Source of the DNA: an uncultured Collinsella sp. | GTDB lineage: Bacteria > Actinomycetota > Coriobacteriia > Coriobacteriales > Coriobacteriaceae | DNA length: 41,653 nucleotides | NCBI GenBank assembly: GCA_934650975.1 | Contig: CAKUFW010000012.1 | Location: 1 to 41,653 of the forward strand | Direction: 5' to 3' | In this document: positions 1 to 41,653 of the stretch, in pieces | How positions within the stretch are numbered: the first letter of the stretch is position 1 | How the letters are laid out: each line of letters begins with the position of its first letter | The notes under the pieces: generated by a model | Told to the model about the DNA's origin: nothing | The model's input: the letters and a program-made list of their open reading frames with translations, nothing else | Database searches by the model: none | Translations under genes and position numbers: made by a program

Positions 1-270
1 ACGGAATAGACGGACCGACCGTCCGGCTGAGTCTGGGAAGAGGTGCCGGGCGGCGGGCGGAGCATGGCCACCGGACCTATCGAAACACATCTCCACCGTT
101 CCTTCAACTGGGAAAATGCCGCCCCCGCGGCCCGGATGGGGCCTCGGGGGCGTTCGGCTAGCTGCGGGAACCGCCTATCCGCTCAATGTGTTCGGCTGAG
201 ATCGGAAATCAACCGACTAGTCAAAAGAGACGCTCTTTACAAAGCCACGGGCGGCGGCATCCGCCTCTCA
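1..270. other. Gene-free start of window with strong hairpin
   Basis: No open frame here reads like a protein and no RNA family is recognised with confidence. The notable structure is a G+C-rich hairpin at 121-151: a 7-bp outer stem (GCCCCCG/CGGGGGC) and a 5-bp inner stem (GGCCC/GGGCC) separated by a single mismatch. It has no following T-run on the plus strand. On the minus strand only a weak TTTT lies a few bases beyond it. The first 40 bases could be the end of a structured RNA that began upstream of the window. Confidence 0.4.
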
Positions 271-341
271 TAAGTTGCGGTGAAATAGTTCCTCAAAAGC
301 CCGGCAACCGTCCCAACCAGGAACTATTCCACCGCAACTTA
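271..341. repeat. Inverted repeat, GTTGCGGTGAAATAG family, copy 1
   Basis: Two 23-base arms at 271-293 and 319-341 are reverse complements with one mismatch, around a 25-base loop containing GTCCC. The outer sequence AGTTGCGGTGAAATAG returns at 7276-7342, so this is a dispersed family rather than a chance hairpin. No transposase lies nearby. It resembles REP or MITE-type non-autonomous repeats. Confidence 0.8.
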
Positions 342-432
342 GATGGAGAAGGCATGTTTCTCCTCAAGCACCATAGATGTGACGCAACCGAAGAGCAAGA
401 TTGTCGCTCTCGAGATCGGCTCGCCACAAAAC

Positions 433-572
433 GCGCCCATCTACTACGTTTGACCCGGGACCCCAGACCATACCATCGATTTTCCTAAAATCGCAAGCCC
501 GCTACCTGCGGTTTTAATATCGCGCCTTTCGGCATGGATCGGGGTATGCGACTAAACGTAGTAAATGCGCCC
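433..572. repeat. Fold-back element with central CTACCTGCGGTTTT core
   Basis: The left arm (about 433-475) and right arm (about 530-572) pair imperfectly. They share the 10-mer TACTACGTTT in inverted orientation, followed by matching ACCCC blocks. The centre (494-518) carries CTACCTGCGGTTTT, a core found again at the middle of other fold-backs at 721-745, 24039-24064 and 27189-27213. Nothing in it looks coding. Confidence 0.6.
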
Positions 573-613
573 GATTCGTGGCGGACGGTTTCGTACCGCT
601 CTCCCACGGGACA

Positions 614-652
614 AAAATGATCCGATTTCCTCCGTCCCCAAGGGATCATTTT
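614..652. repeat. Hairpin repeat, AAAATGATCC family, copy 1
   Basis: AAAATGATCC and GGATCATTTT face each other around a loop containing TTTCCTCCGTC. The same arms and loop recur at 8601-8639, overlapping the end of pncB. A GGGAC word lies just outside the left arm, as in the second copy. Confidence 0.75.
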
Positions 653-664
653 CAAAACTATGTC

Positions 665-794
665 GGTTTACGGGGACAGAACGACGCAAGCCAACCATAC
701 CTTACAATTTAACAAAACGACAAGCCGTCTACCTGCGGTTTCATTTTCACTGCTGTCGCTATAGTCGCCAATCAGCGATTCAACCCCGTAAACC
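665..794. repeat. Second fold-back with CTACCTGCGGTTT core
   Basis: Perfect 11-bp arms (GGTTTACGGGG at 665-675, CCCCGTAAACC at 784-794) enclose a central core at 721-745 that matches the core at 494-518 at 21 of 25 positions. The arms are unrelated to those of the preceding fold-back. No coding potential is seen. Confidence 0.6.
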
Positions 795-849
795 GGTATA
801 GTTGCATTTTTGTAGCATTTTCCAACACGTCAAAAAGCCCCGCCAAACA

Positions 850-882
850 CAAAAAACCCGACCTCCGCATGGGAGATCGGGC
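850..882 (-). terminator. Intrinsic terminator of argS
   Basis: On the minus strand CCCGATCTCC pairs with GGAGGTCGGG around a GCAT/ATGC tip, and a run of six T follows at 856-851. It lies about 50 bases beyond the argS stop codon and is a clear rho-independent terminator. Confidence 0.85.
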
Positions 883-930
883 TTATAAGGCTCAACTAAG
901 CCGAACCTACTCGGTCAAACGACCCGTAGA

Positions 931-2784
931 TTACATCTGCTCGGGCGCGGAAACGCCAACGAGGGTGAGCACCAGGGCGAGCGTCACACGAACGGCGTCG
1001 CAAGCGGCCAGACGGGCGCGCGAGAGCTCAGGATCGACGGGACGGCCCTCGCTCGGCAGCACCTGGCAGGCAGCGTAGAAGCTGTGGAAGTCGCCGGCGA
1101 GCTCCTCGGCAAAGTGCGTCAGGCGGAACGGAGCGCGGTCGCGAGCGCAGCTACCGATGAGGTCGGTAAGCTCGTTGAGCTTGCGCGAAAGAGCGAGCTC
1201 AGTCGGATCGGTCAGCAGCGAGTAATCGACGTTCTCGCCAATGGCCTTCTCGGCGACGGCCTTCATACCCATCTCGGCGGCCTGCTCGGCGGTAACGTCA
1301 GCGGCACGGCGCAGGATGGAGCACACGCGGGCGTGAGCGTACTGCACGTAGTACACCGGGTTGGAGTTATCGCGCTTCTTAACGGCCTCGATGTCGAAGT
1401 CGACCATCTGGTTGGAGCTCTTGGAGATGAGCGTGTAGCGAGCGGCGTCGGAGCCGACCTCGTCGACGAGCTCCTGCAGGGTCACCATGGTGCCCTTGCG
1501 CTTGGACATGCGGACGGGTTTGCCGTTGCGCAGCAGGTTGACGAGCTGGCCCAGCAGAACCTCGAACTTGCCGGGGTAGCCGAGAGCGTCGCAGACGCAG
1601 CGGACGCGCTCGATATAGCCGTGGTGGTCGGCGCCCCAGATGTCGATGACGTGGTCGACGCGCTGGAACTTGTCCCAGTGATAGGCGACGTCGGAAGCGA
1701 AGTAGGTGTACTCGCCGTCGGACTTGACCAGGACGCGGTCCTTGTCGTCGCCCAGATCGGTGGAACGGAACCACAGGGCGCCGTCCTTGGTGTAGAGGTA
1801 GCCCATCTTGTCGAGCTTCTCAAAAGCGCGATCGACAGCGGAAGTGCCGGCCGTCTCGCCCTCGGTGTCCTTCACGTACAGCGAGCGCTCGGAGTACCAG
1901 CGGTCGAAGTCGCAGTTGACGGCGTGGCAGAGGTCGCGCATGTTGTCGACCATCTTCACGTAGCCGCGCTCGCGGAAGCTCTCCATGCGCTCCTGCGGAT
2001 CGGCCTCAACCCACTTGTCACCGTCGGTGCGCCAGAACTCGGCAGCCTCGTCGATGATGTAGTCGCCGCCGTAGGAGTCCTTGCCCAGAGTCTCGGCAAA
2101 GTTGTCCTGGTAGGGATGGGTCTCGGGATGCTCGTCGTTCTCGTCGGCAACGAAGGCGTCGCGGTCGGCGATCAGAATCTTGTGAGCCTCGTCGATATCC
2201 ACGCCCTGCTTGGCGATGATGTCGGCAAGCTGCATGTAGCGCGTGCTGATGGAGTTGCCGAAGGTGTTCATCTGCGAGCCGTGGTCGTTGATGTAGAACT
2301 CACGCTGAATCTCGTAGCCGGCGTGGTCCATGACGCGGCAGAGAGAATCGCCCAGAGCGGCCCAGCGGCCATGACCGATGTGCATAGGGCCGACGGGGTT
2401 GGCGGAAACGAACTCGACCTGGGTCTTCAGGCCGCCGCCGACGTTGGACTTAGCGAAATCCATACCCTTCTCGCGGGCCTCGCCAAAGATGGCGTTCTTG
2501 ACGGCGACGGAGAGGTAGAAGTTGATGAAGCCAGGGCCGGCGATCTCAACCTTCTCAATCGCAGGGTCCTCGGGCATATGGGCAACGACGGCCTCGGCGA
2601 TCTTGCGCGGGGCGCAGTGAGCCAGCTTGGCGGACTTCAGGGCCATGGTGGAGGTCCACTCGCCATGAGAAGTGTCAGCCGGTCGCTCGATAGCGCAATC
2701 GTCAAGTTCAAATGCGGAAAGGTCGCCGGCCTCCTGGGCCGCAGCAAGCGCAGCGCGTAGCAGCACTTCAATCTTCTCGGGCAT
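931..2784 (-). CDS. argS: Arginyl-tRNA synthetase
   Basis: A 617-residue class Ia aminoacyl-tRNA synthetase that charges tRNA-Arg with arginine in the cytoplasm. The catalytic signatures are present: HIGH at residues 135-138, preceded by SANPVGPM, and MSKRK at 426-430 in place of KMSKS. An N-terminal additional domain precedes the Rossmann core. A DALR-type helical anticodon-binding domain follows from about residue 475 and ends near the C-terminus. The frame is open 43 codons further upstream, but the ATG at 2784 is chosen because AAGGAGG lies a few bases before it. It is divergent from carD across about 340 bases and has its own terminator. Length and motifs are normal for the family. Confidence 0.97.
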   Translation of the reverse strand: MPEKIEVLLRAALAAAQEAGDLSAFELDDCAIERPADTSHGEWTSTMALKSAKLAHCAPRKIAEAVVAHMPEDPAIEKVEIAGPGFINFYLSVAVKNAIFGEAREKGMDFAKSNVGGGLKTQVEFVSANPVGPMHIGHGRWAALGDSLCRVMDHAGYEIQREFYINDHGSQMNTFGNSISTRYMQLADIIAKQGVDIDEAHKILIADRDAFVADENDEHPETHPYQDNFAETLGKDSYGGDYIIDEAAEFWRTDGDKWVEADPQERMESFRERGYVKMVDNMRDLCHAVNCDFDRWYSERSLYVKDTEGETAGTSAVDRAFEKLDKMGYLYTKDGALWFRSTDLGDDKDRVLVKSDGEYTYFASDVAYHWDKFQRVDHVIDIWGADHHGYIERVRCVCDALGYPGKFEVLLGQLVNLLRNGKPVRMSKRKGTMVTLQELVDEVGSDAARYTLISKSSNQMVDFDIEAVKKRDNSNPVYYVQYAHARVCSILRRAADVTAEQAAEMGMKAVAEKAIGENVDYSLLTDPTELALSRKLNELTDLIGSCARDRAPFRLTHFAEELAGDFHSFYAACQVLPSEGRPVDPELSRARLAACDAVRVTLALVLTLVGVSAPEQM

Positions 2785-3126
2785 AGATCCTCCTTGTGTT
2801 AAAGCCCCCGAGCTCTTGGTCACTCGTAGGGCAAAAGCCAGAGTTTGTAGCACTCTATCACAAGCGACGCGCACTGTCGTAGGGTAAAGCCAATCGATAT
2901 TGCATATGCACAAAAATGACTACGGCCTACGCGGAGCCACTCAAAGTTGGCAGTCTGCCTGCAGATTATGCAAGCGCTAGAAGTGCATAAACATGTGAAT
3001 GAGCTGTACGTTTTATCGAATACTCTTACCTATCAGAGTTGTGTGCTTTTCCTGCATAAAGTGAAGGTTTTCGCACGTCAGCGTGGTATTCTAGACATAC
3101 GCAAATTCGTATAAGTTGGAGGTAGC

Positions 3127-3612
3127 ATGTTCTCAATCGGTCAACACGTCATTCATCCGGGTCAGGGAGTCTGCACCGTCGTCGGTTTTAGGGACGACAC
3201 GCCGCAGCCCATGCTGTTGCTCGAGACCAAGCAGGGACATGCGCAGACGATCCTTATGTACCCCGTGGCGCAGGCCGACCGTTTGCACGCCGCCATCTCC
3301 CAGCAAGATGCCGAGCACTTGCTGAGTCACTACGACGAGCTCGAGTGCGACACCTTTACCGAGCGTAACAGCTCGCTCGAGGAGACACATTTTAAGCAGC
3401 AGCTTAAGCTGGGCGCACCCGAGACGGTCCGCGTGGCAAAGACCATGATGCACCGCATTCGCCAGGCCGAGGAGGCCGGCAAAAAACCCAGCTCCTACTA
3501 CATGCGCGTGCTCAAGGAGGCCAAGCGCCGCTCCGTTGAGGAGTTCGCCGTCGCCCTCGGCGTCACCGAAGAAGACGCCGAGGCCTGCCTGGCCCAAGCC
3601 GCCCTCAATTAA
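3127..3612 (+). CDS. CarD family transcriptional regulator
   Basis: A 161-residue protein whose first 60 or so residues (FSIGQHVIHPGQGVCTV onward) match the CarD/CdnL/TRCF RNA-polymerase-interacting domain, which binds the beta subunit and stabilises promoter open complexes. The rest is helical and charged, as in the DNA-contacting C-terminal domain of CarD-type proteins. The ATG follows a GGAGG spaced normally. It stands alone, divergent from argS, and ends in a hairpin repeat that can serve as terminator. Family assignment is solid. Which genes it controls cannot be told from the sequence. Confidence 0.9.
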   Translation: MFSIGQHVIHPGQGVCTVVGFRDDTPQPMLLLETKQGHAQTILMYPVAQADRLHAAISQQDAEHLLSHYDELECDTFTERNSSLEETHFKQQLKLGAPETVRVAKTMMHRIRQAEEAGKKPSSYYMRVLKEAKRRSVEEFAVALGVTEEDAEACLAQAALN

Positions 3613-3618
3613 CCTGCC

Positions 3619-3659
3619 AAAACCACCACAAAGGGGACAGGCACCTTTGTGGTGGTTTT
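3619..3659 (+). repeat. CCACCACAAAGG hairpin repeat (copy 1), likely terminator
   Basis: AAAACCACCACAAAGG pairs perfectly with CCTTTGTGGTGGTTTT around the loop GGACAGGCA. It starts six bases after the carD stop codon and ends in a T-rich arm, so it can act as a terminator. Related copies are at 4332, 15708, 16114, 17693, 18653 and 37001. Confidence 0.85.
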
Positions 3660-3713
3660 CTTGTTCTAGTAGTATTCATTCTTAGCGATACCCACGAGCA
3701 CAAGGAGTCTCTT

Positions 3714-4313
3714 ATGGCAGAGCCGCTTACCGCTGGAATCACTCGCGACCGCGCGTTCGAACTGCTCAACGAGCACAACAAGGACCCGTTCCACATCACG
3801 CACGGCGAGACCGTTGAGGGCACCATGCGCTACTTTGCGCGCGAGTTCGACCCCGAGAACGAGGAGTTTTGGGGCATTGTCGGCCTGCTGCACGACCTGG
3901 ATTGGGAGGAGCATGAGGACGACCCCATGAACCACACCATCTATGCGGCCGAAATCCTCGAGGGCGAGGGTGCGACTCCCGAGCTTATCCGCGCTATCCA
4001 GACGCACACGTCGGATTTCAACCCTTCGCTGCCCAAGCCCGAACTGCAGATGGAAAAGATCTTGTTTGCCTGCGACGAACTCACCGGCCTGATCGGCGCC
4101 GCCGTCATCATGCGTCCCAGCAAGAGCGTCATGGACTTTACGACCAAGTCGCTCAAGAAAAAGTTCAAGGACAAGCGCTTCGCCGCCGGTTGCTCGCGCG
4201 ACGTGATTTCGCAGGGCGCCGAGATGTTGGGCTGGGAGCTCCCCGAACTCTTCGACCGCACCATCGCGGCCATGCAGTCCTTCGCCCCCGATCGCGACGC
4301 CTTCCAGGCCTAA
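3714..4313 (+). CDS. HD-domain hydrolase
   Basis: A 199-residue cytoplasmic protein with the metal-binding pattern of the HD phosphohydrolase superfamily: H30, the H60-D61 doublet in GLLHDLDWEE, H74, H98 and D121. Relatives of this size are annotated as HD-family or HDIG-domain hydrolases acting on phosphorylated nucleotides or similar substrates, and the substrate here is unknown. GGAG precedes the ATG at a normal distance. The gene lies between two copies of the CCACCACAAAGG hairpin, so it is probably monocistronic. The family call is confident and the biochemical role is not. Confidence 0.85.
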   Translation: MAEPLTAGITRDRAFELLNEHNKDPFHITHGETVEGTMRYFAREFDPENEEFWGIVGLLHDLDWEEHEDDPMNHTIYAAEILEGEGATPELIRAIQTHTSDFNPSLPKPELQMEKILFACDELTGLIGAAVIMRPSKSVMDFTTKSLKKKFKDKRFAAGCSRDVISQGAEMLGWELPELFDRTIAAMQSFAPDRDAFQA

Positions 4314-4331
4314 TTCGCCTCGCCAAAGCGC

Positions 4332-4368
4332 AAAAACCACCACAAAGGTCACCTTTGTGGTGGTTTTT
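4332..4368. terminator. Short-loop CCACCACAAAGG hairpin between convergent genes
   Basis: An 18-bp perfect inverted repeat with a single-base loop lies between the convergent HD hydrolase and proA. It is a copy of the 3619-3659 repeat that has lost the GGGGACAGG loop. Both arms end in A or T runs, so it can terminate transcription from either side. Confidence 0.8.
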
Positions 4369-4382
4369 GTTTGCCTCGGACG

Positions 4383-5669
4383 CTAGGGGCGGACCTGGCC
4401 GGTGCCGCGGAGTTTGTATTTGTAGGTGGTGAGGGCCTCGGCGGCAAAGGGCCCACGGGCGTGGAGCTTTTGGGTCGAGATGCCGATCTCGGCGCCCAGG
4501 CCAAACTCGCCTCCGTCGGTGAAGCGCGTGCTGGCGTTGGCGTACACGGCCGAGGCATCGATCGCATCCAGGAAGCGCTCGCAAGCGTCCTCGTCCTCGG
4601 CAACGATGGCCTCGGAGTGCATCGTGCCGTAGCGGTTGACGTGAGCGATGGCCTCATCCTCATCCGCCACGACCTTCACGCTCATCTCGAGCGCCAGATA
4701 CTCGCGGCCCCAGTCCTCCTCGGTTGCAGCCGCGTAGTCGTCGCCCTCGACGAGCCCGGCGTCGGCACACGCAGCGCAGGCGGCCTCGTCACCGTGAATC
4801 AGTACGCCATGGTCATGCAGCACGGCAACGACTGCGGGCAGGAAGCGATCGGCAATGGCACGGTCGACCAGCAGCGACTCGGCAGCGTTGCACACGCCCA
4901 CGCGCTGCGTCTTGGCGTTGACGATAATGTTGAGCGCCTTGTCAAAATCGGCGGATTCATGCACGTAGATATGGCAGTTGCCCGTGCCCGTCTCAATCAC
5001 CGGCACCAGCGACTCGCGCACGCAGCGCTGGATCAGGCCCGCGCCGCCGCGCGGAATGAGCACGTCAACGATGCCGCGGAGCTTCATGAGCTCGCCGGTG
5101 GCCTCGCGATCGGTGGACTCAATCATCGAGACGGCCTCGCGCGGGAAGCCCTTGGCCTCGAGCGCATCAGCAAGAAGCTCGGAAATCATGGCACACGAGT
5201 GATAGGCCAGCGAACCGCCGCGCAGAATGCAGGCGTTGCCGGTGCGGATGCAGATGCCCGCGGCGTCGGCCGTCACGTTGGGGCGCGCCTCGTAGACCAT
5301 GGCGACCAGGCCCAGCGGCACGCTCACGCGGGTGAGGTCCACGCCGCTCGCAAGCACGCGGTGGTCGAGCACACGACCGGCAGGATCGGGCAGCTCGGCG
5401 AGTTTCTCCAGGCCGGCAGCCATGCCCTCGACGCGCTCGGGCGTCAGCAACAGGCGGTCGAGCAAGCCAGCCGAGGTGCCCGCATCGCGCGCGGCGGACA
5501 TATCGAGCTCGTTGGCGGCAACGATGGAATCAACGCCGTCGCGCAGCGCCGTTGCCATGGCGCGCACGGCCTCCTGACGCTGGGCATCGCTCGCCGTGGC
5601 AAGCGAGGCCGACGCTGCCTTGGCCTCAACAGCAAGATCGTGGACATACGTGGCTATATCGACCGACAT
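4383..5669 (-). CDS. proA: Gamma-glutamyl phosphate reductase
   Basis: A 428-residue NADPH-dependent reductase of the aldehyde dehydrogenase superfamily. It converts gamma-glutamyl phosphate to glutamate-5-semialdehyde, the second step of proline synthesis. The nucleophilic cysteine is C260 in TQRVGVCNAAESLLV. The cofactor and substrate loop motifs SVPLGLVAMVYEARPN (from about residue 116) and PRGGAGLI (206-213) are intact. AGGAGA lies about 11 bases before the ATG, slightly far but plausible. proB is on the same strand, but a gene on the opposite strand separates the two, so they cannot form a simple operon. Confidence 0.96.
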   Translation of the reverse strand: MSVDIATYVHDLAVEAKAASASLATASDAQRQEAVRAMATALRDGVDSIVAANELDMSAARDAGTSAGLLDRLLLTPERVEGMAAGLEKLAELPDPAGRVLDHRVLASGVDLTRVSVPLGLVAMVYEARPNVTADAAGICIRTGNACILRGGSLAYHSCAMISELLADALEAKGFPREAVSMIESTDREATGELMKLRGIVDVLIPRGGAGLIQRCVRESLVPVIETGTGNCHIYVHESADFDKALNIIVNAKTQRVGVCNAAESLLVDRAIADRFLPAVVAVLHDHGVLIHGDEAACAACADAGLVEGDDYAAATEEDWGREYLALEMSVKVVADEDEAIAHVNRYGTMHSEAIVAEDEDACERFLDAIDASAVYANASTRFTDGGEFGLGAEIGISTQKLHARGPFAAEALTTYKYKLRGTGQVRP

Positions 5670-5782
5670 GGGCGGCCCTTTCTCCTAGAAGTTTGCCAAC
5701 CATGGTAGCCGATTTGCGCATGCCCTCGCGCGCGGCGGTAGAATTGGTCAACACGAAACACCGCGACGAACGGAAGTACCGT

Positions 5783-7201
5783 ATGGCCCTCATCACTTCG
5801 TACCACGTCCCCGGCCTGTATGTCGAGGATCACAGCATCGACGTTCCTCTCGACTGGCGCGGCCTGGATCCCATGCTCTTGGCCGTCGGCAGCACTATGC
5901 GCCGCGGCGCCATGCCGGCGTCCATCGCCGGCGCGCCCGAGAGCATCAAGCTCTTCTATCGAGTAGTCTGCGCGCCCGACCGCATCAACGACGACCTGCC
6001 GCTGCTCCTGTTTTTGCAGGGCGGCCCCGGCGGCGAGAGCCCGCGTCCGCTGTCGCCCACGAGCGACGGCTGGATCGAGGAAGCCGTCAAGCATTTCCGC
6101 GTGGTCCTTCCCGACCAGCGCGGCACGGGGCGCAGCAGCTGCGTGGACGGGCGCACGATCGAGGCTCTGGGCGAGCGCGCGACGGCCGCCGGCTCCGATG
6201 CGGCACGCTCGCAGGCAGACTTCCTCAAGCGCCACCTCGCCAGCTCCATCGTGCGCGATTTTGAGTACCTGCGCCTGGTGGGCTTTGGCGGCAAGCCGTG
6301 GGTCACGCTCGGCCAGAGCTACGGCGGCTTTTTGACGCTGAGCTACCTGTCGCTCTTCCCCGAGGGCGTGGCGGCAAGCTTTACCTGCGGCGGCATCCCT
6401 CACGTCCCGGCAAGCGCCAGCGAGGTCTACGCGCACACCTTCCCGCGCATGGCCGCCAAGACGCAGCAGTATTACGACCGCTACCCCGCCGACGTCGAGA
6501 GCGTGGCGGCCCTTGCCGATGCGCTCGAAGAACAGAAGCCCGTGCTGCCCGACGGTTCGCCGATGACGGTCGAGCGCCTGCAGCTTATGGGCAGCGACTT
6601 TGGCATGAAGCCGAGCTTCGAACGCATGCACTGGATTATCGATCACGCTTTTGTTGACGGCGACGGCACGTTGAGCTGCGGTGCCTCGGTGTCCGACAGC
6701 TTTTTGATGCGCGCCTTCGAGCGCACCAACACGCGCACGAATCCGCTGTACTGGACGCTGCAGGAGTTCATCTACGCCGACGGCGACACCATGCCGATTC
6801 GCTGGGCCGCGGCCGAAGAAAAGGCCCATCGCGCCGAGTTCGACACGCTCGCGCGCCCGCTCATGTTTACCGGCGAGGCCATGTTCCCGTGGATGTTTGA
6901 GCAGATGCCCGAGCTTAAGCCCTTCAAGCCCGCGATTGACCTGCTGATGGAGGACACCAGCTGGGACAAGATCTACGACCCGCAGCGCCTGTCCTGCAAC
7001 GAGGTGCCGCTCCAGGCCGCGGTGTACTTCGATGACATGTACGTGGACTCGGGCATGCAGCTCGACACGCTCAGCCGCGTGGGCAACTCACATGCTTGGG
7101 TGACCAACGAGTTCGAGCACGACGGCCTGCACGGCAGCGCGGTGTTCAAGCACCTCTTCGACGAAGCCCTCAACCGCGGAGACCTGAGCCGAATCTTCTA
7201 G
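5783..7201 (+). CDS. Prolyl aminopeptidase-like alpha/beta hydrolase (S33)
   Basis: A 472-residue protein of the alpha/beta hydrolase fold. The oxyanion loop LQGGPGG is at residues 78-84, followed by DQRGTGRSS (111-119). The nucleophile elbow GQSYGG at 177-182 makes S179 the likely catalytic serine, and a late EHDGLHGS supplies the probable histidine. This pattern and size match peptidase family S33 proline iminopeptidases, which remove N-terminal proline from peptides. No signal peptide is seen, so it is probably cytoplasmic. The frame is open well upstream, but the ATG at 5783 is preferred because the earlier part is low-quality sequence antisense to proA. The ribosome site (CGGAAG) is weak. 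Its place between proA and proB suggests a role in proline supply, which is an inference. Confidence 0.82.
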   Translation: MALITSYHVPGLYVEDHSIDVPLDWRGLDPMLLAVGSTMRRGAMPASIAGAPESIKLFYRVVCAPDRINDDLPLLLFLQGGPGGESPRPLSPTSDGWIEEAVKHFRVVLPDQRGTGRSSCVDGRTIEALGERATAAGSDAARSQADFLKRHLASSIVRDFEYLRLVGFGGKPWVTLGQSYGGFLTLSYLSLFPEGVAASFTCGGIPHVPASASEVYAHTFPRMAAKTQQYYDRYPADVESVAALADALEEQKPVLPDGSPMTVERLQLMGSDFGMKPSFERMHWIIDHAFVDGDGTLSCGASVSDSFLMRAFERTNTRTNPLYWTLQEFIYADGDTMPIRWAAAEEKAHRAEFDTLARPLMFTGEAMFPWMFEQMPELKPFKPAIDLLMEDTSWDKIYDPQRLSCNEVPLQAAVYFDDMYVDSGMQLDTLSRVGNSHAWVTNEFEHDGLHGSAVFKHLFDEALNRGDLSRIF

Positions 7202-7203
7202 CG

Positions 7204-7255
7204 AAGGAGTGTCCCCAGGTGCCGGCACATAAGGAACGTCCCCAAGTGCCGGCAC
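7204..7255. repeat. Tandem GTCCCC...GTGCCGGCAC repeat, copy 1
   Basis: Two near-identical 25-base units lie head to tail, each roughly AAGGA-GTCCCC-GTGCCGGCAC. Each unit ends in the self-complementary GTGCCGGCAC. The block begins two bases after the stop codon of the upstream hydrolase. A second block with the same two-unit design is at 20567-20616, against the stop codon of the permease gene. Confidence 0.8.
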
Positions 7256-7275
7256 CACGGCATCCCCCTCTACTA

Positions 7276-7342
7276 AGTTGCGGTGAAATAGGGACTGTTT
7301 AAGCGTTTCAAGCCGCCAAACAGTCCCTATTTCACCGCAACT
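7276..7342. repeat. Inverted repeat, GTTGCGGTGAAATAG family, copy 2
   Basis: The 25-base arms at 7276-7300 and 7318-7342 are perfect reverse complements around a 17-base loop. The outer 16 bases match the copy at 271-341, while the inner arm bases differ (GGGACTGTTT here) yet still pair exactly, so pairing is kept although sequence is not. Confidence 0.85.
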
Positions 7343-7358
7343 CATAGAAAGCCTAGTT

Positions 7359-7403
7359 AGACGGCGCTGCAGGTGAAAACGGCCTGCAGCACCGTCTTTC
7401 TTT
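7359..7403 (+). terminator. Intrinsic terminator after the S33 hydrolase
   Basis: AGACGGCGCTGCAGG pairs with CCTGCAGCACCGTCT with one mismatch, followed by TTTCTTT on the plus strand. It serves the plus-strand hydrolase gene and touches the stop codon of the convergent proB. Confidence 0.75.
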
Positions 7404-8529
7404 ATGCAAACACGATTAGGTTATCTCGATGGATCGCCGGCTTTTCTGCCAGATCCGCGAGCAGACGGTTGCTGGCAATCTGGTCCTGGCGGCGTCCGGC
7501 CGCAAGCTCCAACACGTCCGAATCGGCCTCGGCGATACCGCGGGCGACAACCATGCCGCTCGGGTCGCACACGTCGAGCACGTCGCCCTCGGCAAACTCG
7601 CCATCGACCTGGCGAATACCCACCGCGAGTAGCGACGAACCGCGGCTGACCAGCGCCTTTGCAGCGCCATCATCGACCGTGACCGAACCGTGGGCCTTAT
7701 CGCCCAGCGCGATCCACAGCTTGCGGGGTGCGATGTCCAAGCGCTCCGCCGGCGGATCGAACAGGGTGCCCACACTCTCGCCACGGGCAAGGCGCACCAG
7801 TGCATCGGGCTCCTCGCCCGAGCAAATCACGCTCTGGATGCCCGCCGTCATCAAAATGCGGCTCGCGCGGATCTTGGTGATCATGCCGCCCGTTCCCACC
7901 GACGTCGACGAATCGCCCGCCGAGGCAATAATGCCGGCATCGATCTTATGCACGACCGGGACAAACTCGGCCGTCGGGTCCTCGTGCGGGTTCGCCGTAT
8001 AAAGGCCGTCGATGTCGGACAGCGTCACGCACAGGTCGGCCGAAACCAGGCAGCTCACGAGAGCTGCAAGCGTATCGTTGTCGCCGAACTTAATCTCGTC
8101 GACGGTAACGGTGTCGTTCTCGTTGACGACCGGCACCACTCCCAGCTCCACCAGGCGCAGCAAGGCATCGCGCGCGTGCAGGTAGGACGTGCGACGCGCC
8201 GTATCGTGGCGCGTAAGCAGCACGAGCGAGGTGAGCAGGTCGCGCGCATGGAACTCCTCGTCGTAGGCAGACGAGATGATGCACTGACCGGCCGAAGCGC
8301 AGGCCTGCAGGCTCGGCAGATCGCCGACCGGCTTACGGTCGAAGCCCAGCACGGGATAACCGCACGCAATAGCGCCGGAACTCACCACGACCAGGCGCCA
8401 GCCGAGCTTGCGCAGGGCCGCCGCCTGGTCGGCCAGGCCGCCGATAAAGGCACGATTGACCTTGCCGTCGGCACCCACCACCGTGGACGAGCCGATCTTT
8501 ACCACCATCGTTTTATAAGAAGTCGTCAT
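7402..8529 (-). CDS. proB: Glutamate 5-kinase
   Basis: A 375-residue amino-acid kinase with a C-terminal PUA domain (about residues 280-360), which phosphorylates the gamma-carboxylate of glutamate in the first step of proline synthesis. Visible motifs are VVKIGSS near the N-terminus, VVSSGAIACG, NENDTVTVDEIKFGDND in the substrate site and GTGGMITKI in the nucleotide site. The family is usually feedback-inhibited by proline. The start ATG at 8529 has no strong Shine-Dalgarno. The gene is separated from proA by an opposite-strand hydrolase, whose terminator overlaps the proB stop codon. Confidence 0.96.
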   Translation of the reverse strand: MTTSYKTMVVKIGSSTVVGADGKVNRAFIGGLADQAAALRKLGWRLVVVSSGAIACGYPVLGFDRKPVGDLPSLQACASAGQCIISSAYDEEFHARDLLTSLVLLTRHDTARRTSYLHARDALLRLVELGVVPVVNENDTVTVDEIKFGDNDTLAALVSCLVSADLCVTLSDIDGLYTANPHEDPTAEFVPVVHKIDAGIIASAGDSSTSVGTGGMITKIRASRILMTAGIQSVICSGEEPDALVRLARGESVGTLFDPPAERLDIAPRKLWIALGDKAHGSVTVDDGAAKALVSRGSSLLAVGIRQVDGEFAEGDVLDVCDPSGMVVARGIAEADSDVLELAAGRRQDQIASNRLLADLAEKPAIHRDNLIVFA

Positions 8530-8600
8530 ACGTCAAACCAATCGAATGTCGAGCGTTCGGGCGAGCGGGGGCAGCCGGGGCAGCCAGTGCGGGACGAACG

Positions 8601-8639
8601 AAAATGATCCGTTTTCCTCCGTCGCATGCGGATCATTTT
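8601..8639. repeat. AAAATGATCC hairpin overlapping the pncB stop
   Basis: This second copy of the 614-652 hairpin has 11-bp arms (AAAATGATCCG/CGGATCATTTT) and a loop with TTTTCCTCCGTC. The right arm encodes, on the minus strand, the last lysine codon (AAA) and the TGA stop of pncB, so the repeat has become part of the gene end. Confidence 0.8.
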
Positions 8640-10138
8640 GCCCAGGGGAAGGCGGACGCCGCGGCCATGTTCTTACGCACGAGCTCGTCGCGCACCTGGG
8701 CCAGGCCCTGCTCCATACCCACCACGTAGGTCTGCGGATACAGGAAACGCTTGTAGGCAGCATCCAGATGGTCGAGCGCCCAGGCGCAGCGGTCGCGCGC
8801 GTCCTCGATGCTCTCGCGCGGCGCCACGGCACTGCCGTCGCGCACGATCGGTACCAGCAGCTCACGATACTCAAGCTCGGAGACATTAGTCACCAGAGCG
8901 GCGTCGTTCACGGCCACAAGCGTGTTCCCGCGCGCGGCGCCCTCCCCCGCCAGATGGCCCTCGTCATAGATCATGTCGCAGACCGGGCCGCCAAAGCCGT
9001 CGTAATAGCGGCGCACGCGCTGCACGCCCGGAATCGTGCGCTTGTAGGGCTGCTCGGAAAGCTTCACCACCGGCGTCCACGGGTCCGTCTCACTCGCGCG
9101 GCGGGCCGAAAGCTTGTACACGCCGCCCAGCGCCGGCTGATCGTAGCAGGTCGCGAGTTTGGTGCCCACGCCAAAGCTGTCGATGGGCGCACCCTGGTCG
9201 AGCAGCGACTGAATCGTGTACTCGTCTAGATCGTTAGAGACCGAGATCCCCACATAGGGCAGACCCTCAGCATCAAAACGGCCGCGAACATACTTGGAGA
9301 GCTTCGCCAGATCGCCCGAGTCAATGCGGATGGCCGACAGGCGCTCGCCCGCCGCCTCCATCTCCTTGGCGACCGTAATGGCGTGCTCGCAGCCCTCTCG
9401 CACATCGTACGTGTCGATGAGCAGCGTGCAGTTCTTGGGGCTCGACTTGGCAAACGCACGGAAGGCCTCGAGCTCGGAATCGAAGCTCATCACCCAGCTG
9501 TGCGCATGCGTGCCAAAGACGGGAATGCCGTAGCGGCGCCCGGCAAGCACGTTGGACGTGGACGAGCAGCCCGCCACGTAGCTTGCGCGCGCAACGGCCA
9601 GGCCGCCATCGGGACCCTGGGCGCGGCGCAGGCCGAACTCGGCGACGGGGCGACCATCGGCCGCGAGCACCACGCGCGCCGTCTTGGTGGCGACGAGCGT
9701 CTGGAAGCCGACGATGTTGAGCAGCGCGGTCTCGAGCAGCTGGCACTCCAGCGCCGGGCCGGTGACGCGTACCATGGGCTCGCGCGGAAAGACGAGCTCG
9801 CCTTCGGGCACGGCATCGATGTTCACGTGCGCACGGAAGTTGCGCAGGTAATCGAGGAACTCGGGCTTGAACATCGCGCCACCGGCCGGGGCCTCAAGCG
9901 ACGCGAGGTAGTCGATATCCTCGGGCGTAAAGCGCAGGTTCTCGACCAGCTCGGGCAGCTCGGCAGTGCCGCACATGACGGCGTACGCGCTGCCAAAGGG
10001 GTGGTCACGGTAAAACGCAGTAAAACAACCCTGCTCATTGGCCTTACCGCTCTCCCACAGGCCCTGGGCCATAGTGAGCTCGTACAGATCGGTGAGCATT
10101 GCGATGTCGGTGGGATGCGAGATGTCGGTCAAAGCCAT
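8633..10138 (-). CDS. pncB: Nicotinate phosphoribosyltransferase
   Basis: A 501-residue enzyme that joins nicotinate and PRPP to give nicotinate mononucleotide, the entry step of NAD salvage from nicotinic acid. Family signatures are TDLYELTMAQG at 16-26, FGLRRAQGPDGG at 168-179, CSSTSNVLAG at 191-200 and GTHAHSW at 209-215, which includes the histidine region phosphorylated in this enzyme family. The IDSGDLAKLS phosphate-binding segment is also present. AAAGG lies upstream of the ATG. Its last codon and stop codon lie inside a dispersed hairpin repeat. Activity of the family is usually ATP-stimulated. Confidence 0.95.
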   Translation of the reverse strand: MALTDISHPTDIAMLTDLYELTMAQGLWESGKANEQGCFTAFYRDHPFGSAYAVMCGTAELPELVENLRFTPEDIDYLASLEAPAGGAMFKPEFLDYLRNFRAHVNIDAVPEGELVFPREPMVRVTGPALECQLLETALLNIVGFQTLVATKTARVVLAADGRPVAEFGLRRAQGPDGGLAVARASYVAGCSSTSNVLAGRRYGIPVFGTHAHSWVMSFDSELEAFRAFAKSSPKNCTLLIDTYDVREGCEHAITVAKEMEAAGERLSAIRIDSGDLAKLSKYVRGRFDAEGLPYVGISVSNDLDEYTIQSLLDQGAPIDSFGVGTKLATCYDQPALGGVYKLSARRASETDPWTPVVKLSEQPYKRTIPGVQRVRRYYDGFGGPVCDMIYDEGHLAGEGAARGNTLVAVNDAALVTNVSELEYRELLVPIVRDGSAVAPRESIEDARDRCAWALDHLDAAYKRFLYPQTYVVGMEQGLAQVRDELVRKNMAAASAFPWAK

Positions 10139-10220
10139 GGGGCGACCTTTCGGATGCGTTGTGCAGAGGTTGAGGGTTGGGCAAAGCGGGCGTGCGGGCG
10201 TGGCGCCCGGCGTAAATCGG

Positions 10221-10667
10221 CTAGCGCAGGCCCATGCTGGTCAGGATCGTGTAGCCCATAAAGACGACAAAGGCAATAAGGGCAAGGACGATGATGATCT
10301 TTTGAGCCGGGGCCATGCCCGGGATCTCGTTCTCGCCCGTAGGCTCCTTGGAGGTGACCATGCGCTGGGCAAAGGTCATCTCGTCGCGGCTCAGCTTGGG
10401 CTCGGCAGGCTTGGGGCGAGCGGCTTTTTTGGGCTGAGGCTTGGACGCAGCGGGCGCGGGCTTCGCAGCGGCGGGCTTGGGCGCAGGTGCGGGCGCGGGC
10501 TTCGCAGCGGCCTCCTCGGCCTTCGCGCGCTCGGCACGCAGGGCAGCAAGCTCCTCACGCTCGCGACGGGCCTCCTCCTGGGCCTCGCGACGGGCCTTCT
10601 CAGCGCGGAGCTCTTCCAACTCGGCGCGCTCCTCGGCAGACAGTGGTTGGGACTCAAGCTCGGCCAT
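10221..10667 (-). CDS. Ala/Pro/Lys-rich tail-anchored membrane protein
   Basis: A 148-residue protein of unknown function. Residues 10-50 are rich in Glu, Arg and Ala with a heptad-like pattern, probably a coiled coil. A low-complexity Ala-Pro-Lys linker follows to about residue 95. A single hydrophobic segment (IIIVLALIAFVVFMGYTIL) lies near the C-terminus with only a few residues after it. That layout suggests a cytoplasmic coiled coil anchored to the membrane by its tail. The ATG at 10667 follows AAAGGG. The open frame runs further back through a tRNA gene and is not credible there. It lies between pncB and tRNA-Ala on the same strand and may partly depend on read-through from the tRNA terminator. 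Confidence 0.7.
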   Translation of the reverse strand: MAELESQPLSAEERAELEELRAEKARREAQEEARREREELAALRAERAKAEEAAAKPAPAPAPKPAAAKPAPAASKPQPKKAARPKPAEPKLSRDEMTFAQRMVTSKEPTGENEIPGMAPAQKIIIVLALIAFVVFMGYTILTSMGLR

Positions 10668-10686
10668 GGTACAGCCCTTTCTTTTT

Positions 10687-10718
10687 AAAAAAAGCCGCCG
10701 ACACAATGTCAGCGGCTT
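10687..10718 (-). terminator. Intrinsic terminator of tRNA-Ala
   Basis: On the minus strand AAGCCGCTGACA pairs with TGTCGGCGGCTT around a short TTG loop and is followed by seven T. It lies 15 bases beyond the tRNA 3' end and upstream of the next gene's ribosome site. Confidence 0.85.
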
Positions 10719-10732
10719 ATCAAATCCAAGGG

Positions 10733-10805
10733 TGGAGACGAAGGGAGTCGAACCCTCGGCCTCTGCCATGCGACGGCAGCGCTCTCCCAACTGAGCTACG
10801 TCCCC
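10733..10805 (-). tRNA. tRNA-Ala (anticodon CGC)
   Basis: The 73 bases fold as a complete cloverleaf: acceptor GGGGACG/CGTCTCC, D arm GCTCAGTTGGGAGAGC, anticodon stem CTGCC/GGCAG with loop GTCGCAT, and T arm GAGGG-TTCGACT-CCCTT. The anticodon CGC reads the alanine codon GCG. The acceptor contains the G3-U70 wobble pair that identifies alanine tRNAs. The discriminator is A and the CCA end is not encoded. Confidence 0.95.
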
Positions 10806-10818
10806 AGGACAAGTTGAT

Positions 10819-10846
10819 ATTTTACCTACGGCACGCCAACTGTCAA
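10819..10846 (-). promoter_or_regulatory. Sigma-70-type promoter of tRNA-Ala
   Basis: Minus-strand TTGACA (10846-10841) and TAAAAT (10824-10819) are separated by 16 bases. The -10 box ends 13 bases before the mature tRNA 5' end. Confidence 0.8.
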
Positions 10847-10865
10847 CGCCCAATACCCAGTCTTT

Positions 10866-11000
10866 TTGGGACGGGGCCATTTTGACTACCATTTCTTGGG
10901 CTGGTTGTCTCTCACTGGCGTTACCTAGAATGTTTTTTCATCCCCGTCCCAGAAAAATCACTCTCAAAGTAGTCAAAAAAGCCCCGTCCCAAATTAGCTG
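10866..11000. repeat. GGGACGGGGC fold-back repeat overlapping a stop codon
   Basis: The arms at about 10866-10894 and 10966-10993 pair over some 28 bases with few mismatches (GGGACGGGGC, then TTTTGACTAC). An extra partial CCCCGTCCC copy lies inside at about 10941. The right end (CCCAAATTAGCT) is the same as the ends of the perfect element at 24171-24281, and its TTA is the stop codon of the radical SAM gene. Confidence 0.75.
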
Positions 11001-11938
11001 GTTTGGGCACTGGTGAGGACGCCGGTGGTGTCGAAGGCTGGGGTGAAGCTCTCGTCTACCGCTCCGCCCTCTTGCCAGAACATCGTCGTAAAGCCCAGGT
11101 CGTCGGCATGGTCGAGCACCTGCTCGTACCCCTCGCGCGTCACGGCGCGCGCCAGGTCGCCGCCTTGCTCGCGCATGAGCGCATTGGGCGTGTACTGGTT
11201 CATGACCGAAATCGGCACGTCGCCCACCGTCTGCCACACCAAGTCCAGCACGCGGCACGAATCGTCCGCATGCCCTGGCAGCACCAGATGGCGCACGATG
11301 ATACCGCGCTTCATGAGCCCGTCGCCGTCCACCAGCTCTCCCCCGCGGCGCTCAATCTCGCGTGCCATCTGCGCCAGGCCCGAAACGGCGACGCGCGGGT
11401 AGTCCTTAATATGAGAGAGCGACTGCGCAAGCCCCGCATCGGCATACTTAAAGTCGGTGAGCCACACGTCGACCAGATCACCCAGGGCCGCAACGGCACT
11501 CGCCCGCTCATAGCCACTCGTGTTGTAGACGATCGGAATGGCCAGCCCGCGCTCCCGTGCCGCGGCAATCGCAGCCGGCAGCAGATGCGCATAATGCGTC
11601 GCCGTCACCAAATTGATGTTATTGGCGCCCTGGTCCTGCAGCTCAAGCATAATCTCGACCAGGCGCTCGGGCGAGATCTCGAGACCGAAATTGCCCGTCG
11701 AGATCTCGTGGTTCTGACAGTAAACGCACTTGAGCGAACAGCCGCTAAAGAAGATCGTTCCCGAGCCGGCCTCGCCCGAGATGGGCGGCTCCTCCCACAT
11801 ATGGAGCGCCGCGCGAGCGACCTTGAGCGTATCGTCGGCGCCGCACACGCCACGCGCGCCCTCATCGCGTGCCGCACCGCAACGGCGCGGACACAAATGA
11901 CAGGCGGGCGAAAAAAGTTCGGTCAACGACGTCGACAT
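10994..11938 (-). CDS. Radical SAM protein, PflA-related (COG1313-like)
   Basis: A 314-residue protein with the radical SAM cluster motif CxxxCxxC at residues 67-74 (CSLKCVYC), preceded by FFSGC. Four more cysteines in the first 35 residues (C13, C16, C20, C32) suggest an extra metal or iron-sulfur site. It resembles the uncharacterised group related to pyruvate-formate-lyase activating enzyme (COG1313/PflX), so it may activate a glycyl-radical or other enzyme, but the target is unknown. The ATG at 11938 follows GGAG at nine bases. The open frame extends upstream with poor coding character. The stop codon is supplied by a dispersed repeat. Confidence 0.85.
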   Translation of the reverse strand: MSTSLTELFSPACHLCPRRCGAARDEGARGVCGADDTLKVARAALHMWEEPPISGEAGSGTIFFSGCSLKCVYCQNHEISTGNFGLEISPERLVEIMLELQDQGANNINLVTATHYAHLLPAAIAAARERGLAIPIVYNTSGYERASAVAALGDLVDVWLTDFKYADAGLAQSLSHIKDYPRVAVSGLAQMAREIERRGGELVDGDGLMKRGIIVRHLVLPGHADDSCRVLDLVWQTVGDVPISVMNQYTPNALMREQGGDLARAVTREGYEQVLDHADDLGFTTMFWQEGGAVDESFTPAFDTTGVLTSAQTS

Positions 11939-12053
11939 GAAACCATGCTCCAAAACAACGATTCGGCAGCTCAAACGTAAAGGCCCGGACCGCGCAGGCG
12001 GCTCCAAGCCCAAGGCGCCGTAATCGTCCGACACGATTTTTGTAATGTCAAGA

Positions 12054-12082
12054 CTGGAATCGACAAACCTCGGCTTTATGAT
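12054..12082 (+). promoter_or_regulatory. Promoter of the 6S RNA candidate
   Basis: TATGAT (12077-12082) differs from the -10 consensus at one base. A weak -35 (CTGGAA, 12054-12059) lies 17 bases upstream. The predicted start, near 12089, falls just before the closing stem of the RNA. Confidence 0.5.
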
Positions 12083-12088
12083 GTAGGT

Positions 12089-12256
12089 ATTCCGCCCCCC
12101 GCGGAGCAACTGGGTGAACCGTCGCGTTTATTTAGGGAGCCCACACAGTCGTACCTAGTACAGGTATCCTTCGTTGTTAAGGACGCTGGAACAGTCGATG
12201 AGGGCACCCACCTGTTTTAGGTGGGTTCATTTTCGTAACGTGGGGGGTGGTTTTCT
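12089..12256 (+). ncRNA. ssrS: 6S RNA candidate
   Basis: About 168 bases with the architecture of 6S RNA, the RNA-polymerase-binding regulator. A 12-bp closing stem forms between CCGCCCCCCGCG (12092-12103) and CGTGGGGGGTGG (12239-12250) with two G-U pairs, and TTTTCTTTT follows, so the stem also serves as terminator. On the 3' side of the central region sits a CCCACCT-GTTTT-AGGTGGG hairpin (about 12208-12226) preceded by GGCA, a block I associate with 6S sequences. The tip contains a TCCTT/AAGGA stem. A good -10 box precedes the start. No open frame is present. Identity rests on structure, length and this block, not on a covariance search. Confidence 0.68.
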
Positions 12257-12472
12257 TTTGCCAATTTTACTGAAAATCGCCGCCATAGATCCCGTTTGGA
12301 CGCCCAACGGCACTCGGCAGAACCCCCGCCAACATTACAATATCTGGTAAGCGCGTGATAATCGTACGGCGCAAACTCCCGCACCCCCTCGGTCGAGTAT
12401 CATAGGTCAGCTATGCCTTTGCCGCGTAGCACACTTTGACCCTTTCCTTCGACGCTTGGCGGTTTTCGATAC

Positions 12473-13672
12473 ATGGCTTCATCCACGAGCTTCATACCGT
12501 ACCTATGCGTGGCGGCCGCGGCCTTTATCACGACCTTCCTCACGGTGCCCCTGGTCAAGCGCCTGGCGATTAAGCTCGACGCTGTCGACTACCCCTCTAA
12601 GCGCCGCATCAACACCAAGCCCATCCCGCGCCTAGGCGGCACAGCGGTCTTTTTGGGCCTGGTCGTTGCGTGCATTGTGCAAATCATGGGCACCTGGTAC
12701 CTGGGCTGGCCGCCCGTTTTGGTGCCGCACCCGCGTCTGCACATCAGCTACCCCATGCTGGCACTCTCCTTTACCGTGATTTACGCGACCGGCGCCATCG
12801 ACGACATCTTCCAGCTCAAGCCCAAGCAAAAGCTTGCTGGCCAGGTACTCGCCGCGCTCATCGCCTGCATTGGCGGCCTGCGCATCGGCGTCATCGTCAA
12901 CCCGTTTGCCCCCGGCGAGATCATGCTCGGCTGGCTCGCCTACCCCATCACCGTGGTCTACTTGGTGGCGTTCACCAACATCATCAACCTCATCGACGGC
13001 CTCGACGGCCTGGCCACGGGCATTTGCGGCATCGCATCGTTCACCATGTTCTCGGTCGCCGTGCTCTCGGGCCGTATCGACGCCGCCGCGCTCTCCATCG
13101 CGCTCTTTGGCTCGTGCCTGGCCTTTCTGCGCTACAACTTCAACCCCGCCAGCATCTTCTTGGGCGACTCGGGATCGCTGCTGCTGGGCTTTGCGCTGGG
13201 CTCCATCTCGCTGCTCAACGTGAGCCGCACCGCCGCGCTCACCTCGCTCATCATCCCGCTCATCGTCGCCGGCGTGCCCATCATCGACACGTTCAGCGCC
13301 ATCGTGCGCCGCAAACGCGCCCACATTAGCATCGGCCAGGCCGACAAGGGCCACATCCACCACCGCCTGATCCAAGAGGGCTACAACCAAAGGCAGGCCG
13401 TGCTGCTCATCTACGCCTGGTGCATCATGCTTTCGGCCGGCGCCGCCGCGATCAACCAGGTCGAGGTACCCATGCGCGTACTCATTTTTACCGTGCTCGC
13501 CATTGGCTCGGCGGCCTTCGCCAAGCACCTACACCTGTTTGAGCCCGTGCTGCGCCACCACTACAACAAGCGCACGCACGAGGACGAGCTGGTGACCCCC
13601 GACGACCCCGCCTTTAAGCAGGAGGAGCAGGCAGCCGAGGAACGCAAGGAGGAGCGTCACCACAGGCGCTAG
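12473..13672 (+). CDS. WecA/TagO-type undecaprenyl-phosphate phosphosugar transferase
   Basis: A 399-residue integral membrane protein with about ten hydrophobic segments, of the MraY/WecA family that transfers a sugar-1-phosphate from a UDP-sugar to undecaprenyl phosphate. Diagnostic sites are the IPRLGG segment (51-56), D110-D111, NLIDGLDGL at 172-180, FLGDSG at 229-234 and HIHHRL at 294-299. The last motif marks the WecA/TagO branch rather than MraY. It probably starts a cell-wall or capsular glycan using GlcNAc-1-phosphate. The C-terminal 40 residues are charged and cytoplasmic. No strong ribosome site precedes the ATG. The gene is preceded by the 6S candidate and about 215 bases without a recognised feature. 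Confidence 0.92.
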   Translation: MASSTSFIPYLCVAAAAFITTFLTVPLVKRLAIKLDAVDYPSKRRINTKPIPRLGGTAVFLGLVVACIVQIMGTWYLGWPPVLVPHPRLHISYPMLALSFTVIYATGAIDDIFQLKPKQKLAGQVLAALIACIGGLRIGVIVNPFAPGEIMLGWLAYPITVVYLVAFTNIINLIDGLDGLATGICGIASFTMFSVAVLSGRIDAAALSIALFGSCLAFLRYNFNPASIFLGDSGSLLLGFALGSISLLNVSRTAALTSLIIPLIVAGVPIIDTFSAIVRRKRAHISIGQADKGHIHHRLIQEGYNQRQAVLLIYAWCIMLSAGAAAINQVEVPMRVLIFTVLAIGSAAFAKHLHLFEPVLRHHYNKRTHEDELVTPDDPAFKQEEQAAEERKEERHHRR

Positions 13673-13833
13673 GGTTTGCTGCCGAGGATGTGGCCCGTTA
13701 ACGCTGGCCGCATCGCGCCCGTGCCGCAACTGCCGCATGGCACTCGCCTTACCAGCCCCTCGCCCACTTACGCCCCACCCCTTTCAATAAACGCGCTATC
13801 ATCTTGACCAATTCGCATACGTTAGGAGCAATC

Positions 13834-14883
13834 ATGCCAAACGAGAACAGCTACGAAGTCGCGCTGCAGAAGAGCAACGCCATTCGCGAGGGCCTGGCCA
13901 AGACGCCCGAGAAGTTCACCATGCTCACCGGCGACCGTCCCACCGGCCGCCTGCACCTGGGTCACTACTTTGGCACCCTCAAGGGCCGTGTGGAACTGCA
14001 GAACATGGGCGCCAAGACCAACGTGCTCATCGCCGACTACCAGGTCATCACCGACCGCGACACCACCGAGCACATCCAGGACAACGTGTACAACATGGTC
14101 ATGGATTACCTCGCCTGCGGCATCGACCCCGACAAGACCATGATCTACGCGCACTCCGCCGTACCCGCGGCAAACCAGCTCATGCTGCCGTTCCTGTCGC
14201 TGGTGTCCGAGGCCGAGCTGGCACGCAACCCCACGGTCAAGGCCGAGATGGAGGCTTCGGGCCACGAGCTCACCGGCCTTCTGCTCACCTACCCGGTGCA
14301 CCAGGCCTGCGACATCCTGTTCTGCAAGGGCAACGTGGTGCCCGTCGGTCGCGACCAGCTGCCGCACATCGAGCTCACCCGCACCATCGCCCGCCGCTTT
14401 AACAACCGCTACGGCAGGGTGTTCCCCGAGGTCGACGCGTTGCTGTCCGAGACCCCGCTGCTGCCCGGCCTGGACGGTCGCAAGATGAGCAAGAGCTACG
14501 GCAACGCCATCAACATTTCGATGACCGCCGAGGAGACGGCCAAGCGCATCAAGAAGAGCCAGACCGACTCCGAGCGCATGATCACGTTTGATCCCGAGAA
14601 CCGCCCCGGCGTGTCCGGCCTGCTTTCGACGGCCGCCATTTGCACCGGCCGCTCCGAGGTCGAGATTGCCGAGGAGATCGGCATGGGCGGCTCCGGCCAG
14701 CTCAAGAAGTACGTGACCGAGGCCGTCAATGAGTACTTCGCCCCGATCCGCGAGCGTCGTCAGCGCTACGAGAACGACCTGGACTACGTGAAGGACGTGC
14801 TGCACGAGGGCAATCGTCGCGCCAACGAGATCGCCGAGCAGACCCTGGCCGAGGTTCAGGACGCCATGGGCATGGTGTACTAG
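13834..14883 (+). CDS. trpS: Tryptophanyl-tRNA synthetase
   Basis: A 349-residue class Ic aminoacyl-tRNA synthetase. The HIGH-equivalent is TGRLHLGHYFG (HLGH at residues 41-44) and KMSKS is intact at 217-221. The ATG at 13834 is taken because AGGAG lies seven bases upstream, although the frame continues ten codons further back. The gene stands alone, with an intrinsic terminator 26 bases downstream. A TATCAT hexamer at about 13796 may be part of its promoter, with no clear -35. No T-box leader is visible in the 160 bases upstream. Confidence 0.96.
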   Translation: MPNENSYEVALQKSNAIREGLAKTPEKFTMLTGDRPTGRLHLGHYFGTLKGRVELQNMGAKTNVLIADYQVITDRDTTEHIQDNVYNMVMDYLACGIDPDKTMIYAHSAVPAANQLMLPFLSLVSEAELARNPTVKAEMEASGHELTGLLLTYPVHQACDILFCKGNVVPVGRDQLPHIELTRTIARRFNNRYGRVFPEVDALLSETPLLPGLDGRKMSKSYGNAINISMTAEETAKRIKKSQTDSERMITFDPENRPGVSGLLSTAAICTGRSEVEIAEEIGMGGSGQLKKYVTEAVNEYFAPIRERRQRYENDLDYVKDVLHEGNRRANEIAEQTLAEVQDAMGMVY

Positions 14884-14908
14884 CCGAGAACAATAAACAG
14901 CAGTCAAA

Positions 14909-14956
14909 CAAAACCGCCGCGATGAGCACAATCCTCATTGCGGCGGTTTTGTTTTC
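14909..14956 (+). terminator. Intrinsic terminator of trpS
   Basis: CAAAACCGCCGC and GCGGCGGTTTTG pair, extended inward by ATGAG/CTCAT with one mismatch, and are followed by TTTTC. It is a strong rho-independent terminator. Confidence 0.9.
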
Positions 14957-15106
14957 TTCAGAGGTCGTTCGCCTAGGTATTCAGCCGCTCGGCAGAACCC
15001 CTAAGTCGCAAGCACCCTAAGACTATATTCTGTTAAGCAATGACGCCCTATTGTTTTAACATGCGGCAGCGTTTTAAAGCAGAGCCGACCGACCGGAAGG
15101 AGCCCC

Positions 15107-15400
15107 ATGAACTCAGTTGCGTTTTGTACATGCAACGACCGGAAATGCCCGTTTAACCCTGTCAACCACGACAAGGGCTGCACGCCTTGTATCGCCAAGA
15201 ATCTGCACGAGCACGAGATTCCAACGTGCCTGTTCAACGCGATTTCTCCCGATCGGCTTGAGGCCGATAAAGACGAGTGGTCGTGGCAAGCGTTCGCGCG
15301 GCATGTAGAGGCGTATCTGGGAAGCAACAGCCCAAGAATCCCCGCGGGCGAAGAGACGCCGCAGGGGCTTACAAAGATCGATTGCTGCAAGCGGGACTAA
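15107..15400 (+). CDS. DUF6485 family cysteine-rich mini-protein
   Basis: A 97-residue protein with a dense cysteine array in its first half: CTC, KCPF, GCTPCI and PTCLF. The spacing resembles DUF6485 proteins, small probable zinc- or iron-binding proteins of gut anaerobes with no assigned function. The second half (EWSWQAFARHVEAYLG) is helical, and a CC pair sits near the C-terminus. AAGGAG lies four bases before the ATG. The gene is isolated, about 225 bases from trpS, so it likely has its own promoter. The family call rests on the Cys pattern alone. Confidence 0.75.
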   Translation: MNSVAFCTCNDRKCPFNPVNHDKGCTPCIAKNLHEHEIPTCLFNAISPDRLEADKDEWSWQAFARHVEAYLGSNSPRIPAGEETPQGLTKIDCCKRD

Positions 15401-15707
15401 CAATCAAAGTTTGTGCCGCCCTAAGGCCAAACGTCGGCACCTCATTTTGGGATAACGGGCCTGATGTTTTGTCCCATGATTACGGGAAAGCGCCCGCCGG
15501 CCATGGCAGCCGACGGGCGCTTTCCCGAAGTACACCGTTGAATCGCACAGAGGGGAGGAATGCGAATCAAACTCAACAGGGCAGGCTTTTTCATCGCCTA
15601 TGGCCTGCTCCGTTGCTGAAAACAATATAGTTCACCGTGGTTTACTTTTGGCTAGGAAAGTGCACCGCCACATTGTCTCCATAAGTTAGCCCCGGTAAAC
15701 CCGCTCC
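15401..15707. other. Gene-poor stretch with a long G+C hairpin
   Basis: A 45-base hairpin at 15483-15527 has 19-base arms (18 of 19 paired: CGGGAAAGCGCCCG and its complement at the outside) and a seven-base loop. It is not followed by a T-run, so it is not a standard terminator. Further on, a 19-codon frame at 15560-15619 follows GGGGAGG but sits too close to it to be convincing. Nothing else is recognised. Confidence 0.5.
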
Positions 15708-15748
15708 AAAACCACCACAAAAGGGACAGGCACCTTTGTGGTGGTTTT
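15708..15748 (-). repeat. CCACCACAAAGG hairpin repeat (copy 3)
   Basis: The same hairpin as at 3619-3659, with AAAGGGACAGGCACC in the centre. It lies 16 bases beyond the stop codon of the minus-strand MGMT-like gene and can terminate it. Confidence 0.8.
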
Positions 15749-15764
15749 GGCCACGGCGGAGCCG

Positions 15765-16085
15765 CTAGAGCCCTGCTGGCCAGCGACAGACGGCCAAGTC
15801 GACGTGCATGTCGTCCTTAAACGTCACGCCCTCCCCCAGCAAAAGTTCGCGCTGAGCATCGGGACCGCCAAAAGCAAAGCCCTCGCAAATGCGGCCATCG
15901 GCAAACACCACACGATGGCAGGGAATCTGACCAGGGCGCGGATTGCTGTGCAGCGCGTAGCCCACGTACCGCGCACTACCTGGACGACCGGCGAGCAGCG
16001 CCACCTGGCCGTACGTGGCGACCATCCCTTCGGGGATCTGCTCGACCACCTCGTACACCCGCTCAAAAAAACCCTCAGACGCCAT
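15765..16085 (-). CDS. MGMT family protein (alkyltransferase-like)
   Basis: A 106-residue protein consisting only of the C-terminal DNA-binding domain of O6-alkylguanine-DNA alkyltransferases. The active-site motif IPCHRVV keeps the cysteine (C56), unlike alkyltransferase-like ATL proteins where it is usually Trp or Ala. The helix-turn-helix region (TYGQVALLAG) and RYVGYALHSNP are present. It may therefore be able to dealkylate DNA, but the missing N-terminal domain makes it resemble ATL proteins that mark lesions for excision repair. The ATG at 16085 follows AGGGAG. Copies of the CCACCACAAAGG hairpin flank it on both sides. Confidence 0.88.
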   Translation of the reverse strand: MASEGFFERVYEVVEQIPEGMVATYGQVALLAGRPGSARYVGYALHSNPRPGQIPCHRVVFADGRICEGFAFGGPDAQRELLLGEGVTFKDDMHVDLAVCRWPAGL

Positions 16086-16113
16086 TGCTCGCTCCCTTCC
16101 GCCCGGAATAGCA

Positions 16114-16154
16114 TAAACCACCACAAAGGTGCCTGTCCCCTTTGTGGTGGTTTA
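16114..16154 (-). repeat. CCACCACAAAGG hairpin repeat (copy 4)
   Basis: An inverted-orientation copy (loop reads GTGCCTGTCCCC on the plus strand). It lies between the MGMT-like gene and the DegV gene, 11 bases past the DegV stop codon, and probably ends the DegV transcript. Confidence 0.8.
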
Positions 16155-16165
16155 TGGCAAGTCGG

Positions 16166-17020
16166 TTAGTTGGCGGGCTGGAAGAAGGCTACGGCTACGG
16201 CGCCGGGACCTACGTGGGTGCCGATGGTGGCGCCGATGGTGTGGACGGGCAGCTCGCCCTCGGTGTGGCCAGCCCACAGCGCCGCACTGTCCTCGATATA
16301 CTTCTTGAGCACGGCGTCCGAAAGACCCGTATAGCCAAGCGCCAGCGGCATGGAAAAGTCGATGCCGCCCGCCTTTTCGACCTTCTGGTTGAGCAGATTA
16401 CGACCGTTCTTGGAACCGCGCGCCTTGCCCAGCTGCACGATCAGGCCATCCTCGGCGGCCACAACAGGCTTCACGTTGAGTAGCGTACCCACGGCGCCGG
16501 CCGCAGCAGACAAGCGGCCTCCACGCACCAGGTACTCCAGCGTCTCAAGCAAACCGATAACCACCACGCGGTCGCGCACGGCCTCGACAGCCGCCGCAAT
16601 CTGAGCCGCGCCCTGGCCCTCGTCCACCAGGCGCAGCGCATACTCAACCAGCACACGCTCGCCCAGGGTGACGTTGTTGCTATCCACCACATACACGTCG
16701 CCGCCCGGCGCCTCGGCAAGCGCGGTGCGAGCACTCTGGTTGGTGCCCGAAAGCTTGGCACCCACGGTAATAATCACCGCCTCGTCACCGGCCTCACGCG
16801 CCTCGGCAATCGCCTGCGAAAAGGCGTACGGGTTGACCTGACCGGTCTTGGGCAGCTCATCGCGCTCCACGAGCATCTCGTAAAAGCGCTGGTGATCGAT
16901 GTCGACGCCATCCATGTACACATCCGTGCCAAAGGTGACGGACAGCGGTAAAACGGAAAGCGCCGGGTGCTCAGCCGGCGACATATCGCTGGCGGAATCG
17001 GTAATAATGCGGACGGACAT
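16166..17020 (-). CDS. DegV family fatty-acid-binding protein
   Basis: A 284-residue protein with the DegV signatures: ITDSASDMS at the N-terminus, TGQVNPYAF, then GAKLSGTNQSA and VVDSNNVTLGERVLV. DegV/FakB proteins bind a fatty acid and present it to the FakA kinase to form acyl-phosphate for phospholipid synthesis. No fakA gene is in this window. The ATG at 17020 follows AAAGGA at seven bases. It lies upstream of the MGMT-like gene, with a hairpin repeat between them, and downstream of a MarR gene on the same strand. Confidence 0.93.
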   Translation of the reverse strand: MSVRIITDSASDMSPAEHPALSVLPLSVTFGTDVYMDGVDIDHQRFYEMLVERDELPKTGQVNPYAFSQAIAEAREAGDEAVIITVGAKLSGTNQSARTALAEAPGGDVYVVDSNNVTLGERVLVEYALRLVDEGQGAAQIAAAVEAVRDRVVVIGLLETLEYLVRGGRLSAAAGAVGTLLNVKPVVAAEDGLIVQLGKARGSKNGRNLLNQKVEKAGGIDFSMPLALGYTGLSDAVLKKYIEDSAALWAGHTEGELPVHTIGATIGTHVGPGAVAVAFFQPAN

Positions 17021-17139
17021 AGCGAATCCTTTCTTGCGCAGGTCTCGCGCAGGGAATTTTGACAACAATGTCCCGGCACGGCATGCGCGCTCAAACGGGA
17101 CGATGCAGTTGTTGGCCGAAAGCTAGCGCCAGCGCGGCT

Positions 17140-17589
17140 CTAGATCTCGCGCAGGGTGTTGAGGATCGTACGCAGCGAGGCGTACATCTGCTCGCGCTGC
17201 TCCACGCCCATGGCCTTGCCGGTGGTATCGAGCACCTCGCGAATGATGCGATCAGCCTCGCTCATGCTCTCGCCGCCCAGGGCAGTCAGGCGCACCGGAG
17301 CACGGTACTTGACGGCCGCATCACCCGAGTCGTCAACCTCGACGTAGCCGCCCTCCTCCAGATGAGCCAGTGTGCGCGAAACGGCGGCACGGGTAACGCC
17401 GGCCATGCGGGCGAGGTCGGCACCAGTCAGGCCGTCCTTGCTGCGCTCGAGATAGTACAGGCACATGACATCGGAGCCCTTAAGGCCGAGCCTTGCACCT
17501 TCGGACGTCTTGATGCGCTGAATCTCCTTGTAGAGGCCACTGATCAGTCCGACAAAGTCCTCAAAACGTGTCTCGTCGTTCTGCTGCAT
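17140..17589 (-). CDS. MarR family transcriptional regulator
   Basis: A 149-residue protein with a central winged helix-turn-helix (GLTGADLARMAGVTRAAVSR, then a TLAHLEEGGYVEV wing) between dimerising helices, the usual MarR layout. These proteins are dimeric repressors that bind inverted repeats and respond to small ligands. The target is unknown. The leader upstream of its ATG has the loose dyad GCTAA/TTAGC (about 17615-17640), which could be an autoregulatory site but is weak. AAAGG precedes the ATG. DegV follows on the same strand after about 120 bases. Confidence 0.9.
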   Translation of the reverse strand: MQQNDETRFEDFVGLISGLYKEIQRIKTSEGARLGLKGSDVMCLYYLERSKDGLTGADLARMAGVTRAAVSRTLAHLEEGGYVEVDDSGDAAVKYRAPVRLTALGGESMSEADRIIREVLDTTGKAMGVEQREQMYASLRTILNTLREI

Positions 17590-17692
17590 GGTGACGACCG
17601 CCTTTCGCTTACATAATGCTAACGGGTAAACATCTTAGCCGCACAAGGCAACACCCGTACCCAAATATCCCATTTGTTAACCCATCAACATA

Positions 17693-17733
17693 AAAACCAC
17701 CACAAAGGGGACAGGCACCTTTGTGGTGGTTTT
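17693..17733 (-). repeat. CCACCACAAAGG hairpin repeat (copy 5)
   Basis: A perfect copy with loop GGGGACAGGCACC, lying about 30 bases past the stop codon of the B3/4-domain gene and upstream of the MarR gene. Likely terminator. Confidence 0.8.
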
Positions 17734-17761
17734 GACCGGCGAACATGATCCGCAGGCGTCG

Positions 17762-18481
17762 CTACAGCTCCACACGGGGATTGTCGCGGGTCACAAGCGT
17801 CTTGACGACAACCGTCGCTCCCAGATAGCGCTCGAGCAGCCAGGCCAAGCGATCGATGGCGGCCTGACAGTCCCCCATCCGCTCAGGCTCCACGCACTCA
17901 ATCGCCAGAAATGCGTCCGCCGAATCGTCGGACAGCGCCGTTCGAACGCCGTCGCGCCAGTTCCAGCAGCGGCACACGGCACCCGCATCGTCGATATAGG
18001 CAAGCTCACCGGGCAGCGTCGGATCATCCGCCTCCTCGCCAAGTGGCAAGAACGCGTCGCCGCCGTCGGTCACCGCCAGGCGCAGATTGCCCTCAATAGC
18101 ATGCAAATCCTCACCGCCAACGGGCAGCGCATAAGTCAACGACACCGTGTTGTAGATATCCACCGCCGGTGTGATATGACCGACCGGCTTGCCCTTGAGC
18201 AAGCGCTTGAGCAGGTTCTCAACTGAGCAACGCGCGCCCTTCTTGGTCTTGAACAGTCGATACGCCTCGCGCCATGCCTTAACCGGCGCATTCTCGCTGA
18301 TGGTATCTCTGGTCAGATGGCGCTCCGCATCGATGTTGGCGCGGTCGAGCAGCGCGGCGATTGCATCCACGTCCTCCTGGGGAATCTGAGCCGCGGGCTT
18401 CATGCCCTTTACGACCACAACGCCGATAGCTGCCTGCGGAAACAGCTCCCAAAACGAATCCTCGGCAACAAAACTCTTCAT
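17762..18481 (-). CDS. B3/4 domain-containing protein
   Basis: A 239-residue cytoplasmic protein resembling free-standing B3/4 domains, which are related to the editing domain of the phenylalanyl-tRNA synthetase beta subunit (COG3382). Characteristic stretches are the hydrophobic AAIGVVVVKGM near the N-terminus, AWREAYR, SVENLLKRLLKGK and VDIYNTVSLTYALPVGGED. The role is presumed to involve recognising or editing mischarged tRNA or amino acids, without firm evidence. The second ATG (18481) is chosen because GGGAGA lies five bases before it. The ATG five codons earlier would overlap that site. A terminator-like hairpin lies in its leader. Confidence 0.82.
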   Translation of the reverse strand: MKSFVAEDSFWELFPQAAIGVVVVKGMKPAAQIPQEDVDAIAALLDRANIDAERHLTRDTISENAPVKAWREAYRLFKTKKGARCSVENLLKRLLKGKPVGHITPAVDIYNTVSLTYALPVGGEDLHAIEGNLRLAVTDGGDAFLPLGEEADDPTLPGELAYIDDAGAVCRCWNWRDGVRTALSDDSADAFLAIECVEPERMGDCQAAIDRLAWLLERYLGATVVVKTLVTRDNPRVEL

Positions 18482-18522
18482 ATGCTCTCCCTTCATAGCA
18501 TGCGCCTTGGTATGGACGCCTA

Positions 18523-18583
18523 AACAAAAAGCGCCCTTACGACGGCCACCTTCAAAGTCCTACGGTGCCGCCACAAGAGCGCT
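18523..18583 (-). terminator. Leader terminator upstream of the B3/4 gene
   Basis: Minus-strand AGCGCTCTTGTGGCGGCACC pairs along its length with GGTGGCCGTCGTAAGGGCGCT (18550-18530) with a few mismatches, and TTTTTG follows. It lies about 45 bases upstream of the B3/4 gene and points towards it. A TACAAT box with a weak TTGCTC -35 lies just upstream (about 18630-18655), so a short transcript of roughly 100 bases could end here. It could be an attenuator or the end of a small RNA. Confidence 0.6.
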
Positions 18584-18652
18584 TACGCTGCCCCCATCCG
18601 GAGAAGAGGGCGATATGTCAGGCGTATTGTAACTCAAGTCATCCCCGCGAGC

Positions 18653-18693
18653 AAAACCACCACAAAGGTGCCTGCCCCCTTTGTGGTGGTTTA
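18653..18693 (-). repeat. CCACCACAAAGG hairpin touching the pckA stop
   Basis: A copy in the orientation of 16114-16154. On the minus strand its first bases, TAAACCACC, include the TAA stop codon of pckA (18693-18691), so the gene ends exactly where the repeat begins. Confidence 0.8.
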
Positions 18694-20361
18694 CAGGCGA
18701 AGTCCCAGCAGGCCACGGCCGCGGTGACGGGCCTCGGCGGACACCTGAGCGTGCGGGCCGGCGGCCTTTACGGACTCGGGCAGGTGCGAGTACTTCTTCT
18801 CGAAGTTCTCCTCGAACATCACAGCCAGGTTGTGCGCGGCCTCGTCGTAGCGCGCGGTGCTCTGCCAGTACTGGCGCGGCACCAGGATGCCGTCAGGCAC
18901 GCCGTGGCACGTGGTGGGAATGTCGACGTTAAAGATGTCGTCGTGCACAAACTCGCTCTCCTCGATGGTGCCGTCGAGGGCGCGCGCGACCAGGGAACGC
19001 GTGTATGCCAGCTCAATGCGATGTCCCACGCCGTAGCCGCCGCCGATCCAGCCGGTGTTGACCAGGTACACGCGCGTGCGGCCGTCGGCGATGCGCTCGC
19101 CGAGCATCTTGGCGTAGACCATGGGGTCAAGCGGCATAAACGGCTCGCCGAACAGCGAGGAGAACGTGGGCGTGGGTTCGGTGACGCCAACCTCGGTACC
19201 GGGGATCTTGGCCGTAAAGCCCGTCACAAAGTGGTACATGGCGGCGTCGGCCGTCAGGCGCGAGATAGGCGGCAGCACGCCAAAGGCGTCGCAGGTCAGG
19301 AAGAGCACGACGCTTGGGGTGGTGCCCATGCCCTTGGTCCATGCGTTGGGAATGTGCTCCACGGGGTAGGCCACGCGCGTGTTGTGCGTGATGGAGACGT
19401 CGTCGTAGTTGGGCTTACGGTTCTCATCGAGCACCACGTTTTCGCAGATGGCGCCAAAGCGGACGGCGTTGAAGATCTCGGGCTCGTGGAAGGCATCCAG
19501 GCCTTCGCACTTGGCGTAGCAGCCGCCCTCGATGTTGAAGATGCCCATGTCGGACCAGCCGTGCTCGTCGTCGCCGATCAGCAGGCGCGTGGGGTTGGCC
19601 GAAAGCGTGGTTTTGCCAGTGCCGGAAAGACCAAAGAACACGGCGGTCTCGTGCGTGACGGGATCCATGCTGGCAGAGCAGTGCATGGGCAGCACGTCGT
19701 CCTCGACGGGCAGCAGATAGTTCATGACGCTGAAGATGGACTTTTTGATCTCGCCAGAGTAGCCGGTTCCCGCGACCAGAATCACGCGCTCTTGGAAGTT
19801 GATAACCACGGCAGCACTGGAGTTAAGACCCTTGATCGCAGGGTCGCACTGATAGCCGGGCGCGGCAAGCACACAGAAGTCGGGCTCGCCGGTGCGTGCG
19901 ATTTCGCGGGCGAGCGGACGGGCGAGCATCTGCTTAATAAAGAGTGCCTGGCTGGCACGCTCGCAGGCGACGAGCAGGCGGCGCGTGTGGTTACGGTCGG
20001 CGCCGGCCATGCCGCGGGTGACGAACACATCGCGCTCATTGAGATAGTCGACGATGCCAGCCTTAATGGCCTCGTAGCTCTCGACAGACAGCGGTCGGTT
20101 GACGGCGCCCCAGGCGATCTTATCGTGCACGTCGGGCGTGTCGACGATAAAGCGGTCGTTGGGCGAACGACCGGTGCGCTCCCCCGTCTCGATCACGAGC
20201 GCGCCGTTGGAGGCCATGCAGCCCTCTTCGCGGCGGATGGCATACTCGACGAGCTCGGCCGCCGGCAGGTCAACCAGCAGGCGGGGCTGATTCTCGGCGG
20301 GGTCTTCGACCAACGTAAGACCAAAGTTGGACAGTACTTCTGCAGGGGTAACACCAGGCAT
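18691..20361 (-). CDS. pckA: Phosphoenolpyruvate carboxykinase (ATP)
   Basis: A 556-residue enzyme interconverting oxaloacetate plus ATP with phosphoenolpyruvate, CO2 and ADP. It works in gluconeogenesis or, in anaerobes making succinate, in the carboxylating direction. The ATP-type signatures are GRSPNDRF at 64-71, YSGEIKKSIFS at 201-211, the P-loop GLSGTGKTTLS at 244-254 and IGDDEHGW at 262-269. AAAGGAGG lies four bases before the ATG. The upstream region has a TTGACC/TATTTG promoter candidate with a 16-bp palindrome. The stop codon lies in a dispersed hairpin. The lactate-permease-type gene is upstream on the same strand. Confidence 0.96.
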   Translation of the reverse strand: MPGVTPAEVLSNFGLTLVEDPAENQPRLLVDLPAAELVEYAIRREEGCMASNGALVIETGERTGRSPNDRFIVDTPDVHDKIAWGAVNRPLSVESYEAIKAGIVDYLNERDVFVTRGMAGADRNHTRRLLVACERASQALFIKQMLARPLAREIARTGEPDFCVLAAPGYQCDPAIKGLNSSAAVVINFQERVILVAGTGYSGEIKKSIFSVMNYLLPVEDDVLPMHCSASMDPVTHETAVFFGLSGTGKTTLSANPTRLLIGDDEHGWSDMGIFNIEGGCYAKCEGLDAFHEPEIFNAVRFGAICENVVLDENRKPNYDDVSITHNTRVAYPVEHIPNAWTKGMGTTPSVVLFLTCDAFGVLPPISRLTADAAMYHFVTGFTAKIPGTEVGVTEPTPTFSSLFGEPFMPLDPMVYAKMLGERIADGRTRVYLVNTGWIGGGYGVGHRIELAYTRSLVARALDGTIEESEFVHDDIFNVDIPTTCHGVPDGILVPRQYWQSTARYDEAAHNLAVMFEENFEKKYSHLPESVKAAGPHAQVSAEARHRGRGLLGLRL

Positions 20362-20430
20362 GGGGCCTCCTTTAAAAACGCGTCACGCGGGCGCGCGCTT
20401 TACTCACGTAGAGTTCGTTGTACCCGAAGT

Positions 20431-20478
20431 GCAAAAACGTTTTTGCGGCAAATACAGAGCATCCCGCCCAACGGTCAA
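20431..20478 (-). promoter_or_regulatory. pckA promoter candidate with operator palindrome
   Basis: Minus-strand TTGACC (20478-20473) and TATTTG (20454-20449) are 18 bases apart. Immediately downstream, across the expected start point, lies the perfect 16-bp palindrome GCAAAAACGTTTTTGC (20431-20446). Its place suggests a repressor operator. The regulator is unknown. Confidence 0.5.
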
Positions 20479-20566
20479 AAATCGCAGGTAAGCGTAACCC
20501 GGCCTAGTCATCGGAGACGTTTTTAAACAACTAGCCGCTGGGGACGCTCTTGATCAGGCAACAACC

Positions 20567-20616
20567 AAGGAGTGTCCCTAGATGCCGGCACTTAGGGACG
20601 TTCCTAAAGTGCCGGC
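20567..20616. repeat. Tandem GTCCC...GTGCCGGC repeat, copy 2
   Basis: The same two-unit design as 7204-7255 (AAGGAGTGTCCC, GCCGGCAC, then AGGGACGTTCC and GTGCCGGC). It abuts the TAG stop codon of the permease gene, overlapping it by one base. Confidence 0.8.
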
Positions 20617-22187
20617 TACAGCGACAGGCCTTGGCCGAGCATGGCGATGGCGCTCATGAGGACCAGCATGCCGGCGGCGTAGGGCAGCACTGCGCCCAGG
20701 AGCTCGGCGTCCTTGCCGCGCACGTGCACGGCAGCGAGGCCAATCGCGAGTGTCTGCGGCGAGATCATCTTGCCGGCGGCGACACCCAGGGCATTCAGCG
20801 CGACCATCCAGTAGTCGCTCACGCCCAGCGCCGTAGCGGCCTGGCTCTGGATGGGACCGAACAGCATGCCCGAGGACGTGCCCGAGCCGGTCACGAACGC
20901 TCCAACGGCACCGATCCACGGAGCCAGGATCGGGTACAGACCGCCGGCGACGGCAATGCAAAACGCGCTGATCGACGAGATCATGCCCGCATAACCCATC
21001 ACCTTGGCGCAGCCCAGCACCGAAAGCATCGTGATCACCGTCGGCATCATCTGCTTGACGGTCGCGGCCAGCACCTCGCCCATCAGGCGCGGCGAAGCAC
21101 CCTGAATCGCGCCGCCGACAAACGCCGCCAGGAAAATCCAAACACCCGGCGTGTTGATCCACGAAAACGTAAGCGTACCGGGGTTCTCGCCGCAATACAC
21201 CTGCACGTGGCTCGCAAACGGCGCGAGCGCAGCGTGCACGGCGGGCACCAGGTTGGAGGTACCCAGCAGCAGCACAAAAATCAGGATGAAGCACGACCAG
21301 GCCGAAAGCGCCGACTTAACGGTAAGCTGCTTGCCGGCCTCGATATTCATATGGAAGCGCGCATCCAGGTGATCGGACTTCTCGGCGCGCATGGCAAGCG
21401 CGGCGGTCAGCGCAAGCGACACGATGGAGCCCACGACCACGGCAAGCTCGGGGCCCACAAACATGGCGACGACCAGGGCCGCGCCGACAAAGGACGCGCC
21501 AGAGAGCAGCGCGATACCGGCCACGCCATGCAGGCGCTCGCCCACACTCGCAACGTTGCCCTGATCGTCGGCCACGCGGCCCGCGACCAACACAATAAGC
21601 AGCGGCATGACTACAAAGAACGGCGCAAGCTGCACCAGCTGAACGGTCGCTAGGTGCAGGGAATCCAGGCCCACCAGGTCGGCAACGGACACCGTGGGAA
21701 TGCCGATGGAGCCGTAAGGCGTGGGCACGCCGTTGGCCAGCAGGCAGATGAGCACGGCGGGGACGGCCTCAAAGCCCAAGCCCGCGAGCATGCCGGCGGG
21801 GATGGCGACAGCGGTACCAAAGCCGGCCATGCCCTCCATAAAGCCGCCGAAGCACCATGCCACGAGCAGCGCCAGCAGGCGGCGGTCGCTGCTGATGGAG
21901 GTGATCATGCTGCCGATCACGTCCATGGCGCCCGTGCGCACGCACAGGTTATACGTAAAGACCGCGGCGATAATCACCAGCACGATGGGCCACAGGGCCA
22001 TCAAAAAGCCCTCGAGCGAGGCCGTGGCGATCTGCGCCGCCGGCAGGCGCCACCACGCAAAGGCGAGTACGCACGAAAGAACAAACGAGCCGATAGCGGC
22101 TTTCCATGCCGGCCATTTAAAGCACAGTAGCATCAAGACAAGCCAAATGATCGGCACAAGAGCCAGCAAAAATGCGGCGACGTCCAT
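20616..22187 (-). CDS. Lactate permease family transporter
   Basis: A 523-residue polytopic membrane protein with some 12-14 hydrophobic segments, of the lactate permease (LctP/LldP) family that imports L-lactate or glycolate with protons. Family-like stretches are CFGGFMEGMAGFGTAVAIPA, NGVPTPYGSIGIPTVS and the C-terminal GAFVTGSGTSSGMLFGPIQ followed by SPQTLAIGLAA. The ATG at 22187 follows AAGGAG at ten bases. The frame extends 15 codons upstream without support. It is divergent from the flippase gene and upstream of pckA, which fits uptake of organic acids feeding gluconeogenesis. The exact substrate is not shown by the sequence. Confidence 0.92.
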   Translation of the reverse strand: MDVAAFLLALVPIIWLVLMLLCFKWPAWKAAIGSFVLSCVLAFAWWRLPAAQIATASLEGFLMALWPIVLVIIAAVFTYNLCVRTGAMDVIGSMITSISSDRRLLALLVAWCFGGFMEGMAGFGTAVAIPAGMLAGLGFEAVPAVLICLLANGVPTPYGSIGIPTVSVADLVGLDSLHLATVQLVQLAPFFVVMPLLIVLVAGRVADDQGNVASVGERLHGVAGIALLSGASFVGAALVVAMFVGPELAVVVGSIVSLALTAALAMRAEKSDHLDARFHMNIEAGKQLTVKSALSAWSCFILIFVLLLGTSNLVPAVHAALAPFASHVQVYCGENPGTLTFSWINTPGVWIFLAAFVGGAIQGASPRLMGEVLAATVKQMMPTVITMLSVLGCAKVMGYAGMISSISAFCIAVAGGLYPILAPWIGAVGAFVTGSGTSSGMLFGPIQSQAATALGVSDYWMVALNALGVAAGKMISPQTLAIGLAAVHVRGKDAELLGAVLPYAAGMLVLMSAIAMLGQGLSL

Positions 22188-22290
22188 GGGTAAAAGCTCC
22201 TTGGTACCGCGAAGGCGGCATCGGGGGGTCACAAAACCTCAACAGAATACCGCACGCTTACCGACAAATTGATGCCGCCCGCCGAATTTA

Positions 22291-22338
22291 TTGAACAACC
22301 TGTTCAAAAACACGAATCGATACCTTCGCGGCTATACT
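22291..22338 (+). promoter_or_regulatory. Operator-like palindrome and -10 box of flippase gene
   Basis: A perfect 7-3-7 palindrome, TTGAACA-ACC-TGTTCAA (22291-22307), lies upstream of TATACT (22333-22338). No good -35 is found, which would suit a promoter needing an activator at the palindrome. The site is in the divergent region shared with the permease gene. Its GAAC-N5-GTTC spacing differs from the usual LexA box. Confidence 0.5.
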
Positions 22339-22365
22339 AGAGCGCAGCAACAGAAAGGAACCACC

Positions 22366-23943
22366 TTGAGCATCACGCCCCTCGACAGCATCCGCCGCGC
22401 CATCGCCCGCCACAACGGCGTCGCCGACCCCACCGTGTTGGGCGACGGGGCACACGGCCAGGGCGGACGCATCGAGAACGGCCTGTTCCCCGCCTCGCAT
22501 ACCGCCGAGGAGCTCGCGCGCATCCAGGAACTGAGCCAGCGCAACGCCGGCGGGCCCGACAGCGGCCAGGCCACGCGCCGTCGCCGCGGGCACGAGCGCG
22601 AGCCCGGCCCCATCCGTCGCATGGTCGACGCCTGGTGGAACCGCCTGCTCGGAGCCGTCTACGGCGGCGGCTTCTCCACGCAAGAAGCCGAGTACGAGGA
22701 GCACGCCACCCGCCGCGACTACCTGTGGAACACCCTGGGCACCGCCGTATGGGGCATGTCGTTTCCGCTGCTCACCATTGTGTCCACGCAACTCCTGGGC
22801 GCCGAGGAGGCCGGCAAGTTCTCGATGGCCTTTGTCACCGGCACGCTCATCATGATTGCGTGCAACTACGGCGTGCGCAATTTTCAGGTCTCGGACATCG
22901 ACGAGAAGACCTCCTTCGCCTCCTACCAGCTCAACCGTTGGATCTGTGGAGTGCTCGCTCTGGGCTGCGGCCTACTCTACAGCAGTGCCCGCGGCTACGA
23001 TGCGCAGATGGCCACGATCGGACTGGGCGTCTACCTCTATAAGGTGATCGACGGCATCGCCGACGTGTACGAGGGCCGCCTGCAGCAGGCCGACAAGCTC
23101 TACTTGGCCGGCATGAGCCAAACGCTGCGCTCCGTCGGTGTCCTCGCGGTCTTTACCGTGGCGCTGTTCCTCACGCGCAGCATGCCCATCGCCGCCATGG
23201 CCATGGGTATCACGGCCATGGCCTCGCTCGTGCTGGTCACCGCCCCGCTCGCCTTGCTCGAGACCGAAAAATCGCGTCGCGTGAGCCTGCGCGAGGTCGG
23301 CCGCCTGTTTGTCCAGTGCGCCCCGCTCTTTGGCGCGCTGTTCCTGTTCAACCTGATCGAGAGCATGCCCAAGTTTGTGATGGAAGGCGCGCTCGCCTAC
23401 AAATATCAGCTGTACTTTAATGCCCTGTTCTTTCCGGCGCAGGCCATTTTGCTGAGCATCGGATTTGTCTACAAACCGCAGCTTCTGCGCCTGTCGAGCA
23501 TTTGGGCGAATCCGCGCAAGCGCCGCCGCTTTGACTTGATTATTGTTGCCGTCATGGCGCTCATCGTGGTCATCACCGGCGCATGCGCCGCATTTATGGC
23601 AGGCCCCGGCATTCCCATCATGAGCTTTATGTACGGCCTTAACTTTGAGCGCTACCGTACGCTGGCGCTGCTGATGGTTGTCGCCGGCGGCGTCACCGCG
23701 GCCATCGACTTTATCTACGCCATCATCACGGTGCTGCGCCACGCCGGCGACGTCACCAAGATCTACCTGATCTGCTTCGCCGTAAGCGTGGTGCTGCCGC
23801 TGATTCTGGTCAACCTGCTGGGCCTGACGGGCGCCGTCGTGAGCTACCTGGCAGTCATGGCGTTGCTGCTGGTGCTCCTGATTATCGAGTACACCCACAT
23901 CCGCCAACGCATCGAACGCGACCGCAACCCGTACGGGGCATAG
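22366..23943 (+). CDS. Polysaccharide flippase-like membrane protein
   Basis: A 525-residue protein with a charged N-terminal region of about 115 residues (Arg-rich, RRRRGHEREPG) followed by about 12 membrane segments, as in the MATE/Wzx (MviN-like) superfamily that flips lipid-linked sugars. Segments such as YLWNTLGTAVWGMSFPLLTI, FSMAFVTGTLIMIACNYGVR and DIYEG-like DVYEGRLQQADKLYL are typical of these actinobacterial homologues. The start is taken as the TTG at 22366 because AAAGGA lies six bases upstream and the -10 box (22333) lies before it. An earlier in-frame TTG coincides with the operator palindrome. Likely works on a surface glycan. No other glycan genes adjoin it. Confidence 0.8.
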   Translation: MSITPLDSIRRAIARHNGVADPTVLGDGAHGQGGRIENGLFPASHTAEELARIQELSQRNAGGPDSGQATRRRRGHEREPGPIRRMVDAWWNRLLGAVYGGGFSTQEAEYEEHATRRDYLWNTLGTAVWGMSFPLLTIVSTQLLGAEEAGKFSMAFVTGTLIMIACNYGVRNFQVSDIDEKTSFASYQLNRWICGVLALGCGLLYSSARGYDAQMATIGLGVYLYKVIDGIADVYEGRLQQADKLYLAGMSQTLRSVGVLAVFTVALFLTRSMPIAAMAMGITAMASLVLVTAPLALLETEKSRRVSLREVGRLFVQCAPLFGALFLFNLIESMPKFVMEGALAYKYQLYFNALFFPAQAILLSIGFVYKPQLLRLSSIWANPRKRRRFDLIIVAVMALIVVITGACAAFMAGPGIPIMSFMYGLNFERYRTLALLMVVAGGVTAAIDFIYAIITVLRHAGDVTKIYLICFAVSVVLPLILVNLLGLTGAVVSYLAVMALLLVLLIIEYTHIRQRIERDRNPYGA

Positions 23944-23973
23944 CCGGCACGATGGGGGGGGGTGGAAATCGCA

Positions 23974-24150
23974 GTCTAATACTTTTCCCGAGAAGTGAAC
24001 GACCTTATTTTGACCCCCCGAAGCATCGACACTTTTTGGACTCTGTTTCCTGCGGGTTTACTAAGTTTTTCCTGCGGTTTTGCTGGCGAAAAATGCAGAT
24101 GCTTCGGGGGTCCGATTTCACTCATTCACTTCTCTGGAAAAGTATTAGAC
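23974..24150. repeat. 177-bp fold-back element with CCTGCGGGTTTACT core
   Basis: The ends GTCTAATACTTTTCC and GGAAAAGTATTAGAC are exact inverted repeats. Pairing continues through GAAGTGAA/TTCACTTC and then GACCCCCCGAAGCATC with GATGCTTCGGGGGTC. The central loop (24039-24085) carries TTTCCTGCGGGTTTACT and a second CCTGCGGTTTT. It encodes no protein and has the same length as the fold-back at 32384-32560. Confidence 0.8.
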
Positions 24151-24170
24151 CTCAATCCGTGGGGTGGGGA

Positions 24171-24281
24171 TGGTAGCTAATTTGGGACGGGGCTTTTTTA
24201 GTTACCCCGGCTGCCAATCGGCCAAACCGGCACCCTATCGGCCGAGGCAGCTAAAAAAGCCCCGTCCCAAATTAGCTACCA
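24171..24281. repeat. Perfect 31-bp inverted-repeat element (GGGACGGGGC family)
   Basis: Arms at 24171-24201 and 24251-24281 are exact reverse complements, beginning TGGTAGCTAATTTGGGACGG. The 49-base interior has two copies of ATCGGCC. Related but degenerate copies are at 10866-11000 and at the outer ends of 27048-27377. MITE-like, with no transposase. Confidence 0.85.
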
Positions 24282-24291
24282 TTTGCACCGA

Positions 24292-25131
24292 TTACTCGCC
24301 CGGGTTGATGTTCGCGTAGAACTCGGCCCCGTCGTCTAGACGCAGGATGCCGACGCGGCCGAACTCGGAGCCGGTGGCAGCGGCGCAGTCGATGTCGATG
24401 CGGTCGGGCACGCCGGCGGTATCCTCGCCGCCCAGACGCACGATCTGCCCGCGGCCCGATTCCTCGTCGAGCCCCGCCAGACCGCCCACCTCGCAATAAC
24501 GCCCAAGCGACACCGTGGGTGTGTGGCCGCTCACCACGACCGGACCCCTACCCTCAGCAGAAAGCAACCCCGTCGGCGCATCCCAATAGCCGTGACGAAT
24601 CCACAGCAAGTCATCAGACGACTGCACCGCAAGCATCTGCTGAAGCAGCTCGCGGTCGGCATCAACCGCCCCGGCGCCATCGGAACAATCCACGTCATGC
24701 TCCAGCAAAAACGCGCGCGCCGCCTCGGTCTGAACGCCGGCATGCACCAGCAGGAACGGACGCTCGTCAGTCTCGGCCACCGCGTAGAGCGGCAACGTCG
24801 CCATCCAGCGCACGAGCTCCTCGTACGCCTCAAATTCCATATCGTTGAGCTGCTGACGGGTGGTCCAGCCGCCGTTGATATCCCAGGTCTCGACATCGAG
24901 CGGATCTTGGCCAATGATGGCATCGAGCATAATCTGCTCGTGGTTGCCCTTGAGAACGCGAGCGTTGGGCAGCGAACGCACGAGCTTGATAACGCCGACC
25001 GGATCGGGCCCGCGATCGATCATGTCGCCCAGCACGTACAGCGTATCGTCGGACGCCAGCGAAATCTTGGACAGGGCCTCGTCAAGCGCACGCACGTGCC
25101 CGTGAGCATCGGATGTCACATAGATCGCCAT
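24292..25131 (-). CDS. Calcineurin-like metallophosphoesterase (PrpA-type)
   Basis: A 279-residue cytoplasmic phosphatase of the PPP/calcineurin-like fold. The metal ligands are visible in order: D8 and H10 in SDAHGH, GDMIDRG at 35-41, GNHE at 62-65, H130 in LLVHAG and GHTP at 202-205. This is the layout of bacterial serine/threonine protein phosphatases such as PrpA, though some relatives cleave nucleotides such as Ap4A. AAGGAGAGG lies upstream of the ATG. The stop codon lies ten bases from the end of a perfect inverted-repeat element. It is divergent from the antiporter gene. Confidence 0.9.
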   Translation of the reverse strand: MAIYVTSDAHGHVRALDEALSKISLASDDTLYVLGDMIDRGPDPVGVIKLVRSLPNARVLKGNHEQIMLDAIIGQDPLDVETWDINGGWTTRQQLNDMEFEAYEELVRWMATLPLYAVAETDERPFLLVHAGVQTEAARAFLLEHDVDCSDGAGAVDADRELLQQMLAVQSSDDLLWIRHGYWDAPTGLLSAEGRGPVVVSGHTPTVSLGRYCEVGGLAGLDEESGRGQIVRLGGEDTAGVPDRIDIDCAAATGSEFGRVGILRLDDGAEFYANINPGE

Positions 25132-25438
25132 GAAACGCCTCTCCTTGCATTGCGGCCGAAGCCCGACGCCGCAACTAAAACTTCAAGTTGAACTTAAACG
25201 TTACCCATTGTACTCCGTTGCAATAAAGCTGGGAAGGGTCTCCGCCACCAGGCTATTGACCGCGCCGCCCCCACTGCACCGCCCGCCCCGGCACCCCGAC
25301 CAGCACCGCCGGCGCCGGCACCTCGTGTCGAAAATGCGCACGCCCCCAATCCAGCCCCATAAACCCACCACCTTTGGGTACAAATAACCGTAGACAACTG
25401 ACCGTGCCACGCCAACCACCCAGGAGCGGACACCATCT
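25132..25438. other. Divergent promoter region, phosphatase and antiporter
   Basis: No gene is seen in these 307 bases. The region has a C-rich low-complexity stretch (about 25260-25360). TTCAAGTTGAA, an 11-bp palindrome, is at about 25183, and TACAAAT at about 25379 may be a -10 box for the antiporter gene. None is strong enough to call alone. Confidence 0.35.
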
Positions 25439-27040
25439 ATGAACCAGATACTTCTCTTTATCGGCCTCGTCATCATTTTGTGCCTGACCATCAAGCCCGT
25501 CGGCAAAAAGCTCCCCTTCCCCACCCTACTCATCTTTATCGCGCTCGGCATGCTGCTGGGCGTCAACGGCCCGGCGCACATCGACTTTAGCGACTACGCG
25601 CTCACCGAAACCGTCTGCAGCACGGCGTTGCTGTTCATCATGTTCTATGGCGGCTTTAACACCAACATCGACCGCGCCAAACCCGTCGCCGTGCCCGCGG
25701 TGCTGCTGAGCACGCTCGGCGTCGTCATCACCTCTGGCATTACGGGCGCGTTTGCGCACTTCGCACTGGGTTTCGACTGGATCGGCGGCCTGCTGCTGGG
25801 CTCCGTTGTGGCATCCACCGATGCGGCGAGCGTCTTTAGCGTGCTGCGCGAGCACAGCCTATCGCTCTGCAACGGCACCGACTCGCTGCTCGAGGTAGAA
25901 TCGGGCTCCAACGACCCCGTCGCCTACATGCTCACCGCGGTGCTCGCGACCCTCGCCGCCGGCGGCGACATCGACATCCCCGTGCTGCTGGCCAAGCAAA
26001 TCATCCTGGGCGTGGGGCTGGGCCTTGTCATCGGCTGGGCATCGGGGCGCCTGATCGAGCGCGCGCACGCAACGGCCGAGGGCGCGCAGACCATCTTTTT
26101 GTTCGCCGTGGCCATCGTCGCCTACGCGCTGCCGAGCTACCTGGGCGGCAACGGCTTTTTGGCCGTGTACCTGGCCGGCATCGTACTGGGCGCGAGTGAC
26201 ATCACCGGCAAGGTCGAGCTGGCGCACTTCTTCGACACCCTTACCGAAATGGCCGAGATGACCATCTTCTTTTTGCTCGGCCTGCTCGTGACGCCCGCGC
26301 GCCTGCCTCAAATGCTGCTGCCGGGCCTGGCACTCATGGCGTTTATGCTCTTCGTGAGTCGCCCCATCGCCGTCGGCATGCTGCTGGCACCGTTTAAGAC
26401 GAACCCTCGCCAGGTAGCGCTCGTAAGCTGGGCGGGACTGCGCGGCGCGGCATCGGTCGTCTTTAGCCTCTTTGCCATGGTGGCCGGCGTTCCCGGAGGC
26501 CACGACCTGTTTGACCTGGTGTTTGTAATTGCCGTATCGAGCATTGTGGTACAGGGCTCGCTGCTGCCGTCGGTGGCGAAAAAGCTCGACATGATCGATG
26601 CCACCGGCGACGTGCGCCGCACCTTTAACGATTATCGCGACGAGGACGGTATGTCGTTCGTCAAGCTTAAGGTGGGCGCGGGCCATCCGTTTGCCGGGCG
26701 CTCGCTTGCCGATATTGGCAGTGCTACGAATATGCTCGTCGTCCTGGTGCTGCGCGACGGTGCGCACCCGGTGCTGCCCAACGGCGATACCGTCATCGAG
26801 GAAGGCGACCTGTTGGTGATGGCCGCACCGACGTTTGAAGAGCGTGCCGGGGTTACGCTGCGCGAGGTCACCGTAACGCCCCACGGACGTCTGGCCGGGC
26901 AGCGCCTGCGCGACGTGCCGCAAGGCAAGCACCCGTTTATCGTCGTGATGCTCAAGCGCGACGGACAAACGATCATCCCCGACGGCAACACCCTCATATT
27001 CGCCGGCGACGAAGCCGTCATCGCCACGCTGGCGTCGTAG
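25439..27040 (+). CDS. CPA1-type potassium or sodium/proton antiporter
   Basis: A 533-residue membrane protein. Residues 1 to about 390 form 12-13 hydrophobic segments with the cation/proton antiporter motifs STDAA (126-130) and ESGSNDP (154-160). The C-terminal 150 residues hold two RCK_C/TrkA-C-like modules (MSFVKLKVGAGHPFAGRSL onward, then VTVTPHGRLAGQRLRDVP), as in the CvrA/NhaP2 potassium/proton antiporters. These domains usually gate transport in response to nucleotides such as c-di-AMP or NAD(H). AGGAG lies about 12 bases before the ATG. It probably exports K+ or Na+ for pH and osmotic balance. Confidence 0.9.
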   Translation: MNQILLFIGLVIILCLTIKPVGKKLPFPTLLIFIALGMLLGVNGPAHIDFSDYALTETVCSTALLFIMFYGGFNTNIDRAKPVAVPAVLLSTLGVVITSGITGAFAHFALGFDWIGGLLLGSVVASTDAASVFSVLREHSLSLCNGTDSLLEVESGSNDPVAYMLTAVLATLAAGGDIDIPVLLAKQIILGVGLGLVIGWASGRLIERAHATAEGAQTIFLFAVAIVAYALPSYLGGNGFLAVYLAGIVLGASDITGKVELAHFFDTLTEMAEMTIFFLLGLLVTPARLPQMLLPGLALMAFMLFVSRPIAVGMLLAPFKTNPRQVALVSWAGLRGAASVVFSLFAMVAGVPGGHDLFDLVFVIAVSSIVVQGSLLPSVAKKLDMIDATGDVRRTFNDYRDEDGMSFVKLKVGAGHPFAGRSLADIGSATNMLVVLVLRDGAHPVLPNGDTVIEEGDLLVMAAPTFEERAGVTLREVTVTPHGRLAGQRLRDVPQGKHPFIVVMLKRDGQTIIPDGNTLIFAGDEAVIATLAS

Positions 27041-27047
27041 CAGTCAA

Positions 27048-27377
27048 GGGTAACTAAAAGAGACGCGACCCGACTTGGCTACATTTGAGCATCAATCGCC
27101 CCGGATGGAGTCTCGTTGCGGACAATTTGCGTCTGGCAAAACTAAGTGAGTAGACTTTTGCCGAACCGCCGACCACGCCACCAAAGCACAAGTCTGTGAC
27201 CTGCGGGTTTATTGAAGCAAACTTGTCGTGTGCCCAGGATTTCCAATAAAGCCTACTCACTCAGCCTGCGGGCAGTCAAAATAGAGCGATCGCGAGGACG
27301 TTAGACTCCATTGCGACGGCTTATCGCGCATTTTCGCGCAGCCGCGGATGCAGACGCGCCGTCCCATATTAGCTACC
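27048..27377. repeat. Large nested fold-back element with ACCTGCGGGTTT core
   Basis: Imperfect inverted repeats are nested: GGGTAACTAA/TTAGCTACCC at the ends, ATGGAGTCT/AGACTCCAT inside, and AGTGAGTAG/CTACTCACT innermost. The centre (27189-27213) has CAAGTCTGTGACCTGCGGG, matching the cores at 494-518 (19 of 25) and 721-745. It fills the gap between the antiporter gene and a small acidic-protein gene and shows no coding sense. Confidence 0.6.
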
Positions 27378-27385
27378 CCCGCCCC

Positions 27386-27577
27386 TTAGTCCTCGTCGAC
27401 AGCGAAGTCGCGGAGGTCGAGGCCTTCTCGTTCGGCTCGGGCTAGGAGCTCTTGGGGAGACTCGTCCTCGATATCCACTACGTCGAGCATAGCAGCCGGA
27501 AAGCCCACGCCCGCCGCACTCCCCGCGCGGTCGAGCAGGCTCTCGCACAGCTGGTCAACATCGACTTCGATTTTCAT
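27386..27577 (-). CDS. Small acidic protein of unknown function
   Basis: A 63-residue strongly acidic protein (many Asp and Glu, ending FAVDED) with no recognised domain. It starts MKIEVDVDQLCESLLDRAG and has a predicted central helix, SPQELLARAEREGLD. AGGGGG lies eight bases before the ATG at 27577. It is divergent from the MazG-like gene, about 115 bases apart, and its stop lies just beyond a large fold-back element. Size and charge would suit a DNA-mimic, antitoxin or adaptor, but nothing in the sequence decides this. Confidence 0.55.
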   Translation of the reverse strand: MKIEVDVDQLCESLLDRAGSAAGVGFPAAMLDVVDIEDESPQELLARAEREGLDLRDFAVDED

Positions 27578-27632
27578 GGTGAAACCCCCTGTCGGGCAAC
27601 CGTGGCCGAACAAACCGCACGTCCCAAATGAT

Positions 27633-27661
27633 GTGCAATAAATCCCAGATACGGCCATAAT
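27633..27661 (+). promoter_or_regulatory. Promoter candidate for the MazG/helicase unit
   Basis: CATAAT (27656-27661), one base from consensus, lies 17 bases after a weak GTGCAA. The box ends about 30 bases before the MazG-like start codon. Confidence 0.35.
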
Positions 27662-27692
27662 AAAGCAGTGAACAGCAGGGAGGTTGTGGACG

Positions 27693-28049
27693 ATGGATAA
27701 GCTTGATGTCATGACGAAACAAGTCAGGGACTTTTGTGATGCACGCAGTTGGCGCAAATATCACACGCCAAAAGAGCTTGCCATCGGCATGGCAACTGAG
27801 TCCTCCGAGCTCCTTCAGCTCTTTCGTTTTATGAGCGACGAGCACATTGCAGGAATGCTCGAAGACACCGAGCAACGCCAAGCCATCGAAGACGAAATTG
27901 CCGACACGCTCCTCTTTCTCCTGCGTTTTTCCGATCTAAACGGAATCGATCTCCCGGCTGCACTCTCGTCCAAGCTCAAGCGCAATGGTGAGCGCTACCC
28001 CGTCGACGCATCATCAAACGAATACAGAAAGGCGGGCCACCGTGAGTAA
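27693..28049 (+). CDS. MazG-like nucleotide pyrophosphohydrolase
   Basis: A 118-residue all-alpha NTP pyrophosphatase of the MazG/RS21-C6 type, which converts (d)NTPs to monophosphates. The metal-binding signature is intact: EXXE at 36-39 (ESSE) and EXXD at 68-71 (EIAD), with KYHTPKELAIGMATE before it. GGGAGG lies nine bases upstream of the ATG. The last eight bases overlap the GTG start of the next gene, so the two are translationally coupled. Codon use is richer in A and T than the neighbours, suggesting acquisition. Enzymes of this size often clean up non-canonical nucleotides. The partner suggests a special role. Confidence 0.88.
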   Translation: MDKLDVMTKQVRDFCDARSWRKYHTPKELAIGMATESSELLQLFRFMSDEHIAGMLEDTEQRQAIEDEIADTLLFLLRFSDLNGIDLPAALSSKLKRNGERYPVDASSNEYRKAGHRE

Positions 28050-29784
28050 TGAGTTCGCCCTTCGGCAATACACGCTTCCCCTACCCAAGCCCTTCGAGAC
28101 AAGCGAATCGCTACAAGACTTTGGCACGCCAGAGCCCGGGGCTCACCATGACGAGAGCTGGCCTGTTCTCTACATCCTGACTAACAGTAAAAAGAAGACG
28201 GCATACATTGGCCAAACTACCAACTATCAACGCCGCATGAAGCAACACGCCGCAAACGCTGACAAGGACTTCGATCGAACACTTCTGATCGACAACCCCA
28301 CATTCAATCAGTCAGCGACATTTGAGTTTGAAAACCGGCTCATCGAACTGTTCTGCGCTGACGAAAAATACCAGGTGACCAATGGCAACAATGGCTATGC
28401 CCAATTCGATTACTTTGAGCGGCCTCAGTACCGCCAGAAGTTCCGAACGCTGTGGACAAAGCTGCGCGAAGAAAACTACGCGATTCACCCCATCGAAGAA
28501 CTCGAGAACACTGACCTGTTTAAATTCTCGCCTTTCAAAACGCTCACACCCGATCAATATGAAACGATTGAGACGATTTACAAGCGTCTCGAGCAGGAAC
28601 AGAAAGACGTTGAGCAAGGCGGCCCCAAGAAGAAACGCGTAACCATCGTAAACGGCGCGCCTGGAACAGGCAAAACCATCCTTGCCATCAGCCTCATGTT
28701 CAAAATCAAAAACGAACCCAAGCTATCCGGCCTGCGGGTCGGTTTCGTGACACCCATGGAGTCCCTTAATAAGACGCTCAAAAAACTCACGCGCTATCTT
28801 CCTGGGTTAAAGCCTGGCGACATCCTGACCCCCAGCGACGTAACCAAGAAGGATCGGTATGACATCTTGCTTGTCGACGAGGCGCACCGGCTGGGCAATT
28901 ACTTGACAGCCGGTGCCGGCATCGGAGCTTTTTACAACACATGCGAGCGACTCAACTTGCCTCGTACGAGCAGCCAGGTGGATTGGATTTTCAAATGCTG
29001 CGACAAGGCTTACCTGTTCTACGACCCCAAACAGCAGGTCCGCGCATCTGGACTCAATCGAAACGACCTTGAGCAGCGACTCAATCAGCTCGAAGAAGCG
29101 GGTATCGAAACTGAAGAATTCAACCTAAGCACGCAAATGCGCGTACGCGGTGGCGACGAATACCTCGATTTTATCTACGACTTACTCGACAACAAGGCAT
29201 ACATGCATGCCGGCATGAAGTTCGAAGAACTCTTTTCATCGGAGCCTTACGATTCGCGGGCCGGGGATCCGAACAGTGATGTTCCCAGATACCAGTTTGG
29301 AATCATCGACCGATTTGAGGAATTCTGTTCCTTGCAGCAAGCCAAGGAAGAAGAAGTTGGCCTTTCCCGCATGATGGCAGGCTTTGCGTGGAAGTGGGAA
29401 ACGAAGAATAACAAAGACGCGTTCGACATCGTCATCGAAGGCATCCCTAAACGTTGGAACTCAACTCAAAAGGATTGGGTTAACTCCGCCAACGCCGTCA
29501 ACGAGGTCGGATGCATCCACACCGTACAGGGCTACGACCTCAACTACGGCTTCGTAATTCTGGGGCCAGACATTTACTACGACACCGGCAAGAATGCCGT
29601 CTGCGTTAACAGGACGAACTTTAAAGATGCTGTCGCAAAGAAAAAAGCAAACGACGACGACCTACGAAAGATCATCGTCAACGCTTACTACGTTCTCATG
29701 ACGCGCGGCATGCTGGGAACGTTTCTTTTTGTATGCGACCCGGCGCTCAAGGAGTATTTGTCACGGTATATCCCGGTGATATAG
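28042..29784 (+). CDS. GIY-YIG nuclease / SF1 helicase fusion (DUF2075)
   Basis: A 580-residue cytoplasmic protein in two parts. Residues 40-115 resemble a GIY-YIG endonuclease: VLYILTN, TAYIGQT with Y55, the RRMKQH segment, E96/E98 before NRLIELF, and N113. Residues 198-580 are a DUF2075/Schlafen-like superfamily 1 ATPase: Walker A GAPGTGKT at 205-212, Walker B LLVDEAH at 276-282, STQMRVRGG near 363, TVQGYD at 494-499 and LMTRG at 552-556. All key residues look intact. The GTG start overlaps the MazG-like stop (GTGAGTAA). Codons are clearly AT-richer than the surroundings. Probably a nucleic-acid-cleaving ATPase with a nucleotide-hydrolysing partner. Phage defence is inferred, not shown. Confidence 0.85.
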   Translation: MSNEFALRQYTLPLPKPFETSESLQDFGTPEPGAHHDESWPVLYILTNSKKKTAYIGQTTNYQRRMKQHAANADKDFDRTLLIDNPTFNQSATFEFENRLIELFCADEKYQVTNGNNGYAQFDYFERPQYRQKFRTLWTKLREENYAIHPIEELENTDLFKFSPFKTLTPDQYETIETIYKRLEQEQKDVEQGGPKKKRVTIVNGAPGTGKTILAISLMFKIKNEPKLSGLRVGFVTPMESLNKTLKKLTRYLPGLKPGDILTPSDVTKKDRYDILLVDEAHRLGNYLTAGAGIGAFYNTCERLNLPRTSSQVDWIFKCCDKAYLFYDPKQQVRASGLNRNDLEQRLNQLEEAGIETEEFNLSTQMRVRGGDEYLDFIYDLLDNKAYMHAGMKFEELFSSEPYDSRAGDPNSDVPRYQFGIIDRFEEFCSLQQAKEEEVGLSRMMAGFAWKWETKNNKDAFDIVIEGIPKRWNSTQKDWVNSANAVNEVGCIHTVQGYDLNYGFVILGPDIYYDTGKNAVCVNRTNFKDAVAKKKANDDDLRKIIVNAYYVLMTRGMLGTFLFVCDPALKEYLSRYIPVI

Positions 29785-29923
29785 GCTGACGCCAGGTCTT
29801 CCATGTAACCATCCTGTAAATCATAGCAGCGCACTCGGGTTTTGCTGTGATGCGGTCGCGCCCGATGCTGCACTGTGCTAAAGTATCCCGAACGTTCAAA
29901 CGACTACGAGGGGGACCCAGAAG

Positions 29924-31048
29924 ATGGCACGTGTGCACAACTTCTCAGCAGGCCCGGCCGCACTGCCCACCAGCGTGCTCGCCGAGATCGCCGACGAGAT
30001 GATGGACTACCGCGGTTGCGGCATGTCCGTGCTCGAGATGAGCCATCGATCTAGTATGTACCAGCAGATTATCGACGACGCCGAGGCAACCCTGCGCCGC
30101 CTGCTGAGCATCCCCGATAACTACCGCGTCCTGTTTTTGCAGGGCGGCGCCACGCTGCAGTTTGCGGGCATCCCGATGAACCTCATGCGCCGCGGCCGCG
30201 CCGGCTACGTCGTGACCGGCAACTTTGCCAACAAGGCGTACAAGGAGGCCGCCAAGTACGGCGAGGCCGTGCTGCTCGCGAGCTCCGAGGACACCAACTT
30301 CGACCGCATTCCCAACATGGCCGACATCAACGCGCGCATTGCCGCCGAGGCCGCGGGCGACGGGCTCGACTACGTCTACATCTGCCAGAACAACACCATC
30401 TTTGGCACCATGTTCCACGAGCTGCCCGATTGCGGCGACGTGCCGCTGGTCGCCGACGTCTCGAGCTGTTTTCTGTCGCAGCCGCTCGACGTCGAGCGCT
30501 ACGGACTCATCTACGCCGGCGCTCAGAAAAACGCCGGTGCCGCGGGCGTAACCGTGGTCATCGTGCGCGACGACCTCATCGCAGATGGCCCTGCCTTTGC
30601 GCAGACGCCGCAGTACCTGAACCTTAAGACCCAGGCCGCCAAAGGCTCCATGCTCAACACGCCCAACACCTTTGGCATCTACGTGTGCGGCAAGGTATTC
30701 CGTTGGGTCGAGGAGACCGGCGGACTTGCAGCCATGGCCGAGCGCAACTGGGCCAAGGCCAACCTGCTCTATGACCTGCTCGAGCACAGCGAGCTGTTCC
30801 GTGGCACCACGCAGGCCGACAGCCGCTCCATCGCCAACGTCACCTTCCGCACCGGCGACGCCGAACTCGACGCGGCCTTTGTCGCAGGCGCGGCCGAGCA
30901 CCAGATTCAAAACGTCAAGGGCCATCGCCTGGTGGGCGGCATGCGCGCCAGCGTCTACAACGCCGTGACCATGGAAGACGTGCAGGCACTGGCCTCATAC
31001 ATGAAGGACTTCGAAGCACAGCATAGTTTGAGTCCGCGATCTAACTAG
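29924..31048 (+). CDS. serC: Phosphoserine aminotransferase
   Basis: A 374-residue PLP enzyme of the class V aminotransferase family. It converts 3-phosphohydroxypyruvate and glutamate to phosphoserine. The N-terminal NFSAGPAALP and the schiff-base lysine K202 in YAGAQKNAGAAG are intact, with FLQGGATLQF binding the cofactor phosphate. A G-rich ribosome site (GAGGGGG) precedes the ATG. serA follows after 69 bases on the same strand, so the two probably form an operon for serine synthesis. A TAAAGT box at about 29879 may be its -10. The serB phosphatase is not in the window, although two histidine-phosphatase genes lie about 4 kb away. Confidence 0.97.
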   Translation: MARVHNFSAGPAALPTSVLAEIADEMMDYRGCGMSVLEMSHRSSMYQQIIDDAEATLRRLLSIPDNYRVLFLQGGATLQFAGIPMNLMRRGRAGYVVTGNFANKAYKEAAKYGEAVLLASSEDTNFDRIPNMADINARIAAEAAGDGLDYVYICQNNTIFGTMFHELPDCGDVPLVADVSSCFLSQPLDVERYGLIYAGAQKNAGAAGVTVVIVRDDLIADGPAFAQTPQYLNLKTQAAKGSMLNTPNTFGIYVCGKVFRWVEETGGLAAMAERNWAKANLLYDLLEHSELFRGTTQADSRSIANVTFRTGDAELDAAFVAGAAEHQIQNVKGHRLVGGMRASVYNAVTMEDVQALASYMKDFEAQHSLSPRSN

Positions 31049-31117
31049 CCCGCAACACGCGGGCCGACCAGCCACTTCAAACCACTTGTTTTAGACAAAC
31101 CTGCTAAGGAGTTTTCC

Positions 31118-32281
31118 ATGCGCAAGATTAAGACCATCGACGACATCACCAAAGACGGCAAAGTCGAGTTTGGCGAGGGCTACGAGTTTGTGGACACAGC
31201 CGAGGAGGCCGACGCAATCCTGATGCGCTCGACCGACCTGCACGGCTACGAGCTGCCCGAGGGCATTCGCGCCATCGCCCGCTGCGGCGCCGGCGTCAAC
31301 AACATCCCCGTCGAGGAGTACGCCAAGAAGGGCGTCGTCGTCTTTAACTCCCCCGGCGCCAACAGCAACGCCGTCAAGGAGCTCGTCCTGGGCATGCTGG
31401 TGCTTTCGAGCCGCGGAGTAGTGCAGTCGATGAACTGGGTGCGCGACAACGCCGACGACCCCGAGATCCAGGTCGATGCCGAGAAGGCCAAGAAGGCCTT
31501 TGTGGGCCGCGAGCTCAAGGGCAAGCGCATCGGCGTCATCGGTCTGGGCAACGTGGGCTCCAAGGTCGCCAATGCCTGCGTCGATCTGGGCATGGACGTC
31601 TACGGCTACGATCCGTTCATTTCCGTCGAGCATGCGTGGGTGCTGAGCCGCGAGGTGCAGCGCGTGGGCACGCTCGAGGACCTGTGCCGCGGCTGTGACT
31701 ACCTCACCGTGCACGTGCCCAGCAAGGCCGACACCATCGGCATGATCAGCACCGAGCAGATCGACCTGCTGGCCCCCAACGCCGTGTTGATCAACTACGC
31801 GCGCGAGACCATCATCGACGAGGACGCCGTCGACGCCGCCCTGCGCGAGGGCAAGCTGAGCTGGTTTAGCTGCGACTTTGCCACGCCCAAGACCGTCAAG
31901 ATGCCCAACACGTTTATCACCACGCACTCGGGCGCCGGCACCGGCGAGGCCGAGGCCAACTGCGCCGACATGGCCATCAGCGAGCTCAAGGATTACCTGG
32001 AGAACGGCAACATCGCGCACAGCGTCAACTACCCCGCCTGCAGCATGGGCAAGGCGCGCGCCTCAAGCCGCATCGCCTGCCTGCACGCCAACGTGCCCAA
32101 CATGATCGGTCAGATCACGGCAATCCTTGCCAAGGACAACGCCAACGTGCAGCGCATGACCAACGAGTCCGCCGGCGAGAACGCCTACACCATGTTCGAC
32201 ACCGACGAGCACCTGGACGGCAGCACCATCGAGGCGCTCAAGCAGATTCCCTCGATGTATCGCGTGCGCGTGATTAAGTAG
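31118..32281 (+). CDS. serA: D-3-phosphoglycerate dehydrogenase
   Basis: A 387-residue NAD-dependent dehydrogenase making 3-phosphohydroxypyruvate, the first step of serine synthesis. The Rossmann motif GLGNVG is at 142-147, the catalytic arginine R229 in NYARE, the histidine H270 in TTHSGAGT, and a C-terminal ACT domain (about 317-387) may bind serine. The catalytic glutamate usually found between Arg and His (as in FPTEP of other SerA proteins) is not evident: the segment reads DFATPKTVKMPN. Such short SerA forms occur in gut anaerobes, so this may be a clade feature. TAAGGAG lies upstream of the ATG. It ends in a strong terminator. Confidence 0.93.
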   Translation: MRKIKTIDDITKDGKVEFGEGYEFVDTAEEADAILMRSTDLHGYELPEGIRAIARCGAGVNNIPVEEYAKKGVVVFNSPGANSNAVKELVLGMLVLSSRGVVQSMNWVRDNADDPEIQVDAEKAKKAFVGRELKGKRIGVIGLGNVGSKVANACVDLGMDVYGYDPFISVEHAWVLSREVQRVGTLEDLCRGCDYLTVHVPSKADTIGMISTEQIDLLAPNAVLINYARETIIDEDAVDAALREGKLSWFSCDFATPKTVKMPNTFITTHSGAGTGEAEANCADMAISELKDYLENGNIAHSVNYPACSMGKARASSRIACLHANVPNMIGQITAILAKDNANVQRMTNESAGENAYTMFDTDEHLDGSTIEALKQIPSMYRVRVIK

Positions 32282-32329
32282 CGCCGGCACCGCCGGCACT
32301 AAGCCTGCCAAACGGACCACGAAGCCCAT

Positions 32330-32367
32330 TCGGCCCCCGTTTTCACAAAACGGGGGCCGATTTCGTT
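32330..32367 (+). terminator. Intrinsic terminator of serA
   Basis: A 14-bp perfect stem (TCGGCCCCCGTTTT and its complement) with a CAC loop, followed by TTTCGTT, lies about 50 bases past the serA stop codon. Confidence 0.85.
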
Positions 32368-32383
32368 GCTTACGGGCGGCTTT

Positions 32384-32560
32384 AAAATGCTACCCAAAAC
32401 AAGTTTTTTCGGATAATAGACAGCGAAGTCCAAGTCGCCAAGCACGCCCGCATTGCTAAACAGTTTCATCAGGGATTTTAGTAAGTAAAAAACGATCTCT
32501 ATATTCCACATTCAAGTTGACTGTCGATTTTCCAAAACAACTTGTTCTGGGTAGCACTTT
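32384..32560. repeat. 177-bp fold-back element with degenerate core
   Basis: Long imperfect arms (AAAATGCTACCCAAAACAAG and its complement-like AACTTGTTCTGGGTAGCACTTT) pair over nearly 50 bases from each end. The centre (32463-32485) reads GTTTCATCAGGGATTTTAGTAAG, which aligns with GTTTCCTGCGGGTTTACTAAG of the element at 23974-24150. It is non-coding and is the same 177 bp long. Confidence 0.7.
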
Positions 32561-32639
32561 TCTAAGCTCTTCCGGGGCGAAACCGAAGCCTTTTCGCGAC
32601 CAAAACTCTAGCTCGCTCGACCGTTTTCCGCCCGCGCGA

Positions 32640-33689
32640 CTACATGCTCGCCCAATCGATGAAAATCTCCTCACGAAGCCGCCGTTCGAGCCCCTGCTGC
32701 CGCGGCATCTTGTCTTTCAGCGGCACATCGAGATAGGACATGATGAGTTCCATCACCACGCGGAAGGCATTGGAGTCGGCCAGCTGGCCATAGGTCATCA
32801 AAACGACGGGATATCCCATCGCTTGCAAGGCCGTCGTTCGGTCGGAGTCCGAGATCTTGGATTCTATGGATCCGTGAATGGCTTTACCCTGACATTCAAC
32901 CAGGCACTCTCGGCTGCCGTCCTTATTTGCCAGCAGGATATCGGCGTAGCGCCTATCGAGCCCCGAAATCAGGCGGGCGCTGCGCGTCATACGAATCTCA
33001 ACGTTATTGGTAAGGCGCAGCCCTTCGCCGCCGCGTAACCTCGAAAGACCAAACAGCATCGAAGCTTGGACCTCGAGCGGCGATGCTGCCACCCCCGTAA
33101 TGCATTTCGCGGCTCGTATGAACGATTTAGCGCCGCGGAGCCCCCGGATCTTATCGACGTACTCTGCAAGCTCAGAGAGCTCGATCAAGGGCGGTCGTTT
33201 CCACAGGTCCGTTGGACTCCCCGAGACATCCTTTACGTTTTCCCAGCCCAACCGTGCGTCACCCCACTGGTCCCCATATGCCTGCACAAGCGCCGACTTT
33301 ACCTGAGGCGCAATCTTGCACACGGCAAAGGAACCACACATCTCATACATGCACATGACCAAACGCTCGTTTGAGACCGAGGGGGCCAGGGTCAGCAGGG
33401 TAAAGAGCGGAGACGCAACATCGAGGCCAAACTCTGCCTGCTGCACGGAGCCAAACGGCCTCTCCCCGTTCCAAACATGCCTGACAATGCGACTGCCCTT
33501 GCGACCGCAGCCACCCTGCGCCAACACATGTAGCGGGGTGCCCAGGAAATGCGTGACGAGTGGATGCTCGCAAAGGCGTTCCCTGCGCGGATCGTCCACA
33601 GAATCGGGCAGGTCCGGCATTATCGCCAAGACCTGTGGAGGTATCCGGTGATACCGAAAGGCAGATATGTCGCACAGCATGTCGTCCAT
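32640..33689 (-). CDS. Hypothetical protein with C-terminal nuclease-like domain
   Basis: A 349-residue protein not recognised by name. The last 130 residues (RRYADILLANKDGSRECLVE onward) have a D-x(n)-E-x-Q/K arrangement (D in YADILL, E and Q in VECQGK) and a later SDRTTALQAMGYPVV, like PD-(D/E)XK nuclease folds of the DUF559 type. The middle holds conserved-looking blocks such as ASPLFTLLTLAPSVSNERL and MYEMCGSFAVCK. Proteins of this form are common orphan genes in Coriobacteriia and some are labelled AbiEi-like. The ribosome site is weak, so the start (33689) could also be three codons later. Function unknown, possibly defence-related. Confidence 0.65.
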   Translation of the reverse strand: MDDMLCDISAFRYHRIPPQVLAIMPDLPDSVDDPRRERLCEHPLVTHFLGTPLHVLAQGGCGRKGSRIVRHVWNGERPFGSVQQAEFGLDVASPLFTLLTLAPSVSNERLVMCMYEMCGSFAVCKIAPQVKSALVQAYGDQWGDARLGWENVKDVSGSPTDLWKRPPLIELSELAEYVDKIRGLRGAKSFIRAAKCITGVAASPLEVQASMLFGLSRLRGGEGLRLTNNVEIRMTRSARLISGLDRRYADILLANKDGSRECLVECQGKAIHGSIESKISDSDRTTALQAMGYPVVLMTYGQLADSNAFRVVMELIMSYLDVPLKDKMPRQQGLERRLREEIFIDWASM

Positions 33690-33843
33690 GAAGGGTACCT
33701 ACCCACTGCGTCATTTGTGAACCCGCTCGGACGGCAAACGCGCTGGCTCGCCCTGTGAACGGTAAATACCGCTACGCGCACGTCGCGGATCTCTCAGGAG
33801 GCTTACAATCGGTTTGGAAAGCAAACTGATTGTGAGGTTGCAT

Positions 33844-35064
33844 ATGGTTGATGAGGACTTTGCCTGGCGGCTTGCGCAGGAGCTTGTACGGATCGATAGC
33901 TCGGATCCCGGTGCGTATGAGAACGAGATTGAGCGGTATATCAAAGGGCTGATTGAGTCGCAGGTCACGGGACTCGGTCGGCCGGTGCTGGATGCGGTGC
34001 AGATTGAGGAGCTCGAGGTGCTTCCCGGGCGCCGCAATCTTATGATCACCGTGCCCGGCTTAAGCGACGAGCCGCGGCTCGTCTACATCTGCCACATGGA
34101 TACCGTCACTCTGGGTGACGGTTGGGATGCGGACATCCCGCCGCTCGGGGCGATCGTGCGCGATGACAAACTCTATGGCCGCGGCGCCTGTGACATGAAG
34201 GGCGGCCTGGCATGCGCCATTGCCGCGCTGGTCCATACGCTCGAGCGTGTGGCGGCGTGCGACGAGCTTCCCCACCGCGGCTTTTCGCTCATCTGCTCGG
34301 TCGACGAGGAGGACTTTATGCGCGGCTCCGAGGCCGCCATCGATGCCGGCTGGGTCGGCTCACGCGAATGGGCACTGGACACCGAGCCCACCGATGGGCA
34401 AATACAGGTGGCGCACAAGGGGCGCACGTGGTTCGAGATCGAGATGACCGGCGTGACGGCGCACGCAAGCCAGCCATGGAAGGGCGCGGACGCCGTCGCC
34501 GCCATGGCCGAGGTCGTGTGCTCGCTTCGTCACGCGTTCGCGGAACTGCCCCTGCATGATGAGCTGGGGCCTTCGACTATCACGTTTGGCCAGATCGAGG
34601 GCGGGTATCGCCCCTACGTCGTACCCGACCACGCCAAGACCTGGGTTGACATGCGCCTAACGCCGCCGACCGACACGGCCGCCGCGACTCGCATGGTGGA
34701 GCAGGCCATCGCTGCTGCCGAGGCAGCAGTCCCCGGTTGCCACGGCAGCTACACCGTGACGGGCGACCGCCCCGCCATCGAGCGCGACCCGGGCTCTCCC
34801 CTTCTGGCAGCGCTCCAGCGCGCGGCAGATGACGTGACGGGCGCGGACACGGCCGTCGGCTTCTTTACCGGCTACACTGACACCGCCGTCATCGCAGGCA
34901 AGACGGGCAACCGCAACTGCATGAGCTACGGCCCCGGTTCGCTGGCGCTCGCCCATAAGCCGAACGAGTACGTGCCCCACGCCGATATCGTTCGCTGTCA
35001 GCAGGTGCTGATCGCGCTCGCCGACAACACGCTCTGGGACGCGAGCGGCCAACTTGGGGCATAA
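33844..35064 (+). CDS. M20 family metallopeptidase (ArgE/DapE-like)
   Basis: A 406-residue zinc peptidase or deacylase of the M20 family. The ligands and catalytic residues are visible: H84 and D86 in CHMDTVTLGDGW, D117 in GRGACDMKGG, E155-E156 in SVDEEDF, D179 in ALDTEPTDG, and a late histidine in HKPNEYVPHAD. The central lid or dimer domain holds VTAHASQPWKGADAV. Substrates of this subfamily are N-acyl amino acids or small peptides, and the particular one is unknown. The ATG at 33844 follows GTGAGG, with TACAAT at 33804-33809 as a likely -10. The DUF1015-like gene follows 39 bases later. Confidence 0.92.
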   Translation: MVDEDFAWRLAQELVRIDSSDPGAYENEIERYIKGLIESQVTGLGRPVLDAVQIEELEVLPGRRNLMITVPGLSDEPRLVYICHMDTVTLGDGWDADIPPLGAIVRDDKLYGRGACDMKGGLACAIAALVHTLERVAACDELPHRGFSLICSVDEEDFMRGSEAAIDAGWVGSREWALDTEPTDGQIQVAHKGRTWFEIEMTGVTAHASQPWKGADAVAAMAEVVCSLRHAFAELPLHDELGPSTITFGQIEGGYRPYVVPDHAKTWVDMRLTPPTDTAAATRMVEQAIAAAEAAVPGCHGSYTVTGDRPAIERDPGSPLLAALQRAADDVTGADTAVGFFTGYTDTAVIAGKTGNRNCMSYGPGSLALAHKPNEYVPHADIVRCQQVLIALADNTLWDASGQLGA

Positions 35065-35103
35065 TAAGCCGCGAACAAACCGACTCACACGTTAGGACCG
35101 CCC

Positions 35104-35787
35104 ATGAAAGCACTTCCGTTTCCCTGCATCCGCCCGGCTCAGGACCGCGTGCTCGAGGCGCTGCCGCAGATGGGCGGCATTCTGAGCGGCAACGATGCCT
35201 TGCGCGGCGCCATTGCCGGTGGCCTGATGCTCAAAGATCCGGGCGCGGCGTATTACGTGTACGAATGCTCGGGCGAGCCGGGGCGCGCGACGGGCGTCGT
35301 GGCAATTTGCCCGATTGGCGTGCTTGCGGGCGACGAGGTCGATGCCGGCACCGACGCGGCAGCCGCTGCGCGTGCGATCGCCGAGCTCAAAGTTCAGCCC
35401 CGTCCCGTATCTCTCGCCTACGAAGCCTCGCCCGTTATGGATATCATCCTGGGCGCAGCCAAAGAGGGCGCGTCGCTCTACGCCGTCACCGACCCCGCGG
35501 GCATTACGCACCGCGTGTGGGAGGTCAAGCGCGAGGACGCCGTCGGGGCCATCCGCGCCATGCTCGATCAGGCACCGGAGCCGACGCTGGCCGACGACCC
35601 GGCCTACGCCGACGCGCTAGCCGGAGCGTCACAGCTCCTGGCCGACGAGGCCCGTGCCGACGGCACGTACACGGGCAAGGAGCCGTTCAACTTCACCGTG
35701 GCCGCGCTCTTCCCCGCCGCGCAGGTCAGCGGTGCCGCGCCGCAGGTACCGACGGGCCTGCTCACCCACCAGATCGCGCGGTTCTAA
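35104..35787 (+). CDS. Short DUF1015-like protein
   Basis: A 227-residue protein whose first 100 residues (LPFPCIRPAQD, YYVYECSGEPGRATGVVAICPI) resemble the N-terminal part of DUF1015 proteins, which are normally about 400 residues. Here the C-terminal half of the family is missing. The next frames do not continue it, so it looks like a short variant rather than a fresh frameshift. There are no membrane segments. TTAGGA precedes the ATG. It probably shares a transcript with the M20 peptidase and converges with a histidine-phosphatase gene two bases beyond its stop. Confidence 0.65.
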   Translation: MKALPFPCIRPAQDRVLEALPQMGGILSGNDALRGAIAGGLMLKDPGAAYYVYECSGEPGRATGVVAICPIGVLAGDEVDAGTDAAAAARAIAELKVQPRPVSLAYEASPVMDIILGAAKEGASLYAVTDPAGITHRVWEVKREDAVGAIRAMLDQAPEPTLADDPAYADALAGASQLLADEARADGTYTGKEPFNFTVAALFPAAQVSGAAPQVPTGLLTHQIARF

Positions 35788-35789
35788 CG

Positions 35790-36425
35790 CTACCCGCGCT
35801 GCGGGCCTGCTGCCGCCACGAGCGGCTCAAGCCCCAGCTCGCGCGCGTAGTCTTCCTGCGTAAAGATCTCAACCAGCTCAAACGTATCGGTCGCATCGTC
35901 AAACGTAAAGTGCAGCACGGAGCAGTTGCCCGGAACGCGATCGCGCTCGTCTGCCGCCGCGCCCTTCACGTGATCCATGAACTCCTTGATGGCCGAGCCG
36001 TGGCTTATCGCCAGTACGCACGCATGGTCCGAGCGCTGCATAAGCTCGGTTAGCGTCGCGACCATGCGCTCACGCACCTGCATCTGGCCCTCGCCGCCAA
36101 ACTGACGATAGAAGTCGCGCCACGGGCGCTCGGGCATGAGCATTACGCGCTCGGCTTCAAAGTCGCCAAAGAACCACTCACGCAGGCCGTCCAAGCGCTC
36201 GTACGCCAGACCCGGCCACAGGTTGGCAATCGTCTGCTCGGTGCGATGCAGCGTGGAGGTGTAGGCATGGTCCGGCTCGATACCGCGCGCACGCAAGAAC
36301 ATGCCGGCGCGCGCCGCTTGGTCGCAGCCAAGCTGCGTGAGCGGAGAGTCGCTCCAGCCCTGAATGATGCGCTTGAGGTTAAATATCGTCTGCCCATGTC
36401 GGACCAGATACAGGTCTTTATTCAT
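35790..36425 (-). CDS. Histidine phosphatase (phosphoglycerate mutase-like)
   Basis: A 211-residue protein of the histidine phosphatase superfamily, branch 1. LVRHGQT gives the catalytic R9-H10, and the second histidine is in ISHGSA. REWFFGDFE supplies the acid region. It may act as phosphatase on small phosphoesters (cobalamin-related, phosphoserine or sugar phosphates). The substrate is unknown. The ATG at 36425 follows AAAGGA. The neighbouring upstream gene (36443-36985) is a paralogue with the same blocks (LVRHGQT, the QGW-DSPLT segment), so the pair arose by tandem duplication. They are 17 bases apart and co-transcribed. Confidence 0.9.
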   Translation of the reverse strand: MNKDLYLVRHGQTIFNLKRIIQGWSDSPLTQLGCDQAARAGMFLRARGIEPDHAYTSTLHRTEQTIANLWPGLAYERLDGLREWFFGDFEAERVMLMPERPWRDFYRQFGGEGQMQVRERMVATLTELMQRSDHACVLAISHGSAIKEFMDHVKGAAADERDRVPGNCSVLHFTFDDATDTFELVEIFTQEDYARELGLEPLVAAAGPQRG

Positions 36426-36442
36426 AGGGGTCCTTTCGTTTG

Positions 36443-36985
36443 TTAACAATCCAAGAGCGAAAACGCCCCGTCGCAATAGCCAAAATGAAGCACGGCGCCG
36501 TTGTCGGGTTGTTCTCCCCCGCCAGTCACGTACTCAAGAAACTCCTGGCAGGCGGAGCCGTGGGAGACGGCCAGCACGCAGTCATGCCGGGGCCGCGCCA
36601 TAATGCGTGACAATGCCGCGACCATGCGCGCGCGAAGCTCACCTTCCGACTCGCCACCAAACGCAGCCGGATAATCACCCCAGGGTTGCGCCGGCATCTC
36701 ACGGTTTGATGTACCCTCCAGCGAACCCAAATGCCACTCGCGCAAGTCGTCGACCAACTCAACAGACTGGCCCACGCCAACGATAAGCTCGGCCGTGCAC
36801 CGCGCCCGCCCCAACGGAGACGAATACACGTGGTCAAAGGTCACGCCGCGGTCCTCAAACGCCGCACGCGTCGCCAGCGCCTGCTCGCACCCGCGCGCCG
36901 TAAGCGGCGAATCGTGCCAGCCCTGCAAAATGTTCTGAACATTGAGCTCGGTCTGCCCATGCCGCACCAAATACAGATCGGCCAC
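36443..36985 (-). CDS. Histidine phosphatase, tandem paralogue
   Basis: A 180-residue histidine phosphatase. R8-H9 in LVRHGQT, RGCEQALATR, YSSPLGRARCTAE and the second catalytic histidine in VSHGSACQEF are all present. It uses a GTG start at 36985, with GGGGAGG a few bases upstream. It is shorter than its downstream neighbour at the C-terminus and a little more like canonical phosphatases. First gene of a two-gene unit, with a CCACCACAAAGG-type hairpin just upstream. Substrate unknown. Confidence 0.9.
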   Translation of the reverse strand: MADLYLVRHGQTELNVQNILQGWHDSPLTARGCEQALATRAAFEDRGVTFDHVYSSPLGRARCTAELIVGVGQSVELVDDLREWHLGSLEGTSNREMPAQPWGDYPAAFGGESEGELRARMVAALSRIMARPRHDCVLAVSHGSACQEFLEYVTGGGEQPDNGAVLHFGYCDGAFSLLDC

Positions 36986-37000
36986 ACGCCCTCCCCTCGC

Positions 37001-37038
37001 ATCACCACGAAGGGGACAGGCACCTTTGTGGTGGTTTA
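37001..37038 (-). repeat. CCACCACAAAGG hairpin repeat (copy 7, degenerate)
   Basis: ATCACCACGAAGG and CCTTTGTGGTGGTTT pair with some mismatches around GGACAGGCA. It lies 30 bases past the nitroreductase stop codon, upstream of the phosphatase pair, and likely ends the nitroreductase transcript. Confidence 0.75.
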
Positions 37039-37068
37039 GCCGCCAGATCGCGCCGCAACGACGCGCAA

Positions 37069-37740
37069 CTACAGCAGCACGTCGGCAAGCGGACGCTTGG
37101 GCACGTGATGCACCTGCGCCTCGTCGCGCCAGTAATTGATAGAGCCATCCGGGTTGGAGTCGATCGCGTCGACCACCTGTGTCTCGGCTGGCACGCCAAA
37201 AGCCATGATCAGCTTGAGCTCGTATCTGTCGTTATCGAGCCCCATGGCGTCGATTGCGCGGGGCGTAAAGGCCTTGAACATGCATGCCGCCACCTCGGGC
37301 GTGGCGCTGCGAGCGGCAAGCATCATCGTCTGGGCGGCAATGCCGGTGTCGACCTCGGTGATGGGCGCGGCGGGCTTACCCGCAACAGCGCGCTCGGCAA
37401 GAATCGCGATGTAGCCGGTCGGGCGCTCGCCCTCATCGGGACCCGGCCAGTCCTTGAGCGCACCGGCCCACGCGAGCTCATCAAATACGCGCGCGCAGTC
37501 CTCTGCACCGCTCACCACATGAAAGCGCAGGCGCTGAGCATTGGCGCCGCAGGGAGCCAGGTGCGCCAGCTCCGCCAGCTCAAGCAAAAACTCGCGCGGC
37601 ACGCGCATGGACTCGTCAAAGCGGCGGCACGTGCGGGCGCGGCGGACCAGCGCGTCAAACGTGTCCAGGCCAAGCTTTTCGCGACCCTGCTTTGCCATCG
37701 ACTCGGCGCTTACCGGCGCCGCGGGAACTGCTTCGTTCAT
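37069..37740 (-). CDS. Nitroreductase family protein
   Basis: A 223-residue FMN-dependent oxidoreductase-like protein. RRARTCRRFDESMRVPREFL is the typical N-terminal FMN-binding block, APCGANAQRLRFHVV the following substrate/flavin loop, and DTGIAAQTMMLAA the dimer helix. It ends in the C-terminal strand with VHHVPKRPL. Such enzymes reduce nitro-compounds or quinones with NAD(P)H. The physiological substrate is unknown. The ATG at 37740 has GGGGG six bases upstream. The in-frame TTG seven codons earlier lies without support. It is divergent from the HdeD-like gene. Confidence 0.9.
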   Translation of the reverse strand: MNEAVPAAPVSAESMAKQGREKLGLDTFDALVRRARTCRRFDESMRVPREFLLELAELAHLAPCGANAQRLRFHVVSGAEDCARVFDELAWAGALKDWPGPDEGERPTGYIAILAERAVAGKPAAPITEVDTGIAAQTMMLAARSATPEVAACMFKAFTPRAIDAMGLDNDRYELKLIMAFGVPAETQVVDAIDSNPDGSINYWRDEAQVHHVPKRPLADVLL

Positions 37741-37973
37741 AAGACCCCCAATAAAAGCCAATTGTTCTTAAGAAAATCTAACCTAAAACGTAGGCAATTA
37801 CACACAGCGGCGCAATGTTCCACACCTGTTGAATGTCCAACATCCAAACGGGAACAAAGATAACAATTCGGGAAGGTGAGGCTCCCATTCGCCCTTCCCG
37901 TCCCACGCGTCGGCGCCCTTGGGCGATACTGGTTGCAAGAGCTACGGCTTACGCCGCACGGAAAGGAGACATC

Positions 37974-38576
37974 ATGGGCATCTTTAAGAACGATGGCAAG
38001 CAATCGAGCGCGTTTGGATTTGACGAGAAAAGCATGGCAGGCAAGGCCGTCAAGGCCGTGCGCTGGATTTACGCCATCACGGGCGTCTTGGCGCTCGTCG
38101 CCGGCATCGCACTGCTGTTTGCGCCCGCCAAGTCCCTCGTCTTCCTGACGACCGTCCTGGGCGTCTACTTTGTGATCACGGCCGCAATCAGGCTGTTTAC
38201 CGCTGTTTTCGAGCCGCTGCTGCCCACCGGCTGGCGCGTTACGAGCATCATCTCCAACCTGCTCATCATTCTGGGCGGCGTCATAATCCTGCGCAACCAG
38301 GCCTTCTCGACCGCGACGCTCACCACGCTTGTAGTGGTCGTCGCCGGCTTTGGCTGGATCGTCGAGGGCGTCATGTCGATTCTGGAATCCGAACTTTCCG
38401 CCAACCGCGCCCTCGCCATCCTAAGCGGCGCACTCTCCATCATCGCGGGCATGTTCGTGTTTATCTATCCGCTGTGGTCGGCCAAGATGCTCGTCATCTT
38501 TAGCGGTGCCGCGCTGTTGGTGTTTGGCGTGGCGTTGATTGTCCGCGCCATTCAATTTGGCAAAATGGTGCACTAG
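37974..38576 (+). CDS. HdeD family / DUF308 membrane protein
   Basis: A 200-residue membrane protein with six hydrophobic segments from about residue 30, arranged as three similar hairpin pairs, as in HdeD/DUF308 proteins. In enterobacteria HdeD is linked to acid resistance. Here the role is unknown. The N-terminal 28 residues are polar (GIFKNDGKQSS). AAAGGAG lies six bases before the ATG. The frame is open upstream to 37833, but that part lacks coding character. The next gene starts immediately after its stop codon, so the two are coupled. Confidence 0.85.
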   Translation: MGIFKNDGKQSSAFGFDEKSMAGKAVKAVRWIYAITGVLALVAGIALLFAPAKSLVFLTTVLGVYFVITAAIRLFTAVFEPLLPTGWRVTSIISNLLIILGGVIILRNQAFSTATLTTLVVVVAGFGWIVEGVMSILESELSANRALAILSGALSIIAGMFVFIYPLWSAKMLVIFSGAALLVFGVALIVRAIQFGKMVH

Positions 38577-39059
38577 ATGCCGCGAACGATTTTTATTGAC
38601 GCTGACGCCTGCCCGGTCACGCGCGAGTCGATCGACTGCGCGCGACGGGCGGGCGTCGCCGTTGTTATCGCCGGCAACAGCACGCAGAACCTGGAACGCC
38701 ACATTCGCCGCGACGATCCGCGCGATCCCGAGCATGCGCGTCGGGGCTTTTGGGTCACGACACTCGATGTGAGTGTGGGAGCCGATAGCGCCGACTTTGC
38801 CATTGTCGAGCGCCTGCAGGCTGGTGACGTGGTCGTGACGCAGGACATAGGCCTAGCGAGCATGGTGCTCGGACGCGATGCCGCCGCCATCGGCGTGCGC
38901 GGCCGCGTCTACGATAAAGCGACCATCGACATGCAGCTGTTTATTCGCCATGAGGAAAAGAAGGTACGCCGCGCTGGCGGTCGCACCCGCGGGCCGGCAG
39001 CCTTCACCAGCGAAGACCGCGCCCGCTTTAAGCGCAACCTCACCGAGCTGTTACGCTAA
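38577..39059 (+). CDS. YaiI/YqxD family protein (DUF188)
   Basis: A 160-residue protein of the DUF188 (UPF0178) family, a PIN-like fold. FIDADACPV at residues 6-14 carries the conserved aspartates, followed by GADSADFAIVERLQAGDVVVTQDIGLA, the second acidic cluster. These features suggest a metal-dependent nuclease, but no activity is established. The ATG directly follows the stop codon of the HdeD-like gene, with no clear ribosome site of its own, pointing to translational coupling. It ends at an intrinsic terminator. Confidence 0.9.
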   Translation: MPRTIFIDADACPVTRESIDCARRAGVAVVIAGNSTQNLERHIRRDDPRDPEHARRGFWVTTLDVSVGADSADFAIVERLQAGDVVVTQDIGLASMVLGRDAAAIGVRGRVYDKATIDMQLFIRHEEKKVRRAGGRTRGPAAFTSEDRARFKRNLTELLR

Positions 39060-39063
39060 ACAA

Positions 39064-39105
39064 GGTAGATTTTTGGGACATGCCTAAAAATCTACCTTTT
39101 TGTTT
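39064..39105 (+). terminator. Intrinsic terminator of YaiI-like gene
   Basis: GGTAGATTTTT pairs exactly with AAAAATCTACC around an 11-base loop and is followed by TTTTTGTTT. It begins five bases after the stop codon. The loop contains the GGGACATGCC word shared with the adjoining inverted repeat. Confidence 0.85.
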
Positions 39106-39171
39106 GGCGATTGGCGCGCATCCAGCGCCCAGGTCATGACGGTGGATTGAAAGGCATGTCCCAAAAACTAC
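39065..39171. repeat. GTTTTTGGGACATGCC inverted repeat between convergent genes
   Basis: The arms at 39065-39084 and 39153-39171 pair as GTAG(A)TTTTTGGGACATGCC with one extra base on the left. The left arm overlaps the terminator of the YaiI-like gene, and the right arm ends next to the stop codon of the metal-permease gene. GGGAC again is the shared word. Confidence 0.7.
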
Positions 39172-40254
39172 TTAGAGACCAAAGACGGAGAGGATGAGTC
39201 CCCAACCGGCGCCGATGACGTACATCATGACCAGAAACAGGGCGTTTTCGCGGGCACTGCGGTTGGTGCGGAACAGCACCAGGTAGCCCACGCCGGCGGA
39301 GATGAGCGTGCCGGCGAGCATCGGCGCCAGCTGCAGCGCACCTTCGAGGTACAACTGCGTAATAACGACGCTGGCCGAGCAGTTGGGAATCAGACCGACA
39401 AGCGCCGAGCCCAGGACCGCAAGCGTCTCGTTGCCACGCAGGAACTGCTCGATCGCCGACTCGCCAAAGGTCTCAAGGACGGCGACCAGAATCAGCGTCA
39501 CCAGGAAAATGAATACCGACACCTGCACGGTGTGCGAGACCGCGCTGCGGATGATCGACAGAACGGGCGCGCCCTCGTGGGAGTGGGAGTGGCCGTGGTG
39601 GTGTTCATGCTCGCCCTCATGACCGTGATCGTGGCCGTGTCCATGGTCGGGTTCGCCCTCGTCTTCATCACAGCCGCAATGGTCGCGCTCGCACAGCTCG
39701 TGGATGTGATCGGCGCTCACGCCCGCCTCGGCCACCTCATCAATGATGTCGCCACCGCTATGGTCATCGTGCGCGCAGTTCACGTGTGCCGGATTGACCG
39801 CGGTCCCCAGCACGGTGCGACGAATCGCCGCATGCGCGCGGACGTTGCGGCGCAACCCGCGAACGGCAGCATCCACGATAAAGCCCGTGACCAGCGCGAT
39901 CAGCGCCTTCGAAGCCAAAAGCATCGCCATGGTCTGCACGGGAACCTGCTCGGCGAGCAACAGCGGCAGCATCTCGTCTGAGGTCGAGAGGAAAACCGCA
40001 ACCAGCGTGCCCAACGTCACGACGCGGCCGGCGTACAGCGTGGCCGCCATGGCCGAAAACCCGCACTGTGGCACCATACCCAACAACGATCCAACCACGG
40101 GGCCGGCGGCGCCGGCGCGCTTGATAGCGCTGTTGACGCGGTCGCCCGCAACGTGCTCAAGTGTCTCGAGGGCAAGATACGTCACCAACAAAAACGGCAC
40201 CAGGGACAGCGTGTCCTTGCCGGCGTCGAGCAGAATATCAATCAGTAAATCCAT
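39172..40254 (-). CDS. His-rich membrane permease, putative manganese/metal efflux
   Basis: A 360-residue membrane protein built as two related halves of about five segments each. They share PQCGFSA (62-68) and PNCSASV (near 303) in equivalent places. The halves are joined by a cytoplasmic loop (about 157-227) extremely rich in His, Asp and Glu, which should bind metal ions. It resembles the putative manganese transporter / ArsP-like permease family, which exports cations or organoarsenicals. Which metal is moved is inferred. AAAGG lies about ten bases before the ATG. A good promoter is in the divergent region shared with the exonuclease gene. Confidence 0.8.
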   Translation of the reverse strand: MDLLIDILLDAGKDTLSLVPFLLVTYLALETLEHVAGDRVNSAIKRAGAAGPVVGSLLGMVPQCGFSAMAATLYAGRVVTLGTLVAVFLSTSDEMLPLLLAEQVPVQTMAMLLASKALIALVTGFIVDAAVRGLRRNVRAHAAIRRTVLGTAVNPAHVNCAHDDHSGGDIIDEVAEAGVSADHIHELCERDHCGCDEDEGEPDHGHGHDHGHEGEHEHHHGHSHSHEGAPVLSIIRSAVSHTVQVSVFIFLVTLILVAVLETFGESAIEQFLRGNETLAVLGSALVGLIPNCSASVVITQLYLEGALQLAPMLAGTLISAGVGYLVLFRTNRSARENALFLVMMYVIGAGWGLILSVFGL

Positions 40255-40316
40255 GACGGATGGAACCTTTCGTGTCTTTCGGCAACATTGTAAAAGTCCT
40301 AGCGGTCAACTAGGGT

Positions 40317-40344
40317 ATTGTAGTTGTCCCGGGCGCGGTGCCAA
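40317..40344 (-). promoter_or_regulatory. Promoter of the metal-permease gene
   Basis: Minus-strand TTGGCA (40344-40339) and TACAAT (40322-40317) are 16 bases apart, each one base from consensus. The start point would be near 40310, giving a leader of about 55 bases. No yybP-ykoY riboswitch fits in that length. Confidence 0.55.
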
Positions 40345-40425
40345 TAGTTGCCCATGGTAAACTATCATCTCGCCACAACTCAGTAACCCCGAGCCGCGCG
40401 ACGCGGCCCGTCCAAGGAGCAGCAT

Positions 40426-41394
40426 ATGAATGTTTCGCAAGCACTCGAATACGAGCGCCAGCCGTTTATCCCCATGTTTATCTACGGCGACCACGGCGCC
40501 ATGGAGTCCGAGCGCCAGAAGGGCGAGGAGGCCCTCAAGGTGCTCGAGACCGAGTACTTTACCGCCGAGGGCGACCCAGGCTTCGACTTTGCCACTGTGC
40601 GCGACCTGGCCGACCGCAACCGCGACCTGTGCGACCAGATTGGCGAGGCGCGCCTGCGCAACGTGACGCCCGCGACGCTCTCGCGCGGCCTGTCCGACGC
40701 CGACACCTGCGCCGCCATCGGCAAGATGCAAAAGCGCACCGCCGCGTCCGTTATGCGCGAGATCCGCGGCGACCGCGACGCACTCGGCGTGGCCTATGCC
40801 CGCAAGCCCATCCAAGGCACGGTGCTGGGCATCGACATCGAGACCACCGGTCGCGCGCCCGAGCGCGGCTACATCATCAATGTGGGCTGGGAAATCATGG
40901 ACCTCACCAGCGACGCCGTCCCGCACGATGCCGAAGCGCACTACTGCGGCCTGCCTGACATCTATCGCGGTGAGGACGTGCCACTGTCGAATATCCACCA
41001 CATCACCTGGGACGACATCGACGGCAAAAAGCCGTTCCGCGAGAACAAGGAGCTACAGAAGCAGCTGCTCAAGCTCATGAAGAAGTATCCGTACATGGCT
41101 CACAACGCCGCCTTCGAGGACAGCTGGTTCAAGATTCACCTGGACGGTTACGCCGAGGCACGCCGCGCCGGCAAGATTATCGTCATCGACTCGCGCCAGA
41201 TCTGCCGCAGCCTGGACGCCGACGTGCGCTCGCTCCCCCGCGAATCCGCGCCCGCCGCGCTCGAGAACTGGGCACGCCGCCGCGGCACCCTCGCCGCCGA
41301 CGCCAACGAGCAGCACCTGGGCCTCGACGACACCGACCTCATGCTCCGAACCGTCCAAGCCGAGTTCAACCTCAAGAACCTATTTGCGAAATAG
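40426..41394 (+). CDS. DEDDh 3'-5' exonuclease
   Basis: A 322-residue protein with an RNase T/DnaQ-type exonuclease domain from about residue 130. The acidic residues are D137 and E139 in GIDIETTG, D232 in AHNAAFED, H297 in EQHLGL and D301/D302 or D304. The histidine spacing marks the DEDDh class. The first 125 residues form a helical, charged extension with no recognised domain. It probably trims RNA or DNA 3' ends in the cytoplasm. AAGGAG lies five bases before the ATG. It is divergent from the metal-permease gene. Confidence 0.9.
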   Translation: MNVSQALEYERQPFIPMFIYGDHGAMESERQKGEEALKVLETEYFTAEGDPGFDFATVRDLADRNRDLCDQIGEARLRNVTPATLSRGLSDADTCAAIGKMQKRTAASVMREIRGDRDALGVAYARKPIQGTVLGIDIETTGRAPERGYIINVGWEIMDLTSDAVPHDAEAHYCGLPDIYRGEDVPLSNIHHITWDDIDGKKPFRENKELQKQLLKLMKKYPYMAHNAAFEDSWFKIHLDGYAEARRAGKIIVIDSRQICRSLDADVRSLPRESAPAALENWARRRGTLAADANEQHLGLDDTDLMLRTVQAEFNLKNLFAK

Positions 41395-41450
41395 CGAGGC
41401 GGATCGTCGTAGCCCCGTAACAGCGCAGAACATACCGCAGCAAACCAAAT

Positions 41451-41502
41451 GAATGCTCAGGATGCGGGACGCGACCCTTCGGCTGCGTCCCGCATTGCAT
41501 TC
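41451..41502. terminator. Hairpin after the exonuclease gene
   Basis: ATGCGGGACGC pairs with GCGTCCCGCAT and, further out, GAATGC with GCATTC. No long T-run follows, so it is a weak or non-standard terminator. It again contains GGGAC/GTCCC. Confidence 0.5.
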
Positions 41503-41601
41503 ACACAGCAAAGAACACCCTCCCCAGCCAACTTTGTATATGGCCACCAACATTTTTCGAGTTATTCGGCCAGTTAAAGGTAGCGCGCAGAGATGTGGTG
41601 T

Positions 41602-41627
41602 AAGAGGCGGGGCATGCCCCGCCTCTT
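41602..41627. other. Perfect 26-bp palindrome near window end
   Basis: AAGAGGCGGGGCA and TGCCCCGCCTCTT are exact complements with no loop, followed by CCCTTTC. It could be a terminator for a gene beyond the window or an operator. The surrounding sequence (41503-41653) holds no gene. Confidence 0.5.
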
Positions 41628-41653
41628 CCCTTTCTTGAAAGGAAGGGGACACC

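Follow-up and report, generated by a model that had tools for sequence, protein, structure and literature searches.

A MazG-like pyrophosphohydrolase paired with a GIY-YIG/SLFN-g3 helicase as a candidate two-gene defense unit in Collinsella

MazG/DCTPP1 enzymes clean up nucleotide pools, and SF1 helicases have roles in DNA repair. The animal enzyme DCTPP1/RS21-C6 is a housekeeping protein with no known nuclease partner, in contrast to the MazG-like protein described here. Among defense systems, Gabija has by definition the ATPase-TOPRIM protein GajA as a partner, carries a different nuclease in a separate ATPase protein, and is not known to contain MazG. On the nucleotide side, DCTPP1 hydrolyzes dCTP and C5-modified dCTP (PMC7162842). 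DefensePredictor treats the MazG NTP pyrophosphohydrolase as a predicted defense domain, with the remark that "none have been experimentally validated," and cites as reference 59 the nucleotide-centric survey that Burroughs et al. published in 2015 (PMC13092281). GIY-YIG, Schlafen, and helicase do not occur in the main text of that paper, which gives the partner genes of MazG in a figure (PMC13092281). On the helicase side, PF09848 is listed among the Pfams used for Abi proteins (PMC10121019).

The locus analyzed here lies in a 41,653-nucleotide stretch of DNA from an uncultured Collinsella sp. (contig CAKUFW010000012.1), referred to below as the window. A sequence-only reading had proposed that a MazG-like gene and an overlapping GIY-YIG/helicase gene form a candidate defense unit and had known of no named system with exactly this pair. 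None was found in PADLOC-DB 2023, where MazG matched no model and the helicase gave partial matches only, or in the open-licence literature, where no paper joining DUF2075 to GIY-YIG, with or without MazG, or to phage and defense turned up and where none of the DUF2075 papers was, by title, about defense. With open-licence literature and a PADLOC-DB of 2023 as the coverage, a description of the pair elsewhere is possible.

Architecture and predicted activities of the gene pair

The first gene (27693 to 28049, forward strand) encodes a MazG-like, DCTPP1-type nucleotide pyrophosphohydrolase of 118 aa. Its ATG at 27693 is better spaced after AGGGAGG than a TTG at 27684, and its stop codon occupies 28047 to 28049. 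A match to PF12643 (30.6 bits; cutoff, 27) places the protein among the all-alpha NTP pyrophosphohydrolases, and PF03819 stays at 16.1 bits, under its cutoff of 22. The metal-site motif (E36, E39, E68, and D71) reads ESSE for EXXE and EIAD for EXXD and is invariant in an alignment of 28 rows, one of which was entered by hand. The best PDB relatives are the pyrophosphatase 4qgp (E = 1e-16) and then DCTPP1/RS21-C6 (E = 9e-15), which is among the closest solved relatives and whose EXXE/EXXD is retained in the window. Because the window MazG is ~30% identical to the majority of MazG proteins in the class sampled below, and lacks the KYTEL tail of that majority in the alignment, its substrate may be unlike theirs.

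The second gene (28042 to 29784, forward strand; stop codon at 29782 to 29784) encodes a protein of 580 aa from a GTG start, in place of which the two closest relatives have ATG. Its GIY-YIG nuclease domain (approximately residues 40 to 118; 28159 to 28395, forward strand) matches PF01541 at 32.2 bits (cutoff, 22.6), and Y44, Y55/G57, R65, E97, and N114, the catalytic positions of this family, are invariant among 58 aligned helicases. This domain is joined to an SLFN-g3/DUF2075 SF1 helicase core (residues 198 to 566; 28633 to 29739, forward strand) that matches PF09848 at 198.6 bits (cutoff, 24) and carries Walker A (GAPGTGKT), Walker B (DEAH), QMR, and TRG motifs, with K211, D279/E280/H282, Q365/R367, and R555 likewise invariant in the 58. 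The structure model of the helicase (pLDDT 91) matches SF1 helicases, e.g., FBH1, UvrD, SLFN11, Dda, and Pif1. No Schlafen/AlbA RNase domain is found among the Pfam matches up to an E value of 1. Every part required for action on DNA appears to be present, and it is rather likely that the nuclease-helicase serves as a DNA effector: the helicase would load on or translocate along foreign DNA, which the GIY-YIG domain would nick.

Both open reading frames are intact. The motifs described above, the eight-base overlap of the genes (28042 to 28049), and the AT richness of the pair relative to its neighbors had all been claimed by the sequence-only reading, and all held: G+C is 51.3% in the pair compared to 62.1% for the window outside 27041 to 29923. 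Third-codon-position G+C points the same way, at 0.61 and 0.64 in the pair genes versus 0.83 and 0.85 in the genes on either side. Relative to the two closest copies, substitutions are mostly synonymous (dN/dS of 0.05 for the helicase and of 0.15 and 0.28 for MazG), and the pair is under constraint, with no decay.

Occupancy of the antiporter-serC interval

The pair sits between a Na+/H+ antiporter gene (25439 to 27040, forward strand; PF00999) as the left chromosomal flank and a serC-type class V aminotransferase gene (29924 to 31048, forward strand; PF00266) as the right one. The serC product is at most 97% identical to those of same-genus genomes, and the site was surveyed in 22 close Collinsella genomes in which this product is at least 95% identical. 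The antiporter adjoins serC across an empty interval of ~229 to 231 bp in 10 of the 22; brxA, brxB, and brxC occupy the site in 8, the MazG-helicase pair in 2, and a different island of ~13.8 kb in 1, and in the last genome the contig ends before the site is fully covered. Identity of the brx genes was established by Pfam and PADLOC on one representative and by homology for the remaining loci. One BREX island (G006) additionally encodes PglX, PglZ, and BrxL, and in another genome (G021) a stretch of ~13 kb that contains other genes separates the brx genes from serC. The pair replaces ~100 bp of the empty-site intergenic stretch, and the shared right flank begins near 29802. Divergent from the pair, a 63-aa border open reading frame (27386 to 27577, reverse strand) is present at nine occupied-site loci and has no match at the 10 empty-site loci; it matched nothing in Pfam, PADLOC, or NCBIfam at E values of 1 or below and probably belongs to the hotspot border, outside the system. 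Judged by these occupants, the antiporter-serC interval is a defense hotspot in a common gut genus.

The helicase was found in 4 of 43 genomes of the genus, and with 2 of 22 sites holding it, the pair is far from being conserved at this locus in all relatives. Such patchy presence, together with the foreign composition and the exchange with BREX at one site, speaks against a pair that repairs DNA or keeps nucleotide pools in order and plays no part in defense, a reading that agrees with the known roles of MazG/DCTPP1 as cleaners of pools and of SF1 helicases as repairers of DNA and that we nevertheless find quite improbable.

The fold-back element beside the pair (27041 to 27389, no strand assigned) had been taken to fit mobility. 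The element exists, if weakly (17-nt arms, 88% complementary), next to the antiporter and outside the pair. It gives no support for mobility of the pair because related copies lie near 7 of the 10 empty sites; such copies also adjoin the border open reading frame in two BREX-carrying genomes, and as a dispersed repeat the element was rejected as a mobility signal. A phage origin was rejected as well, with one confirmed relative in an IMG/VR scan and four matching entries among 50,697 phage records, three of which are scaffolds from faeces labeled Bacteriophage sp.; at the two phage-record loci examined, MazG adjoins the helicase. So was a plasmid origin of the window copy, with no near match to the pair among plasmid records and one record of the plasmid collection matching over just 123 bases toward serC. 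The close-relative scan returned a single genome contig, which belongs to C. aerofaciens and encodes a helicase 89% identical to that of the window.

Linkage of MazG and helicase beyond the genus

We sampled 396 genomes of the class, presumably Coriobacteriia, as an even draw of the larger group, and drew a phylum sample likewise. The queries were the window helicase (E = 1e-30) and one class MazG (E = 1e-6). The helicase was found in 28 class genomes and MazG in 55, with both in 20 (Fisher P = 3e-13), MazG alone in 35, and the helicase alone in 8, a count made at an E value of 1e-6 with one query, which a divergent MazG could escape. In 30 of the 35 MazG-alone genomes, an SLFN-g3-type helicase less closely related to the query adjoins MazG. 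A helicase open reading frame lies within ~205 bp of MazG at 48 of the 55 class MazG loci, and at two further loci (L168 and L182) the helicase beside MazG runs to the end of the examined stretch. Rather than rarely meeting elsewhere, the two families are thus paired at 50 of 55 loci, a count that takes in these two and a 115-aa fragment (L201), and five MazG loci are without a helicase. Such close physical coupling is what would be expected if MazG were a killing effector, with the nuclease-helicase sensing foreign DNA and MazG draining the dNTP pool in an abortive response, and nucleotide-depleting defense enzymes are known, e.g., the dCTP deaminase that is a named defense system (PMC10121019). 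For a mere sensor, however, the nuclease and helicase key residues kept in 58 of 58 proteins would be needless, and helicase-alone genomes exist; we consider a killing MazG unlikely.

The N-terminal nuclease varies among the 48 pairs, being a short GIY-YIG in 19, a long GIY-YIG in 12 (proteins of ~690 to 775 aa), PD-(D/E)XK-like in 16, and a fragment in 1 (L201). The PD-(D/E)XK assignment is a motif reading (E68, D79, and E97-x-K99 are invariant in 13 proteins, and in four PD-type proteins the motif is absent from the open reading frame called), and Pfam detected no nuclease in the two proteins scanned. A structure model of the variant was set aside as too poor (pLDDT 65.9); its fold search gave helicases and other ATPases and no nuclease. 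By script, MazG is upstream in 27 pairs, downstream in 16 (one such call, at L069, is an artifact of an over-long open reading frame), and convergent in 5. Helicase and MazG therefore stay paired while nuclease and gene order vary, and nuclease exchange around this constant core points to a system acting on DNA and its precursors together. Mantel tests of MazG against helicase distances gave r = 0.94 (n = 16) and, with the window clade removed, r = 0.60 (P = 0.01, n = 12), a correlation in which co-inheritance and shared species history are not separable by the test. In phylum genomes outside the class draw, a helicase lies within 1.5 kb on either side of MazG at 10 of 24 loci, not counting six weak matches without a locus. 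Dedicated association is a property of this MazG subfamily, and the wider MazG family is not dedicated. No clean MazG-helicase fusion was found, with 4 of 540 candidates passing the screen; in P0124 (659 aa) a MazG part is in frame with DUF2075, but both parts look incomplete, and it was given no weight.

Plasmids extend the association. Among 72,556 records, the helicase query matches 36 and the MazG query 23, and 12 carry both where ~0.01 would be expected (Fisher P = 4e-35). Seven of the 12 have the two matches less than 1.3 kb from each other. In the other 5 the distance exceeds 3 kb, and in one of these (NZ_CP114768.1) it may be shorter across the circular origin. Hosts of the 12 belong to Bacillota, Bacteroidota, Pseudomonadota, and Actinomycetota, with one haloarchaeon, in whose plasmid five bases separate MazG from DUF2075. 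The helicase of a Marivirga plasmid is split across several frames, and a Priestia plasmid has MazG and DUF2075 among MutT, DUF3578, an N-6 methylase/specificity subunit, and an ABC-three-component set. In the reverse direction, 11 of the 23 MazG records have no helicase match, several in ordinary surroundings, and MazG is unmatched in 24 of the 36 helicase records, as it was at 6 of the 8 plasmid helicase loci examined first. The helicase is thus workable without MazG. Among its MazG-less plasmid relatives, one lies by type III-A CRISPR genes, and another is separated by a few genes from a nucleotidyltransferase-E2-Mov34 set.

The occurrence of relatives on plasmids would suit a toxin-antitoxin pair or a selfish module ensuring its own maintenance, with MazG neutralizing a harmful nuclease-helicase, as would the overlapping two-gene unit with MazG leading in each of the three copies at the site. 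The convergent order of 5 of the 48 pairs and the lack of a MazG match in 8 of the 28 helicase-bearing class genomes tell against such a module, which we hold to be very improbable. Because MazG is missing from 8 of 28 helicase genomes while the helicase is missing from 5 of 55 MazG loci, MazG looks like the dependent partner, a helper or a helicase-run effector and not an antitoxin, and those eight genomes fit a helper better than an obligatory antitoxin. They also bear on a nucleotide-gated switch, like that reported for Gabija, in which nucleotides would keep the nuclease-helicase off until their removal by MazG upon infection licensed cutting. The nuclease-helicase must work alone in those eight genomes, and its Pfam matches include no nucleotide-binding regulatory domain beyond the ATPase itself; a gated switch seems improbable to us.

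Proximity of related pairs to defense genes, a check that the sequence-only reading had suggested, gave an excess. At an E value of 1e-20, 111 PADLOC families were matched by 130 flank proteins of 18 paired loci versus 16 by 127 proteins of 18 arbitrary class regions; the figures are families and not proteins, one large helicase can match many, and 12 of the 16 control families are DpdF models, each having a single member. The proteins scanned were 130 of 143 in the test set (two loci, L063 and L088, left out) and 127 of 133 in the controls (L212 and L219 left out), and we treat the excess as supporting evidence only. Seven of nine flank proteins picked for size, from six of eight loci, have matches at an E value of 1e-40: Cas3 at two loci, HmaA and HmaB at one, Cas9 at one, a partial MkoA, and a protein with HKD and Snf2; those of the other two loci had no match in single scans at that threshold. 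Such defense neighbors are a further point against a housekeeping pair.

From location and linkage, a function in defense is very probable. We judge it likely that the two genes form a unit against phages or mobile elements at a hotspot, consisting of a nuclease-helicase effector and a nucleotide-hydrolyzing MazG accessory. More tentatively, this accessory may act as a helper on dCTP or modified dCTP, which is the mechanism that we favor. The DCTPP1-like MazG would hydrolyze dCTP-type deoxynucleotides, possibly C5-modified dCTP, in the infected cell, and phage DNA that was then slowly replicated or left unprotected would be destroyed by the nuclease-helicase. A still broader scheme, which we regard as doubtful, is a widespread and hitherto undescribed modular immunity of bacteria and archaea built from a constant SLFN-g3 helicase, a dedicated dCTPP1-like MazG, and interchangeable nucleases, with MazG clearing cytosine nucleotides, phage-modified ones among them, and thereby leaving replicating phage DNA unprotected and cuttable. 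The pair offers a compact two-gene case for MazG in defense, with natural MazG-less versions as controls.

Comparison with known defense systems

The closest named systems share parts of the pair. The SF1 helicase region of the window protein is related to those of AbiO (PDLC02350; 45.7 bits, residues 132 to 387 of 580 against model positions 134 to 345 of 468) and Nhi (PDLC02372; 44.8 bits, residues 129 to 386 of 580 against positions 148 to 346 of 470). Both matches are partial, neither PADLOC model is matched over its full length, the matched stretch leaves out the GIY-YIG domain, and MazG has no PADLOC match. Two PADLOC candidates also match, PDC-S41 segments of both the window helicase and the DUF2075 proteins with a PD-(D/E)XK-like N terminus and PDC-S14 the GIY-YIG part, again partially (51 bits at best) and with MazG unmatched by any PADLOC model. 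Further PADLOC matches are weaker. Unlike a MazEF locus with mazG, the window has neither mazE nor mazF here, and the neighbors are the antiporter, the 63-aa open reading frame, the helicase, and serC. The helicase domain is comparable to that of human SLFN11, but the window protein has no Schlafen RNase domain among its Pfam matches. No GajA or GajB model is among the PADLOC matches up to an E value of 1, and the partner is a MazG-like protein instead. Defense by nuclease-helicases is a known theme; what is added here is their close and repeated association with a nucleotide pyrophosphohydrolase.

Border ORF and dispersed repeat at the hotspot edge

At the edge of the hotspot between the Na+/H+ antiporter gene and serC, a minus-strand ORF encoding an acidic protein of 63 aa (positions 27386-27577) adjoins the antiporter gene in the window. 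A homology search across the hotspot loci found this border ORF at nine occupied sites, whether the occupant was BREX, the MazG-helicase pair or another island, and returned no match at ten empty sites. This distribution indicates that the ORF moves with the hotspot islands irrespective of their cargo. Beside it in the window lies a dispersed repeat (27041-27389) whose inverted arms are 17 nt long and which likewise adjoins the ORF in the BREX-carrying siblings L163 and L165; in other siblings, the repeat lies elsewhere in the region.

A further island at the same site

In the close Collinsella genome G032, this hotspot is occupied by an island of six genes for large proteins (L162:3054-15299), only one of which had a PADLOC match, a weak ZorD-like hit of 64 bits. 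Judged by sequence starts, a similar set occurs together with BREX genes in G021 (L155:5507-14486). The six-gene island is possibly another uncharacterised defence system.

MazG loci with other arrangements

Five class MazG loci lack a helicase alongside (L171, L173, L174, L176 and L187). One neighbour at L174 appears DUF3800-like, and neighbours of similar appearance occur at helicase locus L080 and at the serC site of L097.

In L120 (2992-6965), a scaffold of faecal origin recorded under the name Bacteriophage sp., two DUF2075-type helicases flank a single MazG gene, one nearer the PD-(D/E)XK profile and the other nearer the GIY-YIG profile. On a Lactiplantibacillus plasmid (L116:2246-7641), the MazG-DUF2075 pair is immediately preceded by a second pair, annotated as a (deoxy)nucleoside triphosphate pyrophosphohydrolase and a DEAD/DEAH helicase; the combination of a nucleotide enzyme with a helicase recurs here with other families.
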